A stretch of DNA of 64,000 bases. It comes from Marinifilum fragile JCM 15579 (GTDB lineage: Bacteria; Bacteroidota; Bacteroidia; Bacteroidales; Marinifilaceae). The notes beneath the pieces were generated by a model. It saw only the letters and a program-made list of their open reading frames with translations. It did no database searches and was not told the origin of the DNA. The stretch covers positions 124,001-188,000 of the forward strand of contig NZ_BAZX01000004.1 in the NCBI RefSeq assembly GCF_001310955.1, written 5' to 3'. Positions 1 through 64,000 of this stretch are shown here, in pieces (positions within the stretch are counted from its first letter, which is position 1; the number at the start of each line of letters is the position of its first letter). Both the position numbers and the translations under genes were made by a program.

Positions 1-370
1 ATCTTGTTTGGCGTATTGGGGAATTCGTTGTGAGGCTTGTTATCGCACCTGTCCGTTAATTGATAAAGCCATAACGCTGGATTATGAGGTAAATGAAAGA
101 ACTGGTAAGCATGCCAAGCTACTTCCTGTAGTTCACTCTGGTGTTTGTACTGGCTGCGGAATGTGTGAGCAGGCTTGTGTTGCCGGGAAGGCTGCCATTT
201 TTGTTCTGCCTTTGCATAAAGCAACTGGTAAAGTTGGAGACCATTACATTAAAAGCTGGGAAAAAGAAGATGAGAAACGAATCCATGATCAAGTCGAAAA
301 AGAAGATGATGAAAAGGATGTGAAGTCGGCTATCGATTACTTGAATGATGATGATTTAATTGATGACTAG
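1..370 (+). CDS. napG: NapG, ferredoxin-type subunit of periplasmic nitrate reductase (3' part only)
   Basis: This is the C-terminal part of an iron-sulfur protein that passes electrons from the NapH quinol dehydrogenase towards the periplasmic nitrate reductase. The reading frame is open to the window edge (first full codon at base 2), so the TTG at base 8 is internal and not a start. Two cysteine clusters are visible, CEACYRTCP and CTGCGMCEQAC, with the NapG-like stretch CPLIDKAITL between them. The tail after about residue 85 of the visible part is very acidic and lysine-rich (EKEDDEKDVK). It is followed by napH, napB and napD, an order close to the Epsilonproteobacterial nap operon. napA should lie upstream, outside the window. 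Confidence 0.88.
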   Translation, partial: SCLAYWGIRCEACYRTCPLIDKAITLDYEVNERTGKHAKLLPVVHSGVCTGCGMCEQACVAGKAAIFVLPLHKATGKVGDHYIKSWEKEDEKRIHDQVEKEDDEKDVKSAIDYLNDDDLIDD

Positions 371-387
371 TGTCAATAGGGTATAAG

Positions 388-576
388 CACCCCTCTGTCC
401 TATCGGACATCTCCCCTAAAAGGGAGAAACAAAAATTAAACTTAGTACATAAATAGAATTTAATAGTTCTGTTTATTCTAAGAATCTTTCCCTTCTAGGG
501 AACCGTAGCAAAGCGGAGCTCGTGAACACATTTAAATTTAACACGAGTGAACAAAGTGCCGACTGGCGAAAGGGTG
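388..576. repeat. Interrupted inverted-repeat element, long copy (family B)
   Basis: This fills most of the 253-bp gap between napG and napH. The left end carries CACCCCTCTGTCC and CATCTCCCCT; the right end carries AGTGCCGACTGGCGAAAGGGTG, so the outer ends are roughly inverted. A shorter element at 6324-6380 has related left (ATCTCCCCTT) and right (AGTGCCGATAGGTGAAGGGGTG) ends, which suggests the copy here has about 130 bases inserted in its middle. No ORF is present. A non-autonomous mobile or stem-loop element is possible. Confidence 0.55.
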
Positions 577-623
577 AAAAGAGAATTAAAATTTGATACT
601 AATTCATTATAAAAAACGATTGA

Positions 624-1421
624 ATGAAAAAATATAAGTTTTTAATACTAAGACGAATCATTCAGCTGTCCTTTCTGTTCCTTTTTGCAGGAGGAAACTA
701 TTTTGGATGGGAAGTCCTTCGGGGCAATTATAGTTCTGCCATCATTGCTGATTACCTTCATTTGAGTGATCCTTATGCTGTGTTACAGATATTGGTATCT
801 GGATTTATTGCGTCAAGCTCAGTATTGTTAGGAGCATTATTGATTTTCCTGATCTATACACTGATAGGAGGAAGAATGTTCTGTTCGTGGATTTGTCCGA
901 TGAATATCATAACCGATATCGCATTTCGCTTGCGCAAGATTTTTAAGATAGAGACAGAAGCGAAGGTTTCTGTTTCTAGAAATCTGAGATATTACATTTT
1001 GGCTTTAAGCCTAATTGTTTCTGCAATATTTGGAATGGCAGCCTTCGAAATTATAAGTCCGATATCTATGCTTCACAGGGCTGTTGTTTTTGGTTCTGGA
1101 GCAGGATGGGGAATTGTTGCTGTAATTTTCTTTGTAGATCTGTTTGTTTTAAAAGCAGGTTGGTGTGGACACATTTGTCCTTTGGGAGGATTCTATTCCC
1201 TTATAGGAAAGCAAGCTGTAATTAAGGTGAAGCACGACAAAGAGAAATGTACCCATTGTATGGATTGTTTCGATGTTTGTGTGGAAGAACCTGTTTTGGA
1301 TATTGTAGGCAAGGAAAGTGATTTTATACGCAGCGGAGCCTGTACCAATTGCGGAAGATGCATTGAGGTTTGCAATGATAATGCGATGAAATATTCGTTA
1401 AAATTCGATTTTAAAAAATAA
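624..1421 (+). CDS. napH: NapH, membrane quinol dehydrogenase subunit of the Nap system
   Basis: NapH oxidises menaquinol in the inner membrane and feeds electrons through NapG to the nitrate reductase. The 265-residue protein has about four membrane segments in its first 190 residues. Two CxxCP motifs characteristic of NapH (CSWICP near residue 90, CGHICP near residue 185) lie on membrane loops. Two C-terminal [4Fe-4S] clusters (CTHCMDCFDVC and CTNCGRCIEVC) lie on a cytoplasmic domain. The length is typical. The ATG start follows a short leader, and napB begins 27 nt after the stop, so co-transcription is expected. Confidence 0.93.
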   Translation: MKKYKFLILRRIIQLSFLFLFAGGNYFGWEVLRGNYSSAIIADYLHLSDPYAVLQILVSGFIASSSVLLGALLIFLIYTLIGGRMFCSWICPMNIITDIAFRLRKIFKIETEAKVSVSRNLRYYILALSLIVSAIFGMAAFEIISPISMLHRAVVFGSGAGWGIVAVIFFVDLFVLKAGWCGHICPLGGFYSLIGKQAVIKVKHDKEKCTHCMDCFDVCVEEPVLDIVGKESDFIRSGACTNCGRCIEVCNDNAMKYSLKFDFKK

Positions 1422-1448
1422 TGAAGAGATTAAATAAAATCTAAAAAC

Positions 1449-2021
1449 ATGAAATATCTATCCCTAATTGCTTTGTTCTTTTTAGTTGCTTGTAATCAGC
1501 CTAAAGAGAAAGAAATTGATGAAGATCAATTGGGTTTTATTGATGCAGATTTGTATTCGGATGAAACCAATTTTAAAATGAAGGCCAATTTTAATGAGGA
1601 TAAACCTGAAACAGGCATAACCATCAACCGCTCTTTCGAAAATGCACCTCCAATGATTCCACATACAACTGCTGGATTCTTCCCAATTAAAAGGGACAAC
1701 AATATTTGTTTGAGTTGCCATATGCCCGACAAGGTGAAAGAATCGGGGGCTCGTGAAATCTCCAAAACCCACTTTCAAAGCTGGCGTCCACAACTGGAGG
1801 TAAAAGCTGGCGTTTATTCAAACCCTAAGGAAGATAACAAAGTGTATGTAAAGGAGGTGAAGGATTTGAATATGGCGTACTTTAACTGTTCACAATGTCA
1901 TGTTCCTCAGGCCGATGTTAGCATTAATATCGAAAACTTGTTTACTGCTGAGTTTAGAGAAAAATTTGGTATTGAGGAATCCAATTTAAAGGATAAAGTT
2001 TCTGAAGGAGTAAACAATTAA
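1449..2021 (+). CDS. napB: NapB, dihaem cytochrome c subunit of periplasmic nitrate reductase
   Basis: NapB is the small electron-transfer subunit that reduces NapA in the periplasm. Two CxxCH haem-binding motifs are present, CLSCH near residue 87 and CSQCH near residue 150, together with the NapB-like stretch PPMIPHTT that contributes distal histidine. The N-terminus is a signal peptide ending in a lipobox (LFFLVAC), so here NapB is probably a lipoprotein rather than a soluble protein. This is inferred from sequence alone. It sits between napH and napD in a same-strand group. Confidence 0.93.
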   Translation: MKYLSLIALFFLVACNQPKEKEIDEDQLGFIDADLYSDETNFKMKANFNEDKPETGITINRSFENAPPMIPHTTAGFFPIKRDNNICLSCHMPDKVKESGAREISKTHFQSWRPQLEVKAGVYSNPKEDNKVYVKEVKDLNMAYFNCSQCHVPQADVSINIENLFTAEFREKFGIEESNLKDKVSEGVNN

Positions 2022-2042
2022 AATTCATAAATTTATTCTATT

Positions 2043-2066
2043 GAGATGCAAGGCTTGCGTCTTTAC
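2043..2066. repeat. Dispersed palindrome, family A copy 1
   Basis: Imperfect palindrome AGATGCAAGGCTTGCGTCT with GAG and TTAC flanks, in the napB-napD gap. It belongs to the family described in the findings (flanks GTAG/GTGG...CTAC, core variable but self-complementary). Confidence 0.6.
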
Positions 2067-2089
2067 ATGTTCTAATAAATTAAGAAAAT

Positions 2090-2437
2090 ATGAATATATC
2101 CAGTGTAGTAATTCGTGTACTTCCAGAGAATACCGAACATTTGGTAGGGCAACTTAAAGACAGTGATTTGTGTGATTATCACTTGCATGATGAGGGAAAG
2201 ATAATTGTCACAATTGAAGGAGAAGGAATTAGTGAGGAGATTGCCAAACTAAAGAAAATTCAGGCGATAAAAAATGTACTTTCGGCTGAAATGATGTATT
2301 CCTATTCCGAAGATGAGTTGGATCAGGAAAGAGACAAGATTGAAAAATCGGATGGAATAAAACCCTGGTTGAATGACAATAGCAAAGATGCTGGATTGAT
2401 TAATTATGACGGAGATTTGAAAAAGAAAAAATTGTAA
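2090..2437 (+). CDS. napD: NapD-like chaperone for nitrate reductase maturation
   Basis: NapD is a small cytoplasmic ferredoxin-fold chaperone that binds the Tat signal of NapA before export. The first 85 residues match this family: N-terminal MNISSVVIRV, then a beta-alpha-beta-beta pattern ending in ...IKNVLSAEMMYSYSE. The last 30 residues are a charged extension (DKIEKSDG..., ending DLKKKKL) beyond the usual 80-90 residue core. It closes the nap operon; a terminator-like palindrome follows immediately. Confidence 0.85.
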   Translation: MNISSVVIRVLPENTEHLVGQLKDSDLCDYHLHDEGKIIVTIEGEGISEEIAKLKKIQAIKNVLSAEMMYSYSEDELDQERDKIEKSDGIKPWLNDNSKDAGLINYDGDLKKKKL

Positions 2438-2438
2438 T

Positions 2439-2467
2439 GTAGGGACACGTCACGGCGTGTCCTTTTT
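2439..2467 (+). terminator. Palindrome (family A copy 2) serving as likely nap operon terminator
   Basis: GGACACG, a TCACGG loop and CGTGTCC are followed by TTTTTATTT, just after the napD stop. It is both a member of the dispersed palindrome family (GTAG flank present) and an intrinsic-terminator-like hairpin. Confidence 0.6.
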
Positions 2468-2488
2468 ATTTATAGATATATCGTCATT

Positions 2489-2514
2489 GTGGATACGTCA
2501 TGAAGTGTCTCTAC
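2489..2514. repeat. Dispersed palindrome, family A copy 3 (degenerate)
   Basis: GTGGATACGTCATGAAGTGTCTCTAC keeps the family flanks (GTGG...CTCTAC), but the inner stem has mismatches. It lies between the convergent napD and Lrp-family genes. Confidence 0.5.
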
Positions 2515-2523
2515 GGCAATAAA

Positions 2524-2982
2524 TCACAAATCATAACCAATCTTATCCGAAGAAGAAATCACGAAAGTGCTGTTAAATCGAGTAATGTATTCGAACTTCG
2601 ATAATTTTTCTTGTATAAAATACTGAAAGGCATTCATGTCCTTCACCATGATTTTTAGCATGGCATCAAAATTACCGGAAGTAATATAAAATTCCATTAC
2701 CTCGGGAAGTGCCAACACATCCTTTGTAAGCTGATCGACCACATCGCGTGTATGTCGTGTAATCGACACCGAAATGAACACTACCATATTTCTATCGATC
2801 TTTTCAGGATCTAGAACAGCAACATAGTTTTTGATAATTCCACTTCTTTCCAGCTTCTTTACACGTTCATAAACCGGAGTGTTGCTTAGGTGCAGCTTTT
2901 CTGCTAACTCCTTAATTGTGATTCTACAATCTTGTTGAAGAAGTTCTAAAATTTTACGATCGGTTCTGTCCAGATTTTCCAT
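2524..2982 (-). CDS. Lrp/AsnC-family transcriptional regulator
   Basis: A 152-residue feast/famine-type regulator. Residues about 1-60 form the winged-helix DNA-binding domain (LDRTDRKILELLQQDCR, then IKELAEKLHLSNTPVYERVKKLE), and residues about 65-150 form the AsnC/RAM ligand domain. Family members bind amino acids and act as dimers to octamers. It is divergent from the 2-oxoacid oxidoreductase operon, and the gap between them contains two strong dyads, so it probably regulates itself and that operon in response to an amino acid. The effector cannot be read from sequence. Confidence 0.9.
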   Translation of the reverse strand: MENLDRTDRKILELLQQDCRITIKELAEKLHLSNTPVYERVKKLERSGIIKNYVAVLDPEKIDRNMVVFISVSITRHTRDVVDQLTKDVLALPEVMEFYITSGNFDAMLKIMVKDMNAFQYFIQEKLSKFEYITRFNSTFVISSSDKIGYDL

Positions 2983-3023
2983 AGGAGAAAAATTTTCTAT
3001 TCATATGTCTGATTTTGGCTTTT

Positions 3024-3085
3024 GTAAAGATATAAATTCTTTACAACTGTATGCTGCATAGAATAGTTTTCTATAATTATTCTAT
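3024..3085. promoter_or_regulatory. Two dyad symmetries, candidate operators of the Lrp-family regulator
   Basis: GTAAAGA-N7-TCTTTAC (3024-3044) and ATAGAATA-N12-TATTCTAT (3058-3085) lie just upstream of the regulator start, in the 310-bp gap divergent from the oxidoreductase operon. The size and AT-rich symmetry suit an Lrp/AsnC dimer. The rest of this gap holds an AT-rich repeat and no gene. Confidence 0.45.
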
Positions 3086-3150
3086 ATGCTAGTAAATCAT
3101 TTGGTTGATGGGTATTTTTACAAGACAAAATTACGCTTACTCTCAATGAG

Positions 3151-3178
3151 CAATTAATAATGAGTAATGAATAATTGG
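3151..3178. repeat. AT-rich intergenic repeat (family C)
   Basis: CAATTAATAATGAGTAATGA followed by ATAATTGG. Similar AATTAATAATGARTAAT words occur around 3830, 6289-6322, 11240 and 13925, always between genes. Confidence 0.4.
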
Positions 3179-3292
3179 TAAAGACAAAAATTAGTCTTTA
3201 GGAGCTGGTTTTGGGTTTCTCTCCATTTAGAAGTAATTGAGACAGGTAGAGAAGCAATAATTGAATTGAAAAAGACAAACACTAAATAGATA

Positions 3293-3832
3293 ATGAAAGA
3301 AATCAGATGGCACGGACGAGGAGGTCAAGGAGGGTTTACCGCTTCTCGTTTGTTAGGAATTGCTGCCAGTGTTCACGGTGGAAAGCATGCTTTGGCTTTC
3401 CCATCATTCGGACCTGAGCGTAGAGGAGCGCCTGTATTGGCATTCACTAAAATTGATGACACAAAAATTCATGATCGAAGCGAAGTTCAGGAGAGCGACT
3501 TTGTTGTAGTAATGGACGAAACGCTAATTGTTCCTGGATTCGAAAAAGGAATCAAACCAAATGCATGTGTATTGATCAACACCAGAAATGTAGAGCAATA
3601 TCGCGAACAATTGAAAGGATTGGACTTGCGAGGAATTGATGCGACTAGCTTGGCTATGGAGGTATTGGGCAGACCAATTACCAATACGGCAATGTATGGT
3701 GCTTTGGCTGCGGCATCGGGTTTGGTAAGTAAGGAAGCTGCAATTGCTAGTATTCATACCGAGATGAAGCCAAAGTTGGCTCAGCTGAATGAGAAGATTG
3801 TAGAGAGAGCATACGAGCTAATTAACAATTAA
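3293..3832 (+). CDS. 2-oxoacid:ferredoxin oxidoreductase, gamma subunit
   Basis: The gamma subunit of a four-subunit 2-oxoacid:ferredoxin (or flavodoxin) oxidoreductase, which oxidatively decarboxylates a 2-oxoacid to acyl-CoA and CO2. The family motif GRGGQGG is at residues 8-14, followed by the expected FPSFGPERRGAPV segment. The length of 179 residues is typical. It heads a tight operon with delta, alpha and beta subunits. Pyruvate (Por), branched-chain (Vor) and 2-oxoglutarate (Kor) types share this subunit. The Lrp-type regulator and adjacent aminotransferase favour an amino-acid-derived 2-oxoacid, but the substrate is not settled. Confidence 0.9.
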   Translation: MKEIRWHGRGGQGGFTASRLLGIAASVHGGKHALAFPSFGPERRGAPVLAFTKIDDTKIHDRSEVQESDFVVVMDETLIVPGFEKGIKPNACVLINTRNVEQYREQLKGLDLRGIDATSLAMEVLGRPITNTAMYGALAAASGLVSKEAAIASIHTEMKPKLAQLNEKIVERAYELINN

Positions 3833-3858
3833 GAGTTAATAATTGACAATTGATTAAA

Positions 3859-4152
3859 ATGAATCGTCCAAAACATACAGAATATAAAACTCCAACTCAT
3901 ATTGATGATTACCCAACGGGCCCACAATACGATGCCGGATTTCTTCCTGAAAAGAATGCAGGTTGGAGAACCTTTAAGCCTGTAGTAAATCATGATGAAT
4001 GTATTTACTGCTTGCGTTGCTACTTGCTTTGTCCTGATGGAACCATCATGAAAGACAATGGCAAAATCAAAATCGACATGGATTATTGCAAAGGCTGTGG
4101 GGTTTGTGCCCACGAGTGTCCGAAGGATGCAATTGAAATGGTTAAAGAGTAG
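3859..4152 (+). CDS. 2-oxoacid:ferredoxin oxidoreductase, delta (ferredoxin) subunit
   Basis: A small bis-[4Fe-4S] ferredoxin subunit that carries electrons from the thiamine-diphosphate site to external ferredoxin. Clusters are CIYCLRCYLLCP and CKGCGVCAHECP in the C-terminal half. I chose ATG at 3859 (MNRPKHTEYK) over an in-frame TTG at 3850, giving 97 residues. The stop codon (TAG, 4150-4152) lies inside a dispersed palindrome that starts at 4149. Confidence 0.9.
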   Translation: MNRPKHTEYKTPTHIDDYPTGPQYDAGFLPEKNAGWRTFKPVVNHDECIYCLRCYLLCPDGTIMKDNGKIKIDMDYCKGCGVCAHECPKDAIEMVKE

Positions 4153-4172
4153 GGACATGACAAGGCTTGTCC
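4149..4172. repeat. Dispersed palindrome, family A copy 4, overlapping a stop codon
   Basis: GTAGGGACATGACAAGGCTTGTCC. The leading GTAG supplies the TAG stop of the delta-subunit gene. GGACA/TGTCC forms the outer stem. Confidence 0.55.
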
Positions 4173-4194
4173 GATAATCGCAAAAGAAAGATCA

Positions 4195-5385
4195 ATGAAA
4201 TCAAATAAAATATTCATATCAGGTGATGAGGCAGTAGCACAAGGCGTGAAACTTTCACGTCCACATGTGGTAGCTGCATACCCAATCACTCCGCAGACCA
4301 TTACGGTTGAGCGTTTGTCTGAAATGGTTGAGGCAGGCGAAATGGTTGCGGAATATATGCATGTAGAGTCTGAGCACTCTGCAATCTCAGCAACCATGGG
4401 TGCCAGTGCAGTTGGAGCCAGAACTTTTACAGCATCTTCTTCTCAGGGATTGTTATATATGGCCGAAGGACTTCATTACTGTAGTGGTGGTCGTTGGCCA
4501 GTTGTAATGATGAATGCCAACCGTTCAGTTGCTTTGCCATGGAGTATCTATGGAGACCAGCGCGATTCACTTTCCCTTTTGGATTCAGGTTGGATTCAGG
4601 TATATGTGGAAGACGCACAGGAAGCATTGGATATGATCATCCAGGCATACAAAATTGCGGAGCACAAAGATGTATTGACACCAATGATGGTGAACTTGGA
4701 TGGTTTCATCCTGACTCATACCTACGAGTTGGTTGAGATTCCAGAGCAGGAAATGGTAGATGAATTCTTGCCTCCATTCGAGACTCCAAACAAGATGTCT
4801 TTTGAGAATCCTAAGAACCTAGGTTTTAGTTCTCGTCCGGATGACAATACTGAGTTCAAGTATCAGCAAAATGAGGCCATGTTCAATGCCATTGACGTGA
4901 TTCACAAAACCGATGAGGATTTTGCGGCAATGTTTGGCAGAAAATATCATGGCATGGTAGAGGAATACATGTGCGAAGATGCTGAAGTTGTATTGGTAGC
5001 CTTGGGAAGTGTTTGCGGTACCGTTCGTGTGGTTGTTGACAAGCTTCGTGCAGAAGGCAAAAAAGTTGGATTGTTGAAAATCCGCTACATGCGTCCTTTC
5101 CCAGTTCAGGAAGTGAAGGATTTGGCCAGAAGAGTAAAAGCAATGGGTGTTATCGATAAAGACATCTCTTTCGGATACGAAGGAACCGTTTACACCAATG
5201 TGAACTCAGCCATTTCTCAGATTGACAAATATGTGTACAAAAGCAACTTTGTTGGCGGTTTAGGTGGTCGCGATATTACAAAAGCAGAAATCGAAGATAT
5301 GTATAACAAGTTGTATGCAGGATTGGAGAACAAGAGTGAAGAGACAGTAGAATTTTTCAGCTTAAATGTAGAAGGCAATGACTAA
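4195..5385 (+). CDS. 2-oxoacid:ferredoxin oxidoreductase, alpha subunit
   Basis: The alpha subunit (396 residues), which contains the pyrimidine-binding part of the thiamine diphosphate site and the transketolase C-terminal domain. The family motif YPITPQT is near residue 29, and EYMHVESEHSA near residue 60 supplies the glutamate region. The C-terminal half (EVVLVALGSVCGTVRVVVD) is the domain II transketolase-C fold. The gene ends 8 nt inside the beta-subunit gene, so the two are translationally coupled. Confidence 0.92.
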   Translation: MKSNKIFISGDEAVAQGVKLSRPHVVAAYPITPQTITVERLSEMVEAGEMVAEYMHVESEHSAISATMGASAVGARTFTASSSQGLLYMAEGLHYCSGGRWPVVMMNANRSVALPWSIYGDQRDSLSLLDSGWIQVYVEDAQEALDMIIQAYKIAEHKDVLTPMMVNLDGFILTHTYELVEIPEQEMVDEFLPPFETPNKMSFENPKNLGFSSRPDDNTEFKYQQNEAMFNAIDVIHKTDEDFAAMFGRKYHGMVEEYMCEDAEVVLVALGSVCGTVRVVVDKLRAEGKKVGLLKIRYMRPFPVQEVKDLARRVKAMGVIDKDISFGYEGTVYTNVNSAISQIDKYVYKSNFVGGLGGRDITKAEIEDMYNKLYAGLENKSEETVEFFSLNVEGND

Positions 5386-6286
5386 AGTATTAGATATCCC
5401 AAAAGTGAATGCGAAAAACATGACCGAGAAGGAGTTTTTCTATGGTCATAAAGCTTGTGCCGGATGTGGCGGTAGTATTGCTGTACGTTTGGCATTAAAA
5501 GTATTGGGCGAGCGTACCTATTCTGCTCTTCCAGCTGGTTGTATGTCGGCAGTAGGATTCATTTATCCACAAATGGCATTCAATTCAAATGCAATTATTA
5601 CAACTTTTCCAGGTTCAGCAAGTATGGCTGCAGGTATTGCTGCAGGAGCCAAAGCATTGGGACAAAAAGATTTCAAAACTGTAGTATTCGCCGGTGACGG
5701 TGGGACTGCCGATATCGGATTCCAGGCACTATCAGGAATGATTGATCGCAACGATGATGTATTATACATCTGCTACGACAACGAGGCTTACATGAATACC
5801 GGAATTCAGAAGAGTGGTTTGACTCCTTACGGAACCAAAACGACTACGACTCCAGCAGGTCAAAATATCCCGGGAACGGTAACTCACAAGAAGAACTTGT
5901 TTGAGATTATTGCTGCTCATGATATTGCTTACGCTGCTACTGCAAGTATTGGTTATCCTCAGGATTTTATTAACAAGGTAAACAAGGCTAAGCACGTTAA
6001 AGGTGCAAGCTTTATCCACGTGTATGCATCATGTCCAACAGGCTGGGGAACTCCAACCGAAACATCGGTAGAAATTGCAAAAGATGCAGTGGATTGTGGT
6101 TTGATTTTCCTTGCAGAATATGAGGATGGTGAATACAAATTGAACAGAAATCCTAAGGAATTCAAATCGGTTGAAGAATACCTAAAAAAGCAGGGACGTT
6201 TCAAGCACATGAGCGATGCCGATATCCAATGCGTAATCGAAAACCGCGACAAGAAGTGGGAACGCATGCGCAAAAATTGGCTGTAA
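5378..6286 (+). CDS. 2-oxoacid:ferredoxin oxidoreductase, beta subunit (thiamine diphosphate-binding)
   Basis: The beta subunit (302 residues) binds thiamine diphosphate and one [4Fe-4S] cluster. The N-terminal CAGCGG motif is near residue 27. The diphosphate-binding motif GDGGTADIGF is near residue 108, followed by YDNEAYMNTG, the usual N-terminated end of the motif. It starts within the last codons of the alpha gene. Conserved Cys in ASCPTGWG (about residue 215) is the fourth cluster ligand in this family. It is the last gene of the oxidoreductase operon. Confidence 0.92.
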   Translation: MTKVLDIPKVNAKNMTEKEFFYGHKACAGCGGSIAVRLALKVLGERTYSALPAGCMSAVGFIYPQMAFNSNAIITTFPGSASMAAGIAAGAKALGQKDFKTVVFAGDGGTADIGFQALSGMIDRNDDVLYICYDNEAYMNTGIQKSGLTPYGTKTTTTPAGQNIPGTVTHKKNLFEIIAAHDIAYAATASIGYPQDFINKVNKAKHVKGASFIHVYASCPTGWGTPTETSVEIAKDAVDCGLIFLAEYEDGEYKLNRNPKEFKSVEEYLKKQGRFKHMSDADIQCVIENRDKKWERMRKNWL

Positions 6287-6288
6287 AT

Positions 6289-6322
6289 CAATTAATAAGT
6301 ATCAATTAATAATGAATAATTG
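6289..6322. repeat. AT-rich intergenic repeat (family C), two tandem partial copies
   Basis: CAATTAATAAGTAT followed by CAATTAATAATGAATAATTG directly after the oxidoreductase operon. Related to 3151-3178. Confidence 0.4.
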
Positions 6323-6323
6323 T

Positions 6324-6380
6324 ACCCCTTCGGCTGTAGCTATCTCCCCTTTAAGTGGAAGTGCCGATAGGTGAAGGGGT
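6324..6380. repeat. Inverted-repeat element, short copy (family B)
   Basis: Outer arms ACCCCTTC (6324-6331) and GAAGGGGT (6373-6380) are complementary, with inner ATCTCCCCTT and AGTGCCGATAGG. The ends match those of the longer element at 388-576. It could also act as a weak terminator of the oxidoreductase operon. Confidence 0.55.
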
Positions 6381-6415
6381 GTAACAATCCAAAATAAATT
6401 AAACAACAAACATTA

Positions 6416-6437
6416 TAGACGTAAGGCATTGCGTCTC
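6416..6437. repeat. Dispersed palindrome, family A copy 5
   Basis: AGACGTAAGGCATTGCGTCT, imperfect palindrome in the leader of the aminotransferase gene. Confidence 0.55.
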
Positions 6438-6459
6438 AATAAAACAAAAACCAAACACA

Positions 6460-7680
6460 ATGATCAGCGATTTAAAAGGAACATTTTCCAGCATTAGCAA
6501 CAACATCAAAAGATCTGCTATTCGTGAGATCCTAAAATTGACCCAAAACCCTGAAGTAATTTCTTTTGCTGGAGGACTGCCAGCACCAGAATCTTTCCCT
6601 GTTGACAATTTGGATGAGATCATCTCAACCATGTTGAAGGAAGAAGGCGCAGAGGTATTGCAATATGATGCAACGGAAGGGGTTACTGAATTGAGAGAAC
6701 TTCTTTTGAAGAGATATCAGAATGAAGGAGTGCAGTGCGAATTAGACAACATGATTGTAACTACCGGATCGCAGCAAGGTCTGGATTTGGTTGGAAAAGT
6801 TTTTGTGAACCAAGGAGACGTTGTGATCTGCGGTTTGCCTTCTTATCTTGGTGGAATTAGTGCTTTCCAGGCTTATGGAGCTAAAATGGAAGGAGTACCA
6901 ATGGATGAGTATGGAATGAGTGCTGAGCTATTGGAAGCCAAGTTGATTGAATTGGCAGAGCAAGGTATTAAGCCAAAATTCATCTATATCATTCCTGATT
7001 TCCAAAACCCAACAGGAATTACCATGCCTGAATCTCGTCGTTTGGAGATTATTGCATTGGCACATAAATACGATGTGTTGATTGTTGAGGATTGTCCTTA
7101 TAGAGAGGTGAGATTCGAAGGAGAACCACAGCGCATGATGTATGATTTGGACAATGATGATCATGTAATCACATTGGGAACCTTCTCTAAGACTTTCGCA
7201 CCTGGTTTGCGTATTGGTTGGGTTTTAGGTCCAAAAGATGTGAACGACAAAATTGTAGTTGCCAAGCAGTCGTCAGACTTGTGTACACCAACTTTCGTTC
7301 AGAAATTGGCGGTTCGTTATATGAAGTCGGAGCATTTCGAAGCGAACCTGAAAAAGACCATCGATTTGTACCACCAGCGCAGAGATGTAATGTTGGCAGA
7401 GTTGGAAAAATGTATGCCTGAAGGAGTGAAATGGACCCATCCTGAAGGAGGAATGTTCCTTTTCATTACCTTACCTGAGCATATGGATGCCTTGGAATTG
7501 TTCCACAAAGCAATTGAAAAGAAAGTGGCTTTCGTAACTGGTAATGTATTCTATTGCGATGGAGGCGGAACCAATACTATGCGTTTGAACTTCTCATATG
7601 TTAACAACGAAAAAGCAATTGCTGGAGTTCAACGTTTGGCTAAGATCATAGAGGCTGAAATGAAGGTTGAGGCTTGCTAA
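6460..7680 (+). CDS. PLP-dependent class I/II aminotransferase
   Basis: A fold-type I aminotransferase of 406 residues. The PLP-binding lysine is K244 in GTFSKTFAPGLRIGW. The phosphate/arginine region (MRLNFSY near the C-terminus) and PDFQNPTG (near residue 183) are as expected. The pattern, including YDATEGVTELRELL near residue 70, fits the MocR/LysN/aromatic aminotransferase subgroup rather than classical AspC. The placement after a 2-oxoacid oxidoreductase suggests it makes the 2-oxoacid used by that complex, from branched-chain or aromatic amino acids, with release of glutamate. This pairing is an inference. Confidence 0.9.
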   Translation: MISDLKGTFSSISNNIKRSAIREILKLTQNPEVISFAGGLPAPESFPVDNLDEIISTMLKEEGAEVLQYDATEGVTELRELLLKRYQNEGVQCELDNMIVTTGSQQGLDLVGKVFVNQGDVVICGLPSYLGGISAFQAYGAKMEGVPMDEYGMSAELLEAKLIELAEQGIKPKFIYIIPDFQNPTGITMPESRRLEIIALAHKYDVLIVEDCPYREVRFEGEPQRMMYDLDNDDHVITLGTFSKTFAPGLRIGWVLGPKDVNDKIVVAKQSSDLCTPTFVQKLAVRYMKSEHFEANLKKTIDLYHQRRDVMLAELEKCMPEGVKWTHPEGGMFLFITLPEHMDALELFHKAIEKKVAFVTGNVFYCDGGGTNTMRLNFSYVNNEKAIAGVQRLAKIIEAEMKVEAC

Positions 7681-7710
7681 GCTGTAAAATAAAATCTATA
7701 AGAAAATATG

Positions 7711-7746
7711 AAAACCTGATAGAATATTGATCTGTCAGGTTTTTTA
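7711..7746 (+). terminator. Rho-independent terminator after the aminotransferase
   Basis: AAAACCTGA and TCAGGTTTTTTA flank a short AT-rich loop. T-run on the plus strand. Confidence 0.75.
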
Positions 7747-7783
7747 TTTAACTTATAAAACAAAGAGTGAGACTTGGTTAATT

Positions 7784-7806
7784 ATTACGCTTTGAATCAA
7801 AGTAAT
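7784..7806. promoter_or_regulatory. Dyad in the leader region of the outer-membrane protein gene
   Basis: ATTACGCTTTGAATCAAAG followed by TAAT is nearly symmetric and lies about 90 bp upstream of the ATG. It could be an operator or a small hairpin; no known motif was recognised. Confidence 0.25.
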
Positions 7807-7895
7807 TTAGATGTAATTTAAGTACATAACAATAGGAGGTATAGTCTTAATTTTCTATTTTAAGTGACTAATTCATTACTAACCCCTATTTAATT

Positions 7896-9077
7896 ATGAA
7901 AAAACATTTAATAGTACTGCTGTCATTAGTGAGTTTACTAACTTTCTCTGCATTTTCACAAAACGACTTCAGAAAAGGATATGTCATAACAACAAAAGGA
8001 GATACTTTACATGGACAGGTGGCATACACTCTAAAATCAAAAAATTATCGGTATTGTATATTCAGGAAGGATGAGAGAAAACAGAAGTTCAGTTCTGATG
8101 AAATCATTCGATATGCCATTGATGGAAACAGAACTTTTGTTAATGGTGTTGTTGATGATTCTTTTGTAGAGTTGTTGATTGAAGGAGAAATCAATCTTTA
8201 TAAAAAGGCATCAAGCTTTTATGTGCAAAAAAATAATGGTGAAATACATCTGTTAGAGAAATATATAAAAAAGAAAGATGATTTTGGAGAGGTTAAAACA
8301 GAAAACAAAAGATGGAAAGGGATTCTGTTCTTTTTGGTTAAGGATAGGATGGAAGGAAAAGTATCTCTTCAAAGATTTGAGTTTTCAGAAAAATACTTGA
8401 CAGAATTAATTAGGGATTATAATATTTCAGGAGGGATGAATTATCACGAAAGTAAGGCTGATATTCCATGGGTGAAAACCCAGTTTGGTCCAATTGCGGG
8501 ATTTAATTTTGAAAAATTATATATAGATAACAAATCATCTTATTACTATTATTATAATCAGGATATTAATCAGTTGAATCCTTTTATTGGAGTTGCATTC
8601 AATATTTATACGCCTAGATTGTCGGAAAAATTTAGCTTACAACTAGAACTTCAATTAAGCAAATTGGATGTGAAAAAAGAATTTCATGATGAAATTCCAG
8701 GCTATAAATTTGATAATACACATACAATAGAAGCAACCAAATTAAGTATTCCTTTTGCTGTGAAATATGATTTTTACAGCAAAAAACTAAAATGGCACAT
8801 ACTTGGTGGTATATTGGCAGAGAAGAATTTTAATGCCGACTATTATACTATAGTTAACCGATTTTATAATGACGAATCGGATTCTTTCGAGTTAAGAGAC
8901 ATGAAAATAAAGGATAATCAGACAGGTTATTGGATTGGTTTTGGGGTGGAAAAGAAAATAAAAAAAGTCTACGCCAGATTAGGAGTTAGATATTACAAGA
9001 TAGGTAATTTGTTATATCACAAAAATATTGATGTGAAACAAAATCGATTGTCTTTTAATCTATTTATATCCATGTAA
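7896..9077 (+). CDS. Exported protein, probable outer-membrane beta-barrel, function unknown
   Basis: The 393-residue protein has a clear signal peptide (MKKHLIVLLSLVSLLTFSAFSQ) with cleavage near residue 22. Residues about 25-70 carry the Bacteroidota pattern KGYVITTKGDTLHGQV followed by a basic strand-rich segment. From about residue 190 the sequence becomes alternating strands with many Tyr/Phe residues and ends in FNLFISM, which suits a PorT-like outer-membrane barrel. It stands alone between two terminators. The codon composition is more AT-rich than in the neighbouring oxidoreductase genes. No specific function can be assigned. Confidence 0.7.
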   Translation: MKKHLIVLLSLVSLLTFSAFSQNDFRKGYVITTKGDTLHGQVAYTLKSKNYRYCIFRKDERKQKFSSDEIIRYAIDGNRTFVNGVVDDSFVELLIEGEINLYKKASSFYVQKNNGEIHLLEKYIKKKDDFGEVKTENKRWKGILFFLVKDRMEGKVSLQRFEFSEKYLTELIRDYNISGGMNYHESKADIPWVKTQFGPIAGFNFEKLYIDNKSSYYYYYNQDINQLNPFIGVAFNIYTPRLSEKFSLQLELQLSKLDVKKEFHDEIPGYKFDNTHTIEATKLSIPFAVKYDFYSKKLKWHILGGILAEKNFNADYYTIVNRFYNDESDSFELRDMKIKDNQTGYWIGFGVEKKIKKVYARLGVRYYKIGNLLYHKNIDVKQNRLSFNLFISM

Positions 9078-9138
9078 AAAATTGCACTTTAAATATCCTA
9101 AAGAGGATTGAATTGTAAATAAGAAAACTTATAAAAGA

Positions 9139-9181
9139 GGGAACAAGCACAAGACTTTATAGTGCAATTGTTCCCTTTTCT
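9139..9181 (+). terminator. Rho-independent terminator after the outer-membrane protein gene
   Basis: GGGAACAAGCAC and GTGCAATTGTTCCC form a long stem with one bulge, followed by TTTTCTTTTTTTT. Confidence 0.8.
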
Positions 9182-9223
9182 TTTTTTTGATTAATTTTCC
9201 ATGAATTTTGAGATTACGAACCA

Positions 9224-11256
9224 ATGAAAACCTATTCAACAGCTTGTCCGAGAAATTGCTACAGCACCTGTAGTATTAAAGTTCGTGTAGAGAACGATAA
9301 AGTGATTGGAATTGACCCACATCCTGAAAATCTTGCTACACCAGAAGGACCATGTATTAAAGGTTTGGCTTATGTGGAACGCGCCAATTCGAAGGAGAGA
9401 ATTTTGTATCCGCAAAAGCGAATAGCTGAAGGAAAATACGAACGTATTTCATGGGATGAGGCATTGAATACCATTGTTGAACAGTTGAAAAACTGTAAGC
9501 AGAGCTTTGGATCACATTCAATCCTTTATTTTGCAGCTAGTGGCATGTCTGGTTTGTTGAATGGAGTAGGAGCAAACTTCTGGAAACTGTTTGGAGGCGC
9601 AACAACTACCTATGGAAATCTTTGTTGGCCTGCAGGATTGGAGGCCACTCGACTGACCTTAGGTGCCAACAAACACAATGCACCCTGGGATTTAGAGAAT
9701 GCCAGACTTATTTTATTGTGGGGAAAGAATCCTGCCGAAACCAATATTCAAGAGATGATTCCTGTTGAAAAGGCACAGGAAAAAGGTGCGAAATTGATTG
9801 TGGTTGATCCCCGCAGAACTCCTTCCAGCGAGCGTGCGAATTCACTCTTCCAAATTAAATCGGGAACCGATGCAGCCTTGGCTTTAGGGATTGCAAGAGA
9901 ATTGATTCAGAATGATTGGATCAATCATGAATTTATAGAGAAATACGTACTTGGCTTTGAGCAATTCAAAGAGCGAGCTGATAAATATACATTGGAGAAA
10001 GTGTCAGAAATTTGTCGTATTCCGGTGGAAGCCATTCAGGAATTGGCAAAAGAAATTGGAACAACAGATGCCATGACATTGATTCCTGGTTACGGTATGC
10101 AGCGATATGAAAACGGTGGTCAAACCACTCGCTGTATATTAGCATTGTCGGTGATTACAGGAAATATTGGGAAAACGGGTGCTTGTTTTCATTATGCAAA
10201 TCTTCAGAGCTATGTGTTCGATGATTTGAAAGAACCAGAATCATACTTCCCGGGATGCGAACATCCAAGTTTCAGAAGGAAGATATCAGTAGCCAAATTG
10301 GGTGAGGATTTATTGAATATCAAAGATCCGGAAGTGAAGTTCATTTGGGTTGAAAGGGGAAATCCTTTGTCGCAAAATCCGGATACCAATAAGATTCGAA
10401 AGGCATTTCGAAAGGCAGACTTTAGAGTGGTTGTGGATCAGTTCATGACCGACACTACTTTGGAAGCTGATATTATTCTACCAGCAAAAAATATGTTCGA
10501 ACAATCCGATATCATTGGCTCTTATTGGAATCCTTATGTGCAATTGAGACAGAAAGTAATGGAACCGGTGGGCGAGGTAAAACCTGAAACGGAAATTTAT
10601 TATCTGCTGGCAAAGCAATTGGGATTCACAGATGAAGAAATCAAGGAAAATATACCAGAGCCAAACGATGAGGCAATCGAAGAATATTTGAATGGATTCC
10701 TGAAAGATTTTCCTGAATTAAGTCTGGAACAACTGAAGAAAGGTCCGCAATTGGCAAACTCTTTCGAGGAAATACCATTCTCAGATTACCAGTTTCCAAC
10801 TGTTTCCGGCAAAATTGAGCTGTATAGTGAGTCGCAAAGAAACTTTGGGGAGTGGATGAACTACCCGATTACGTTCCTTTGCCAGAACAAAGTGAATTTG
10901 AGTTTCAGTTGATATCGCCAAACTCAAAGAATCGAATTCATTCACAGTTTGGCAATTTAAATGTGATCAAGCAATTTGAACCCGAAGCCTATCTTTTTGT
11001 TCATCCATTGGATGCTGAAGATAAGGAGATGAAAAATGGTGAAAAAATTGAAATTTATAACCATCAGGGAAGAGCAGAAGTAAAACTGCAGTATGATTTG
11101 GGATTACGCAGAGGAAATGTAGTACTGACCAATGGTCATCAATCTCATTTGGGCGCTGCACCAAACCTGTTTACCAAAGGATGCGAAACTGATATGGGAC
11201 ACGGTACCGCTTTTCACAATACATGGATTAATCTGAAGAAAATTAATAATGAGTAA
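9224..11256 (+). CDS. Molybdopterin oxidoreductase (DMSO reductase family), frameshifted in this sequence
   Basis: The catalytic subunit of a complex iron-sulfur molybdoenzyme, using bis-MGD and one [4Fe-4S] cluster. Cluster ligands are C8, C12, C16 and C44; the Mo-ligand region reads GNLCWPAG, with Cys134 a candidate ligand. No Tat signal is present (the protein begins MKTYSTACPRNC), so it probably stays in the cytoplasm. The first frame ends at 10912 and the second runs from about 10849 to 11256, covering the C-terminal MGD-binding domain (GNLNVIKQF... LTNGHQSHLGAA). Restoring one G in the GGGG run at 10847-10850 rejoins them as about 677 residues. The substrate is unknown; the DmsB/C-like gene downstream is the likely partner. 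Confidence 0.85.
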
Positions 11257-11272
11257 TTATCAATTAAGAATA
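11240..11272. repeat. AT-rich intergenic repeat (family C)
   Basis: TTAATAATGAGTAATTATC followed by AATTAAGAAT begins in the last codons of the molybdoenzyme gene and runs into the gap. The remaining bases before the next gene hold a small GC hairpin (AAGCGGGAG...ATCCGGCTT). Confidence 0.35.
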
Positions 11273-11369
11273 GAATTAAAGCAATAGTTAGTTCAAGCGG
11301 GAGTTGCTAATCCGGCTTGAGGATAATGATAAAAATAGGATTGACTTTAAATTATAATTTTAAAGGATC

Positions 11370-12692
11370 GTGAAAAAAAACTCATTCATATTCAACACCA
11401 ATCGATGCGTAGGCTGTAATGCATGCGTGGCAGGTTGCAGCATAGAAAACGGAACCGATTTTCGTATAAACTGGAGAGAGGTAAATACTGGAAATAAAAT
11501 CAAACATCCAGGATTGCCTGTTTTCCATTTTTCATTGGCCTGTAACCATTGCGAGGATGCTCCTTGCATGAAGAACTGTCCTGCATTGGCCTACACTCGC
11601 GATGAAAAAACGGGAGCCATCATTCATCATGCCGAGGCATGCATTGGTTGTACCTATTGCACCTGGGCTTGTCCGTATGATGCACCAAAATTCAATCCAA
11701 CTACCAAGATTGTTGAGAAATGTAATTTCTGTGTGGATAGAATCTCGGATGGAAAACGTCCTGCTTGCGTGGAATCTTGTCCGGTAGGAGCGCTGGATTT
11801 TGGGCTTTTGGATTTGAAGGAAGAAGATCGAGTAATACCCGGTTTTGTGGATATGGGCATCAAACCATCCATTCAATTGATTCCGCTAAGAGAAGAAAAT
11901 ACGGCACCAAAGGTGGAGAATACCGATCAGATAGAAATTGATGAGAAAAAGATAGAAGAATGGCTACCAAAGTCAAAAGATAAGGTGGCATTGGACAAGG
12001 AATGGACCTTGGTGCTGTTTACCATTGCCGTTGCAGGATTGGTAGCTTGGCAGGCAGCTCATTTGATGGGTGCCATAGATATGCAATTGATCCCTTTTGC
12101 CATAGTTTCTGTTTTGGCCATTGGATTAACATCGCTTCATATTGGAAAGAAAATGCGCATGTGGCGATTCATTCTCAACTTAAAAGGTTCCTGGTTGAGT
12201 AGAGAGATCTTCTCCTTTTCAGGATTTTTAGGACTTACCGGATTACAACTGCTTACCAGCTATGAAATGTTTGGCTATGTAGCTTTGGCCTTTGGAATTT
12301 TTGCATTGATATCGGTAGATATGGTCTACAAACTACTGCAAAGAAAGGACCATCTTGTCTTACATTCAGGCATGGTATTGCTAACAGGCATTTTGCTCTT
12401 TGCCTGTATGGCAGAGATATCCATTCTCATCGAGATCATCATTTTGCTAAAGGGCATTATTTACGTTTGGCGCAAGCGTGCATTAAAAAATCAAGACATA
12501 GCCTACTTCCCAATACTATCTTTGCTTAGAATTATTTGTTTATTGATACCTTATATTTTGCTCGATTTGAAATTGGAATTGATTCTTCCGGTTTCGTTGG
12601 CAATTGTATTTATTGGAGAAATCATCGATAGGGCAGAATTCTATTATGAATCGGATGTGATAACACCAGAGAAAGAATTACGAAATATATAA
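11370..12692 (+). CDS. Fused DmsB-like ferredoxin and DmsC-like membrane anchor
   Basis: A 440-residue protein joining two subunits that are usually separate. Residues about 1-190 are a DmsB-type electron-transfer domain with four cysteine clusters (CVGCNACVAGC, CNHCEDAPCMKNCP, CIGCTYCTWACP, CNFCVDR with CVESCP). Residues about 215-425 contain roughly eight hydrophobic segments resembling the DmsC quinol-oxidising anchor. The start is GTG at 11370, preceded by AAAGGA, a good ribosome-binding site. It follows the molybdoenzyme by 113 nt and probably links it to the menaquinone pool. Whether it reduces or oxidises the quinone pool is not visible. Confidence 0.85.
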   Translation: MKKNSFIFNTNRCVGCNACVAGCSIENGTDFRINWREVNTGNKIKHPGLPVFHFSLACNHCEDAPCMKNCPALAYTRDEKTGAIIHHAEACIGCTYCTWACPYDAPKFNPTTKIVEKCNFCVDRISDGKRPACVESCPVGALDFGLLDLKEEDRVIPGFVDMGIKPSIQLIPLREENTAPKVENTDQIEIDEKKIEEWLPKSKDKVALDKEWTLVLFTIAVAGLVAWQAAHLMGAIDMQLIPFAIVSVLAIGLTSLHIGKKMRMWRFILNLKGSWLSREIFSFSGFLGLTGLQLLTSYEMFGYVALAFGIFALISVDMVYKLLQRKDHLVLHSGMVLLTGILLFACMAEISILIEIIILLKGIIYVWRKRALKNQDIAYFPILSLLRIICLLIPYILLDLKLELILPVSLAIVFIGEIIDRAEFYYESDVITPEKELRNI

Positions 12693-12705
12693 ATTAGAAA
12701 GAACT

Positions 12706-12734
12706 GTAAAGACGTAGCATTGCTACGTCTCTAC
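12706..12734. repeat. Dispersed palindrome, family A copy 6 (best copy)
   Basis: AGACGTAGCA-T-TGCTACGTCT, a 10-bp perfect stem with GTAA and CTAC flanks, upstream of the PLP gene start. An upstream TTG (12720) inside the palindrome is not a credible start. Confidence 0.7.
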
Positions 12735-12752
12735 GAAAGCAATATATTGACC

Positions 12753-13926
12753 ATGAAAAAAAACATCAACGCATCACACACACCGCTTTACCGTGAAGCG
12801 GGTTTCAACCTAAAAGATTCGAAAACCACCCAGGAAGCATTCGCTGAAGAATTGGATCATCCGCACGAGCCGGAGAATTATATTTATTCACGCTATAGAA
12901 ACCCAACCACTGTTGCGATTGAGCAGCAAATCATGGAGCTGGAAGGCTGCAAGTGGGCTTTGTTGGTAGAAACTGGAATGGCTGCCATTGATGTGGCAGT
13001 ATCAGTTTTCCAAAAGGGAAAAGATACCCGACCTTGGCTGTTCTTCCATGAAATTTATGGAGGTACCAATTCATTTATCGATACGGTTTTGATCAAGCGT
13101 CGCAATCTGGATGTGCACCGTTTTTATGCCAATGATGGACTGTATGATTTCGAGGAATTGGAGCGCATGTTAAAGGAGATTCAACCAGAATTCCTGTATT
13201 TCGAAGCGGTTTCCAACCCAATGTTGATTGTGGCTGATGTAAAGCGAATCATGGAACTGGCAAAGCAATACGATTGCAAAATTATTGTAGACAATACTTT
13301 CGGAACTCCATATCTGTGGAAACCATTGGTTGACGGTGCCGATTTGGTGATCCATTCTGCAACCAAATACATGAGCGGACATGGTAACATTACTGCCGGT
13401 GTAATTTGTGGTAAAGATGAGGAGCTGATGAAGGAAGCCATTGAGTATCGCAAATGGGCAGGACACTTTCTAAGTCCTGATGATGCCTACCGTTTGGGAA
13501 CTCAGCTAAAGAGTTTCAACTTGCGTTTCAAGCAGCATTGCGATAATGCACTTGCATTGGCAGAATTCCTGCAAAATCATCCTAAAATTGAAGAGGTATT
13601 GTACCCAGTTGGAATCTCACCCAACCCGAAAAGAAGCTGTTGCCCTGTTTGGCGACAAAGGCTTTGGTGGCATGGTCACCTTCGACATCAAAGGAGAATC
13701 GGATGAAGACAAACGCGAGAAATGCAATCGCTTTATAGCCGCTTTAGAAAATCATATTCCTTTGGTGCCAACCCTTGGCGAAGTAGATACCATTCTTTTG
13801 CCGGTAGAACCTGTTTGGGGAGCCAAATATCCACTACCGGGAACCATTCGATTATCGGTAGGGATTGAGAATATTGAGAAGTTGAGGGGGTGGATTGGTG
13901 AAGCCCTTGATGCAATCGGTAATTAA
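12753..13926 (+). CDS. Cys/Met metabolism PLP-dependent enzyme (cystathionine synthase/lyase type), frameshifted in this sequence
   Basis: A trans-sulfuration family enzyme. The PLP lysine lies in HSATKYMSGHG (near residue 205), with YSRYRNPT near residue 45 and the FGTPYLWKPL segment as expected. I start at ATG 12753 (MKKNINASHTPLY). The first frame drifts after VLYP (about 13606) and stops at 13706; the second gives LESHPTRKEAVALFGDKGFG and runs to 13926. Family members read YPGL.SHP here, so two bases appear lost (GG to G and TTT to TT). Cystathionine gamma-synthase, gamma-lyase, methionine gamma-lyase and O-acetylhomoserine sulfhydrylase cannot be told apart. It follows a molybdoenzyme operon, so a sulfur-compound role is possible. 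Confidence 0.82.
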
Positions 13927-13954
13927 CAATGAAGAATTAATAATAAAATAATCT

Positions 13955-13984
13955 GTAGGGACACGTCATGACGTGTCCTTTTTT
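13955..13984 (+). terminator. Perfect palindrome (family A copy 7), likely terminator of the PLP gene
   Basis: GGACACGTCATGACGTGTCC is a perfect 20-bp palindrome with a GTAG flank and a TTTTTT tail. It separates the gene from the repeat arrays that follow. Confidence 0.65.
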
Positions 13985-14034
13985 ATTTGGATTTGAAAAT
14001 GATTAAGATTTTTAGTGACCCTATAACAGCATGT

Positions 14035-14188
14035 CCTATCGCGAATTTTGATATTCCTATCGCCAAAAACGTTCGCCTATCGCTAAAATGAAGGGCCTAT
14101 CGGGTAAATGAACTGTCCTATGGCCATTTTGGCATACCTAACGTTTAAATTACTCACTTATCGCAAAAGAGGTCAACTATTGTAGGGG
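14035..14188. repeat. Phased tandem array 1, core CCTATCGC, seven units of 20-21 nt
   Basis: Core CTATCG (or one-base variants) starts at 14036, 14057, 14077, 14097, 14118, 14138 and 14158, that is spacings 21, 20, 20, 21, 20, 20. The 13 or so bases between cores vary but usually contain an A- or T-tract. The array ends with GTCAACTATTGTAGGGG (14172-14188), which is repeated exactly at the end of array 2. The 20/21 spacing breaks the reading frame, so it is not coding. Function unknown. Confidence 0.85.
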
Positions 14189-14214
14189 CTTAAGAGGGTA
14201 TGTAAGTATTAGAG

Positions 14215-14240
14215 GTAGAGACAGCATTAATGCTGTCTGT
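14215..14240. repeat. Perfect palindrome between the two arrays, family A copy 8
   Basis: AGACAGCATTAATGCTGTCT is a perfect 20-bp palindrome with a GTAG flank on its left. Confidence 0.65.
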
Positions 14241-14328
14241 ATAGATATATAGTAAATCAGTAGGCAAACTTTATCTTCCAGACTAAAAACAAGCCAGCAG
14301 TTATAAGGCCTCCAACAGTTTTGGCACG

Positions 14329-14483
14329 CCTGTAGTCAATTTCTATACCTCTGTAGACAAAAGTCATATTCCTGTAGCCGAAATGTATCGCCTGTAGCCC
14401 CAATAGGTAGTCCTGTAGCGAAAAGGAGGTGCCTTTAGCCAAATTTACCCTCCTGTAGTAAAACGAGTCAACTATTGTAGGGG
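14329..14483. repeat. Phased tandem array 2, core CCTGTAGC, seven units of 20-21 nt
   Basis: Core CTGTAG (one CTTTAG) starts at 14330, 14351, 14372, 14392, 14413, 14433 and 14453, spacings 21, 21, 20, 21, 20, 20. A degenerate first unit may begin at 14309. It ends in the same 17-mer GTCAACTATTGTAGGGG (14467-14483) at the same distance from the last core as in array 1. Variable segments match array 1 unit by unit in several places (AATTT in unit 1, CAAAA in unit 2, AAATG in unit 3). Together with array 1 this fills the 629-bp gap before rmuC. Confidence 0.85.
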
Positions 14484-14503
14484 GGAGTAGAAGATTTACC
14501 CAC

Positions 14504-14528
14504 AAAAAAAGCCACGAAAAATCGTGGC
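14504..14528 (-). terminator. rmuC: Terminator of rmuC
   Basis: On the minus strand GCCACGA-TTTTT-TCGTGGC is followed by TTTTTTT. It isolates the repeat arrays from rmuC transcription. Confidence 0.8.
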
Positions 14529-14555
14529 TCAATATCATTGTTACCTCAATTGAAA

Positions 14556-15929
14556 CTATTCTTTCAGTATCGGAGCATCATCCATTCTATCGATTAAGGC
14601 TTGAGGTAGTTTTTTCTTCACCTTAGCACCCAGCTCTCTAATTTTTTCAGCACTTCGAATTAGGTTACCACGACCTTCGGTTAGTTTGTTCATCGAGGTA
14701 GCGTAAGTTTTTTTAGCCGTATCCATTTGTCTGCCTAAACTGATCATGTCCTCAACAAAACCTACAAATTTGTCGTAAAGAGCTCCACCTTGGCGAGCAA
14801 TTTCCAAAACATTTCGGTTTTGATGCTCCTGTTTCCATATTGAGGCAATGGTGCGCAAGGTTGCCAATAGGGTAGAAGGGCTCACAATTACAATTTTGTT
14901 TTCCCATGCATAGCTAAACAATTCGTGATCTGCCTGTACCGCCATAGCAAAGGATGATTCAATTGGAACAAACATCAATACAAAATCAGGCGAGTTGAGT
15001 TCATCGGAACTTTGGTAATGCTTATTAGACAATTCCTTCACATGAGCTTTCATGGAGGTGACGTGATCTTTTAGGAACTTGTCCTTGTCCTCTTCTCCGT
15101 TGGAATTCACAAATCGTTCATATGCCACTAGCGAAACCTTCGAATCAACAATTACATGCTTCTCTTCAGGCAAACGAATGATTACATCAGGGCGAATGGT
15201 TTGTCCTTCGCTGTTGTGAGTCACCACTTCGCGCTCGTACTCTTCTCCTTTCGAAAGACCCGAACGTTCTAATATTCTTTCTAATACAACTTCGCCCCAG
15301 TTGCCTTGTTTCTTCACATCACCCTTTAAGGCTTTGGTTAGGTTATTAGCTTCATCGCTAATCTTTGCATTCAGATCATAAAGCTTTTTTACCTCTTCTT
15401 TCAGGCTGATTTTATCGCGCAATTCCTTATCGTACGTTTCCTCAACCTTCTTTTCGAACGAAGTCAGCTTTTCCTTGATCGGACCTAGAATATCATCCAT
15501 ATTCTTTTGGTTCGATGTAGTAAACTCTTTGGTGTTTTCCTTCAGGATTTTAGAGGCAATATTCTCGAATTCTGTGGTGAACTTCTTTTGTAATTCTTCC
15601 AGTTCCTGCTTTTGGTTTACCAATCGCTCTTCCAAATTCTTTCTTTCGGTAGCCGAAATAGATACCGAACGGGTTAAGTTTTCGTTTTTATCTCTTTCTT
15701 CGCCCAGCAAATTCGCTATTTCCTCTTTTTCGCGTTTTATGTTATTTGCACGCTCTTCCAATATCGATAATTGGTGCGATAATTCACTTTTTTCATTGAT
15801 AAAAGCATTTTCCTGCTTTAGCAATTCCTCACGATGCAGAGATGCTTGATGCGATATTTTTTTTCTAAGAATTAACCAGGCAATAATTATCCCTTTGGCA
15901 ATTCCAATTGCGATGTATAAAAATTCCAT
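14556..15929 (-). CDS. rmuC: RmuC-family DNA recombination protein
   Basis: RmuC proteins limit inversions at short repeats and carry a nuclease-like fold; the exact reaction is not established. The 457-residue protein has an N-terminal membrane anchor (residues about 3-21), a long coiled coil (about 25-145, rich in E, K and L heptads), and the conserved RmuC domain from about residue 190 (KQGNWGEVVLERILERSGL; RPDVIIRLPEEKHVIVDSKVSL; FVPIESSFAMA). The length fits the family. It is followed by a strong terminator. lpxH lies 51 bp upstream on the same strand, with a family A palindrome in the gap. Confidence 0.92.
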   Translation of the reverse strand: MEFLYIAIGIAKGIIIAWLILRKKISHQASLHREELLKQENAFINEKSELSHQLSILEERANNIKREKEEIANLLGEERDKNENLTRSVSISATERKNLEERLVNQKQELEELQKKFTTEFENIASKILKENTKEFTTSNQKNMDDILGPIKEKLTSFEKKVEETYDKELRDKISLKEEVKKLYDLNAKISDEANNLTKALKGDVKKQGNWGEVVLERILERSGLSKGEEYEREVVTHNSEGQTIRPDVIIRLPEEKHVIVDSKVSLVAYERFVNSNGEEDKDKFLKDHVTSMKAHVKELSNKHYQSSDELNSPDFVLMFVPIESSFAMAVQADHELFSYAWENKIVIVSPSTLLATLRTIASIWKQEHQNRNVLEIARQGGALYDKFVGFVEDMISLGRQMDTAKKTYATSMNKLTEGRGNLIRSAEKIRELGAKVKKKLPQALIDRMDDAPILKE

Positions 15930-15945
15930 TTCAATATTTTTTGAT

Positions 15946-15974
15946 GTCGAGACGTAGCAGTGCTAAGTCTCTAC
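15946..15974. repeat. Dispersed palindrome, family A copy 9
   Basis: AGACGTAGCAGTGCTAAGTCT with GTCG and CTAC flanks, one mismatch pair. It fills the gap between lpxH and rmuC. Confidence 0.6.
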
Positions 15975-15980
15975 GATAAT

Positions 15981-16742
15981 CTAAACAGGTTTTTCGAATT
16001 CTTTCAATTCCATTACACCATTATCCAACACGGCATAAGTAAAATGTGTTACCCAATCGCCAGTATTGATATATCTGCTTTTGCCATTCAAATCGATATT
16101 GCAAGGCCAGTGACGATGTCCGAAAATGAAATAGTCGAAATGTTCCTTTTTCAGTTCATCTTTGGCATATAGCACCAACCATTCTTTGTCTTCGCCTCTA
16201 AATGTATCTGCTTCAATCTTGCCATTTTTAAGTCGACTGTGCCCCGACCAATTGTGTGCCAACCAAATTGCAAAATTGGGATGTATTCTGGCAAACGACC
16301 ATTGCAGAAACTTATTGGTAAAGATCTTTTTCAGAATCTTATATCCCTTATCGTATGGCCCTAATCCATCGCCATGTCCCAAAAAGAATTTCTTACCCTG
16401 AAGTTCGGTTTTTACAATATCACGATGAACGATTACGCCAGTTTCGCTTGGCAAATAATCGAACACCCATATGTCGTGATTTCCGGTAAAGAAATGTACA
16501 GGAATTCCCGAATCGGTAATTTCGGCCAGCTTTCCTAATACTCGGGTAAATCCTCTGGGCACTGCACGTTTGTACTCGAACCAGAAATCGAAAATATCAC
16601 CCATTAGATAAATTGCTTCGGCATCGGTTTTTACTGTATCCAACCACTTTACAAATAACAATTCGCGTTCACGATTATTCTTTAAAGCAGGTGCTCCTAA
16701 ATGCACATCCGAAGCAAAATATATTTTTTTGTTTTTACTCAT
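15981..16742 (-). CDS. lpxH: UDP-2,3-diacylglucosamine diphosphatase (LpxH type)
   Basis: LpxH hydrolyses UDP-2,3-diacylglucosamine to lipid X and UMP, in lipid A synthesis at the inner face of the inner membrane. The metallophosphoesterase motifs are all present: SDVHLG (residues 11-16), GDIFDFW, GNHD, GHGDG and GHRHWP. At 253 residues it is near the usual 240-260. The E. coli-type Arg80 region is not needed for this call. Lipid A genes kdsD and lptB also occur in this window, but not in the same operon. Confidence 0.88.
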   Translation of the reverse strand: MSKNKKIYFASDVHLGAPALKNNRERELLFVKWLDTVKTDAEAIYLMGDIFDFWFEYKRAVPRGFTRVLGKLAEITDSGIPVHFFTGNHDIWVFDYLPSETGVIVHRDIVKTELQGKKFFLGHGDGLGPYDKGYKILKKIFTNKFLQWSFARIHPNFAIWLAHNWSGHSRLKNGKIEADTFRGEDKEWLVLYAKDELKKEHFDYFIFGHRHWPCNIDLNGKSRYINTGDWVTHFTYAVLDNGVMELKEFEKPV

Positions 16743-16765
16743 GAGAAAGTATCATGTACTTAAAA

Positions 16766-16818
16766 TGCCTAAAGTTTAAAAGTAATGAAAATAAGTTTTC
16801 ACCTTTGTACTTTAGGCA
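16766..16818 (-). terminator. Hairpin downstream of the TlpA-like gene
   Basis: TGCCTAAAGT (16766) and ACTTTAGGCA (16809) are complementary with a 33-nt loop. On the minus strand the second arm is followed by TTTT. Likely a terminator. Confidence 0.5.
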
Positions 16819-16838
16819 CTTAATCTATTTTAGTTGTA

Positions 16839-17993
16839 TTACTTTACGTATTCAGCAACTTTTTCTTCCAATCTTCTTGCAAAAAGATCTTTACCAACAA
16901 TTTCACCTCTTTGGTCGATTAGGTAGTTAGCTGGAACTCTTTGTACGTTTAACAAACGAGTTGCGTAACCACTTCCTGTTTCAGGATCACAAACATTGAT
17001 CCAGTCCATCTTGTCTTCTTTAATCGCCTTTTTCCAAAGCTCAGCATCCTGGTCAACAGAAACATGGTAAATTCTTAAACCTTTGTTTTTATACTTGTCG
17101 TAGATTTTCTTTAAGATTTCATTTTGCTTACGAGAATTTGGGTCTTGAGAAGCCCAGAAACTTAATACAATAAATTTTCCTTTTAAAGATGAAAGAGCTA
17201 CTTCCTTACCATTGCTATCAGGCAATTTGATTTCAGGAAAACTAGCACCGTTTTCTTCAATCATTTTGGCCATGTTTAGATTAGCCATTCTCTTTTCAAG
17301 AGTTTTGTAGTTGGCCAAAATTGCTTTGGTATACTCATGCTCAGGGTAAAGAGCTCTCATAGATGAAGCTACAATTTTCACAAACTGAATATCTTTGTTC
17401 TCGTTTAAAGTGAAAGTGTTTTCATCAATTTTTTGATACAATGCCATATAGCTAGCCAACGAGGTAGCATTTTGCATGATAAAGTCGATAGAGAATTTTC
17501 TTTGTGCCTGAATTACTTCAATATATTCAGCAACTAAATTTTGCGACACAGTTGAGAAATCAGCATCATTTTTCTTTTCTTCCAATTGCTTGCGGATATT
17601 AGCAATTTTAGCTTTGGTAACATTTAAAGTATCGTTAATTTGTTTTACCAGTTTCGAACCTTTCGATCCTTCAACAATATACTTTTTATTCATGTTTTCG
17701 GCCTTGCTATATACCAACATTTTATCGTTTTCTTCAGCCAAAAGAGTAAGCAATTTACCGTTTGATAAGCGCAACAAGTAAAATTCAGGTTGTGTAATGT
17801 TCAAATCAAATTCAAATCGACCTTCTTCGTCAAGTTCTACCGAATCAACAGCAGTTGTACTGGCAACATGCAAATGATCCAAATACAAAGTTTTACCCTT
17901 TGCGTTATCGATTTTTCCTTCGATGCTTACATTTCCTTTTTGACCACAAGCCCAAAATAAAACTAGTGGAAGTACAAATAATAGTTTTCTCAT
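16839..17993 (-). CDS. TlpA-like thioredoxin-fold lipoprotein lacking the CXXC site
   Basis: A 384-residue lipoprotein: signal peptide MRKLLFVLPLVLFWAC with the lipobox cysteine at 16. Residues about 20-115 look like the DUF4369 domain found before TlpA domains in Bacteroidota. Residues about 115-235 are helical. Residues about 240-384 form an AhpC/TSA-TlpA thioredoxin fold (IKLPDSNGKEVALSSLKGKF). Where family members have WCxxC this protein has SFWASQDPNSRKQNE, with no cysteine, so it should not catalyse disulfide exchange. A binding, chaperone-like or structural role is possible. It has its own promoter-like box upstream and appears monocistronic. Confidence 0.85.
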   Translation of the reverse strand: MRKLLFVLPLVLFWACGQKGNVSIEGKIDNAKGKTLYLDHLHVASTTAVDSVELDEEGRFEFDLNITQPEFYLLRLSNGKLLTLLAEENDKMLVYSKAENMNKKYIVEGSKGSKLVKQINDTLNVTKAKIANIRKQLEEKKNDADFSTVSQNLVAEYIEVIQAQRKFSIDFIMQNATSLASYMALYQKIDENTFTLNENKDIQFVKIVASSMRALYPEHEYTKAILANYKTLEKRMANLNMAKMIEENGASFPEIKLPDSNGKEVALSSLKGKFIVLSFWASQDPNSRKQNEILKKIYDKYKNKGLRIYHVSVDQDAELWKKAIKEDKMDWINVCDPETGSGYATRLLNVQRVPANYLIDQRGEIVGKDLFARRLEEKVAEYVK

Positions 17994-18023
17994 ACTATGG
18001 ATTAGATTGTGTTATTTAAACTG

Positions 18024-18031
18024 CAAAAATA
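18024..18031 (-). promoter_or_regulatory. Bacteroidota -7 box (TAnnTTTG) upstream of the TlpA-like gene
   Basis: TATTTTTG on the minus strand, 31 bp before the ATG. No convincing -33 box was seen. Confidence 0.45.
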
Positions 18032-18213
18032 CTGGGTTTCGCTATCAAATAATTTATAATCAAAAGCTTTGGCTGATTTGATCTTAAGGTGTCAAATTCT
18101 CAAAGCAAATGGGCTGCGAAACTTCAGGCGGAAATTTACTAATAATTTCCTGTATAATCATTATCAACCAATGTGAGATATTGAAGGAATCGATCAGGTT
18201 CGGGAATTTTTCA

Positions 18214-18221
18214 TATTTTTG
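18214..18221 (+). promoter_or_regulatory. ribF: Candidate -7 box upstream of ribF
   Basis: TATTTTTG fits TAnnTTTG, about 95 bp before the ribF ATG. The rest of this roughly 310-bp divergent gap shows no gene, and I did not see an FMN-riboswitch core. Confidence 0.35.
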
Positions 18222-18314
18222 TTTTCAGATTAAAAAGGTGAGATTTTTTGGCTTGAGATAAAGAAGGGATTGATGATTTAGATTGAATTTCACCACATAC
18301 AATTGATATTACTG

Positions 18315-19247
18315 ATGAAGATATATACGGATCTTAAAGATTTTTCTGCTCTAAACCCTGTGGTTACAATTGGAACTTTTGATGGTGTTCATTTGGGACA
18401 CCGAAAAGTAATACGTCGATTGCAGGAATTGGCGCATAAAGTGAATGGAGAAACCGTAATTTTTACTTTTTATCCTCACCCTCGTTTGGTTTTGAGTGAG
18501 GAGAATAATGGATTACGATTGATCAATACACTTGAAGAGAAGAAGGTTTTGCTTGAGGCGGCTGGTATCGATCATTTGGTAATATATCCTTTTACCAAAG
18601 AGTTTTCGAAGCTTTCATATGTAGAGTTTGTAGAGCAAATTTTGGTAAAGCAGTTGGGTATGAAATACCTGGTAGTTGGCTACGATCACCGTTTTGGTCA
18701 CAACCGCGAAGGAAAGTACGAAGATTTAAAGGTGTTTGCTGATCAGTTGAACTTTAAAATAGAGCGACAGGATGTTTTAAACATGGATGCCATTAACATT
18801 AGTTCAACCAAAATCCGAAAAGCCATTGGCGAAGGTGATATTAGAACGGCAAATAAATATTTAGGCTACCGATTTTTTATAAAAGGCGATGTGGTTAATG
18901 GGAAAAAAATAGGACATAAAATAGGCTTTCCTACTGCCAATATCGATCCTCAGGAAAGTTATAAGCTGGTACCAAAAGATGGTGTTTATGCCGTTAAAGT
19001 GGATGTTGATGACAAGCGTTATTTGGGCATGTTGAATATTGGTGTTCGACCAACGGTAAACAATCAGTTGGATAACCGATCAATCGAAGTTCATATTCTT
19101 GATTTCGATCAGGACATTTACTACAAGAACATTACCATACATTTCTATCAAAGAATTCGCAACGAACAATTTTTTGCATCAATTGATGATCTAAAAGCTC
19201 AGCTGGCAAAAGATAAGGAAGCGGTTATTGAATTGTTTGGGAAATAA
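18315..19247 (+). CDS. ribF: Bifunctional riboflavin kinase / FAD synthetase
   Basis: RibF phosphorylates riboflavin to FMN and adenylates FMN to FAD in the cytoplasm. The N-terminal adenylyltransferase domain shows TIGTFDGVHLGHRKVI near residue 20, TFYPHPR near residue 55 and YDHRFGHNREG near residue 120. The C-terminal kinase domain shows GHKIGFPTANI and KDGVYAVKV, and ends near residue 310. I chose ATG 18315 (MKIYTDLKDF) over an in-frame TTG at 18303. It is monocistronic and convergent with hppA. Confidence 0.93.
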   Translation: MKIYTDLKDFSALNPVVTIGTFDGVHLGHRKVIRRLQELAHKVNGETVIFTFYPHPRLVLSEENNGLRLINTLEEKKVLLEAAGIDHLVIYPFTKEFSKLSYVEFVEQILVKQLGMKYLVVGYDHRFGHNREGKYEDLKVFADQLNFKIERQDVLNMDAINISSTKIRKAIGEGDIRTANKYLGYRFFIKGDVVNGKKIGHKIGFPTANIDPQESYKLVPKDGVYAVKVDVDDKRYLGMLNIGVRPTVNNQLDNRSIEVHILDFDQDIYYKNITIHFYQRIRNEQFFASIDDLKAQLAKDKEAVIELFGK

Positions 19248-19259
19248 GAATTTGTTTTT

Positions 19260-19287
19260 GTGGAGACGCAAGGCCTTACGTCTGTAC
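19260..19287. repeat. Dispersed palindrome, family A copy 10
   Basis: GTGGAGACGCAAGGCCTTAC followed by GTCTGTAC. One mismatch pair. The last copy seen; none found from here to the end of the window. Confidence 0.6.
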
Positions 19288-19302
19288 TTTAAATTAGAAA
19301 AG

Positions 19303-19336
19303 TAAAAAACAACCCCGAAGATAATCCTCGGGGTCA
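19303..19336 (-). terminator. hppA: Terminator of hppA
   Basis: On the minus strand CCCCGAGGATTATCTTCGGGG is followed by TTGTTTTTT. CCCCGA/TCGGGG stem. Confidence 0.8.
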
Positions 19337-19359
19337 TTATTACTATTGAAATCAAATAT

Positions 19360-21878
19360 TTAATTTTTACTAGCTTCAATCGGCTCATTTTGTTGATGAT
19401 TAGAGCTAATTTTATCATTTTTTATTTCTGGTTTTGAATTAGATTCGTTAATAAGTTTATGTGGAATTCTCATTCCATAGAAAGAGCGATACACAAAGAA
19501 TAAGCCTATAATCAAGAATAATGTTCCAATGTAAGGTGCAATATTTGTTGCCCCGGTTTTATCAGCTTTAACAATTAATTCTATGGCAATTTCTGCAGCC
19601 AACAAACCAAATAGAGTTGAGAACTTAATGATCGGATTTAACGCAACAGAAGTAGTATCTTTATATGGATCACCAACCGTATCACCTACAATGGTTGCAT
19701 CGTGAAGAGGAGTGTTTTTCTCTTTTAAATCAACCTCAACCACTTTCTTAGCGTTATCCCATGCACCACCGGCATTGGCCATGTACATTGCCTGGAATAA
19801 TCCGAAAATGGCAATTGAAATCAGGTAAGCCACAAAGAAATTAGGACTAAAGAATGCAAAGGCCAAAGTCAAACTTAAGATCACGGCAAAAATATTCCAC
19901 ATTCCTGTTTGTGCATATTGAGTACAGATCTTTACAACATTTTTAGAATCTTCAATATCAGCTTCAGTTTTGTCCAGATTGATATTTTTCTTGATGTATT
20001 CAACCGCTCTGTATGCACCTGTAGTAACTGCTTGCATTGAGGCTCCCGAGAACCAAAAAATTACAGCACCACCAGTAATCAAACCAAGAATTACAGAAGG
20101 ATCAGTTAATTGTATTTGTAATAAAGATTCTCCAGTAGAAAGAACAGTACCTTTAAGGAGAAGAATAATTGCAAAAATCATTGTAGTTGCACCGATAACA
20201 GCAGTGCCAATTAATACAGGCTTAGCTGTAGCTTTAAATGTATTACCGGCAGAATCGTTTTCTTCCAAATTGTGCTTTCCTGTTTCGAAATTAGGAGTGA
20301 AACCAAAATCTTTTTCAATTTCTTCGCTAATGTTAGGAATACTTTCAATTTGTGACAATTCAAATACTGATTGTGCATTATCGGTTACGGGTCCGTAGCT
20401 GTCAACAGCAATGGTAACAGGTCCCATTCCCAAGAAACCAAAGGCAACCAAACCAAATGCGAAAATACCTGGATACTCACCAAAAACATCAATATCCTGA
20501 ACGGTATAGAATGCAACAGCCATTAAAGCCATCATTACCATGCCTTTCCAGAATGCCGAGAAGTTACCAGCTACCATACCTGAGAGTATAGTAAGAGATG
20601 CTCCACCTTCACGAGAAGCAGTTACAACTTCCTGTACATGGCGGGAACCAGAACTGGTAAAAGCTTTGGTTAATTCGGGAATTACAGCTGCTGCGAGTGT
20701 ACCACAAGAAATAATAGTAGATAATTTCCACCACAATCCTTCCGGAAGATCAGAAATCAGTACATAACTTAAAGCATATGTAACTACAATTGAAATAATT
20801 GATGTAATCCATACCAAAGCAGTTAAAGGAGCTTCAAAATTGAATTTATCTAGTTTGCTGTATCTAGCTTTTGCGATAGCTTGATTAACCAGATATGCAA
20901 ATACCGATGTGAAAATCATTAAGACACGCATGGCAAAAATCCATACAATTAAAGTAGATGCAAAACCAACATTTGGCATTAAACCAGTTTCCCCAAACAT
21001 CAAAATAATGAAAGTAATTAAGGCAACACCAGTTACACCATAGGTTTCAAAACCATCTGCAGTAGGTCCAACGCTATCGCCAGCGTTGTCACCTGTACAG
21101 TCGGCAATTACACCTGGGTTTCTTGGATCGTCTTCCCCAATTTTGAATACGATCTTCATCAAGTCAGCTCCAATATCAGCAATTTTAGTAAAGATACCAC
21201 CAGCAATTCTTAGAGCAGAAGCACCTAGCGATTCTCCAATTGCGAAACCAACGAAACATGCGCCAGCACTTTCACCAGGAATAAAAAGAAGGATGGCAAT
21301 CATCATGATCAGCTCAACGCAAATCAGCAATAAACCAACACTCATTCCTGCCTGAAGAGGAATAGACATAACATCAAAAGGCTTTTTCTTTAAAGCAGCA
21401 AAGGAGGTTCTACTGTTTGCGTAGGTGTTGATTCTGATTCCGAACCATGCAACACCATATGAGCCAAGAATACCAAGGACGGTCCACAGAAGAATCAGTA
21501 AGGTTTTAGGAATGCTTAAATTAGCTAATGCCAAAAAGTAATAACCAATGGCAACGCAATAATCAAGAAAAGAATAATCAGGAATTTACCTTGTTGCAAC
21601 AAATAGGTTTTACAGGTTTCGTAAATAATATTTGAAACTTTTGCCATTGATTTATGCGTTGGAAGTTTTTTGATGCGATTAAATTGCACCATTCCGAACA
21701 TTAAACCCAAGGCAATAATTATAATTCCGTAGAGGAGCAAGTTCCAGCCATTCATGCCTCCAACTCCATCAAAGACACTTTGTCTTAAATCAGGAACTAC
21801 CAAATCGGCTTCACTTGCAAAAGTTGCGAACGGTACACACAAAACCCCGAACACAAGTAGTAATAATGCTTTCTTCAT
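19360..21878 (-). CDS. hppA: Membrane ion-translocating pyrophosphatase, frameshifted near its N-terminus in this sequence
   Basis: M-PPases couple pyrophosphate hydrolysis to H+ and/or Na+ export. The large frame (19360-21534) carries the active-site motifs DDPRNPGVIADCTGDNAGD and SVGPTADGFETYG plus the C-terminal DATIVGDTVGDPYKDT. A 117-codon frame upstream (21525-21878) encodes a signal-like start, one membrane segment (WNLLLYGIIIIALGLMFG) and IIYETCKTYLLQQGKFLI, which looks like the missing M-PPase N-terminus. Adding one T to the T5 run beside the junction (about 21534) joins them into about 839 residues. The sequence GNTFKA has Lys where K+-dependent forms have Ala, so it is probably K+-independent. 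It resembles the divergent M-PPase branch; the transported ion is uncertain. Confidence 0.87.
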
Positions 21879-22080
21879 AAGATTAAAAAATTAATTTGAA
21901 TAGGTGAATTTCCTTTCAAATTATGCATTATTGTTTACCGAGTCAAGCCTTTTTTATATAAATATGCAATCAGAAAAAATTTCGTTGATTTGCTTTGTAA
22001 GCTGATTTTGTTATATTTAAGATGTTAAAATTAGTTCTGTTGCAAATGGGACTAATTTTTTTGTGTCTTTTATATATTGA

Positions 22081-22560
22081 TTAGTTGTAAACCCTAAGTA
22101 TATTACCAGATACACTGGTTCTGTATGATTTTAATGGATGAATGGCTATAGATTCGCTGGTTGGAGCTGCTCCTGTTGAAAGAATAAATTCGCTTCCGCA
22201 AACAGGACAAGTCGCACCATTATTCCATGCGTCATCATCATTAGGATCATTCAACTCAACATGTTCTTCAGCTTCAACATCATGAGTGCAAGTAGCATCG
22301 TAGGCATAGTATTGACCATTGGTTCTAAAAACAAATATGCCGTGATCTTTGTATCCTAAAGAGCGGCCTTCAATAAAATCGAAATACATGGCCGAATTAT
22401 TAGTCAATTGATTGTAATAAGTAAGATCAATGTGAGCATTAATTTGTCTGTAAGGAACAATTTCGTTAACATCAACCGAATTGGAACTACATGAACAAAT
22501 ACTTATGCACAATGAAAATAAAATAAAAAAATATAGTAAATTTGATTTGTTGAGTGACAT
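22081..22560 (-). CDS. Lipoprotein with a Rieske-like iron-sulfur domain
   Basis: A 159-residue protein with a signal peptide and lipobox (ISICSC, Cys near residue 22-24). The rest resembles the small Rieske fold: FVFRTNGQYYAYDATCTHDV gives a C-x-H pair, and about 35 residues later CPVCGSEF gives the second pair, then YRTSVSGNILRVYN closes the sheet. In ordinary Rieske proteins the second pair is C-x2-H; here it is C-x2-C, so the cluster would have three Cys and one His. Metal binding is an inference. It is divergent from the small acidic protein gene at 22647 and upstream of the pyrophosphatase gene. Confidence 0.65.
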   Translation of the reverse strand: MSLNKSNLLYFFILFSLCISICSCSSNSVDVNEIVPYRQINAHIDLTYYNQLTNNSAMYFDFIEGRSLGYKDHGIFVFRTNGQYYAYDATCTHDVEAEEHVELNDPNDDDAWNNGATCPVCGSEFILSTGAAPTSESIAIHPLKSYRTSVSGNILRVYN

Positions 22561-22646
22561 AATTTATAGTTTGCATTGATAAACGCAGGTTTATCCTGGT
22601 TATTATTGTGAAAGCGTAAAATTAACAATTAAATATCAGAACTCTC

Positions 22647-23105
22647 ATGGATGAAGGATGGGGAAATATAATATATCTGATCATACTGGCCATTGTAGGT
22701 ATTTTTAGTTCTATAAAGAAGAGCAAGAAAAAACCTATTGCTATGTCTCCACCTGATGATGGAGAATTAGCGAAGCAAACCACTCCTCAAACTCCGAAGC
22801 CGCAAAAAGATTTTGAATCGATATTTGAAGCTTTGTTGGGACAGCAAATGCCCGAGCCATATCAGGAGGATGAAGAATGGGAAACAAAACCCCCAATTAC
22901 CGAGCAAGAGGTAGTCTTGGATTCAGTTCCTGAGCAGAAAGATCCTCGAGAAAGTAGTATAGAATATACTGAGAAAAATAAGCTTTCGACTTTCGATGCA
23001 TTAAAGAGTCTCTATCAGGAAGAAGAGGAGGAAGATGATGAAGAAGAGATAGATTGGCGTCAGGCAATAATTTACAAGGAAATTTTAGAGAGAAAGTACA
23101 ATTAG
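22647..23105 (+). CDS. Small membrane-anchored acidic protein, unknown function
   Basis: A 152-residue protein: one N-terminal membrane segment (NIIYLIILAIVGIFSSI, residues 6-22), a lysine cluster (KKSKKKP) consistent with an N-out, C-in orientation, and a long Pro-, Gln- and Glu-rich acidic region (QEEEEEDDEEEIDW near the end). No domain recognised. Similar short proteins are common in Bacteroidota. It precedes greA, which has its own promoter. Confidence 0.6.
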   Translation: MDEGWGNIIYLIILAIVGIFSSIKKSKKKPIAMSPPDDGELAKQTTPQTPKPQKDFESIFEALLGQQMPEPYQEDEEWETKPPITEQEVVLDSVPEQKDPRESSIEYTEKNKLSTFDALKSLYQEEEEEDDEEEIDWRQAIIYKEILERKYN

Positions 23106-23173
23106 TATAATTTTTTAGTACTTTTATAAGTCACAGTTTATATGGTAAGAAAGGGAGCATAAATATAAATTTG

Positions 23174-23181
23174 TATATTTG
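23174..23181 (+). promoter_or_regulatory. greA: -7 box upstream of greA
   Basis: TATATTTG fits TAnnTTTG and overlaps a second candidate (TAAATTTG, 23166-23173). A good ribosome-binding site, TAGGAGG, lies at 23271-23277 before the ATG. Confidence 0.5.
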
Positions 23182-23282
23182 TATTCCTGAAGAGTTCCGA
23201 TAAGTCGGGATTCTTTTTGTTTTATAGGTCTTTGATGATCTGGAAATTAAGAAATCAAGAAAAAAATAAATAGGAGGATATT

Positions 23283-23756
23283 ATGTCTGGTTATTCATAT
23301 GTTACGGCAGATGGTTTAAAAAAACTAAGAGAAGAATTGGAACAGCTTGAGAACATTGAGCGTCCAAAAATTTCTAGGCAAATTGGTGAAGCTATTGACA
23401 AGGGGGACTTGTCGGAAAATGCTGAATACGATGCAGCAAAAGAAGCTCAAGGTTTGTTGGAAGCAAAAATTGCTCAGTTGCGAGGAGTTATTGCCAACAG
23501 TAGGGTAATTGATGAAACTAAAATTGATACATCAAAGGTTCAGATGATGAACAAAGTTACCATCAAGAACCAGAAAAATGGTGCTGTAATGACTTACACT
23601 TTGGTGTCGGAAAGTGAAGCTGACTTTAAAAAAGGCAAACTTTCTATCAATACGCCAATTGCGAAAGGTTTAATTGGAAAGAAAGTTGGTGATGTAGTGG
23701 ATATTCAAGTTCCGAATGGAATTATTCCTTTCGAAATTATCGAAATTTCTATCTAA
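23283..23756 (+). CDS. greA: Transcription elongation factor GreA
   Basis: GreA stimulates cleavage of backtracked RNA by RNA polymerase. The 157-residue protein shows the N-terminal coiled coil (LKKLREELEQLENIERPKIS..., residues about 10-75) with the conserved tip acidic region GDLSENAEYDAAKEAQ, and the C-terminal FKBP-like domain (SINTPIAKGLIGKKVGDVV). TAGGAGG upstream of the ATG is an unusually strong Shine-Dalgarno for this phylum. It is followed by the HIT gene 35 nt later. Confidence 0.96.
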   Translation: MSGYSYVTADGLKKLREELEQLENIERPKISRQIGEAIDKGDLSENAEYDAAKEAQGLLEAKIAQLRGVIANSRVIDETKIDTSKVQMMNKVTIKNQKNGAVMTYTLVSESEADFKKGKLSINTPIAKGLIGKKVGDVVDIQVPNGIIPFEIIEISI

Positions 23757-23791
23757 AAGAAATAAACTGAAAACTTCTTAAAACAGATAAA

Positions 23792-24187
23792 ATGGCTTCA
23801 ATTTTCACAAAAATAGTTCAAGGCGAGATTCCTTGCCATAAAATTGCAGAAAACGACAAGTACTTTGCATTTTTAGATATTAGCCCTTTGGCTAAAGGTC
23901 ATACATTGGTAATTCCAAAGCAAGAAGTTGATTACATTTTCGATTTGGAAGATGATGTATTGGCAGGTTTAAATGTATTTGCCAAAAAGATTGCCAAAGC
24001 AATTGACAAAAGTGTAGAGTGTAAACGTGTGGGAGTTGCCGTTATTGGCTTGGAAGTTCCGCATACGCACATTCATTTGGTGCCATTGAATAATATTGGA
24101 GATTTAAATTTTGACAATCCTAAACTGTCTCCAAGCCAGGAAGAACTAGCCGAAGTTGCAAAGGCAATTCGTAAAAATTTAGAATAA
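23792..24187 (+). CDS. HIT-family nucleotide hydrolase/transferase
   Basis: A histidine-triad protein of 131 residues. HTHIHLVPL near residue 92 gives the HxHxH active site. The N-terminal FTKIVQGEIPCHKIAENDKY and FAFLDISPLAKGHTLVIPK match the Hint/HinT-like group, which hydrolyses nucleoside phosphoramidates. The exact substrate is not visible. Likely co-transcribed with greA; a terminator follows. Confidence 0.93.
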   Translation: MASIFTKIVQGEIPCHKIAENDKYFAFLDISPLAKGHTLVIPKQEVDYIFDLEDDVLAGLNVFAKKIAKAIDKSVECKRVGVAVIGLEVPHTHIHLVPLNNIGDLNFDNPKLSPSQEELAEVAKAIRKNLE

Positions 24188-24207
24188 AAGAATTTCAGAT
24201 ATACAGG

Positions 24208-24236
24208 AAAGCCGCTTTTTTTAGCGGCTTTTTTCA
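24208..24236 (+). terminator. Terminator after the HIT gene
   Basis: AAAGCCGCT-TTTTTT-AGCGGCTT then TTTT. It may also serve the convergent ruvC. Confidence 0.8.
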
Positions 24237-24246
24237 TTTTAAGTAT

Positions 24247-24801
24247 TTACTTTTTTACTCGACTTGGATTGTTTTTTACAAAATCGGCCCATGAACTGGA
24301 TTTTTTCGCAGTTACCAGTGCATTGTCCTGAAAGAAGTGACAAAGTGCTATTGCAATGGCATCCGACTCATCTGGATTTTGTGGAAAATCTTTCATCTTA
24401 AAATAGCGCTGAAGAATTACTGCCAATTGTTCTTTCGAAGCTGTTCCTGTACCAGTAATTGCCAGCTTAATTTTACGTGGGGCATATTCAAAAATTGGGA
24501 TATTGCGTTGCAAAGCGGCAGCAATGGCTACTCCTTGAGCTCGACCCAATTTCAACATCGACTGAATGTTTTTACCAAAAAATTGCGATTCAATGGCCAA
24601 TTCATCCGGATGATATTCGTCAATAACTTGCAGTGTGCGTTGAAATATCTTTTGAAGCTTAATATAGGGATCGCCAATTTTTTTCAAATCGAGAACTCCC
24701 GAAACCAAGATTTCAGGTTTTCTGTTTACCACTCTAATTAATCCATATCCCATTAAATTGGTTCCCGGATCAATTCCCATAATTATTCTGTCGTTACTCA
24801 A
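24247..24801 (-). CDS. ruvC: Holliday junction resolvase RuvC
   Basis: RuvC nicks Holliday junctions paired with RuvAB. Acidic catalytic residues are visible: Asp in MGIDPGTN, Glu in ESQFF and Asp in DESDAIAIA. The protein is about 184 residues. The start is uncertain: TTG at 24801 gives MSNDRIIMGIDPGTN, which suits the family; ATG at 24780 would begin at MGIDPG; a TTG at 24837 would overlap more of the upstream gene. The chosen start overlaps the end of the EamA gene by 8 nt, so the two are probably coupled. Confidence 0.92.
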   Translation of the reverse strand: MSNDRIIMGIDPGTNLMGYGLIRVVNRKPEILVSGVLDLKKIGDPYIKLQKIFQRTLQVIDEYHPDELAIESQFFGKNIQSMLKLGRAQGVAIAAALQRNIPIFEYAPRKIKLAITGTGTASKEQLAVILQRYFKMKDFPQNPDESDAIAIALCHFFQDNALVTAKKSSSWADFVKNNPSRVKK

Positions 24802-25687
24802 TTGAATTGGATTTTTGAACAAGTTTTTGCAGTACAATCCCAGCTATAATAAGAACCAAGCCTGCCAGTGTACTAAGATAGATAGATTCTCCGAGAATCA
24901 GATTAATAAATATTAATGAGGCAAAGGGGCTTAAGAAAACCAAATGACCAATTTTGTCGGTTGAAACCGTTAATTTCATAGCTTTCAACCAGAGGACATA
25001 GGCAATTCCACATTCAACAATTCCAATGTAAATTCCAGCCAATAAAGGTTTGGTATCAGGAATTGTGAAATCAGAAAATAGTGCTATGGTTATTGCAATG
25101 TAAACAAAACCAAAAATGAAATTCAGAAATAGCTTGGCAACTTCTTCTCGCTTATCTTTTACATTATAAATCCAATACAAAGCCCAGAAAATTGAACTTC
25201 CGATTGCCAAGAATACTCCGAATGGATCTGGAGTTTGCAGTGAAGCAAATGAGCCTTTATTGGCAATTACGACCACTCCTGCAAAACTGACCAAAATGCA
25301 TATAATACTTTTAATTCCAATTTTCTGTTTTAACAATGGAATCGAAAGCAAAACCAAAGTAATTGGCCAGATGTAATTCAAGCTCATTGCAAATTGAGCA
25401 GGCAAAATGGCATAGGCCTTTAGTAAAACCAGATAGTATAAAAATGGGTTTAATAAGCCTAAAATAGCAGAGCTAAAATAATGCTTTCTGCTTACCTTAA
25501 AACTGCTTGAGAATTGATTTTTCAGCACCAATAAAACAGACAAAAAAATAAGAGCAGTGCCTGATGAAATCAATAGCAAATGCAGAAAGTCCATACCCTC
25601 TAACGCAATTTTAAATGCCGTTGCTACTGTAGACCAACATAAAATTGCCAGTAATGCGTAAGTATATGCCTTTTTTTGCTGATTCAA
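24794..25687 (-). CDS. EamA/DMT-family membrane exporter
   Basis: A 297-residue protein with about ten hydrophobic segments in two repeats of five, typical of the drug/metabolite transporter superfamily. The first repeat carries LCWSTVATAFKIALEG and the second FWALYWIYNVKDKR and GIVECGIAYVLWLKAM. Family members export amino acids or metabolites; the substrate cannot be inferred. It lies between a DUF4286 gene and ruvC on the same strand, with 10 nt and -8 nt spacing. Confidence 0.88.
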   Translation of the reverse strand: MNQQKKAYTYALLAILCWSTVATAFKIALEGMDFLHLLLISSGTALIFLSVLLVLKNQFSSSFKVSRKHYFSSAILGLLNPFLYYLVLLKAYAILPAQFAMSLNYIWPITLVLLSIPLLKQKIGIKSIICILVSFAGVVVIANKGSFASLQTPDPFGVFLAIGSSIFWALYWIYNVKDKREEVAKLFLNFIFGFVYIAITIALFSDFTIPDTKPLLAGIYIGIVECGIAYVLWLKAMKLTVSTDKIGHLVFLSPFASLIFINLILGESIYLSTLAGLVLIIAGIVLQKLVQKSNSIE

Positions 25688-25697
25688 TGACTTGGAT

Positions 25698-26000
25698 TTA
25701 AACTTCTTGCAAAAGCGAAGAAAATGTGATTACCTGATTTTGAAATCTGGCATTAAAAACCGCTTTAATTTTTGGTTCAAAGCTATTGATGTATTTTTCC
25801 AATTGTTCTTGGGTTTTGAATAGGAGTTGCAATGAATAAGTCATTCCACCATCTTCTTGTGCAACCATTACTTTGCAAAAATAATTATTAGAGAAAGTAC
25901 AGGTTTCCTTTAAAAGAGGAATGAATTTAATTTTCATCCATTCCACAAAAACTTCCTCTATTTCCTGATCTAGCAAATAGCTTGTATTGTATAATAACAT
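25698..26000 (-). CDS. DUF4286-family protein
   Basis: A 100-residue protein resembling DUF4286 (MLLYNTSYLLDQEIEEVFVEWMK, then FKTQEQLEKYINSF), found widely in Bacteroidota, of unknown function. The compact alpha/beta pattern suggests a small ferredoxin-like domain. It is the middle member of a four-gene minus-strand run (TPR protein, DUF4286, EamA, ruvC). Confidence 0.85.
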   Translation of the reverse strand: MLLYNTSYLLDQEIEEVFVEWMKIKFIPLLKETCTFSNNYFCKVMVAQEDGGMTYSLQLLFKTQEQLEKYINSFEPKIKAVFNARFQNQVITFSSLLQEV

Positions 26001-26038
26001 ATTATTTATCTTTAAAAGTCGCGCAAATTTATAAAAAT

Positions 26039-27853
26039 CTATCTCAAAGCATTTATCCTTTTTCGCGCTTCAACAGAAAAAATACTATCGGGATAATCTG
26101 TAATAATCGATTTATAACATTCTAATGCAGCAGTTGAATTTTGCATTTTTTCAAGTAGTTTTCCCTTTTTGAATAATGCTTTATCAGCAATTGAATCCCA
26201 GGGATGATCTGTAATTATCTTTTCAAGATTTCTCAGAGCTTTATCCAATTTATTCAGCTGCAAATAGATTTCATATTTTTTGAAATACACTTCATCTACC
26301 AGGCTATGGGCCGGTTGATTTCTTAACAACTCATCCAATTTGCTCAAGGCTTCATCTTCTTTTTTCTGGAATAGTAAAAACTCAGCTTCAGCGTATGTTT
26401 TCATTGCCGTGTAACTGGTATCTAGTGTGGTATTATCACTAATCAACTGCGATAAAGCAATGGCATCATTGGCAATTAATTTGGAAGTACTCCCTTTAAG
26501 GGCATCCAATTGTGCTTTTGCCCATTTAAGTTCACCCATATAGTATGAAACCTTAGCCTTTTTAAACTTTGCCTCGTAGCCTATGGTGTTGTTTTTATTG
26601 GCTTTTTCAATTTGAGAATAGAGCAAAATGGCATCCCATTTTTCATCGGCAAACAATTTAATATCTGCCAATTCCATTTTAATTTCTGATTTAAATTGTG
26701 GGTGAATGTTGCGATTTTTTAGAACAGCTTCAAGTTTTTCAATTGCTTTATCGCTTTGGTTTAGGTAAGCCGATAAAATGTGAGAATGTCTAACAATAGC
26801 CCTGCTTGTTTGTCCAATATTTTTTTCTTGGATTAAGAATTTTTCATAGGAAGAAGCCAAGCTTTTCCATTCTTCTTGCGAGGTATTTGGAGCATCGTTT
26901 AGCTGCAAAAATCTTGTTTCTAAAAATTCTGTTTTGGCTTTAAAATAGTTTGAAGCTTCGGCACCTTTATCAATAACGATCTGAAAAGCTTCCAAAGCAG
27001 TTTCGAAATCTTTATTTGTTCTTGCTGTATAGGCTAAAGACATTAAACGAAATCCATCTTCCTTTTTTATTAAGTCGATAGATCTGGCTTGCGCCAAGGC
27101 AGGTTTAAACTGTTTTTTCTGCATAAAGTACCATTGCAATAATTCTTTCAAAGCCAAATTGTCTGGTTCTGTCTGCATTTTATTCAATAGCTGATTTCTG
27201 ATAATTGGATCCAGACTGGAATCGATATCTTGAGCAAGTGCAGATTGAAGGCGATTTTGTACAGAGTTTACCTTACTTGGATCAATAGATACGCCAATTA
27301 AAAATTCAGTAAGCATTTTTTCAAAATCTCTTTGGTAGAGATAAATATTTCCCAATTCGATATGATAGAGATGTGGTTGCTTTAACAACTCTCTTCCTCT
27401 TTCATAGGCCTTGGCAGCAAACTCATATTCGCGTTTGGAAATAAATGCATTGGCAATACTATTAATATCAACCTTAATGGGTTTTAGCTTTTGTAGTGCT
27501 TTATTGTATTGCTTGATTGCTTCTCCTTCCTGATTCCATTTTTTATAGACATACCCCAAACTTATAATGAAACTATTATCATTCGGATTCTTTCGTACCT
27601 GTTTCTTTACAAAACTTTCAGCATCCTTAAATTCTTCCAATTCAAGCAGGCAATCTACGTAGTAGTTGTAATAAGTTTTGGATTTTGTAACATCGTACAA
27701 ATCGTAAAAGAGGGTAGAAGCTGGCTTGTACTCCTTGTCGCGAAAGTATTTAAACGCCAACTGGCTTCCAGATTGGATGTTCAATTGACCAAAAGTAGAA
27801 AGGCCTACTGATAACAATGAAATCAGTAATATACTTGTTAGAGTCTTTTTCAA
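26039..27853 (-). CDS. Exported TPR-repeat protein
   Basis: A 604-residue protein with signal peptide MKKTLTSILLISLLSVGLSTFGQ and TPR-type helical repeats through most of its length. Recognisable units include YKPASTLFYDLYD, AIKQYNKALQKLKP, YEFAAKAYERGREL, and near the end DKALRNLEKIITDHPWDSIAD and AALECYKSIITDYPDSI. The last two resemble outer-membrane assembly (BamD/YbgF-like) TPRs. Probably periplasmic and protein-binding; no partner is implied. Its start is close to the serS terminator. Confidence 0.85.
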   Translation of the reverse strand: MKKTLTSILLISLLSVGLSTFGQLNIQSGSQLAFKYFRDKEYKPASTLFYDLYDVTKSKTYYNYYVDCLLELEEFKDAESFVKKQVRKNPNDNSFIISLGYVYKKWNQEGEAIKQYNKALQKLKPIKVDINSIANAFISKREYEFAAKAYERGRELLKQPHLYHIELGNIYLYQRDFEKMLTEFLIGVSIDPSKVNSVQNRLQSALAQDIDSSLDPIIRNQLLNKMQTEPDNLALKELLQWYFMQKKQFKPALAQARSIDLIKKEDGFRLMSLAYTARTNKDFETALEAFQIVIDKGAEASNYFKAKTEFLETRFLQLNDAPNTSQEEWKSLASSYEKFLIQEKNIGQTSRAIVRHSHILSAYLNQSDKAIEKLEAVLKNRNIHPQFKSEIKMELADIKLFADEKWDAILLYSQIEKANKNNTIGYEAKFKKAKVSYYMGELKWAKAQLDALKGSTSKLIANDAIALSQLISDNTTLDTSYTAMKTYAEAEFLLFQKKEDEALSKLDELLRNQPAHSLVDEVYFKKYEIYLQLNKLDKALRNLEKIITDHPWDSIADKALFKKGKLLEKMQNSTAALECYKSIITDYPDSIFSVEARKRINALR

Positions 27854-27889
27854 AATGAATTTTTTATTGATTCAGCACCATAAAAATAA

Positions 27890-27918
27890 AAAAAAGCCCG
27901 ACTTTTAGGTTCGGGCTT
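27890..27918 (-). terminator. serS: Terminator of serS
   Basis: AAGCCCGAACCTAAAAGTCGGGCTT on the minus strand is followed by TTTTTT. Confidence 0.8.
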
Positions 27919-27940
27919 AAGCAAATATTTTGATAATCGA

Positions 27941-29215
27941 TTAGTCGATCATGTCAAATCCTGTGTAAGGAATCAATGCTTTAGGAATTTTAATTCCTTC
28001 TGGTGTTTGGTGATTTTCCAGCAATGCAGCTACAATTCTAGGCAAAGCCAATGCGCTACCATTTAATGTGTGAGCCAATTGTGGTTTTTTCATGTCTTTA
28101 TCCTTAAATCTTAATTTCAAGCGATTTGCCTGGTAAGATTCAAAATTAGAAACCGAGCTAACCTCCAACCATTTTTCCTGAGCTGCAGAGTATACTTCAA
28201 AGTCAAAAGTTAAAGCAGATGTAAAGCTGGTATCACCACCACACAAACGCAATAAACGATATGGCAATTCTAATTTTTGAATAATGCTTTCAACATGATT
28301 TACCATGCCTTCTAATGCTTCGTATGATTTTTCAGGGTGTTGCAACTGTACAATTTCAACTTTATCGAATTGGTGCAAGCGGTTCAAACCACGAACATCT
28401 TTTCCGTACGAACCAGCTTCTCTTCTAAAACAAGCCGAGTATGCAGTATTTTTAACCGGAAAATCTTCTCCTTTTAAAATTACATCACGATAAATATTTG
28501 TAACAGGAACTTCAGCTGTTGGAATCAAGTACAAATTATCTTCTGTAACATGGTACATTTGTCCTTCCTTATCTGGTAACTGACCTGTTCCATATCCAGA
28601 ATCTTCGTTTACAACCAATGGAGGGATTACTTCTTCGTAACCTGCTTTGCGGTTTTCATCCAGGAAGAAATTGATTAAAGCTCTTTGAAGAATTGCTCCT
28701 TTTCCACGATAAAGTGGGAAACCAGCACCAGTAATCTTCACACCCAAATCGAAATCGATCAAGTTGTATTTTTTTGCCAATTCCCAGTGAGGAATTGCAT
28801 CAGGAGCTAAAGATGGAGCTTCGCCAACACACTTTTCAATTACATTATCCTCTTCGCCTTTACCTGCAGGAACCGATGAATGAGGAATGTTTGGAATCTG
28901 CAATAGCAGATTGTTTAATTCTTCAACAATGGAAGTTTGCTTCGAGTTTAATTCAGCAATGGAGTTTTTTAACTCACCAGTTTTAGCTTTTGCTGCATTA
29001 GCTTCTTCAGCCTTTCCACTTTTAAAAAGCATACCAATCTCTTTCGACAAGCTGTTCATTTCTGCCTGAGTTGCATCCTGTTCTGATTGAGTAGCTTTTC
29101 TTTTTTCATCAAGATCAATAATTTTTCCGATAATTTCAGTAGCATCGAAATTTTTGATCTTTAAAGCCTTAATGGCTTCCTCTTGATTTTCCTGTAAATA
29201 TTTTAGGCTTAGCAT
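27941..29215 (-). CDS. serS: Serine-tRNA ligase
   Basis: SerRS charges tRNA-Ser (and tRNA-Sec where present). The 424-residue protein has the N-terminal coiled-coil arm (residues about 30-105) and the class II catalytic core: motif 2 (ACFRREAGSYGKDVRGLNR) and motif 3 (NGSALALPRIVAALLENHQ). The length is typical. It is monocistronic between the TPR gene and rpmA, each on the minus strand with its own terminator. Confidence 0.97.
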   Translation of the reverse strand: MLSLKYLQENQEEAIKALKIKNFDATEIIGKIIDLDEKRKATQSEQDATQAEMNSLSKEIGMLFKSGKAEEANAAKAKTGELKNSIAELNSKQTSIVEELNNLLLQIPNIPHSSVPAGKGEEDNVIEKCVGEAPSLAPDAIPHWELAKKYNLIDFDLGVKITGAGFPLYRGKGAILQRALINFFLDENRKAGYEEVIPPLVVNEDSGYGTGQLPDKEGQMYHVTEDNLYLIPTAEVPVTNIYRDVILKGEDFPVKNTAYSACFRREAGSYGKDVRGLNRLHQFDKVEIVQLQHPEKSYEALEGMVNHVESIIQKLELPYRLLRLCGGDTSFTSALTFDFEVYSAAQEKWLEVSSVSNFESYQANRLKLRFKDKDMKKPQLAHTLNGSALALPRIVAALLENHQTPEGIKIPKALIPYTGFDMID

Positions 29216-29270
29216 CTATTATCTTTTGTTGATGATTATTCCTGATTTTTATGAAAGTGTAAAAATAAAA

Positions 29271-29309
29271 AAATCTCCTGTCTTTATACCTTGATAAAGC
29301 AGGAGATTT
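29271..29309 (-). terminator. Terminator of rplU-rpmA
   Basis: AAATCTCCTG and CAGGAGATTT flank an inner TCTTTAT/ATAAAG stem. The second arm is T-rich on the minus strand. Confidence 0.75.
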
Positions 29310-29331
29310 AAATATTTTAATACTGAATTAA

Positions 29332-29592
29332 CTATTCAGCAAGAGGTTCAATAGAAACGTAAGATTTGTTGTCTCTTTTCTTTCTGAAAACAACTGTTCC
29401 ATCAACAAGTGCAAATAGAGTGTGATCTTTACCACAACCTACGTTTTCACCTGCGTTATGCTTAGTTCCTCTTTGGCGTACAAGAATATTTCCAGCTTGT
29501 GCAAATTGTCCGCCGTAAATTTTAACTCCTAATCGTTTACTTTCCGATTCTCTACCGTTCTTCGAGCTACCAACTCCTTTTTTATGTGCCAT
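29332..29592 (-). CDS. rpmA: 50S ribosomal protein L27
   Basis: L27 sits near the peptidyl transferase centre. At 86 residues it starts [16 protein letters not shown], directly with the mature N-terminus, so no Prp-type N-terminal cleavage extension is present. [19 protein letters not shown] is diagnostic. Operon with rplU, 19 nt apart. Confidence 0.97.
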
Positions 29593-29611
29593 TTTGTAAT
29601 ATTTTTAAGGA

Positions 29612-29923
29612 TTAAGCTACAATTTCTTCAATTTGAATTTGTGAAAGGTACTGACGGTGACCGTTCAGTTTTTTGTATCCTTTTCTTCTTTTCTTTTTGA
29701 ATACTTTTACCTTATCACCTTTCATGTGTGATAAAACTTTTGCAGTTACTTTAGCACCTTCAATAGCAGGAGCTCCAACTACAACTTCACCTTCGTTATC
29801 AACTAAAAGAACTTTAGCGAACTCAACTTGTCCACCCTCTTCAGCTTCTAATCTGTGAACGAAAATCTTCTGGTCTTTTTCAACTTTAAATTGTTGACCC
29901 GCGATTTCTACAATTGCGTACAT
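29612..29923 (-). CDS. rplU: 50S ribosomal protein L21
   Basis: L21 binds 23S rRNA. The 103-residue protein starts [19 protein letters not shown] and contains the basic [20 protein letters not shown] stretch. First gene of rplU-rpmA. The roughly 90-nt leader upstream may be structured (see separate entry). Confidence 0.97.
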
Positions 29924-29950
29924 TTTAATACAATTTTACGGTTTGTTCCA

Positions 29951-29997
29951 GGGGGTGGGTAACCTATAAATCAAGTTATTCCTCTTGGTGAACCCCC
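29951..29997 (-). promoter_or_regulatory. Possible structured leader of rplU mRNA
   Basis: On the minus strand GGGGGT (29997-29992) can pair with ACCCCC (29956-29951), with a short inner ACC/GGT pairing, between the promoter box at 30021-30028 and the rplU start. This suggests an autoregulatory hairpin, but no known Bacteroidota L21 leader motif was recognised. The rest of the 474-bp gap to the next gene holds two promoter boxes and no ORF I would call real. Confidence 0.35.
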
Positions 29998-30020
29998 GAA
30001 GAAATTTATTTTTCGGATTG

Positions 30021-30028
30021 CAAAAATA
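30021..30028 (-). promoter_or_regulatory. rplU: -7 box of rplU-rpmA
   Basis: TATTTTTG on the minus strand, about 98 bp before the rplU ATG. Confidence 0.45.
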
Positions 30029-30358
30029 GAAAAGAATAATTGATAAACAAAGTTTTAAGGATAGAAAAACAGCTTTTTGCCAACTTTTTTCTTTGTTAAT
30101 GCCCTCATTTACAAATTGGGCTGAGAAATCCTTGCAAATGTACAAAGTTTCCTGATTCAGGTTTGGATTATGTAGCCTAATAATTGTATCTTCATGTAAT
30201 ACATTTAAGGAAGCTACCGAATGTTTGAGATTAAGTAGTTTTTTTAAATGTTAGGAATAATCGATTTTTGTATCGATTTTAATTTGAGGAATTGAGGAGT
30301 GAAAATATATAAAGAAGTCTTGTTTTCTATTATTGTTAAGAAGCTTCGAAACAATTAT

Positions 30359-30366
30359 TATATTTG
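30359..30366 (+). promoter_or_regulatory. -7 box upstream of the bifunctional nuclease gene
   Basis: TATATTTG, 32 bp before the ATG, with a TTG 23 nt further upstream that may be the -33 element. Confidence 0.5.
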
Positions 30367-30397
30367 CTTCAAGAAAGATGGAAATTTGTAAAAACCT

Positions 30398-31000
30398 ATG
30401 GGTAAAATAAAACTAAACGTTCTTGGATTGTCATATAGTCAAACACAAACTGGAGCATATGCATTGGTCTTATCTGAAGAGGATGGCGATAGACGCATTC
30501 CCATTATTATTGGTGGAGTTGAAGCACAGTCGATAGCTATTCAGCTTGAGGAATTAGATCCACCAAGACCATTGACTCATGACTTGTTTAAAAGTTTTGC
30601 AGAAGCATTTGCTGTAAATGTTACCGAGGTCAATATATATCGATTGGAGGAAGGAATATTCTATTCGGAGTTAATTTGTGAAAAGGGAAGCAATCGCATT
30701 CGTATTGATTCCAGAACTTCAGATGCTGTAGCCATTGCCCTTCGATTCAAGTGTCCAATTTATACAACCAATGAGATTATTGAGAAAGCAGGAATTGTTT
30801 TATCAATTGAGGGAGAACCTCAAGAACCAACCATTACAGCACCGACTACCGATTTTGGCTCCAGTGAAACGAGTTCAAAAAGTGAGTTTAGTGATTACTC
30901 GATAGCACAATTGCAAAGTATGCTCGATGATGCCATTCGGGATGAAGACTACGAAAAAGCATCTTTAATAAGAGATGAGCTAGATAAAAGAGGAGAATAA
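30398..31000 (+). CDS. Bifunctional nuclease-family protein with UVR domain
   Basis: A 200-residue protein. Residues about 1-130 match the bifunctional nuclease (BFN, DUF151) domain: RRIPIIIGGVEAQSIAIQLE and RIRIDSRTSDAVAIALRFKCPIY. Residues about 165-200 match the UvrB/UvrC motif (SIAQLQSMLDDAIRDEDYEKA). Related proteins in plants have DNase and RNase activity; the bacterial function is not settled. It has its own promoter-like box and a strong terminator. Confidence 0.9.
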   Translation: MGKIKLNVLGLSYSQTQTGAYALVLSEEDGDRRIPIIIGGVEAQSIAIQLEELDPPRPLTHDLFKSFAEAFAVNVTEVNIYRLEEGIFYSELICEKGSNRIRIDSRTSDAVAIALRFKCPIYTTNEIIEKAGIVLSIEGEPQEPTITAPTTDFGSSETSSKSEFSDYSIAQLQSMLDDAIRDEDYEKASLIRDELDKRGE

Positions 31001-31023
31001 TTAAATGCGGAAATAAATTACCA

Positions 31024-31050
31024 AGCTATCCTTATGGATAGCTTTTTTTG
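31024..31050 (+). terminator. Terminator after the bifunctional nuclease gene
   Basis: AGCTATCC-TTAT-GGATAGCT then TTTTTT. It sits 4 bp before the end of the convergent HTH gene. Confidence 0.85.
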
Positions 31051-31053
31051 AAT

Positions 31054-31389
31054 TTACTTCTTTATTAATGCGATCACATCTCGTAAAATCTCACGCTCTT
31101 TTTTCAGATCTTCGATTTCTTTTTTGAGTTGTTCCTTTTCTTTATCTACCGGATTATTGATGTTAATTGCATCGGCCAATTGTCTAAAAATATTCACACC
31201 TGTGGCTTCGCAAATGGTCCAAAGTCGACCAACCTGAACACCACGTCTTTTTAAAAGGTAATGAACCGAGGAGTTTCCGATACCAAGTTCAGCTGCTAAA
31301 TCTACTGTAGTCATGCGTGTTTCTGCCATGGCGTCATGTATGAGTTTATGAAGATCTACAGGTAGTTTTATGGGTTTTGAAGGTTTCAT
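31054..31389 (-). CDS. Small HTH DNA-binding protein with C-terminal coiled coil
   Basis: A 111-residue protein. Residues about 15-70 form a helix-turn-helix of XRE/lambda-repressor type (MTTVDLAAELGIGNSSVHYL with RRGVQVGRLWTICEATGVN). Residues about 80-110 are a charged heptad-like coiled coil (EKEQLKKEIEDLKKEREIL) that probably dimerises it. Upstream lies a 200-bp array of five exact 42-bp units, each with a dyad, which is the natural candidate for its operator. Target genes other than itself are unknown. Confidence 0.8.
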   Translation of the reverse strand: MKPSKPIKLPVDLHKLIHDAMAETRMTTVDLAAELGIGNSSVHYLLKRRGVQVGRLWTICEATGVNIFRQLADAININNPVDKEKEQLKKEIEDLKKEREILRDVIALIKK

Positions 31390-31480
31390 GAGCTGTATGT
31401 TGTTCGTATAATAACTGTAATTTAGTGTATTTCGGTTATATTATCAATAAAATATCTAGATAATAATATCTAACAAATAG

Positions 31481-31681
31481 TAACATGAATAATATGCCTA
31501 TGAAATAGTCTCATGTATATATCAGCGTGAGAACTATACTTATAATATAGCTTGCTACATTTATCAGCATGAAAACTAAACTTATAATATAGTTTACTAC
31601 ATACAGTTACATGAAAATAATACCTATAATATAGTTTAGTGCATATAGGAGTATGAAAATAACGACTATACTATAGATATC
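31481..31681. promoter_or_regulatory. Five-unit, 42-bp tandem array upstream of the HTH gene (operator-like)
   Basis: Each unit has an ATG/GTG-AAAA-like start (at 31485, 31527, 31569, 31611, 31653, exactly 42 bp apart) followed about 12 bp later by a dyad CTAT-NNN-ATAG (CCTATGAAATAG; TTATAATATAG; TTATAATATAG; CTATAATATAG; CTATACTATAG). 42 bp is four helical turns, so the dyads lie on one face. The array occupies the gap between the HTH start and the MFS terminator. The reading frame is not coding. A degenerate extra unit may lie at 31443. Confidence 0.75.
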
Positions 31682-31709
31682 ATGTCGATTAAAAAGAAAA
31701 TAAACAAAA

Positions 31710-31747
31710 CACCCCCTAATCTTCAGTAAAAAGAAAATTAGAGGGTG
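31710..31747 (-). terminator. Terminator of the MFS nucleoside transporter gene
   Basis: CACCCCCTAAT and ATTAGAGGGTG form a stem; the minus-strand side is followed by TTTTGTTTATTTTC. Confidence 0.65.
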
Positions 31748-31771
31748 ATGCAGGCCGTAAGCCTTTATTTT

Positions 31772-33028
31772 TTAGTGTGCAATATTTCCTACTTGCTTTG
31801 GATCGTGTTTGTGTTTAAACAGAATTGCAAAGAATATTGCAATTACAAATGAGTAAATCGCAAATGTATTCCAGATGTCCATCCAAATAAAGTTTCCATC
31901 ATTACCAGTAAAGAATGTTCCGATAATAATGCCACTAATCCAAGATCCCATGATTGCACCAAAACCATTGGTCATCATCATGAACAATCCTTGAGCACTT
32001 GCTCGAATACTAGAATCGCATTGTGTTTCTACGAACAGCGAACCCGAAATATTGAAGAAATCGAACGCCATACCATAAATGATGCACGATAGAATAATCA
32101 TCCATAATCCTCCTGCAGGATCTCCATAAGCGAATAATCCGAAACGAAGTACCCAAGCAATCATACTGATTAGCATTACCTTCTTAATACCAAATTTCTT
32201 TAGGAAGAATGGAATAGCCAGAATGAATAAGGTCTCAGAAATCTGAGAAATGGACATGATGATGGTTGAATATTTAACTACAAATGAATCGGCATATTCT
32301 TCAACGTGTTTAAAGCTATCTAAAAATACATCGCCATACATGTTTGTTAACTGTAAAGCTGCACCTAAAAACATTGAGAAGATGAAGAACAATGCCATTT
32401 TGTAATTCTTGAACAATTTAAAGGCATTTAAACCTAATGTTTCAGTAAGAGGAGCGCCTTTTTGTCCTTTGTTTTGAGGCTTACATTGAGGCATAGTAAA
32501 AGAGTAGGCCGCCAATAGGAATGATACAAATCCAGCAATGTAAAATTGGTTTGCCGAAGCTTTTGATCCCGTAAGGTTGGTTACCCACATGGCTACAATA
32601 AAACCAATGGTTCCCCACACACGAATTGGAGGAAATACTTTAATTACATCGTAGTTGTTATTTTTTAAAACGGTGTAAGAAATGGTATTCATTAGTGCAA
32701 TGGTAGGCATGTAGCAAATCATGGCCACTAAAATTACGCTGATAAATGATGTGGAAGTTTCAATTTGAGGCAGGTAAAGCAATGCTGCACCTCCCAGTAG
32801 ATGAAGAATTCCATATAACCTTTCGGCATTCATCCAACGATCGGCTATAATACCGGTAAGTGTTGGCATGAATAAAGAGGCAATACCCATTGTTGAAAAA
32901 ACGGCACCAAATTCGGTAGGCGACCATTGTTTTGTTCCAAACCAATAATTTGCAATGGTTATCAACCATGCTCCCCAGATAAAAAACTGTAGGAAGTTTA
33001 ATAGCGTCAATCGACCTTTAATTCCCAT
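31772..33028 (-). CDS. MFS nucleoside transporter (NupG/XapB-like)
   Basis: A 418-residue 12-segment transporter resembling nucleoside:H+ symporters: FLQFFIWGAWLITIANYWF near the N-terminus and ADRWMNAERLYGILHLLGG near residue 65 are NupG-like. The C-terminal end has the FFAILFKHKHDPKQ tail. Substrate identity as a nucleoside is likely by family. It is divergent from a Gate-domain nucleoside-recognition gene, which supports the call. Confidence 0.85.
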   Translation of the reverse strand: MGIKGRLTLLNFLQFFIWGAWLITIANYWFGTKQWSPTEFGAVFSTMGIASLFMPTLTGIIADRWMNAERLYGILHLLGGAALLYLPQIETSTSFISVILVAMICYMPTIALMNTISYTVLKNNNYDVIKVFPPIRVWGTIGFIVAMWVTNLTGSKASANQFYIAGFVSFLLAAYSFTMPQCKPQNKGQKGAPLTETLGLNAFKLFKNYKMALFFIFSMFLGAALQLTNMYGDVFLDSFKHVEEYADSFVVKYSTIIMSISQISETLFILAIPFFLKKFGIKKVMLISMIAWVLRFGLFAYGDPAGGLWMIILSCIIYGMAFDFFNISGSLFVETQCDSSIRASAQGLFMMMTNGFGAIMGSWISGIIIGTFFTGNDGNFIWMDIWNTFAIYSFVIAIFFAILFKHKHDPKQVGNIAH

Positions 33029-33250
33029 AATTCGTTGTTTAAATAAATAAGATTAGTAAATGTTTTTCTAAATGGTTTGGTTGTTCTAGTAGTTCAAAAT
33101 CAATAGATGTAATTGGCTATCAATTTTGAAAGATCCAAATCTAACAAAAAAAGAAGAAAGGTAAAAGCCTTGTTAAAAAGCAGTAAAACAAAACTTCGTA
33201 ACTGTTGTAATAAATGATAAATGCAGCCAATGTTGCTTTGAAAAAAATGG

Positions 33251-33258
33251 TATTTTTG
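33251..33258 (+). promoter_or_regulatory. -7 box upstream of the Gate-domain gene
   Basis: TATTTTTG, 22 bp before ATG 33280. A GTTG at 33232 may be part of a -33 element. Confidence 0.4.
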
Positions 33259-33279
33259 CTCCCTAAACAACTATAGGTG

Positions 33280-34245
33280 ATGCAGGTAAATAAAAGTTAT
33301 CAAACAAGGCAATCGGGAAAAGATAAAATAAAAGAGGCAGTAAGAATTGCATTGCCAAAGGCTTATTCTACCACAAAATGGTTGCTTAGTATCATGATTC
33401 CGGTTTCTTTTGGTGTCATGATTCTAAACTACACGGGAGTTTTAGCTCTAATCTCTTTCTATTTGGCTCCGGCTTTCGAATTAATTGGCTTGCCAGGCGA
33501 ATCGGCATTTGTTTTATTGACAAGCATTTTCACCAATATATATACTGCAATAGCAGTAATTACAAGTCTTGAGATGCAGGGTAGAGTAGTCACCATTTTG
33601 GCGGTAATGTGCTTGGTTGCTCATGGTTTTGTAATCGAAACTGCTGTTTTGAAAAAAACGGGATCATCGATGCTTAGGATGATATTGCTTCGGGTATTGG
33701 GAAGTTTTGCAATTGGAGCAGTGCTAAACTGGCTTTTACCAAGTGAATCGGTGCAGCAAATTAGTTCCATTGCAACATCAAAGGAATCATTTTCTATCAT
33801 GTTTCTGGATTGGGCTCAGTCATCATTACTACTAAGCATTAAAGTGATTGTATTAATTACTTTATTAATGATTTTTCAAAAAATATTGGAACTGTTTGGC
33901 ATCATCAAGTGGATTTCGAAATTCTTAAAACCATTGCAAGTTGTTATGGGATTGCCCGAGTCTACTTCCTTTTCATGGATAGTAGCAAATACATTAGGCT
34001 TGGCTTATGGAGCTGCCATTATCATGGAGCAGGTTGAGGAAGGAAAAATGAGTAAGGAGGATGCTGATTTGTTGAATCATCATATTGCAGTGTCGCACTC
34101 ACAATTAGAAGATCCATTACTCTTTGCAGCCATTGGAGTTCCGTTGGTATGGATGATTATTCCAAGGTTAATTTTAGGAATTGTAGTAGTTTGGATTTGC
34201 CGACTAGAGCGTTATCTAAAATTAGTATTTGGTAAAAAATGTTAA
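33280..34245 (+). CDS. Nucleoside-recognition (Gate) domain membrane protein
   Basis: A 321-residue membrane protein with a Gate domain in two halves, as in spore maturation (SpmA/SpmB-like) and nucleoside transporter proteins. Segments IPVSFGVMILNYTGVLALIS, AFVLLTSIFTNIYTAIAVIT and LSIKVIVLITLLMIFQKILE alternate with loops. I chose ATG 33280 over GTG 33277. Function is not settled: a transport or nucleoside-recognition role is suggested by the divergent nucleoside MFS gene. Confidence 0.75.
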   Translation: MQVNKSYQTRQSGKDKIKEAVRIALPKAYSTTKWLLSIMIPVSFGVMILNYTGVLALISFYLAPAFELIGLPGESAFVLLTSIFTNIYTAIAVITSLEMQGRVVTILAVMCLVAHGFVIETAVLKKTGSSMLRMILLRVLGSFAIGAVLNWLLPSESVQQISSIATSKESFSIMFLDWAQSSLLLSIKVIVLITLLMIFQKILELFGIIKWISKFLKPLQVVMGLPESTSFSWIVANTLGLAYGAAIIMEQVEEGKMSKEDADLLNHHIAVSHSQLEDPLLFAAIGVPLVWMIIPRLILGIVVVWICRLERYLKLVFGKKC

Positions 34246-34318
34246 TCTATCGGATTGGTGTTAGATACTCTTTACGAATTAATGTATCTTTAAAAACTAA
34301 AATTTCGATTGATACATT

Positions 34319-35113
34319 ATGCAACAATATCTTCAATTATTAGAAAGAGTTCTTGAAGAAGGGAACAAAAAGGAAGACAGAACAGGTACTGGAACCGTTA
34401 GTGTTTTTGGGCATCAAATGCGTTTTGATTTGTCTAAAGGATTTCCTGTTCTTACTACAAAAAAACTTCATTTAAAGTCTATTATTCATGAATTGCTATG
34501 GTTCTTGAATGGCGATACAAATGTGAAATATCTTCAGGACAATGGTGTGCGTATTTGGAATGAATGGGCAGATGAAAATGGAGATTTGGGGCATGTATAT
34601 GGTTACCAGTGGAGATCATGGCCAAAGGAAAATGGTGAATCATTAGATCAGATCAAACAAGTGGTTCACGATATTAAAAACAATCCCGATTCTCGCCGTT
34701 TAATTGTAAGTGCATGGAATGCGGGGGATATTGAAAATATGGCTTTGCCACCATGTCATGCATTGTTCCAGTTCTATGTTGCAAACGGTAAATTGTCGTG
34801 TCAGCTATATCAGCGCAGTGCCGATATTTTTCTGGGCGTACCTTTTAATATTGCATCCTATGCTTTGCTTACCATGATGATGGCTCAGGTTTGTGATCTT
34901 GAACCGGGAGAGTTTGTTCACACTTTGGGTGATGCGCATATTTATATGAATCATTTAGATCAGGTAAAGCTTCAACTAAGCAGAGAACCAAAAGATTTGC
35001 CTCAGATGAAAATTAATCCTGATGTGAAGAGTATTTTCGACTTTAAGTACGAAGATTTTACATTAGAGAATTATGAAGCACATCCTCATATAAAAGGGGC
35101 AATATCTATTTAA
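34319..35113 (+). CDS. thyA: Thymidylate synthase
   Basis: ThyA methylates dUMP to dTMP with methylene-tetrahydrofolate. The active-site Cys is in [11 protein letters not shown] (near residue 146), and [19 protein letters not shown] follows. The length of 264 is typical of the short E. coli form. folA starts 23 nt downstream, so DHF made here is recycled by the neighbouring gene. Confidence 0.98.
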
Positions 35114-35136
35114 TTACGAATTTATAATAGTAGAAA

Positions 35137-35622
35137 ATGAATTTAGCGATCATAGTTGCAGCATCAAGAAATAATGTGATTGGTAAGGATAACCAATTAA
35201 TTTGGCGCCTTTCGGCAGATTTGAAAAGATTTAAAGCTTTAACAACTGGCCATACCATTATAATGGGACGCAAAACTTTCGATTCAATAGGTAAACCACT
35301 TCCTAATCGTACTTCGGTAATCATTACTCGTCAGGAAGACTACAAGCAGGAGGGATGTATTGTAGTTCATTCTTTGGAAGAAGCTTTGGATGCAGTTAAG
35401 GATCAGGAAAAAGTATTTATTATTGGTGGGGGAACAATTTATGAACAGGCAATGGAAAAAGCTAATGAATTGTACCTAACACTGGTTCATAAAGAATTTG
35501 AAGGCGATACATTCTTTCCGGAAATTAAATCAACTGAATGGGAATCGATAGCCAGAGAGGATTGTATGCCTGATGAGAAAAATGAATATTCCTATTCATT
35601 TATCGATTACAAAAGAAAATAG
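35137..35622 (+). CDS. folA: Dihydrofolate reductase
   Basis: FolA reduces dihydrofolate with NADPH. The 161-residue protein shows IVAASRNNVIGKDNQLIWRL, GHTIIMGRKTFDSIGKPLPN and VFIIGGGTIYEQA, all canonical. It is co-transcribed with thyA. A probable lipoprotein gene starts 1 nt after the stop. Confidence 0.98.
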   Translation: MNLAIIVAASRNNVIGKDNQLIWRLSADLKRFKALTTGHTIIMGRKTFDSIGKPLPNRTSVIITRQEDYKQEGCIVVHSLEEALDAVKDQEKVFIIGGGTIYEQAMEKANELYLTLVHKEFEGDTFFPEIKSTEWESIAREDCMPDEKNEYSYSFIDYKRK

Positions 35623-35623
35623 T

Positions 35624-36475
35624 ATGAATTTTAGATATTTAAAATTAGGACTTATTGTCTTGTTGTTCGCAGGAACTACGAATTCTTGTTCTACAGGTTC
35701 TGATCCGGAAGATATTATTGATGATGTTTTTACGGATCCTGCTAAGTATTGTTTAAACATTAATAATGGAATTAATGACATTGTAATGAATGTAAATGCC
35801 ATTGTAATGAACAATTTGGATACCAATAAGGATGTAATAGATGATGAAGTGCCAGATGGTGTTAAACCAAGCATCTACAGAACCGGGGAAGTAATTGATT
35901 CAGTAGTTATAGATTATGGTAGTGAAAAAACTATTTCATCTATTGGGGGAAAATTTAAAGGCAAAGTAATCGTTGATCCTGTAGATGAAAAATTATTAAA
36001 ATTTGAGATAAGATTCCCAGATCTTGAGGTAAATAATTTTGATGTTTCTGGAGCATTCAATTTCGATGTTGTGGGAGATGTGGCAGGTAGAGATTTTTCA
36101 GTATCATCCAGTACCATAAAATTTTCATATACTGATTCTGAAAGCAATGTAGTTACATTGCCAGTTACTTCTTTTGAGGCAGATTATAAGTACATCAGGA
36201 GTGAAGAAAATGACGTGGATTATGTAGATGATATTTATAATATTACCAGTGATATTGATATTACATATTCTACTGGAGCTTCGATGTCATTGACCAGCCA
36301 GTCTGATTTGTTGTATGCTTATGCCTGCAAAAATTTTATTGGAGGTACTGCACTTTTTAGATTGCAGGATATTGGAGAAGGAATTGTGAATTACGGAGGT
36401 GGCGATACCATTGATAATTGCGATGGTGATGCAAGTGTAACAGCCCAAGGTGCTACAATTACAATAAGTTTATAG
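35624..36475 (+). CDS. Lipoprotein of unknown function
   Basis: I start at ATG 35624 (MNFRYLKLGLIVLLF), giving a signal peptide with lipobox TTNSC. An in-frame ATG at 35573 would overlap folA and destroy the signal. The mature part (about 260 residues) is acidic and strand-rich with Asp/Asn-rich loops (DTNKDVIDDEVPDGVK; GGDTIDNCDGDAS), which suggests an exported beta-sandwich. No domain was recognised. A strong terminator follows. Confidence 0.7.
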   Translation: MNFRYLKLGLIVLLFAGTTNSCSTGSDPEDIIDDVFTDPAKYCLNINNGINDIVMNVNAIVMNNLDTNKDVIDDEVPDGVKPSIYRTGEVIDSVVIDYGSEKTISSIGGKFKGKVIVDPVDEKLLKFEIRFPDLEVNNFDVSGAFNFDVVGDVAGRDFSVSSSTIKFSYTDSESNVVTLPVTSFEADYKYIRSEENDVDYVDDIYNITSDIDITYSTGASMSLTSQSDLLYAYACKNFIGGTALFRLQDIGEGIVNYGGGDTIDNCDGDASVTAQGATITISL

Positions 36476-36497
36476 AGAAATTATTATAGTGTAAAAA

Positions 36498-36530
36498 AAA
36501 TACCGGAGATTAACTCCGGTATTTTTTTTA
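36498..36530 (+). terminator. Terminator after the lipoprotein gene
   Basis: AATACCGGAG-ATTAA-CTCCGGTATT then TTTTTT; symmetric enough to act on the convergent clpX too. Confidence 0.85.
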
Positions 36531-36579
36531 TAGGATTCCGATACAATCAGAAGATTTTAAATTCAAAATCTGGTATCGG

Positions 36580-37794
36580 TTATGCGACTTTTAAACGCTT
36601 TAGGTTTACTTTTTCAAGTTTTTCGCTAGCGTATTTACTATCAATCGAGATTTTCTTTTCTTCTCCAGAAGGTAACTCAAACATTGCATCCATCATAATT
36701 GCTTCACAAATTGAGCGCAAACCACGAGCTCCCAGTTTGAATTCTACAGCTTTGTCAACAATGTATTCTAATGCACTTTCATCGAAAGATAATTCAATAT
36801 CATCAATCTTAAACAACTTAGTATACTGCTTAACGATCGAGTTTTTAGGCTCTGTTAAAATGTTGCGAAGTGCTTCTCTGTTCAAAGGTTCCAAGTAAGT
36901 TAAAACAGGCAAGCGACCAATGATTTCAGGAATTAGTCCAAATGATTTCAGATCCTGAGGAGCAATGTACTGTAGGAAGTTTTCTTGATCAATTTGTTCT
37001 TTTTCCTTGCTAGCATTAAAACCAACAACCTGTGTATTCATTCTTTGAGCAATCTTTCTTTGGATGCCATCAAAAGCACCACCACACACAAAAAGAATAT
37101 TTTTCGTGTTCACAGGAATCATTTTCTGATCCGGATGTTTACGACCTCCCTGTGGTGGAACATTAACAATCGATCCTTCCAGCAATTTTAACAATCCTTG
37201 CTGAACTCCTTCTCCCGAAACATCACGGGTGATAGAAGGGTTATCGCTCTTACGTGCAATTTTATCGATCTCGTCAATGAATACAATTCCTTTTTCAGCA
37301 GCTTCTACATCGTAGTCAGAAGCTTGCAATAATCTCGTTAAAATTGATTCAATATCTTCACCAACATAACCAGCTTCAGTCAATACAGTTGCATCCACAA
37401 TGGTAAAAGGAACATGCAACATTTTAGCAATGGTTCTTGCCAAAAGAGTTTTACCTGTACCAGTTTCACCCACAAGAATGATATTCGATTTTTCAATCTC
37501 GATATCTTCATCGTCTCTTTCCTGAAGTAATCTTTTGTAATGATTGTAAACCGCAACGGAAAGGTACTTTTTAGCTTCTTCCTGACCAATTACATACTGG
37601 TCAAGGAAAGCCTTAATTTCCATTGGTTTCAATAATTTAATCTCTTTCAGGTTAAGATCCGAACGATTTTTTAATTCTTCCTGTACAATTGAATATGCTT
37701 GGTCGATACAGCTATCGCAGATATGACCACTAATTCCTGCAATCAGAAGGTTAGTATCTTTCTTTTCTCTCCCGCAAAACGAGCATTTATCCAT
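36580..37794 (-). CDS. clpX: ATP-dependent Clp protease ATPase subunit ClpX
   Basis: ClpX unfolds substrates and feeds them to ClpP. The N-terminal zinc-binding domain CSFCGREK and CDSC are at residues 4 and 27. Walker A is GETGTGKT, Walker [12 protein letters not shown], the pore loop GYVG, and the C-terminal [11 protein letters not shown] the sensor-2 region. At 404 residues it is near the norm. clpP is 88 nt upstream on the same strand. A TAnnTTTG box between them suggests it may also be transcribed alone. Confidence 0.97.
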
Positions 37795-37820
37795 GATATT
37801 GATTTATAGTACTAAAAATG

Positions 37821-37828
37821 CAAAGTTA
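37821..37828 (-). promoter_or_regulatory. clpX: Candidate -7 box upstream of clpX
   Basis: TAACTTTG on the minus strand, 27 bp before the clpX ATG. Confidence 0.4.
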
Positions 37829-37881
37829 ATGATTTTACGATTAACTCTGCATTAGGTTTGTTTTGATTTTGAGATGATTGA

Positions 37882-38556
37882 TTATTTCTCGCGCGTTAGC
37901 ACTTCATCAATCATACCATATTCTTTTGCTTCCAAGGCTGTCATCCAGTAATCACGATCAGAATCTTTTTCTACCTTTTCGTAAGTGTTCCCTGAATGAT
38001 CAGCAATAATGGTATACAATTCTTTCTTCAATTTTAAGATTTCGCGAGCGGTAATCTCAATATCCGAAGCTTGTCCTTGTGCGCCACCCATTGGTTGGTG
38101 AATCATGATTCTTGAGTGCTTTAATGCAGAACGTTTTCCCTTTGTTCCGGCAGTTAGCAATACAGCTCCCATTGATGCAGCCATACCAGTACAAATTGTT
38201 GCAACATCACATTTGATGTATTGCATGGTATCGTAAATACCTAAACCTGCATGAACCGAACCACCTGGTGAGTTAAAATAAATCTGAATATCCTTAGAAG
38301 GATCAGTAGATTCAAGGAACAATAGCTGAGCCATGATAATGTTAGCAACATAGTCATCAATTGGAACACCAAGGAAGATAATTCTATCCATCATCAGACG
38401 AGAGAAAACATCCATTGATGCAACATTAAGCTGACGTTCCTCGATAATTGTTGGAGAAATGTAGCTGTTGCTAATTGAAGTGTATTTATCTAATGTTAGG
38501 CTGTTGATGCCCATGTGCTGTGTGGCAAATTTTCTGAATTCGTCTTTTGGTACCAT
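37882..38556 (-). CDS. clpP: ATP-dependent Clp protease proteolytic subunit ClpP
   Basis: ClpP is a serine protease ring. The catalytic Ser is in [11 protein letters not shown] (near residue 124), His in [10 protein letters not shown], with [19 protein letters not shown]. At 224 residues it includes the usual N-terminal propeptide (first about 25 residues). It lies between tig and clpX, the classical tig-clpP-clpX order. Confidence 0.97.
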
Positions 38557-38652
38557 ATAGATATGATTTTAAATTTTGTAGACCTAAATTAGTCAAATTT
38601 TCTCCATTTGAAAAGAATAGCTTAACAAAAACTTAGATTAGGATCAAAAAGA

Positions 38653-38677
38653 AACCACGCTTCAAAAAAGCGTGGTT
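38653..38677 (-). terminator. Hairpin after trigger factor
   Basis: AACCACGCTT-TTTTG-AAGCGTGGTT on the minus strand, followed by TCTTTTTG. Transcription termination between tig and clpP. Confidence 0.7.
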
Positions 38678-38701
38678 CTTTTGTATTGTAAAAAGTTCTT
38701 C

Positions 38702-40051
38702 TTATTCAAACATCTTGTTGAATTCTTCAGTAGAAACTTCTTGTTCTTCAATTTTGATAGCATCTTTTAGGAACTCAACAATTTTGTTGTCGATCATACG
38801 TTCGTAGATTCTTCTTTGCTCTTCTTGATTTTGCATCATTTGCTGAGCATAGTTTGTTAAGTATTCTTCAGGTACTTCCATCATTCCGTATTGCTGGAAT
38901 TGCATTAGAGCTTGTTGTTTAGCAAACTCCATAACTTCTTCCTGCTCAACTTTAAGTTCGTTTTCTTCAGTCAATCTGTTTTTAATCAACTGCCATTTGA
39001 ACTCATCAACGTAGTTTGCGAAGTCTTTTTCAACCTGCTCTTCGTTCATTTCTTTGTTGGTAGCAATAATCCAACGCTTTAAGAATGCTTCAGGAAGTTC
39101 CATTTTAGCTTTCTTAACCAATTTTTCCTTAGCATCAATCAAGAATTTGTAATCGCTATCGTTAACCAATTGCTTTTCGATATCTTCTTTGATTCTGTTT
39201 TTGAATTCTTCTTCTGAAGAAACAGTTCCTTCACCAAATACTTTATCGAATAATTCTTGGTTCAACTCAGCATTAACAAATTTAGTAATTTCGGTAATTG
39301 TGAATTGGAAGTCAGCATCTAAGTTTTCAGCTTCTTCTTTAGAGATGCTAAGCATAGAAGCTAAATCTGTTTTGTTAGCAAAAGCTTTAGCTGGGTTGAA
39401 TACCACAACTTCACCTTTTTTAGCTCCAATGAATTTCTTTTTAGCATCTTCATCAGCCATGTATTCTAATGAGATTGCTACATCTTCGCTAGTAATTCCT
39501 TCTTCCACAAGTTTACCTTCTGCGTCAACTTGTGCGTAGTTACCTTTCAAAAGTTCTTTTTCTTCAACAACTTCAGTTGGCTCGTTTGATCCGAAACGAC
39601 GAGCGTGCATTTCAACACCATTCTCGATCATTTTCTCATCAACAGCAATTTTGAAGAAAGTCATCTTATCTCTTTTGCTAAGATTAAGAGTGTATTCTGG
39701 AGTTAAAGCAATATCGAAAGCGAATTCGAAATCAGTATCTTTTTCCCAGTTGATTTCTTTTTGCTCAGTTTCGTTAGGAAGTGGTTCGCCTAAAATTTTC
39801 AAATCATTTTCGCGAATGTACTTCATTAGCTCGTCGCTAAGAAGTTTGTTCACTTCGTCAGCTAAAACAGGAGTACCATACATTTTTTTGATCACACCCA
39901 TAGGTACTTTACCTTGGCGGAAACCATTGATATTTGCTTTTTTACGATAGTCTTTTAAAACATCGTTTACACGACTTTCATAGTCTTCTTTAACAATCTG
40001 TAATTTGATTACAGCGTTTAAATCATCAATGTTGGTTTTTGTGATGTTCAT
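38702..40051 (-). CDS. tig: Trigger factor
   Basis: The ribosome-associated chaperone and peptidyl-prolyl isomerase. The ribosome-binding signature NGFRQGKVP appears near residue 41 (usual GFRxGKxP). The middle part lacks some isomerase residues, as is common in this phylum, and the C-terminal helical domain (EVMEFAKQQALMQFQQYGMM) is complete. At 449 residues it is typical. Confidence 0.95.
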   Translation of the reverse strand: MNITKTNIDDLNAVIKLQIVKEDYESRVNDVLKDYRKKANINGFRQGKVPMGVIKKMYGTPVLADEVNKLLSDELMKYIRENDLKILGEPLPNETEQKEINWEKDTDFEFAFDIALTPEYTLNLSKRDKMTFFKIAVDEKMIENGVEMHARRFGSNEPTEVVEEKELLKGNYAQVDAEGKLVEEGITSEDVAISLEYMADEDAKKKFIGAKKGEVVVFNPAKAFANKTDLASMLSISKEEAENLDADFQFTITEITKFVNAELNQELFDKVFGEGTVSSEEEFKNRIKEDIEKQLVNDSDYKFLIDAKEKLVKKAKMELPEAFLKRWIIATNKEMNEEQVEKDFANYVDEFKWQLIKNRLTEENELKVEQEEVMEFAKQQALMQFQQYGMMEVPEEYLTNYAQQMMQNQEEQRRIYERMIDNKIVEFLKDAIKIEEQEVSTEEFNKMFE

Positions 40052-40091
40052 TTTTTAGCTATTAAAAGATAAAACCTTATTAATTGAAAAA

Positions 40092-40136
40092 AAACCGCTC
40101 AACCATTGATACATTGTATCGTAGTATGGGCGGTTT
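40092..40136 (-). terminator. Terminator downstream of tRNA-Leu
   Basis: Minus-strand AAACCGC and GCGGTTT arms with an inner GATACA/TGTATC pair, followed by TTTTTTCAA. Confidence 0.65.
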
Positions 40137-40155
40137 AAGGTTATTTTTTCTGTAG

Positions 40156-40237
40156 TGCGGATGAAGGGACTCGAACCCCCACGCCTTACGGCACTAGATC
40201 CTAAGTCTAGCGCGGCTACCAATTACGCCACATCCGC
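40156..40237 (-). tRNA. tRNA-Leu, anticodon UAG
   Basis: The minus strand starts GCGGATG and ends CATCCGC plus A. The anticodon stem CTAGA-CTTAGGA-TCTAG gives TAG, a long class II variable arm (TGCCGTAAGGCGT) follows, and GGTTCGAGTCC is the T-arm. Length 82 nt. CCA is not encoded. Confidence 0.95.
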
Positions 40238-40252
40238 GGGTTAATTGCGGTG

Positions 40253-40260
40253 CAAATATA
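40253..40260 (-). promoter_or_regulatory. -7 box of the tRNA-Leu gene
   Basis: TATATTTG on the minus strand, 16 bp upstream of the tRNA 5' end. Confidence 0.5.
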
Positions 40261-40376
40261 GAGCTGTTTTTTATAATTTGCAATAGCAATCAGAAAAAAA
40301 TGAAGTTTTTTTCGAGAAAAAATCTGAGATGAAAATTTATCAGTAAAATATAAAGCTGTAAACCTATTGGAAGCCT

Positions 40377-41111
40377 TTATTTTACTGGTTTTCGAAGCTC
40401 AAAGTTCTTTCCTAGATATACCCTTCTTACATCTTCATCAGCTGCTAATTCTTCAGCAGTTCCAGATTTTAAGATGTTTCCTTCGAACAACAAGTATGCT
40501 CTTTCTGTAATGGAAAGGGTTTCTTGTACGTTATGGTCTGTAATTAATATACCAATATTTTTATCCTTTAAATGGCGAACGATATCTTGAATATCTTCTA
40601 CTGCGATAGGGTCAACTCCAGCAAAAGGTTCATCCAAAAGAATAAATTTCGGTTTGATAGAAAGGGCTCTGGCGATTTCAGTTCTTCTTCTTTCTCCACC
40701 TGACAATTGAATACCCAAACTTTTTCTGATTTTCTGAAGACTGAATTCATTCAGCATCTCCTCTAATCGGTGAGCTTGATATTCTTTTGAGAAATCAGAC
40801 ATTTCCAGAACAGACTTAATATTGTCTTCAACACTTAGCTTTCTGAAAACAGAAGCTTCCTGAGCCAAATATCCTACTCCAAGCTGAGCTCTCTTGTAAA
40901 CAGGTTCATTGGTAATTTCTCGATCATCAAGAAAAATTCTTCCCCCGTTTGGTTGAATCAATCCTACAATCATGTAGAAAGATGTTGTTTTACCTGCTCC
41001 GTTTGGTCCTAGTAATCCAACAATTTCACCTTGTTTTACATCAACCGAAACACCTTTTACAACAGTACGGCTCTTGTATCGTTTAATTAAATTCTCAGCT
41101 CTTAATATCAT
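40377..41111 (-). CDS. lptB: LPS export ABC transporter ATP-binding protein LptB
   Basis: LptB powers LptFG extraction of LPS from the inner membrane. Walker A is GPNGAGKTT, the signature is [15 protein letters not shown], Walker B is [15 protein letters not shown]. The LptB-specific [20 protein letters not shown] is present. At 244 residues it is typical. It sits downstream of the DUF5686 gene, but has a promoter-like box just upstream. Confidence 0.95.
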
Positions 41112-41145
41112 CCTTGTCCAATTGTTTTAATGGTTTGGAGTTGTG

Positions 41146-41153
41146 CAAATATA
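41146..41153 (-). promoter_or_regulatory. lptB: -7 box upstream of lptB
   Basis: TATATTTG on the minus strand, 35 bp before the ATG. Confidence 0.5.
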
Positions 41154-41165
41154 AAAAAGATATCC

Positions 41166-43679
41166 TTAGAAAGTGATTTGTAGCATGGCTCGAATTCCAA
41201 AATCTTCAAAATCCTGGTATGGGTTAGCATCGAGGTGAGTTAATCTCCACATCGCATCAATTCTGATAAATTTGAAAATATTCTCGATTCCTACACTTGC
41301 CTCAAAATATGGTTTGCTAACATCTGATAGTCCTTGAGGAAACTGCATGTATGCTTCTGTATTAGCCAAAGATCCATTGTTTTTATCACTCAATTTACCA
41401 ATTAGGCCTTTCCCTGAAACCACAGTTCTCCACTTTAGTTTTCTGAATAAGGGAATTCGATTTAAAATCAATCCATTAAAATGATGCTCTACAAACAAAC
41501 TTGCATACTGATCACTTGCAAATTCATAGTAATTCATCATATTAAAAGCATATGGATCGAAAGCATAGGTCTCGTTTCCTTCGTGCAAATGCAATAGCGG
41601 ATAAGGAACTTTACCAAAAAGTTTACCCCCTGAAGCTAAAAAATACAAGTTTCCAAGAGGAGGAAGTTCAAATGTGTGTTCTACACTTAGGTCGATTTTC
41701 TGATAATTGTAATCAGAGCCAAGAACTCCTTTCATTCCCAGAGTAAGGTACAGATTGACAATTGGAATTGGCCCTCCAAGATGAACTCTCTCAAATTCAC
41801 CCATTACCACTTTCTCATTTTTTGTCCAACGGGTTCTTAGCTCCAATTCAGATGCAGTAAGATTTTTAACAATTCCTCCTCCATTAAATTCAGAACGTAA
41901 AAAAGGAACATACTCGGTAGGTGTCATTTTTCCATATCGGAATTTTAATGTATTTGAAAACCCTTGAAACCATTCTTTTTCGTAGTGGGTAACAAACTGA
42001 TCGAGCATTGTTAATTTGTTATTCGGATTTCTTTTTAATAAAGAAGCCAGAATGTTTCCTTCGGTAAAAGCATTTGGGCTTTTACCCAGTTGGTGAATAT
42101 CATGTTTAAATTGCATCCCAAAAGTTTCTCTTGGGAGTTTGTTAATCATGTACAGAAAGCCTAGTCCATATTTGAATTTCTGATCTTTGGTACCATAGGC
42201 CAAGTGTCCATTCAGCATTATTTTAGTACTAAAATCATTTGAAGTTCTTCCTCCAAACATGAATCGATTTCCTTCAATTTCGTTGAAACTATACAATTTA
42301 TAGTATGGACCATATTCGAATTTTCCGTGAACGTAATAACCAGTTATGAATGTTGTAATGATATCAACAATATTCTTATAAAGAGGCACATTTTGTATGG
42401 AATCAACCATTGAGTAAATGCCAGATTCTCTTTCTGATAATTTATAAGGGCGAGCATTGTCCCAATATTCACGTGGTTGTGATAATGCATCTTCCTTTAC
42501 AATAACATTATTGTCTAGCTTTATAATTTCTTCCTTTAAGGGAACATTAACCTCTACATTTTTATAGGATACGGTTTTTCGACCGAAGAAACCCATTTGT
42601 TTGGTCGAGTCTCTTTCGGTAAGCATGAAATCTACAAATAGATTTTGCTTTTTAAGAAACCAGGTTGTATCGTTTAATTTTTGAAATTCGTTGTTACTTA
42701 CCAAATCTTTAACCCAGTTAAGATTTACGCCTTTTGCAATGCGCATTTGCATATTTTGAATGGCAAAAGTTGTATCGGCTACCCAAAAATCTCCCACAAA
42801 AGTTGGCTCTTGCTTTCTTTTGGGTTTAAAAGACATGTGGTAGCACCAATTACCATCACGGTATGCGCTATCCGTTAGGTAATACTTGTAGTATCTTAAA
42901 CCTCCATCAGCAATCGGACTCACAAACCCCATATCGAATAGGTCGATAAAATTGTCGTAAACATTTATGTTTTGGTGAAGTTGACCAGTGAATTGAGCCA
43001 AACTGGCATTGTCTTGAATTCCCGACATCTGCGATGCTTTAATTATTTCACGCTCAACTCTTGGTTTGTCCTGATAGTAGTAGTCGGACAAAGATTCTGT
43101 AATGAAGATTGGCAAATAAGGTTTACCGGTAATCACGGAGGTGTCCATGTAGTCGAAAACAAACTGGAACTGACGCATGATTTTTTTATCCTTAAAATTA
43201 TCTTTAATATTATTCAGGTCCATTTCCATCTTTGTGTAGGTTTCCGCTTGGAAAGACTCGAAGCGAGATGGATTGTTCTTCTTTTTGTTTTTTATGATTT
43301 TGCGCAAAAGCACATGAGCAGGATTCTCGCCAGGAACAACTACAATTTCTTGAAGATCGAATGTTTCGGCTTCCATTTCAACATCTAATGTTTGAAATTT
43401 GCCTTTCTGGATTGCAAATGTTCTTTCTTTATAACCTACAAATGATATGTGAATAGTGTCTCCCGGAGTTCTGGTTTCCAGAAAATAATTTCCGTCAAAA
43501 TCAGTAATTGTACCAATTGTTGTTCCTTTGTAAGCAATGTTTACAAAGGGTAAGGCTTGTTTTGTTTCAGAGTCAACAATTTTTCCCCTTACTTTGGTGG
43601 ACTGTCCTGAAGCCTTTATACTTAATAAGGATAATGTAAGAACACCTAAAATGAAAAATCCTTTTTTTAGTATCTGCAT
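41166..43679 (-). CDS. DUF5686-family outer-membrane protein with carboxypeptidase-regulatory-like plug domain
   Basis: An 837-residue exported protein: signal peptide (residues about 1-25), a carboxypeptidase-like regulatory domain (about 28-115, RGKIVDSETKQALPFVNIAYK, FVGYKERTF), then a long segment with a C-terminal beta-barrel ending in FGIRAMLQITF, an outer-membrane-type C-terminus. Members of this family in Bacteroidota are sometimes linked to outer-membrane assembly; function not established. It lies between tatC and lptB. Confidence 0.85.
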   Translation of the reverse strand: MQILKKGFFILGVLTLSLLSIKASGQSTKVRGKIVDSETKQALPFVNIAYKGTTIGTITDFDGNYFLETRTPGDTIHISFVGYKERTFAIQKGKFQTLDVEMEAETFDLQEIVVVPGENPAHVLLRKIIKNKKKNNPSRFESFQAETYTKMEMDLNNIKDNFKDKKIMRQFQFVFDYMDTSVITGKPYLPIFITESLSDYYYQDKPRVEREIIKASQMSGIQDNASLAQFTGQLHQNINVYDNFIDLFDMGFVSPIADGGLRYYKYYLTDSAYRDGNWCYHMSFKPKRKQEPTFVGDFWVADTTFAIQNMQMRIAKGVNLNWVKDLVSNNEFQKLNDTTWFLKKQNLFVDFMLTERDSTKQMGFFGRKTVSYKNVEVNVPLKEEIIKLDNNVIVKEDALSQPREYWDNARPYKLSERESGIYSMVDSIQNVPLYKNIVDIITTFITGYYVHGKFEYGPYYKLYSFNEIEGNRFMFGGRTSNDFSTKIMLNGHLAYGTKDQKFKYGLGFLYMINKLPRETFGMQFKHDIHQLGKSPNAFTEGNILASLLKRNPNNKLTMLDQFVTHYEKEWFQGFSNTLKFRYGKMTPTEYVPFLRSEFNGGGIVKNLTASELELRTRWTKNEKVVMGEFERVHLGGPIPIVNLYLTLGMKGVLGSDYNYQKIDLSVEHTFELPPLGNLYFLASGGKLFGKVPYPLLHLHEGNETYAFDPYAFNMMNYYEFASDQYASLFVEHHFNGLILNRIPLFRKLKWRTVVSGKGLIGKLSDKNNGSLANTEAYMQFPQGLSDVSKPYFEASVGIENIFKFIRIDAMWRLTHLDANPYQDFEDFGIRAMLQITF

Positions 43680-43754
43680 CGTAATAAATAAATAATGCTT
43701 GAGTGATTAAGCTCAAGCTTTAATAATGTTTATTATAATAGTCTGGCTATCATC

Positions 43755-44585
43755 TTAATCTAAACCTAATTCAGCTTGTTGCTTTTTGTGAATTCGTTTA
43801 GAGATTTTAATGCCAATTTCATAAAGTAACATTAACGGCAAACAAACCAATACCTGGCTAAAGATATCTGGAGGAGTAATAATTGCTGATAAAATCAGAA
43901 TTAGGACAACTGAATGCTTTCTGTACTTTTTTAGAAAATCAGGAGTTACCAAACCTATTTTACTTAAAAAGAAAATAAGAACAGGCAGCTCAAAAATAAC
44001 TCCACTTGCCAAGACAATTGAAGTAACTGATGAGATGTAGGATTTTAGGTTGATCTGGTTCATGACTTGATCACTAACACTATAGGATCCCAAGAAATGA
44101 ACAGATAGTGGGGTAATTAAATAATAGCCGAAAAGAACACCTAGAGCAAACAAAAAGCTGGTGTAAAATATTGATCCTCTTGCATGTTTCTTTTCGTTAG
44201 CATAAAGTGCTGGTTTTATAAAGCACCAAAACTCGTAAAATATATATGGAAAGCTCGCTATAATACCCGCCACCAACGATACGCTGATGTGAGTAGCAAA
44301 TTGACCTGCCATATTGATATTAATTACTTGAAATGGCTTTGTATTTATTTTTAAAGCTTCAACTCCCGTGTATTCTGCCACTTTAGCAAACATTCTGTTT
44401 GTGAAGAAATCAGGATTTTTAGGAGCCAAAATCAAATAATCAAAAATGAAATCGTAAAATATAAAAGCAGCAACGGCAAAAACAAGTACCGCTATTACAG
44501 AACGCATTAAGTGCCATCTTAACACTTCAAGATGTTCAAGAAAGCTCATTTGATTTTCGTCTTGCTGTTGTTCTTTTTCTGACAT
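43755..44585 (-). CDS. tatC: Twin-arginine translocase subunit TatC
   Basis: TatC recognises twin-arginine signals in the Tat pathway. The 276-residue protein has six hydrophobic segments. MSFLEHLEVLRWHLMRSV near residue 13 and FYEFWCFIKPALYANEKK (about residue 105) are conserved. It is in a run kdsD-tatC-DUF5686-lptB. NapA-type nitrate reductases normally need this system. Confidence 0.95.
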   Translation of the reverse strand: MSEKEQQQDENQMSFLEHLEVLRWHLMRSVIAVLVFAVAAFIFYDFIFDYLILAPKNPDFFTNRMFAKVAEYTGVEALKINTKPFQVININMAGQFATHISVSLVAGIIASFPYIFYEFWCFIKPALYANEKKHARGSIFYTSFLFALGVLFGYYLITPLSVHFLGSYSVSDQVMNQINLKSYISSVTSIVLASGVIFELPVLIFFLSKIGLVTPDFLKKYRKHSVVLILILSAIITPPDIFSQVLVCLPLMLLYEIGIKISKRIHKKQQAELGLD

Positions 44586-44612
44586 AGTTAATTATTTTGC
44601 GAAGCTAAGATA

Positions 44613-45581
44613 TTAAACAATTCCTTCTTTCAAAATATCGTGCAGGTGAACCATGCCAATATATTTTCCTTCATCAACAACAGCCAGACCTGTAATGTTA
44701 TATTTTTCCATTATTTGGAAGGCATTAATTGCTAAAACATCTGAGCTGGTTGTTTTAGGAGTTGGAGTCATAATATCTTTTGCTGTTAGTTGACTCACAT
44801 CCTCATTTTTTTCCAACATTCTGCGAAGATCACCATCGGTAATAATTCCCAATAATTCATCTTTTTCGTTTACAACAGCTGTTGATCCCATTCTTTTTGA
44901 AGAAATTTCAAGAATAATTGGTCTAATTTTTTCATCGATGGCAACTTTTGGAGGATTTTCTTTAGAAACCAAATCACTAATGCGCAGGTATAATTTTTTT
45001 CCTAAAGCACCACCTGGATGATATTTAGCAAAATCACGATCGGTAAATTGACGACATTCTAATAGAGCAACTGCCAGTGCATCGCCCATTACGAGTTGAG
45101 CTGTGGTTGAATTCGTAGGAGCCAGGTTATTTGGGCAAGCTTCTTTTTCAACTTTCGCTTTAAGTACATAGTCAGAGTTAAGTGCGAGAAAGGAATCAAG
45201 TCCAGATGCCATAGCAACTAAAGTATTTCCCATGTTTTTGATAAGTGGCACTAAAACTTTGATTTCCGGAGTATTTCCACTTTTTGAAATACAGATTACA
45301 GTATCGTTTGGACGAATCATTCCTAAATCTCCATGAATTGCATCTGCTGCGTGCATAAAAAGGGCAGGAGTTCCTGTGGAGTTAAGAGTTGCAACAATTT
45401 TATTGGCAATGTTGGCACTTTTGCCAATTCCAGTAATTACTACTCTTCCGTTGCTTTCCAGGATTAATTCTACAGTTTTAACAAAATCTCCATCAATGTA
45501 ATGTTTTAATTGATAAATGGAATTTGCTTCCTCTTCGATGGTTTGGATTGCAATATTTTTAATATCCTCTGATGACTTCAC
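44613..45581 (-). CDS. kdsD: D-arabinose 5-phosphate isomerase (SIS and CBS domains)
   Basis: KdsD converts ribulose 5-phosphate to arabinose 5-phosphate for KDO synthesis. Residues about 35-175 form the SIS domain (TGIGKSANIANKIVATLNSTG, HGDLGMI, SKSGNTPEIKVL), and residues about 205-322 form two CBS repeats (MGSTAVVNEKDELLGIITDGDLR; NITGLAVVDEGKYIGMVHLHD). Length 322. It is divergent from recQ. Confidence 0.93.
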   Translation of the reverse strand: MKSSEDIKNIAIQTIEEEANSIYQLKHYIDGDFVKTVELILESNGRVVITGIGKSANIANKIVATLNSTGTPALFMHAADAIHGDLGMIRPNDTVICISKSGNTPEIKVLVPLIKNMGNTLVAMASGLDSFLALNSDYVLKAKVEKEACPNNLAPTNSTTAQLVMGDALAVALLECRQFTDRDFAKYHPGGALGKKLYLRISDLVSKENPPKVAIDEKIRPIILEISSKRMGSTAVVNEKDELLGIITDGDLRRMLEKNEDVSQLTAKDIMTPTPKTTSSDVLAINAFQIMEKYNITGLAVVDEGKYIGMVHLHDILKEGIV

Positions 45582-45603
45582 AGCTTCTTGTTTTTTGTTT
45601 GTA

Positions 45604-45611
45604 CAAAGCTA
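45604..45611 (-). promoter_or_regulatory. kdsD: -7 box upstream of kdsD
   Basis: TAGCTTTG on the minus strand, 23 bp before the ATG. The divergent 260-bp gap also has a CGCTAA...TTAGCG dyad at 45779-45803, nearer recQ. Confidence 0.45.
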
Positions 45612-45841
45612 AATAAACTCATTTATTTTGATTTATCACATACAGTTAAAATCTGTTAAAAGCGAAAATCGTTTTGAATTGTACAAGTGTTTATCTAAAT
45701 TTAAAATACAAAAGTATCTAATTTTTGTAATTCGGGGATTGAAGATGGAGTAAAATTCATCTTATAAAAATTTTTGGTCGCTAATAATAATATTAATTTA
45801 GCGGGCCGCATAGCAAAATAGTAAGCATATCTAATTAAAGC

Positions 45842-48018
45842 ATGGGAAAAAACTTTGAATTATCATCTAATTTAAAGAAGTATTTTGGGTTTGAGCACTT
45901 CAAGGGGAATCAAGAGCCTGTAATTCAAAATATTTTAGACGGTAAAGATACCTTCGTGTTGATGCCAACAGGAGGAGGAAAATCACTTTGTTATCAGTTG
46001 CCTTCATTGATGTTGGAAGGTACTGCAATCGTTATATCTCCACTTATTGCACTAATGAAAAATCAGGTTGATGCAATGAGAAATTTTGGAGAGGATGATG
46101 GGATTGCACACTTTTTGAACTCGTCCTTGTCAAAATCGGCAACTTTAAAAGTTAAAGAGGATGTAATAGAAGGACGTACCAAACTGTTGTATGTCGCACC
46201 GGAATCATTAACAAAGGAGAGTAATATAGAATTCTTAAAACAGGTTAAGATTTCTTTTTATGCAGTGGATGAAGCCCATTGTATTTCGGAATGGGGACAT
46301 GATTTCCGACCAGAATATAGAAAGATAAGGCCGATAGTAGAGGAAATTGGTAATGCGCCAATTATTGCACTTACAGCAACTGCAACACCTAAAGTTCAGC
46401 ATGATATTCAGAAAAATCTTGGAATGTTGGATGCTACGGTATTTAAATCTTCATTTAATAGACCAAATCTATACTACGAGGTGTTGCCTAAGGTAAATGC
46501 AACAAAAGAGATTATCAAGTTTATTAAAGGAAATACTGGTAAATCAGGAATTATTTACTGCCTAAGTAGAAAGAAAGTTGAAGAATTGGCCGAAACTCTT
46601 CAGGTAAACGGAATTAAAGCTGTGCCTTACCATGCAGGTATGGATTCCTCAACTCGATCCGGAAATCAGGATAAGTTTCTAATGGAAGATGTAGATGTTG
46701 TAGTTGCCACTATAGCGTTTGGAATGGGAATTGATAAACCTGATGTACGTTTTGTAATTCACTATGATATTCCGAAAAGTTTGGAAGGTTATTATCAGGA
46801 AACTGGTAGAGCAGGCCGTGACGGAGGAGAGGGACGTTGCTTGACTTTCTATAGTTACAAGGATATACAGAAGCTTGAAAAGTTTATGCAGGGTAAGCCT
46901 GTGGCAGAGCAGGAAATTGGTAAGCAGCTTTTAATGGAGACGGTTTCCTATGCAGAATCTGCTGTTTGCAGACGTACAGTATTGTTGCATTACTTTGGGG
47001 AGAAACATGTGGATGAAAATTGTGGTAATTGCGACAATTGCTTGCATCCTAAAAAAGAGTTCCAAGGCGAAGAATATGTGGTTAAAGCTTTAAATCTTGT
47101 AAAAGAAGTAAAAGAAAGATTTAAAGTGGACCATTTGGTTAACATCTTAATTGGTTCTCAAAATTCTGCAATAAAATCATATAAGCACGATGAGCTTGAG
47201 TTGTATGGAGATGGTGATGAGAAAGATCAGCACTTTTGGAATATGGTGTATCGTCGTGCACTAATCAATTCGTTTATTGAAAAAGATATTGAGCAATATG
47301 GTGTAATTAAAATTCGCCCAGAAGGAGATGCCTTTTTGGAGAAACCATATCCGTTCATGTTAACTGATGATCATGATTTTGAAGGAGTAGATGCTGAAGC
47401 TCCAAAAAGTGGAGGAACCGCTGCGATGGATGAAGCTTTGTTGTCTATGTTAAAAGATCTTCGTAAAAAAGTTGCCAAGCAAAAAGATGTACCTCCTTAT
47501 GTGGTTTTTCAGGATCCATCCTTGGAAGAATGGCAATTCATTATCCTACGACTATTGAAGAATTATCACATATTCAAGGGGTTGGGGCAGGTAAGGCCAG
47601 GCGTTTCGGAAAGGATTTTATTGCTCTGATTTCAAAACATGTAGAGGAGAATGATATTGAGAGACCTCAAGATATGGTGGTACGAACCGTAGCTGACAAG
47701 TCTAAGTTTAAAGTGTATATTATTCAAAGTATCGATAGAAAATTAGATTTAGAGGATATTGCTGAAGCAAAAGGAATGGAATATGAAGAATTGCTTAAAG
47801 AAATGGAAGCAATTGTATATTCTGGAACCAAATTAAATCTTGACTATTATGTGGATGAAGTTATTGATGAAGATAAGCAAGAAGAAATTCTGGATTATTT
47901 TTATGAAGCTGAAACTGACAGTATTGAGGATGCTCTTGATGAATTAGGAGAAGAAGATTATACCGAGGAAGATATTCGCTTGATGCGAATTTTATTTCAT
48001 TCGGAAAATGGATTATAG
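45842..48018 (+). CDS. recQ: ATP-dependent DNA helicase RecQ, frameshifted in this sequence
   Basis: RecQ is a 3'-5' DNA helicase of recombination repair. The first frame (to 47629) has Walker A TGGGKS, the DEAH box VDEAHCISEWGHDFRPEY, GYYQETGRAGRDG and the zinc cysteines (CRR, CGNCDNC). The second frame from about 47527 gives the C-terminal HRDC-like region (MAIHYPTTIEELSHIQGVGA onwards). Restoring one A to AA in GAAGAATGG near 47527 rejoins them as about 725 residues, the usual Bacteroidota RecQ length. In this sequence the protein would lose its HRDC domain. Confidence 0.9.
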
Positions 48019-48031
48019 AGTTATATTTATA

Positions 48032-48069
48032 TAAAAGAAAAGGCTGCAATTTGCAGCCTTTTCTTTTAT
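48032..48069. terminator. Bidirectional terminator between recQ and the GNAT-like gene
   Basis: AAAAGGCTGCAATTTGCAGC followed by CTTTTCTTTTATT, with A- and T-runs on both sides. It ends about where the convergent gene's stop lies. Confidence 0.85.
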
Positions 48070-49244
48070 TGTATAATTACTGATCGTTTAAATTCTTTTT
48101 TCTCATCGAAAAGTTTACGATAAGTGTGATGAGTTTTGTGCACTTCAGCACCAATGTGTTTCATTAAATGACTCATTCTAGGATTAAAATCACCAATCCA
48201 ATTCATCTCTAAAGTTCGAAACGGGAATTTTTTATCCAATCCTGATTTAGAAAATTCGTAAATCATGGCTGCTTCTATTCCTCTTTTTTGAAACTCAGGT
48301 ACAACTCCGAAAATTAAGCCAATGGCATTTTTGTTTTTTTGAAAGTATTTGTAATAAAGAAATCTCAACTTTCCATAAAGTGTAATTCTACCATTAATGT
48401 GTTGCAGGTATTCATTCAAATCCTGAATCATGATAAAAAATCCAATAGGTTGATCTTTGTAGTAAGCAAACCACATGAGTTTTTCATGAATGATTGGTTT
48501 CAAATCATCAAAAAGAGTCTGGGTTTGGTTTTCAGAGATGCCTTCAATTCCTGGAATTTCTTTCACCCATGCTTCGTTGTATATGTGAACGAAATCCTTA
48601 ATAAAACGCTGGGTTTTGGATTTAGAAAAATGCTCAACTCTGTAGTCAGGATTTTTGCTTAGTCTATCAGCTTTCCATTTAATGATATCGCTTAAGCTAT
48701 CCGGCGAGAAAACTGTTTTGTAGGTGAACTGTTTAAAGTAAACCTGAAATCCATAATCTTCAAAAAACTTTTTGTAGTAGGATTTGTGGTATGGCATATT
48801 GTAAACAGGTCTATGCTCTCCTTCCACCTGCAAGCCCCACCATTGATGTCTTTCTCCAAAATTTATTGGACCATCCATGGCTTCTATATTTCTCTCTTGT
48901 AGCCACTTCTTGCAATGATCAAACAGGCTAAACGCAGCATCTTTATTTTCAATGCATTCGAAAAATCCCATTCCACCTGTTGGCTGATCGTTTAAATCTT
49001 TCGATTTGTAATCAACAAATGCAGCAACTCTTCCGATGGTTTCATTGGATTCGTTGGTCATGATCCAGCGACAGCACTCTCCATGTTGAAACATTTTATT
49101 TTCCTTGGGATCGAATATGTTGTTGATTTCAAAATCGAGCGGTCTTACCCAATTCTTTTCGTTTTGATACAATCGAACCGGTAATTCTATAAACTCTTTT
49201 TTTGTAATGTCGTCGTTTACTTCAATAAGCTTATAAGTTCCCAT
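48066..49244 (-). CDS. GNAT-like acyltransferase family protein, unknown substrate
   Basis: A 392-residue protein. The C-terminal half has a GNAT-like pattern (AIGLIFGVVPEFQKRGIEAA, then FRTLEMNWIGDFNPRMSHLM), and the middle has DGPINFGERHQWWGLQVEG. Similar large acetyltransferase-like proteins (YghO type) occur in bacteria without an assigned substrate. It is followed, 1 nt away, by the flippase-like gene on the same strand, so an operon is likely. Confidence 0.75.
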   Translation of the reverse strand: MGTYKLIEVNDDITKKEFIELPVRLYQNEKNWVRPLDFEINNIFDPKENKMFQHGECCRWIMTNESNETIGRVAAFVDYKSKDLNDQPTGGMGFFECIENKDAAFSLFDHCKKWLQERNIEAMDGPINFGERHQWWGLQVEGEHRPVYNMPYHKSYYKKFFEDYGFQVYFKQFTYKTVFSPDSLSDIIKWKADRLSKNPDYRVEHFSKSKTQRFIKDFVHIYNEAWVKEIPGIEGISENQTQTLFDDLKPIIHEKLMWFAYYKDQPIGFFIMIQDLNEYLQHINGRITLYGKLRFLYYKYFQKNKNAIGLIFGVVPEFQKRGIEAAMIYEFSKSGLDKKFPFRTLEMNWIGDFNPRMSHLMKHIGAEVHKTHHTYRKLFDEKKEFKRSVIIQ

Positions 49245-49245
49245 T

Positions 49246-50265
49246 TTAGGCTTTTGCTTTATTGTTGATTAATTCTTTTCGGTTGGCAAAAGGTAGAGCA
49301 ATTACGGATAATGCTCCAACAATAATTATCATGGCCGTTTGTGCTCCGTGAACCACCAAAGCAAAACTTCTGGACATGCTTTCGATGTTATTAACTCCCG
49401 GAAGGTAAACTAGAAGCGTACCAATTACCATAAAATGCCATGCACCAACCCCTCCTTGTACAGGAGCTACCATGCCAAAAGCACTCATCACAAAAACAGT
49501 TAAACCTGCAAGTGCTGGTAAATTGGAAGTGAAACCAAAACTAAAGAAACAGATATAGGTCATTAAATAATACATCACCCAAATGAAAACTGTATGTAGA
49601 ATGAATGGCCATTTGTTTTCGATCTTTTTGATGGTACGAAATCCATCCATGAAGCTCTTTAGGGTTTGATCTATTTTTTTGAAAAGTCCAGTATGCTTAA
49701 ATTGTTTTCTCAACAACCAAATTATAAGAGTAATTGTAGTTAATGCGTATAGCGTGTAAGCAGAGGCAAATACATTCGATAGCTTTTCACTTACTTCTGG
49801 GTTGTTGGCGAAAAAGTTGGCAATTACAGAAAATTGAGTGGATAGGGCAATTAAAAGGAATACGATAAGCATGATAATATCAAGAACTCGTTCCAGTACA
49901 ACTGTTCCTACCAATTGAGAAAAAGAAATTTTTTCATATCTGCTAATAATACCACATCGTGAAATTTCCCCCATTCTAGGTAAGGCCAGATTGGCAAAGT
50001 AACCAACCATTACCGCAAGGAATGTATTTACAGTTCTGGGCTTTTTACCTAAAGACTCAATTAATAGGTTCCATCTAATGGTTCTGCTAATATGACTTAA
50101 TAAACCAAAAAACAGAGAAAGAAGAATCCAGTAATAATTTACATCGTTTTTTAAGGTATGTAATAATTCCGATGGATTTTGATCTCTGTAAGTGATCCAA
50201 AATAAAGATGCACCTATTGAAAAGAAGATTAAAAATTTAAGAGTATTTGCGAGCTTTTTCTTCAA
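49246..50265 (-). CDS. Lysylphosphatidylglycerol synthase TM-region / flippase-like membrane protein (UPF0104)
   Basis: A 339-residue protein with about eight membrane segments. LFFGLLSHISRTIRWNLLIE near residue 55, YFANLALPRMGEISRCGIIS near residue 95 and APVQGGVGAWHFMVIGTLL near residue 275 are typical of the UPF0104/LPG_synthase_TM family, which includes flippase domains of MprF. Whether it moves lipid is not shown. Promoter region shared with rsmA. Confidence 0.85.
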   Translation of the reverse strand: MKKKLANTLKFLIFFSIGASLFWITYRDQNPSELLHTLKNDVNYYWILLSLFFGLLSHISRTIRWNLLIESLGKKPRTVNTFLAVMVGYFANLALPRMGEISRCGIISRYEKISFSQLVGTVVLERVLDIIMLIVFLLIALSTQFSVIANFFANNPEVSEKLSNVFASAYTLYALTTITLIIWLLRKQFKHTGLFKKIDQTLKSFMDGFRTIKKIENKWPFILHTVFIWVMYYLMTYICFFSFGFTSNLPALAGLTVFVMSAFGMVAPVQGGVGAWHFMVIGTLLVYLPGVNNIESMSRSFALVVHGAQTAMIIIVGALSVIALPFANRKELINNKAKA

Positions 50266-50280
50266 TTTTGATATTTTTAA

Positions 50281-50310
50281 TGTTAGAATTTTTTTCAGAA
50301 AAAACTAACA
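50281..50310. other. Perfect-ended hairpin in the flippase/rsmA divergent gap
   Basis: TGTTAG and CTAACA enclose T6 and A6 runs, a strong stem-loop directly upstream of the flippase-like gene start. Confidence 0.35.
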
Positions 50311-50330
50311 ATGATTAATTTTTCGGCACG

Positions 50331-50351
50331 AATACCGACTTATTCGGTATT
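50331..50351. promoter_or_regulatory. Dyad over the -33 region of rsmA
   Basis: AATACCGA-CTTAT-TCGGTATT, 8-bp perfect arms, just upstream of the TAATTTTG box at 50358-50365. A likely operator site; no regulator is identified. Confidence 0.4.
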
Positions 50352-50357
50352 AAGTCC

Positions 50358-50365
50358 TAATTTTG
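50358..50365 (+). promoter_or_regulatory. rsmA: -7 box upstream of rsmA
   Basis: TAATTTTG fits TAnnTTTG, about 120 bp before the ATG at 50485. Confidence 0.4.
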
Positions 50366-50484
50366 CCGATCATTAAATGTAGCTACAAAAATAAGTAAAT
50401 GTTTGAAATCTCCTTTGAAAAGCTGCCGTTTTTAACTTCCGTTAATCATAGCTGCTTGTTTAAAAGAGAATAAAAAGGATAGGT

Positions 50485-51276
50485 ATGGGATACGTTAGGG
50501 CGAAGAAAAATCTAGGACAACACTTTTTAAAAGACCTCAATATTGCAAAAAAAATTGTGGCAGGTTTAAAGGCTGATAATGTTTCTAAGGTTTTGGAAAT
50601 TGGTCCTGGAATGGGTGTTTTGACACAATATTTATTACAAAACGATGCGTTCGAAACACACGTAGTAGAGATTGATACCGAATCAGTAGCCTATTTAAAA
50701 GAAAACTATCCAGATCTATCTGATCGTATTATTGGGGAGGATTTTTTAAAGTATGATTTATCAAAGATTTTTAATGAATCATTTGCAGTAATCGGAAACT
50801 TCCCATACAATATATCATCGCAAATATTTTTCAAAATTCTTGAGCATCGTGATCAAATTCCCGAAGTTGTTGGAATGATTCAAAAAGAGGTTGCCGAACG
50901 TATGAGTGCTGTTCCGGGAAATAAAACTTATGGAATATTGAGTGTTTTAATGCAGGCATTCTACGATATTGAGTATTTGTTTACTGTAAGCGAAAAGGTG
51001 TTTGATCCACCTCCAAAGGTGAAATCTGCTGTTATTAGAATGGTAAGAAATACAACTTCTAATTTGGAATGCGATGAAAAATTATTCTTTCGAGTCGTGA
51101 AGACGGGGTTTAATCAACGCCGTAAAACTTTACGAAACTCTTTGAAATCCATATTGGGAGAATACAAGTTGGAGGACGACTTAATGGCTAAAAGACCAGA
51201 ACAGTTGAGCATTGAGCAATTTGTATACTTGACTAATAAAATCCAGGAGTTACTGAATATGCAGTTAAGAGAATAA
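50485..51276 (+). CDS. rsmA: 16S rRNA (adenine(1518)-N6/adenine(1519)-N6)-dimethyltransferase RsmA
   Basis: RsmA (KsgA) dimethylates two adenines in the 16S 3' terminal helix. NLGQHFLKD (residue 8), EIGPGMG (residue 38) and NFPYNIS (residue 107) are the classical motif N-terminal, motif I and motif IV. The C-terminal [12 protein letters not shown] is conserved. 263 residues. mgtE starts 24 nt after the stop. Confidence 0.97.
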
Positions 51277-51300
51277 AAATTACACCTAAAATTTATTGTT

Positions 51301-52661
51301 ATGCAATTTGAATTGACTCGCGAATATATCGATGAAATTAAAAGAGTAATCGAAGAAAAGAATGAAGCTGAGGCAATTGGTTTAATGGAAGAATTGCATC
51401 CAGCAGATATTGCCGAAATCTACGATGAATTAAGTATTGATGAGGCAACATTCCTATACCTATTACTTGACGGAGAAACTGCCGCAAATGTATTGGCAGA
51501 ACTTGAGGAAGACGATAGAGATCGCTTTGTGAAAGCATTACCTGCGGAGGTAGTTGCTAAAAAGTTTATAGACAAGATGGACTCCGATGATGCTGCCGAT
51601 GTTATTGGTGGTTTATCAGACGAAAAACAAGAGGAAATTCTCTCTCATATTGAGGATATTGAACAGGCCGGAGATATTGTAGACCTTCTGCATTACGATG
51701 AAGACACTGCTGGTGGTTTGATGGCAAAAGAGTTGGTTATTGTAAATGAAAACTGGACCGTTCTGACTTGTTTAAGAGAATTAAGTCGTCAAGCCGAAGA
51801 TATTGATGAAATCTATTATGTATACGTTGTTGACGATGATGGAATATTAAAAGGAACATTGTCCTTAAAAAGAATGATTCTGAGTCCAACTTCGGCCAAA
51901 ATTATCAATATATACCAACCTGATGTTATGTCGGTTCACACCGATGAGGAAGACGAGGAAGTAGCACACATCATGGAGAAATATGATTTGGTTGCCATTC
52001 CAGTAGTTGATAGTATTGGACGCTTGATGGGGCGGATTACTATTGATGATGTTGTGGATGTAATCCGTGATGAGGCTGAGAAAGATTACCAAATGGCATC
52101 AGGTTTGGCTGAGGATGTTGAAGCTAGCGACTCCATCTGGCTTCAGACAAGAGCTCGTTTGCCTTGGCTTATTATTGGTCTGGTGGGTGGTATTTTTTCT
52201 GCAATGGTAATATCAGTTCATGAGAAAGGACTTGAGCATACACCTAAATTGGCATTTTTCATTCCTTTGATTACTGCTATGGCTGGAAATGTTGGAGTAC
52301 AATCATCGGCAATTATCGTGCAAGCTATTGCAAATAACTCATTGGGTTTTGAGAGTACGTTTAGTAGATTAATGAGAGAGTTGGGAGGTGCTTTAATTAA
52401 TGGCTTAACTTGTTCATTATTATTGTTTTTAAGCACTTATTTTTTGACTAGTAATTCTGTGGGATTAACTTTATCAATATCTGTAGCATTATTTGCAGTA
52501 ATCATTTTGCAGCAATTGCTGGAACCGTAATTCCATTAATGTTGAACAAGATGAAAGTAGATCCTGCGGTTGCAACCGGACCATTTATAACAACATTAAA
52601 TGATATTGTTGGTTTGTTCATTTATTTATCTATTGGAGCCTATTTTTTAATGTCCCTTTAA
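51301..52661 (+). CDS. mgtE: Magnesium transporter MgtE, frameshifted near its C-terminus in this sequence
   Basis: MgtE is a Mg2+ channel with an N-terminal superhelical domain (residues about 1-125), CBS pair (about 130-260) and five membrane segments. The reading frame stops at 52530 (ILQQLLEP) in the fourth or fifth membrane segment. Adding one T in CATTTTGC (about 52507-52510, T4 to T5) restores IIFAAIAGTVIPLMLNKMKV and then PAVATGPFITTLNDIVGLF, with a stop at 52661 and a total of about 453 residues, the family norm. As sequenced, the C-terminal segment would be lost. Confidence 0.92.
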
Positions 52662-52764
52662 TAGAAAAAAAGGTCATAATTTTTAAATTGGAAGCAATAA
52701 ATTTTGATTTGTAAAAAGTTGAACAAAAAAGAATTTCATTGGTCGGATTTTTTTAGGTTTTTCT

Positions 52765-52772
52765 TAACTTTG
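52765..52772 (+). promoter_or_regulatory. purH: -7 box upstream of purH
   Basis: TAACTTTG, with a TTG 23 bp earlier (52739), spacing like the one seen for the bifunctional nuclease gene. About 130 bp before the ATG. Confidence 0.45.
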
Positions 52773-52900
52773 CATGAGGTTTCTGGAGATCTTGTAAATT
52801 ATTGTAGATGAATGATTTGTAAAATCGCTGAGCCGAGATAGTTTTTCGCAAGGAAAATTAATTTATACCATTTTATAAAATACCTCCAAAAAAAAGAATT

Positions 52901-54432
52901 ATGAAGAGAGCTCTTATCAGTGTTTTTGATAAAACAAATGTTGTTGAGTTTGCTAAGGAACTAACCGAAATGGGTTGGGAAATTATTTCAACAGGTGGAA
53001 CATCTGCAAAGTTTAAAGCAGAGGGAATTCCTGTAATGGATGTGTCTGATTTGACTAAATTTCCTGAGTGTTTTGATGGTCGTTTAAAAACCATTCATCC
53101 ACACGTAGAAGGTGGTATTCTTGCTATTCGCGACAATGAAATGCACCAAAAACAGATGGTTGAGTTGGGGATTGAACCAATTGATATTGTAGTTTGTAAC
53201 CTTTATCCGTTCAAACAAACAGTTCTAAATCCAGATTCAACTCATGAAGATATTGTTGAGAATATTGACATAGGTGGACCAACCATGTTAAGAGCTGCAG
53301 CTAAAAATTACAATTTTGTTTCGGTAATTACCGATCCTGAAGATTATTCAAAAGTTATAGAAGAGTTAAAGGAGTCAGGAGAAACAAGCAAAGAGACAAA
53401 AGAATATTTAGCAGCTAAGGTTTTTGAACACACGGCACATTACGATGCTTTGATTTCTGGTTATTTCAATAAAAAATTGAATGTGAAATCACCAAAAACT
53501 TTAACTCTTACATACGAAAAGAAACAAGATCTTCGTTACGGAGAAAATCCGCACCAAAATGCAGCTTTCTATACTCAGATTCAGGAGACAGAAGGAACGT
53601 TGACTGCGGCAAATAAAATTCACGGTAAGGAATTATCGTATAACAATATTGGTGACACCGATGGAGCTTTGGAAACATTAAAAGAGTTCGAAGAGCCAAC
53701 CATTGTTGCGGCCAAGCATGCTAATCCATGTGGAATTGGTAGTGCAGAAACCATAGCTGAAGCGTTCCAGAAAGCTTACGATGCCGATCCGGTTTCTATT
53801 TTTGGAGGAATTGTTGCAGCAAACCGCGAAATTGACAAAGCTACTGCTGAAATCATGAGCGGAATTTTCTTGGAAGTAATTGTAGCTCCTTCATATAGCA
53901 AGGAAGCTCTTGAAATACTAACCAAGAAGAAGAATTTGAGACTTTTGGAATTACCAGAAATCTTAAAATCGGATTATTCTGCTATGAAAGGCAGAACCGT
54001 ATTGGGTGGACTGTTGATTCAAGATCAGGATCAGAAATTGATTGGAGAAGAATTAAAAGTGGTTACCAAAAGACAACCATCTGAAAAAGAGATGGAAGAT
54101 TTGATGTTTGCATGGAAAACAGTGAAACATGCAAAATCGAATGGTATCGCCTTAGCAAAAGATAAAACCACAACTGGTGTTGGACCAGGACAGGTTAGTC
54201 GTATTTGGGCATTGGAAAATGCAATTCGTCAGGGAGCAGAAAGAATTCAAGGAAGTGTTATGGCTTCTGATGCTTTTTTTCCATTCTCGGATTGTGTTGA
54301 AGCAGCTCATAAAGCAGGAGTTACCGCAATTATTCAGCCGGGTGGATCGATTAGGATGAAGATTCAATTAAAGCAGCTGACGAATTCGGTATTGCTATGG
54401 TGTTTACAGGAATGAGACATTTTAAACACTAA
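52901..54432 (+). CDS. purH: Bifunctional IMP cyclohydrolase / AICAR formyltransferase PurH, frameshifted near its 3' end in this sequence
   Basis: PurH carries out the last two steps of IMP synthesis. The N-terminal MGS-like domain has SVFDKTNVVEFAKEL and STGGTSAKF, and the C-terminal formyltransferase domain has YGENPHQNAAFY, AAKHANPCGIG and VGPGQVSRIWALENAI. The frame drifts after IIQPGGSIR. Adding one G to AGGATG near 54353 gives DEDSIKAADEFGIAMVFTGM and RHFKH, ending at 54432, about 510 residues, as expected. Essential in purine prototrophs, so a real knock-out is unlikely. Confidence 0.93.
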
Positions 54433-54443
54433 GATAATTGCAA

Positions 54444-54477
54444 TTTTGGATGCAGAATTTACTTTCTGCATCCAAAA
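54444..54477. terminator. Long hairpin between purH and mreB
   Basis: TTTTGGATGCAGAA and TTCTGCATCCAAAA are perfectly complementary (14 bp), with a six-base loop. No long T-run follows, so it may be a bidirectional or attenuator-type hairpin. Confidence 0.6.
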
Positions 54478-54514
54478 TGCAACTAAAATAAGATAACAGA
54501 GATATAGCTACCAT

Positions 54515-55537
54515 ATGGGATTATTTTCATTTTTAACTCAGGAGATTGCTATTGATTTGGGGACCGCTAACACTATCATTATCTGCAATGATAAAATTGT
54601 TGTTGACGAACCTTCGATTGTAGCTCTCGATCGCCGCACCGAAAAAATGGTTGCGATTGGTGAGAAAGCTCGCCAGATGCAAGGTAAAACACACGAAGAT
54701 CTGAAAACCATTCGTCCATTAAGGGATGGTGTTATTGCCGACTTTAATGCGGCAGAGCAGATGATTCGAGGAATGATCAAAATGATAAACAAAAAACCTC
54801 GGTTGTTTCCTCCTTCGTTAAGAATTGTAATTTGTATTCCATCGGGTAGTACCGAGGTTGAGATGCGTGCAGTACGTGATTCATCGGAACATGCCGGAGG
54901 TAGAGATGTTTACATGATTTATGAGCCAATGGCTGCCGCTATTGGTATTGGAATTGACGTTGAAGCTCCAGAAGGAAACATGGTAGTGGATATAGGTGGT
55001 GGTACTACCGAAATTGCAGTTATTTCTTTGGGTGGTATTGTAACCAATAAATCAATTCGTATTGCAGGAGATGATTTAACGGTAGACATTCAGGAATACA
55101 TGCGTCATCAACACAATATTAAAATTGGAGAAAGAACTGCAGAAGAAATCAAAATTCATGTAGGTTCTGCATTGTCAGATCTTGAAGATCCTCCAGCTGA
55201 TTTTCGTGTTCAGGGGCCAAATCAAATGACAGCATTGCCAATTGAAGTACCAGTCTCATATCAGGAGATTGCCCATTGTCTGGAAAAATCAATCTCGAAA
55301 ATTGAAATTGCAATTTTAAGTGCTTTGGAGCAAACACCACCCGAGTTGTATGCCGATATTGTAAACAGAGGTATCTATTTAGCAGGAGGTGGAGCTTTGT
55401 TGCGAGGTCTTGATAAAAGATTAACTGATAAGATTAACATTCCTTTCCATATTGCGGAAGATCCATTGAGAGCTGTTGCCCGTGGAACTGGGATTGCCCT
55501 TAAAAATGTAGATAAATTTTCGTTCCTGAGAAGATAA
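54515..55537 (+). CDS. mreB: Rod shape-determining protein MreB
   Basis: MreB is the actin-like filament that orients lateral wall synthesis. The nucleotide-binding phosphate-1 motif is DLGTANT (residue 14), adenosine motif VVDIGGGTTEIAV near residue 160, and the C-terminal YLAGGGALLRGLD. 340 residues. First gene of mreBCD-mrdA-rodA. Confidence 0.97.
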   Translation: MGLFSFLTQEIAIDLGTANTIIICNDKIVVDEPSIVALDRRTEKMVAIGEKARQMQGKTHEDLKTIRPLRDGVIADFNAAEQMIRGMIKMINKKPRLFPPSLRIVICIPSGSTEVEMRAVRDSSEHAGGRDVYMIYEPMAAAIGIGIDVEAPEGNMVVDIGGGTTEIAVISLGGIVTNKSIRIAGDDLTVDIQEYMRHQHNIKIGERTAEEIKIHVGSALSDLEDPPADFRVQGPNQMTALPIEVPVSYQEIAHCLEKSISKIEIAILSALEQTPPELYADIVNRGIYLAGGGALLRGLDKRLTDKINIPFHIAEDPLRAVARGTGIALKNVDKFSFLRR

Positions 55538-55580
55538 TTAGGAACGAAACTGTATATAATAGCCAGGAATTGATTTTCGA

Positions 55581-56408
55581 ATGAAGAATTTGTTTCACTT
55601 TATCGTACGATTTCATTTTACGATTTTATTTATTGTATTCGAAATATTTTGTTTGTTGTTGTTAGTTAATTATAACAACTATCAAAAATCAGAATTCCTG
55701 AATTCAAGTAATGCCATTAGCGGAGGAATCTATCAAAAAGTATCCTCCGTTACTGACTACCTTTCGTTAGCTCAAACCAATGAGGAGTTGAATCGTGAAA
55801 ATGTAAGGTTGCGAAATCTTTTGCACTCATCGTATAAATTAACAACTGATTCTTCTTTCATTTTTATAGATACAATTTACAAGCAGCAGTACATTTATCG
55901 TACAGCAAAAATTATTAACAACTCTGTTAATAAGCAGTTGAATTACATTACTATAAATAAAGGTAGAATACATGGAATTGAACGTGAAATGGCTGTTGTT
56001 ACTGATAATGGTGTAGTTGGTGTTGTAAAAAGTGTCTCAGATAATTTTGCTTCTGTGATTTCAGTCCTAAATGATAGACTGAGAATTTCGGCCAAACTAA
56101 AAGGGAATAATTATCATGGATCATTAATCTGGGATGGTGTTGATTATAGAAAAGCCATGCTTAAGGATATTCCATTTCATGTTAAAATTGCCAAAGGCGA
56201 TACGATTGTAACAAGTGGTTTTTCAGCTATCTTTCCTGAAGGCCTTCAGTTAGGAGTGGTTGATGAGGTTATGGCTTCTTCTGGTGATAATTTTCAGAAC
56301 ATCAAAGTCTTACTATCAAATGATTTTAAAAGTTTGTCATACGTGAAAGTTGTGGGTGATTTAATGAAAGAGGAGCGATTAAAATTAGAGGAGGAGGCAA
56401 CGGAATGA
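55581..56408 (+). CDS. mreC: Rod shape-determining protein MreC
   Basis: MreC is the periplasmic scaffold of the elongasome. One N-terminal membrane segment (FHFTILFIVFEIFCLLLLV, residues about 12-30), a coiled-coil stretch (NEELNRENVRLRNLLH), and a beta-barrel-rich region with GIEREMAVVTDNGVVGVVKS. 275 residues. Overlaps mreD by 4 nt (ATGA). Confidence 0.93.
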   Translation: MKNLFHFIVRFHFTILFIVFEIFCLLLLVNYNNYQKSEFLNSSNAISGGIYQKVSSVTDYLSLAQTNEELNRENVRLRNLLHSSYKLTTDSSFIFIDTIYKQQYIYRTAKIINNSVNKQLNYITINKGRIHGIEREMAVVTDNGVVGVVKSVSDNFASVISVLNDRLRISAKLKGNNYHGSLIWDGVDYRKAMLKDIPFHVKIAKGDTIVTSGFSAIFPEGLQLGVVDEVMASSGDNFQNIKVLLSNDFKSLSYVKVVGDLMKEERLKLEEEATE

Positions 56409-56908
56409 ACATCATTTTAAAAAATATCATCCGATTTGTTGTTCTTGTATTAATTCAGGTTGCAATCTTAAACAACATACAGGTAAGTGGATTTGTGAAT
56501 CCTTACATGTATATTCTGTTTATCTTACTATTACCATTTGAAATACCCAATTGGTTGCTATTGGTACTTTCTTTTTTTCTGGGATTTAGTATTGATGTTT
56601 TCAGCGGAACAGTTGGAATGCATGCTTCAGCCTGTGTTTTTATGGCCTATGTTCGACCTTATGTCTTGAATTATTTATCGCTTCGTGATGGTTATGAAGT
56701 GGGAACTTATCCTGGTATTGCACATTTTGGTTTTGCCTGGTTCTTTAAGTATTCATTAACTTTAATTGTAGCTCATCACAGCTTCTTATTCGTTGTTGAA
56801 GCATTTTCATTTACTAATTTTAGTGAAACCATTATGCGTATAATTTTTAGTGCATTTTTCACTTTAACCTTAATAATTACCTCACAGTTTTTGATGTTTA
56901 AAAAATAG
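56405..56908 (+). CDS. mreD: Rod shape-determining protein MreD
   Basis: MreD is a small membrane protein with about five segments (FVVLVLIQVAILNNI; YMYILFILLLPFEI; NWLLLVLSFFLGFSIDVFSG). 167 residues, poorly conserved in sequence across phyla; the position between mreC and mrdA decides the call. Starts in the last codons of mreC. Confidence 0.9.
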   Translation: MNIILKNIIRFVVLVLIQVAILNNIQVSGFVNPYMYILFILLLPFEIPNWLLLVLSFFLGFSIDVFSGTVGMHASACVFMAYVRPYVLNYLSLRDGYEVGTYPGIAHFGFAWFFKYSLTLIVAHHSFLFVVEAFSFTNFSETIMRIIFSAFFTLTLIITSQFLMFKK

Positions 56909-56924
56909 ATCAATCTTATATCAA

Positions 56925-58766
56925 ATGAATAATTTCTCGAATAGAATATATGTAATAGGAGGAATCTTTGTTTTGGTTGTTCTGATTTTTATGATCAAAC
57001 TTTTTAATCTGCAAATTGTAGATGATTCCTATAAATTGTCAGCAGAAAATAACTCTCAACGACAGGTAACTCAATATCCTGCTCGGGGATTGATTTATGA
57101 TCGAAATGGGGCGCTTCTGGTTTATAATCAAGCAGTTTATGATGTAATGATTATTCCCAGACAAGTGAAAGTTTTCGATACTCTTGATTTTTGTGTTCTT
57201 CTAGGGATAGAGAAATTAGATGCTATTAAAAGGTTAGAAAAGGCTAAGAACTATTCCTACCGTAGGGCATCCGTTTTTTTGAAGCAGCTTTCTTCAGAGC
57301 AATATGCTGTATTACAGGAAAAGCTTTATAAATTCCCAGGATTCTTTGTTCAACCACGTACACTGCGTAAGTATCCCCGTCAAAGTGCGGCACACGCTTT
57401 GGGATATCTTAATGAGGTAAATAATAAGGAAATAAATGCAGATCCATACTACAGCCAAGGAGACTATATTGGTAAAAGTGGTATAGAGTTAACCTATGAG
57501 AAAGAACTGCGTGGTGAGAAAGGTAAAAAGATCTATTGGGTAGATGTTTACAACAGGATAAAAGGTTCTTACAGGGATGGAAAGTTCGATAAGTCACCTG
57601 TGTCAGGAAAAGATTTGGTATCTACTCTGGATATTGAACTGCAGGAGTATGGAGAGCTCCTAATGCAGAACAAAAAGGGAGGTATAGTAGCACTGGAGCC
57701 TTCAACCGGGGAAATCTTAGCCAAAATATCTAGTCCAGGTTACGATCCGGAGATGTTGGTTGGTAGGGTTATGAGTAAAAATTACAGGGCATTGGTACAA
57801 AATGACAGTTTAAAACCTTTGTTTGATAGAACATTGATGGCTCAATATCCACCAGGATCTATTTTTAAAATGGTTAATGCTTTAATTGGATTACAAGAAA
57901 ATGTAATAAATCCTTTTACCCGATTTGAATGTCATAGTGGTTATCATGTAGGATCATTTACTATGGGATGTCATGCCCATGTTTCACCTTTAGATTTGCG
58001 TCAATCTATTATGCACTCCTGTAATGCATATTATGCAAATACCTTCCGTTATATTGTAGAATCTCCAAAATTTGGTTCAGTAAATAATGGCTACGATGTT
58101 TGGCGAAATCATGTGATGTCTTTTGGGTTAGGAGAACGTTTGGGAGCGGATTTACCAAATGAATTTAGGGGTGGAATACCAACTTTAAAATATTATCAAA
58201 AGAAGTATAGGAGAAAAAATTTACGCGCTCTTAATATGATTTCCATTTCGATTGGACAAGGCGAGTTGTTGATTACTCCTTTACAGATGGCAAATATGTG
58301 TGCTGCAATTGCCAATAGAGGCCATTATTATACTCCACACATTATTAAATCAGTAGGTAAAGAAAAGGGGATTGATGAAAAATTTACTGTCAAACATGAA
58401 ACTAGTATTGATCCTTCTTATTTTCCTTCAGTAATTGATGGTATGGAGATGGTTGTGACAGGAGGAGCAGGTAGTACGGGAAGTCTCGCTGCAATACCGG
58501 GTATTCGTGTGTGTGGTAAAACAGGAACCGTTCAAAACTCTCATGGTGATGATCATTCGGTATTCGTTGCTTTTGCACCACGAGAAAATCCAAAAATTGC
58601 CATTTTGGTTTATGTAGAAAATGGGGTATGGGGTTCACGATATGGTGCGCCAATTGCAGGTTTGATGATTGAAAAATATATAAGAGGAGAAATTTCTGAT
58701 AGCAAAAAGTGGATTGAAAAAAGAATGATTGAAGCTGATTTGATTAACCAATCAGAAAAAGAGTAG
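56925..58766 (+). CDS. mrdA: Penicillin-binding protein 2 (elongation transpeptidase)
   Basis: PBP2 cross-links peptidoglycan for cell elongation. Membrane anchor at residues about 8-27, PBP dimerisation domain (about 45-210), transpeptidase domain with SxxK in PPGSIFKM (near residue 310), SxN in HSCNAYY and KTG in CGKTGT. 613 residues. The third motif is followed by HSVFVAFAP. It works with RodA, encoded next. Confidence 0.95.
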   Translation: MNNFSNRIYVIGGIFVLVVLIFMIKLFNLQIVDDSYKLSAENNSQRQVTQYPARGLIYDRNGALLVYNQAVYDVMIIPRQVKVFDTLDFCVLLGIEKLDAIKRLEKAKNYSYRRASVFLKQLSSEQYAVLQEKLYKFPGFFVQPRTLRKYPRQSAAHALGYLNEVNNKEINADPYYSQGDYIGKSGIELTYEKELRGEKGKKIYWVDVYNRIKGSYRDGKFDKSPVSGKDLVSTLDIELQEYGELLMQNKKGGIVALEPSTGEILAKISSPGYDPEMLVGRVMSKNYRALVQNDSLKPLFDRTLMAQYPPGSIFKMVNALIGLQENVINPFTRFECHSGYHVGSFTMGCHAHVSPLDLRQSIMHSCNAYYANTFRYIVESPKFGSVNNGYDVWRNHVMSFGLGERLGADLPNEFRGGIPTLKYYQKKYRRKNLRALNMISISIGQGELLITPLQMANMCAAIANRGHYYTPHIIKSVGKEKGIDEKFTVKHETSIDPSYFPSVIDGMEMVVTGGAGSTGSLAAIPGIRVCGKTGTVQNSHGDDHSVFVAFAPRENPKIAILVYVENGVWGSRYGAPIAGLMIEKYIRGEISDSKKWIEKRMIEADLINQSEKE

Positions 58767-58798
58767 AAATTGACAATAGAAAAATCACAAAAATAGAT

Positions 58799-60223
58799 AT
58801 GACCAGAAAAGTAAGCTTAATAAAGAATTTAGATTGGTGGACAATTTTGTTGTATGCTTTGCTTGTTTTTTTGGGATGGATTAACATTTACGCAGCTGTT
58901 TATAATGAAGAACATCAAAGTATTTTTGATATCACTCAAAGGTATGGAAAGCAATTGATGTGGATTGGTGCTGCTGCTGTACTTGCTATTGTGATTCTAA
59001 TAGTTGAAAGTAAATTTTATTCCGCTTTTGCGTATCCTACTTATATTTTTATGCTAATTCTTCTCGTGGCTGTTTTGGTACTTGGCCGTGATATTAAAGG
59101 AGCAAAATCTTGGTTCGAATTGGGACCAATCCGCTTTCAGCCAGCTGAGTTTGCAAAATTTGCCACTTGTTTGGCTATTTCTAGGTATGTTACGCAGTAT
59201 AATTTTAAAATTCACAAAATAAAATCGCTCATTACTTCGGCAGTGATTTTATTTGCGCCAATGGCATTAATTGTACTGCAAGGTGATGCAGGATCTGCAT
59301 TGGTATATTCTGTTTTCTTGCTGGTGCTATATCGAGAAGGATTATCGGGGATTGTGTTATTTCTAGCATTTATAGCAGCCTTGTTATTTGTGTTTACCTT
59401 GTTATGGCCAAAGTTCACAGTGCTTTTAATAATAGTTTGTACAAGCCTTATTGTTGCAAAAGCATATGGTTTAAAGTGGCCTGCTTTTGCAAAGGCGATA
59501 TTGTTGCTGTCAGCAGGTTTTGCATTAGTGTGGTTGGTTGTTAAAGGACTGAAAATAGATGTTTCCAATTATCTTATTTTAATTATTTCTTTGGGATTAA
59601 GTGCTGTGCCTTTTTGGGTTTATACCTATAAAAATAAACTGAAAAATGTTGCTTGGACCATTCTAATTGTTTTTGCTAGTATCTTTTATACTTTTTCGGT
59701 TGGATATATCTTTGAAAATATTCTGGAAGTACACCAGCGAACCAGGATCAATGAACTTTTAGGGATTGAATCGGATCCATATGGAGCTGGATACAATGTC
59801 GCCCAATCTAAGATTGCTATTGGATCAGGTGGTTTTTCAGGCAAAGGATTTTTGAATGGTACACAAACTAAATTTAAGTTTGTTCCTGAGCAAAGTACCG
59901 ATTTTATTTTCTGTACTGTTGGGGAAGAATGGGGATTTGTAGGCTCTAGTCTTGTATTGCTTTTATTACTTACCTTGATTTTACGATTGTTATTTTTAGC
60001 TGAACGTCAACGTTCATCGTTTAGTCGTGTTTACGGATATGGCGTAGCCTGTATTTTATTTTTTCACCTAGCCATTAATGTTGGGATGACCATTGGTTTA
60101 GCTCCTGTAATTGGTATTCCTTTACCATTTTTTAGCTACGGAGGTTCGTCACTATGGTCTTTTACCATTTTACTGTTTATTTTCCTTCGTTTGGATGCCA
60201 ACCGTTTGGAGTTGCTACGTTAA
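58799..60223 (+). CDS. rodA: Rod shape-determining protein RodA (peptidoglycan polymerase)
   Basis: RodA is a SEDS glycosyltransferase that polymerises lipid II with PBP2. The sequence shows about ten membrane segments, ELGPIRFQPAEFAKFATCLA near residue 110, FKFVPEQSTDFIFCTVGEEW near residue 360 and IGIPLPFFSYGGSSLWS near the C-terminus. 474 residues, longer than E. coli RodA, as usual in Bacteroidota, with extra segments in the middle. The gene overlaps the convergent acpH by 47 bp. Confidence 0.94.
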   Translation: MTRKVSLIKNLDWWTILLYALLVFLGWINIYAAVYNEEHQSIFDITQRYGKQLMWIGAAAVLAIVILIVESKFYSAFAYPTYIFMLILLVAVLVLGRDIKGAKSWFELGPIRFQPAEFAKFATCLAISRYVTQYNFKIHKIKSLITSAVILFAPMALIVLQGDAGSALVYSVFLLVLYREGLSGIVLFLAFIAALLFVFTLLWPKFTVLLIIVCTSLIVAKAYGLKWPAFAKAILLLSAGFALVWLVVKGLKIDVSNYLILIISLGLSAVPFWVYTYKNKLKNVAWTILIVFASIFYTFSVGYIFENILEVHQRTRINELLGIESDPYGAGYNVAQSKIAIGSGGFSGKGFLNGTQTKFKFVPEQSTDFIFCTVGEEWGFVGSSLVLLLLLTLILRLLFLAERQRSSFSRVYGYGVACILFFHLAINVGMTIGLAPVIGIPLPFFSYGGSSLWSFTILLFIFLRLDANRLELLR

Positions 60224-60800
60224 TATTGTGTTCATTGCTTACATATTTTAATATGTCTTTCATGAATAGTTTGAATTTATTTTCAAAATCCGAGTAGTTA
60301 TCTTCCAGTGATTTAATTGCATAAACTGAATTATCAGGTAAACTGGTCCTTCTGGCCATGATATCAAGAGCTGTTTGCAAGCCATCGATATTTGCATAGC
60401 TTTCCAATCTTCTGCTCTGAATAAGAAAAGGTAGAAACAGTTTAACTTTATTAGGAAGTAACAAGTAGTTTTTTATCAATGCTTCATGAGAATTTGTTAC
60501 AAAATCTTTGATCGGTAATGTGTGATAATCCTGCCAATATTTGGCCAAAAAATGATCAAAAATCAAATCAACAACTACACCAGAATATCTCCTATAGCCT
60601 TCTTTTAACTTTTTTGAGCTATCGAGTACCAAAGGATGCTTATCTGTGAAATGATCAATGTTTCGGTGTAAAATGATTCCTTTTTGGATTTCAGGATGAT
60701 ACTTTTCGTAATTTTTCCCTTTGACATAGTCTCCAATAAAATTTCCAACTCTCACCTTTTCCGAATCGCCAGATAAATACAAATGCGCTAAAAAATTCAT
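60177..60800 (-). CDS. acpH: Acyl carrier protein phosphodiesterase (AcpH-like)
   Basis: AcpH removes the phosphopantetheine group from holo-ACP. HD-like motif ILHRNIDHFTDKHP near residue 48 and DLIFDHFLAKYW near residue 80 fit the family. The start is ATG 60800 (MNFLAHLYLSGDSEKV), not 60815. 207 residues. The C-terminal residues (about 16 codons) overlap rodA on the other strand. Confidence 0.85.
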   Translation of the reverse strand: MNFLAHLYLSGDSEKVRVGNFIGDYVKGKNYEKYHPEIQKGIILHRNIDHFTDKHPLVLDSSKKLKEGYRRYSGVVVDLIFDHFLAKYWQDYHTLPIKDFVTNSHEALIKNYLLLPNKVKLFLPFLIQSRRLESYANIDGLQTALDIMARRTSLPDNSVYAIKSLEDNYSDFENKFKLFMKDILKYVSNEHNINVATPNGWHPNEGK

Positions 60801-61040
60801 GAAACAAAAATACAAAAAAGCAATTTAGTGAATGGATAGCTTGGGTTATAATAGTTTAAATAAATGGTTAACCAAATAAGTTACATGTAATTTTTACCAA
60901 TGTCAAGTTTTTATACGGTGTTAAGCAACACGCAGTAAATAAGTGATTAAAATGCGATAAAATTAGCATAATTCCTTTAAAGTAATAATTTTATAGACTC
61001 ATAAACTTAATGTGAAATTTTAAATAAAGAAGGAGAAATT

Positions 61041-62396
61041 ATGGCTAAAAAAAATGTCATTATTGTTGGTGCTGCGGGTCGTGATTTTCACAACTTCAAC
61101 ACCTATTTCAGAGACAATTCAGAGTACAATGTTGTTGCTTTTACAGCAGCTCAAATTCCTGACATTGATGGAAGAAAATATCCTGCGGAGTTGGCGGGTT
61201 CTTTGTATCCAGATGGAATTCCAATTTACGCAGAGGAAGATCTGCCAAAACTAATAAAGGAGCATTGTATTGATGACTGCGTTTTCTCTTATTCGGATGT
61301 GTCGTATAAGAAAGTTATGAACGTAAGTGCAATTGTTAATGCAGCAGGATCAAATTTTAAGTTATTAGGTCCTGGAGATACAATGATTAAAAGTCATAAG
61401 CCTGTTATTGCGGTTGTTGCAACTCGTACAGGTTGCGGTAAATCTCAAACATCACGTAAAGTTATTGAAGAACTAATGGCAAAAGGATTAAAAGTAATTG
61501 CCATTCGTCACCCAATGCCTTACGGCGATTTGGTAGCCCAAAAGGTTCAACGTTTTGCAACTGTAGAAGACTTGAAAAAGCACAAGTGTACTGTTGAAGA
61601 AATGGAAGAATATGAACCACATGTTACAAGAGGGAATGTAATTTATGCAGGTGTGGATTATGAGGCTATTGTTCGCGCTGCTGAAGAAGATCCTGATGGA
61701 TGTGACGTAATTCTTTGGGATGGTGGAAACAATGATTTTGCATTCTATAAGCCAGATATGACAATTACCGTCGCCGATCCTCATCGCCCTGGAGCTGAAT
61801 TAAGCTATTATCCAGGAGAGGTTAATTTAAGAATGGCAGATGTAGTTGTAATTAATAAGATGGATTCTGCTACTCCTGAGGGAATTCAAGAGGTAAGAGA
61901 AAGTATTGCCTATGCAAATCCTAAAGCACAGGTTGTAGATGGAGCTTCTCCTATTAGTGTTGACGATCCTGAAATGATTCGTGGTAAACGTGTATTAATT
62001 GTAGAAGATGGACCAACTTTAACTCATGGTGAAATGAAGATTGGAGCTGGTACAATTGCAGCACGTAAATTTGGTGCAGCAGAGGAAATTGATGCCCGTC
62101 CATACCTTGTTGGTAAATTAAAAGAGACCTATGAAATTTACCCAGGAATTGGGAATACTTTGCCTGCAATGGGGTATTCGGATCAGCAGTTAAAAGATCT
62201 TGAAGCTACTATTAATGCCAGCGATTGCGATACTGTTATTATTGGTACTCCAATAGATTTAAATAGAATCATCAATATTAAGAAGCCAAACACGCGTGTT
62301 TATTATGATTTGGAAGAAATTGGTTATCCAAAAATGTCTCATATTATCAACCAATTTGTAAAAGATTATAATTTAATTCAAGAAACTGTTGAGTGA
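61041..62396 (+). CDS. P-loop GTPase of the cyclic 2,3-diphosphoglycerate synthetase-like family
   Basis: A 451-residue cytosolic protein (COG2403-like). N-terminal NVIIVGAAGRDFHNFNTYFR, a P-loop at VATRTGCGKSQTSR (near residue 130), and VVINKMDSATPEGI for the guanine-like NKxD region near residue 275. Related archaeal proteins make cyclic 2,3-diphosphoglycerate, but the family is wider and function here is not settled. A good AGAAGGAGAA ribosome-binding site lies just before the ATG. Stands alone with a terminator. Confidence 0.82.
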   Translation: MAKKNVIIVGAAGRDFHNFNTYFRDNSEYNVVAFTAAQIPDIDGRKYPAELAGSLYPDGIPIYAEEDLPKLIKEHCIDDCVFSYSDVSYKKVMNVSAIVNAAGSNFKLLGPGDTMIKSHKPVIAVVATRTGCGKSQTSRKVIEELMAKGLKVIAIRHPMPYGDLVAQKVQRFATVEDLKKHKCTVEEMEEYEPHVTRGNVIYAGVDYEAIVRAAEEDPDGCDVILWDGGNNDFAFYKPDMTITVADPHRPGAELSYYPGEVNLRMADVVVINKMDSATPEGIQEVRESIAYANPKAQVVDGASPISVDDPEMIRGKRVLIVEDGPTLTHGEMKIGAGTIAARKFGAAEEIDARPYLVGKLKETYEIYPGIGNTLPAMGYSDQQLKDLEATINASDCDTVIIGTPIDLNRIINIKKPNTRVYYDLEEIGYPKMSHIINQFVKDYNLIQETVE

Positions 62397-62421
62397 TTAT
62401 ATAATTGATTAAAGGTGATGA

Positions 62422-62452
62422 AAGAGGAGCAGATTTTTTTTCTGTTCCTCTT
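62422..62452 (+). terminator. Terminator after the GTPase gene
   Basis: AAGAGGAGCAGA-TTTTTTT-TCTGTTCCTCTT, with TATGTTTTTGG after it. Confidence 0.7.
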
Positions 62453-62616
62453 ATGTTTTTGGATTATAACTGTTAGCTTAAATTGTTTAAAATATATGCT
62501 TTAAATTAGTTCTGTTAATAATAACCTTTTTAAGGAATTAGAGTATAAAAGCTATTGTGTCCTATTTTATAAGCAATAAAAGACATTACTAAAAACTACT
62601 ATCTGAATTATTATCT

Positions 62617-64000
62617 ATGAACGACTCTATTCTTCTTGGACTCGTGCAAAATGCAGCTATATTATTAAGTTTTAGTATTTTTTGCGAGTATATGTGGGTA
62701 AATAAAACCAAATTATCCCCTCTATATCGTCAAGTTCTTTTTGGTGGTATTATTGGATCTATTGGTATCATTCTAATGATGACATCATGGAAGGGATCTG
62801 CGGGAATTGTTTTTGATACCAGGTCTATTATTCTTTCAATATCAGGATTATTTTTTGGTGCAATACCAACAGTTATTGCTATGCTTATTACCAGTACCTA
62901 TAGATTTTTTATGGGAGGAGATGGTATAATAATGGGAATAGCAGTAATAATTTGTTCTGGAACAATAGGGATTTTATGGAGAGAGCTATTAACCCGAGTA
63001 GACCATCAACTTAAATGGGTAGAATTATTACTCATGGGATTGATTGTGCACATTGCAATGTTGTTTTGCACCTTACTTCTTCCTTCCGAAAAAATCTATT
63101 CTACGCTCTCATATCTTGTTCTACCCCTTCTCACAATTTATCCAATTGTAAATATGTTGTTGGGATTGTTTATGCAGCGACAAATGCAAAATGTGAATAA
63201 TAGAACCATCTTATCTTCAACCGAAGAAAAATATTCAAGATTGTATGGGAGTATGTCGGATGCTTATGTTGTTATGGACATAGAGTATAATATACTCGAA
63301 GGTAACAAAGCTTTGCAAGATGTATTAGGGTATTCAGAAAAAGATTTGTTAAGTACAAATTTTAAAAATATAACGCCTCAAAAGTGGATTCATATTGATG
63401 AACAAATAATAAATAATGAAGTTCTAATAAATGGAAGTTCTCAAGTTTATGAAAAGGAATGTATAAAGAAAGATGGATCCATCGCACCCGTTGAATTGAG
63501 AGTTCATTTAATGAAGGATGAACAGGATGAAATCGTGGGTTATTGGGCTATTTTAAGAGATATTAGTATAAGAAAAAATGCTTTAAAGCAGATTGATAAT
63601 GAGAGAGCCAGATTGGAAACGATTTTGGAAACAGTTCCAGAAATGATTTGGTTAAAAAATACAGAAGGGGAATATTTGGCCTGTAATAATAATTTTGCGG
63701 AGTTTATTGGTGTTAAGGAGGAAGAATTAATTGGGAAGTCTGATTTTGAAATTGATATTAATCCTGAAATGGCTGAATTTTATTTTAAGAAAGATTTGGA
63801 AGTAATAAAATCTGCTAATACCATACGATTTGTGAATTGGGCCAAATCAGTTAATACAGATGAGGAGGTTCTTACAGAGACTATAAAAACTCCAATGTAC
63901 GATTCTATTGGCAATGTCACGGGAGTTTTGGGGGTGTCCAGAGATATATCAGAAATTAAAAAGGCTGAAGAAGAACTCAGAAAGGCCAAAGAGAAAGCAG
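62617..64000 (+). CDS. PAS-containing sensor protein with LytS-like membrane domain (5' part only)
   Basis: The frame starts at ATG 62617 (MNDSILLGLVQNAAILLSF) and stays open to the window edge, about 461 codons. Residues about 1-195 hold five to six membrane segments of the 5TM-5TMR_LYT type (GGIIGSIGIILMMTSWKGSA; DTRSIILSISGLFFGAIPT), as in LytS-like kinases. Residues about 205-320 and 330-450 are two PAS domains (YSRLYGSMSDAYVVMDIEYN; LETILETVPEMIWLKNTEGE). The linker before the edge (KKAEEELRKAKEKA) typically leads to a histidine kinase or further PAS domain. Ligand unknown. It may be a hybrid kinase. Confidence 0.85.
   Translation, partial: MNDSILLGLVQNAAILLSFSIFCEYMWVNKTKLSPLYRQVLFGGIIGSIGIILMMTSWKGSAGIVFDTRSIILSISGLFFGAIPTVIAMLITSTYRFFMGGDGIIMGIAVIICSGTIGILWRELLTRVDHQLKWVELLLMGLIVHIAMLFCTLLLPSEKIYSTLSYLVLPLLTIYPIVNMLLGLFMQRQMQNVNNRTILSSTEEKYSRLYGSMSDAYVVMDIEYNILEGNKALQDVLGYSEKDLLSTNFKNITPQKWIHIDEQIINNEVLINGSSQVYEKECIKKDGSIAPVELRVHLMKDEQDEIVGYWAILRDISIRKNALKQIDNERARLETILETVPEMIWLKNTEGEYLACNNNFAEFIGVKEEELIGKSDFEIDINPEMAEFYFKKDLEVIKSANTIRFVNWAKSVNTDEEVLTETIKTPMYDSIGNVTGVLGVSRDISEIKKAEEELRKAKEKA

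Follow-up and report, generated by a model that had tools for sequence, protein, structure and literature searches.

Twin phased word arrays beside rmuC in Marinifilum fragile and a candidate family of array-reading proteins in Bacteroidales

Two phased arrays between rmuC and a Cys/Met PLP enzyme gene

The window, which is the whole 64 kb stretch of DNA analyzed here, belongs to the 4.7 Mb draft genome (94% complete) of Marinifilum fragile, a close relative of Marinifilum sp. D737; in the following, this genome is G000, other genomes are labelled G### and loci L###. The locus of interest is flanked by rmuC on the minus strand (14556..15929; PF02646, 9.7e-109), which anchors it in Marinifilum and Labilibaculum, and by the end of a Cys/Met PLP enzyme gene on the plus strand (12753-13926). 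The latter consists of two overlapping ORFs, while several relatives (cluster c6) have one ORF of ~390-430 aa; either a sequencing error or a pseudogene may account for the split. A gene that looks like an oxidoreductase (9224-11256, plus strand) is likewise divided into overlapping ORFs (9224-10912 and 10852-11256). Terminator-like hairpins toward both neighbours, reported by the first-pass annotation, are present: one lies behind rmuC, directly upstream of array 2 (14509..14530, minus strand), and one follows the Cys/Met PLP enzyme gene (13957..13980, plus strand; 13957-13984 by eye). The arrays occupy the space between the rmuC-side hairpin and the end of the enzyme gene. A dispersed palindrome without assigned strand, GACAGCATTAATGCTGTC, lies between them (14215..14241) and has many copies in Marinifilum genomes; further palindromes near genes were seen by eye at 12712-12734 and 15951-15975.

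A core search recovered the two arrays of seven cores each with the spacings first described. Array 1 (14035..14194, minus strand) comprises seven CGATAG(G) words, CTATCG on the plus strand, and a header unit at a period of 20/21 bp. Its cores start at 14036, 14057, 14077, 14097, 14118, 14138 and 14158 (spacing 21,20,20,21,20,20); four of seven match CTATCG exactly and three with one mismatch. Array 2 (14329..14483, minus strand, 20/21 bp) has seven CTACAG(G) words, CTGTAG on the plus strand, and a header unit, with cores at 14330, 14351, 14372, 14392, 14413, 14433 and 14453 (spacing 21,21,20,21,20,20), six exact and one with a single mismatch. The 64 kb window holds no other chain of at least five 6-mers spaced 20/21 bp with up to one mismatch; in five Markov-shuffled windows, the longest chains counted 4, 0, 0, 0 and 0 units, where 0 denotes none of at least 4. 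An AT-rich 42-bp tandem repeat at 31517-31676 (3.8 copies; 42 = 2x21) contains no chain of 5 at this spacing. Tandem Repeats Finder detected just a 1.9-copy piece of the arrays at 14075-14112, because the spacers differ.

The measured period of 20/21 bp is close to two helical turns, as had been proposed, and rules out a coding repeat. A CRISPR array was rejected as well, since the units share only ~6-8 bp, whereas CRISPR repeats are near-identical, about 23-50 bp long and separated by unique spacers. The Rfam scan of the window returned only a tRNA (40156-40237) and no family over the arrays, and the earlier statement that no named element fits them still holds.

Additional features emerge when the arrays are read on the minus strand, with which the units are oriented. 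Each unit then consists of [word]GG followed by 13-14 bp, and an A/T-rich stretch ~12-18 bp from the word start recurs in the units of three word groups, in line with the A/T-tracts noted before. At their plus-strand end, both arrays carry an identical eighth unit, GTCAACTATTGTAGGGG, 19 bp past the seventh core. On the minus strand, this unit forms the header, i.e. the start, of each array, with the common sequence CCCCTACAATAGTTGAC. The header word, which contains TTGAC on the minus strand, lies at 14467..14483 in array 2 and, with the same 17 bases, at 14172..14188 in array 1 (both minus strand). A header model based on the sequences of 15 headers alone scored the array 2 header at 53.0 bits (G000:C4:138432-138483) and that of array 1 at 45.2 bits (G000:C4:138137-138194). 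It also identified a decayed third array of a header and about two units (14258..14314, minus strand; G000:C4:138258-138314, 26.4 bits) between the two, where L040 and L181 have an ATCAGG array. The header carries a promoter-like TTGAC..TAAATTTG, with TTGAC and GGGTAnTTTTG in the headers of the window branch; the Bacteroidetes promoter consensus is TTG .. TAnnTTTG. A putative promoter, TTGACT-18-TAAATT, lies within the first unit of array 2 (14442..14471, minus strand), and the region 13900-14600 contains five promoter-like sites compared to 2.1 (sd 1.4) in shuffles. That the arrays lie outside the transcripts of both neighbours, as the first-pass annotation has it, is a possibility only: a hairpin faces either neighbour, but the header looks like a promoter.

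Related arrays and their partner genes

Similar arrays with other words, rather than none, were found in relatives. Among 80 rmuC loci fetched by protein, a detector for 6-mers (one mismatch, at least 5 units) identified alternating 20/21 arrays in seven (L039, L040, L041, L043, L044, L047, L049), all from Marinifilum or Labilibaculum; the remaining detector matches had constant spacing or were N runs. Four arrays that differ in their words, plus a remnant, are present at L047. The header model matched 50 times, in 15 of the 56 genomes of the family, and arrays were found at the same genomic places in several species. Neighbouring words are 20 bp (183 cases) or 21 bp (463) apart compared to 22 bp (21) and 19 bp (6), the words having been picked by a score that rewards 20/21. 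Judged by eye, the arrays at L158 and L165 seem to grow by two-unit tandem duplications of 41 bp.

Many arrays are paired with a gene of one family. At 37 loci with a header above the score limit, a member of one protein cluster (~247 aa, the partner protein) is encoded immediately 5' in 18, with the header abutting or overlapping its stop codon; a truncated copy is present at three (L175, L178, L179) and no partner at 16. These three loci, all in G030, retain only the C-terminal part of the partner gene, yet well-formed arrays follow 3'. Conversely, a chain of at least 4 units (6-mers, one mismatch, 20/21 bp) lies within 450 nt downstream of 92 of 125 partner genes, a set that includes orthologues and some truncated genes, and at least 5 units follow 78 of them; 33 of 125 have no chain of 4. 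The controls for at least 4 units gave 0/115 upstream of the genes and 0/125 in Markov shuffles. The pairing extends to other families of the order, where 15 of 25 loci have at least 4 units and up to 12.

The partner protein was found in 22 of 56 family genomes, with eight copies in G000, in 17 of 393 genomes of an order sample including G000, and in one of 395 genomes of a phylum sample, which is G000 itself. There was no trusted match in Pfam (five proteins), NCBIfam (three), PHROGs (two) or the PDB by sequence (one, nothing significant). PADLOC gave no trusted match for two proteins (one weak), and over 47 members two families were each weakly matched in one. The same 47 proteins revealed no consistent Pfam family and no LytTR domain. 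Phage and plasmid collections yielded no match with one protein tried per collection, and 62 and 39 pattern matches in viral contigs left 0 confirmed. However, NCBIfam PQLLE (NF052641) matched weakly in 26 of 47 members at E<=0.01 (best 5.1e-9); scores for eight partner proteins were 20.8, 29.2, 23.7 and 28.5 bits against a cut-off of 80, with four unmatched. By sequence, the partner proteins are distant relatives of the uncharacterised PQLLE family. The five PQLLE-type proteins of G000 that were inspected differ from the partners in having neither a basic tail nor a downstream array; one is a true PQLLE protein (L337, G000:C3:49011-49640, 252 bits) and four are weaker relatives. The partner proteins are presumably alpha-helical.

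Around the eight partner genes of G000, the 16 closest neighbours have no family in common, and seven lack a Pfam match. They include LUD, PKD, glycoside hydrolase, Crp-type regulator, phosphoesterase, FKBP isomerase and thioredoxin-like proteins, an ECF sigma factor and a WG-repeat protein; the Pfam scan detected no ParM, ParA or TubZ family among these 16. In the 40 largest neighbour clusters that we looked at, the commonest, a thioredoxin-like family and, by look, a sensor-like family, occur at no more than 7 of 66 partner orthogroups. Other recurrent neighbours reflect synteny or are a tyrosine recombinase (PF00589) or an IS200-like transposase (PF01797), in one case of a kind that we assume to be RAYT. 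A recombinase gene follows the array at a Labilibaculum locus and also lies near L307 and L295; this recombinase might drive the exchange of cassettes.

Association of tail and word, and the form in which words may be read

The C-terminal tail of the partner protein is associated with the word of its array. In 18 window-branch proteins, residues x and x+4 after the motif SEY/SDY are constant within each of seven word classes, and together with x+3 they separate all seven, the classes having been assigned by hand and the three columns picked post hoc. I,N corresponds to ATCAGG, A,N to TACAGG, G,H to TAC(G/T/C)GG, L,R to GATAGG, Q,F or Q,Y to AAC(A/T)GG, and Q,Y with F at x+3 to AATAGG. Contacts of Gln with A, Arg with G and Asn with A are known from DNA recognition. 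The fourth base of the TAC(G/T/C)GG and AAC(A/T)GG classes is mixed within arrays, and L176 was hand-placed in AACAGG though its parse is AACTGG, so the two classes blur.

Using the three columns, the nearest tail predicted the word in 15 of 15 cases compared to 3 of 15 for the nearest protein body, the three AATAGG proteins being left out as they have no independent partner. With the full 9-residue tail, leave-one-out prediction succeeded in 9 of 15, and the six misses were ties that included the right class. The tail correlates with the word (partial Mantel r 0.59, p 5e-5), whereas the body does not (r 0.06, p 0.28; 18 proteins). For 14 independent representatives, the within-class distance gave p 5e-5 for the tail, the smallest value possible with 20,000 label permutations, and p 0.55 for the body. 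Over 65 deduplicated family members, in contrast, the body has the larger partial r (0.23, compared to 0.12 for the tail, p 0.0003). Across families, L241 (Marinifilaceae) and L324 from another family have tails LRKHQ.. and share the word ACCTAAT or its like; L312, with tail LRKHR.. and word TATGCAA, is a counter-example. The tails of L313 and L315 agree, both loci being in one genus. At loci with a LUD neighbour (L149, L150, L152, L155, L158, L176, L182, L184), tail-word pairs differ by species, as if tail and array were swapped as a cassette. A tail-word link that arises from shared DNA was rejected, the tail codons lacking the word (22 loci). In a tailless subfamily (L239, L242, L248, L250, L253, L255, L260, L261, L270), the C-terminus ends before the tail and 21-bp arrays persist in several members, which argues that the tail is not the sole reader.

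The geometry of the arrays bears on whether words are read as DNA or RNA. Inverted halves occur in 38 of 90 arrays, many of them belonging to distant members of the family, and in the 37 with clear order the centre gap is 3-14 modulo 21. Its clustering modulo the period (R 0.83) in the 24 arrays with at least 3 units each way persists when only the 11 arrays independent at a level of 60% identity are kept (R 0.80; Rayleigh p 8e-4), and some small centre gaps (7-10 bp) may be mere close packing. This near-constant helical register favours double-stranded DNA over an RNA hairpin. Additionally, among the 57 arrays whose start lies more than 60 nt past the stop, 33 have a terminator-like hairpin between them and the gene, compared to 3.4 in shuffles.

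These observations have to be weighed against the strongest rival, in which the array acts as RNA, as a 3' UTR or a small RNA, with words bound by the partner or pairing with targets. Several points speak for it: the putative promoter in the window-branch header (TTGAC, GGGTAnTTTTG), the expected position of linked window-branch arrays in the partner 3' UTR, and hairpins with T runs after several arrays (by eye, uncounted). Moreover, all units point the same way in 28 of the 33 arrays that start within 60 nt of the stop, and a terminator precedes none of these 33, there being little room for one. However, arrays placed behind the terminator of the gene and inverted halves in register would be needless for an RNA, and the spacing is held to 20/21, though words were scored to favour it. 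Three array RNAs folded no better than shuffles (z +1.7, -1.1 and +0.4), and a structured RNA was therefore discarded. We consider an RNA role unlikely overall, though it deserves more credit than the two explanations below.

Words are kept over spacers in most linked pairs: they mismatch less in 20 of 24, with one tie and three not lower, and in 13 of 15 orphan comparisons; linked pairs share members, and both sets are biased toward words because units were chosen on that basis. For the window arrays as a whole compared to G038, mismatches amount to 14/112 in words, 34/209 in spacers and 40/180 outside, suggesting weak constraint at most. In array 2 compared to G038 in one direction, words are not better kept than spacers (5/49 versus 5/81).

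A second rival holds that the arrays are operators in bulk, i.e. LytTR-like direct repeats that regulate the header promoter or neighbouring genes. LytTR sites have a similar period and the header is promoter-like, but cognate words hardly occur in the 400 nt upstream of the partner gene (0.016 per locus compared to 0.041 in the control, exact words, 64 loci), which speaks against an operator at that place. Many sites run away from the header, and neither the 47 partner proteins, with no LytTR match, nor the unrelated neighbours of the G000 genes fit this explanation, which we regard as improbable. Least credible of all, and very unlikely in our judgement, are repeats of a selfish or inert kind, a minisatellite or a MITE resembling BrickBuilt of P. 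gingivalis and spread by nearby IS200-like or tyrosine recombinase genes: such genes near some loci, the 41-bp duplications at L158 and L165 and the arrays beside truncated genes in G030 would fit, but words kept while spacers drift, the tail-word association and the recurrence at the same genomic places in several species argue against them.

Orphan arrays, proposed landing pads and known systems

The two arrays of the window appear to be orphans. No partner gene was found in the window or in the 80 rmuC loci, and the tails of the eight partner proteins in the 94%-complete draft of G000 include neither the CTACAG nor the CGATAG type. CTACAG-type proteins are encoded in G036 (L150, tail YARQKN) and G027, and CGATAG-type proteins in G038 (L184) and G028. 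Across G000, the window array is the sole place with exact CTACAGG pairs at array spacing. Consequently, the window arrays may be bound by a copy that escaped detection, through cross-recognition or, at present, not at all. Among the 22 orphan arrays of 4 or more units in the draft genomes on which these counts rest, 17 have a word that no linked window-branch array of their own genome uses (15 if AACAGG and AACTGG are merged), which suggests that orphans do not simply serve resident partners. A decay of orphans in the absence of a partner was considered and is weak: exact words number 72/136 and 24/40 in orphans compared to 73/182 in linked arrays, a comparison given little weight because the parse runs past array ends.

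Taken together, our preferred explanation, which we think probable, is that the arrays are multivalent DNA landing pads read by the tail of a cognate protein, the window harbouring two orphans. An array would usually offer 5-12 copies of one short word, and as these are two helical turns apart, protein copies would be lined up along the same face of the DNA. As a rule, the partner would be the ~247-aa protein whose gene lies 5' of the array. Its basic C-terminal tail, presumably helical, would read the word, with which the residues x and x+4 are associated in the window branch. We infer that the tail contacts double-stranded DNA directly. As to the cellular role, a segrosome-like or clustering nucleoprotein complex is our guess. 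The interpretation of the first-pass annotation is hence supported in part: its description of the arrays stands, and the minus-strand orientation, the protein-array family and the window pair as copies without a protein gene go beyond it.

A more far-reaching possibility, less likely than not, is chromosomal DNA addressing, with up to eight or nine pairs per genome, swappable tails, exchange of tail and array as a cassette within a locus, and orphans as an archive or decoy. It is conceivable, if rather doubtful, that orphan loci keep the words of relatives' proteins, in place of those of resident proteins, against foreign variants and that the residue code is simple.

If the landing-pad explanation is true, Bacteroidales would gain an as yet undescribed protein-DNA system, in which a few hundred bp of adjacent DNA reveal the target of a protein. 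Dozens of protein-site pairs would form a natural data set for a recognition code in a short C-terminal tail, and the function of PQLLE-family relatives would become testable. The orphan arrays pose the question of why words are kept that no resident protein seems to read. Our literature search found no description of such a protein-array system, which is apparently undescribed.

Several known systems nevertheless resemble it in part. BrickBuilt of P. gingivalis consists of intergenic direct repeats of 23 nt with promoter activity, inside a MITE with terminal inverted repeats (PMC4596501). Like the arrays, these are short, intergenic direct repeats in Bacteroidales; the portion of that report used here names no partner protein, and the BrickBuilt unit is alike over its whole length, whereas the array units differ in the spacer. 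LytTR-system sites are direct repeats mostly 12 bp apart, with a minority at 11 or 13 (PMC6193735), and form a repeat pair upstream of -35, in contrast to the many sites and many words 3' of a gene described here.

The nearest understood system is ParR/parC. In C. perfringens, each ParR binds only the parC of its own family (PMC9426499). The arrays differ from parC in being chromosomal, several per genome and 3' of the gene, and in that inverted half-arrays are common. No motor gene was detected among the scanned neighbours, and the putative reader of ~247 aa is not known as a ribbon-helix-helix protein. The type II ParMRC system of pSK41 has 20-bp repeats. What the two have in common are direct repeats beside the gene of a DNA-binding protein, a putative one in the present case, with a period of 20 bp in pSK41, and this ParMRC-like architecture of gene beside array characterizes the linked loci, the window arrays standing without a partner gene beside them.
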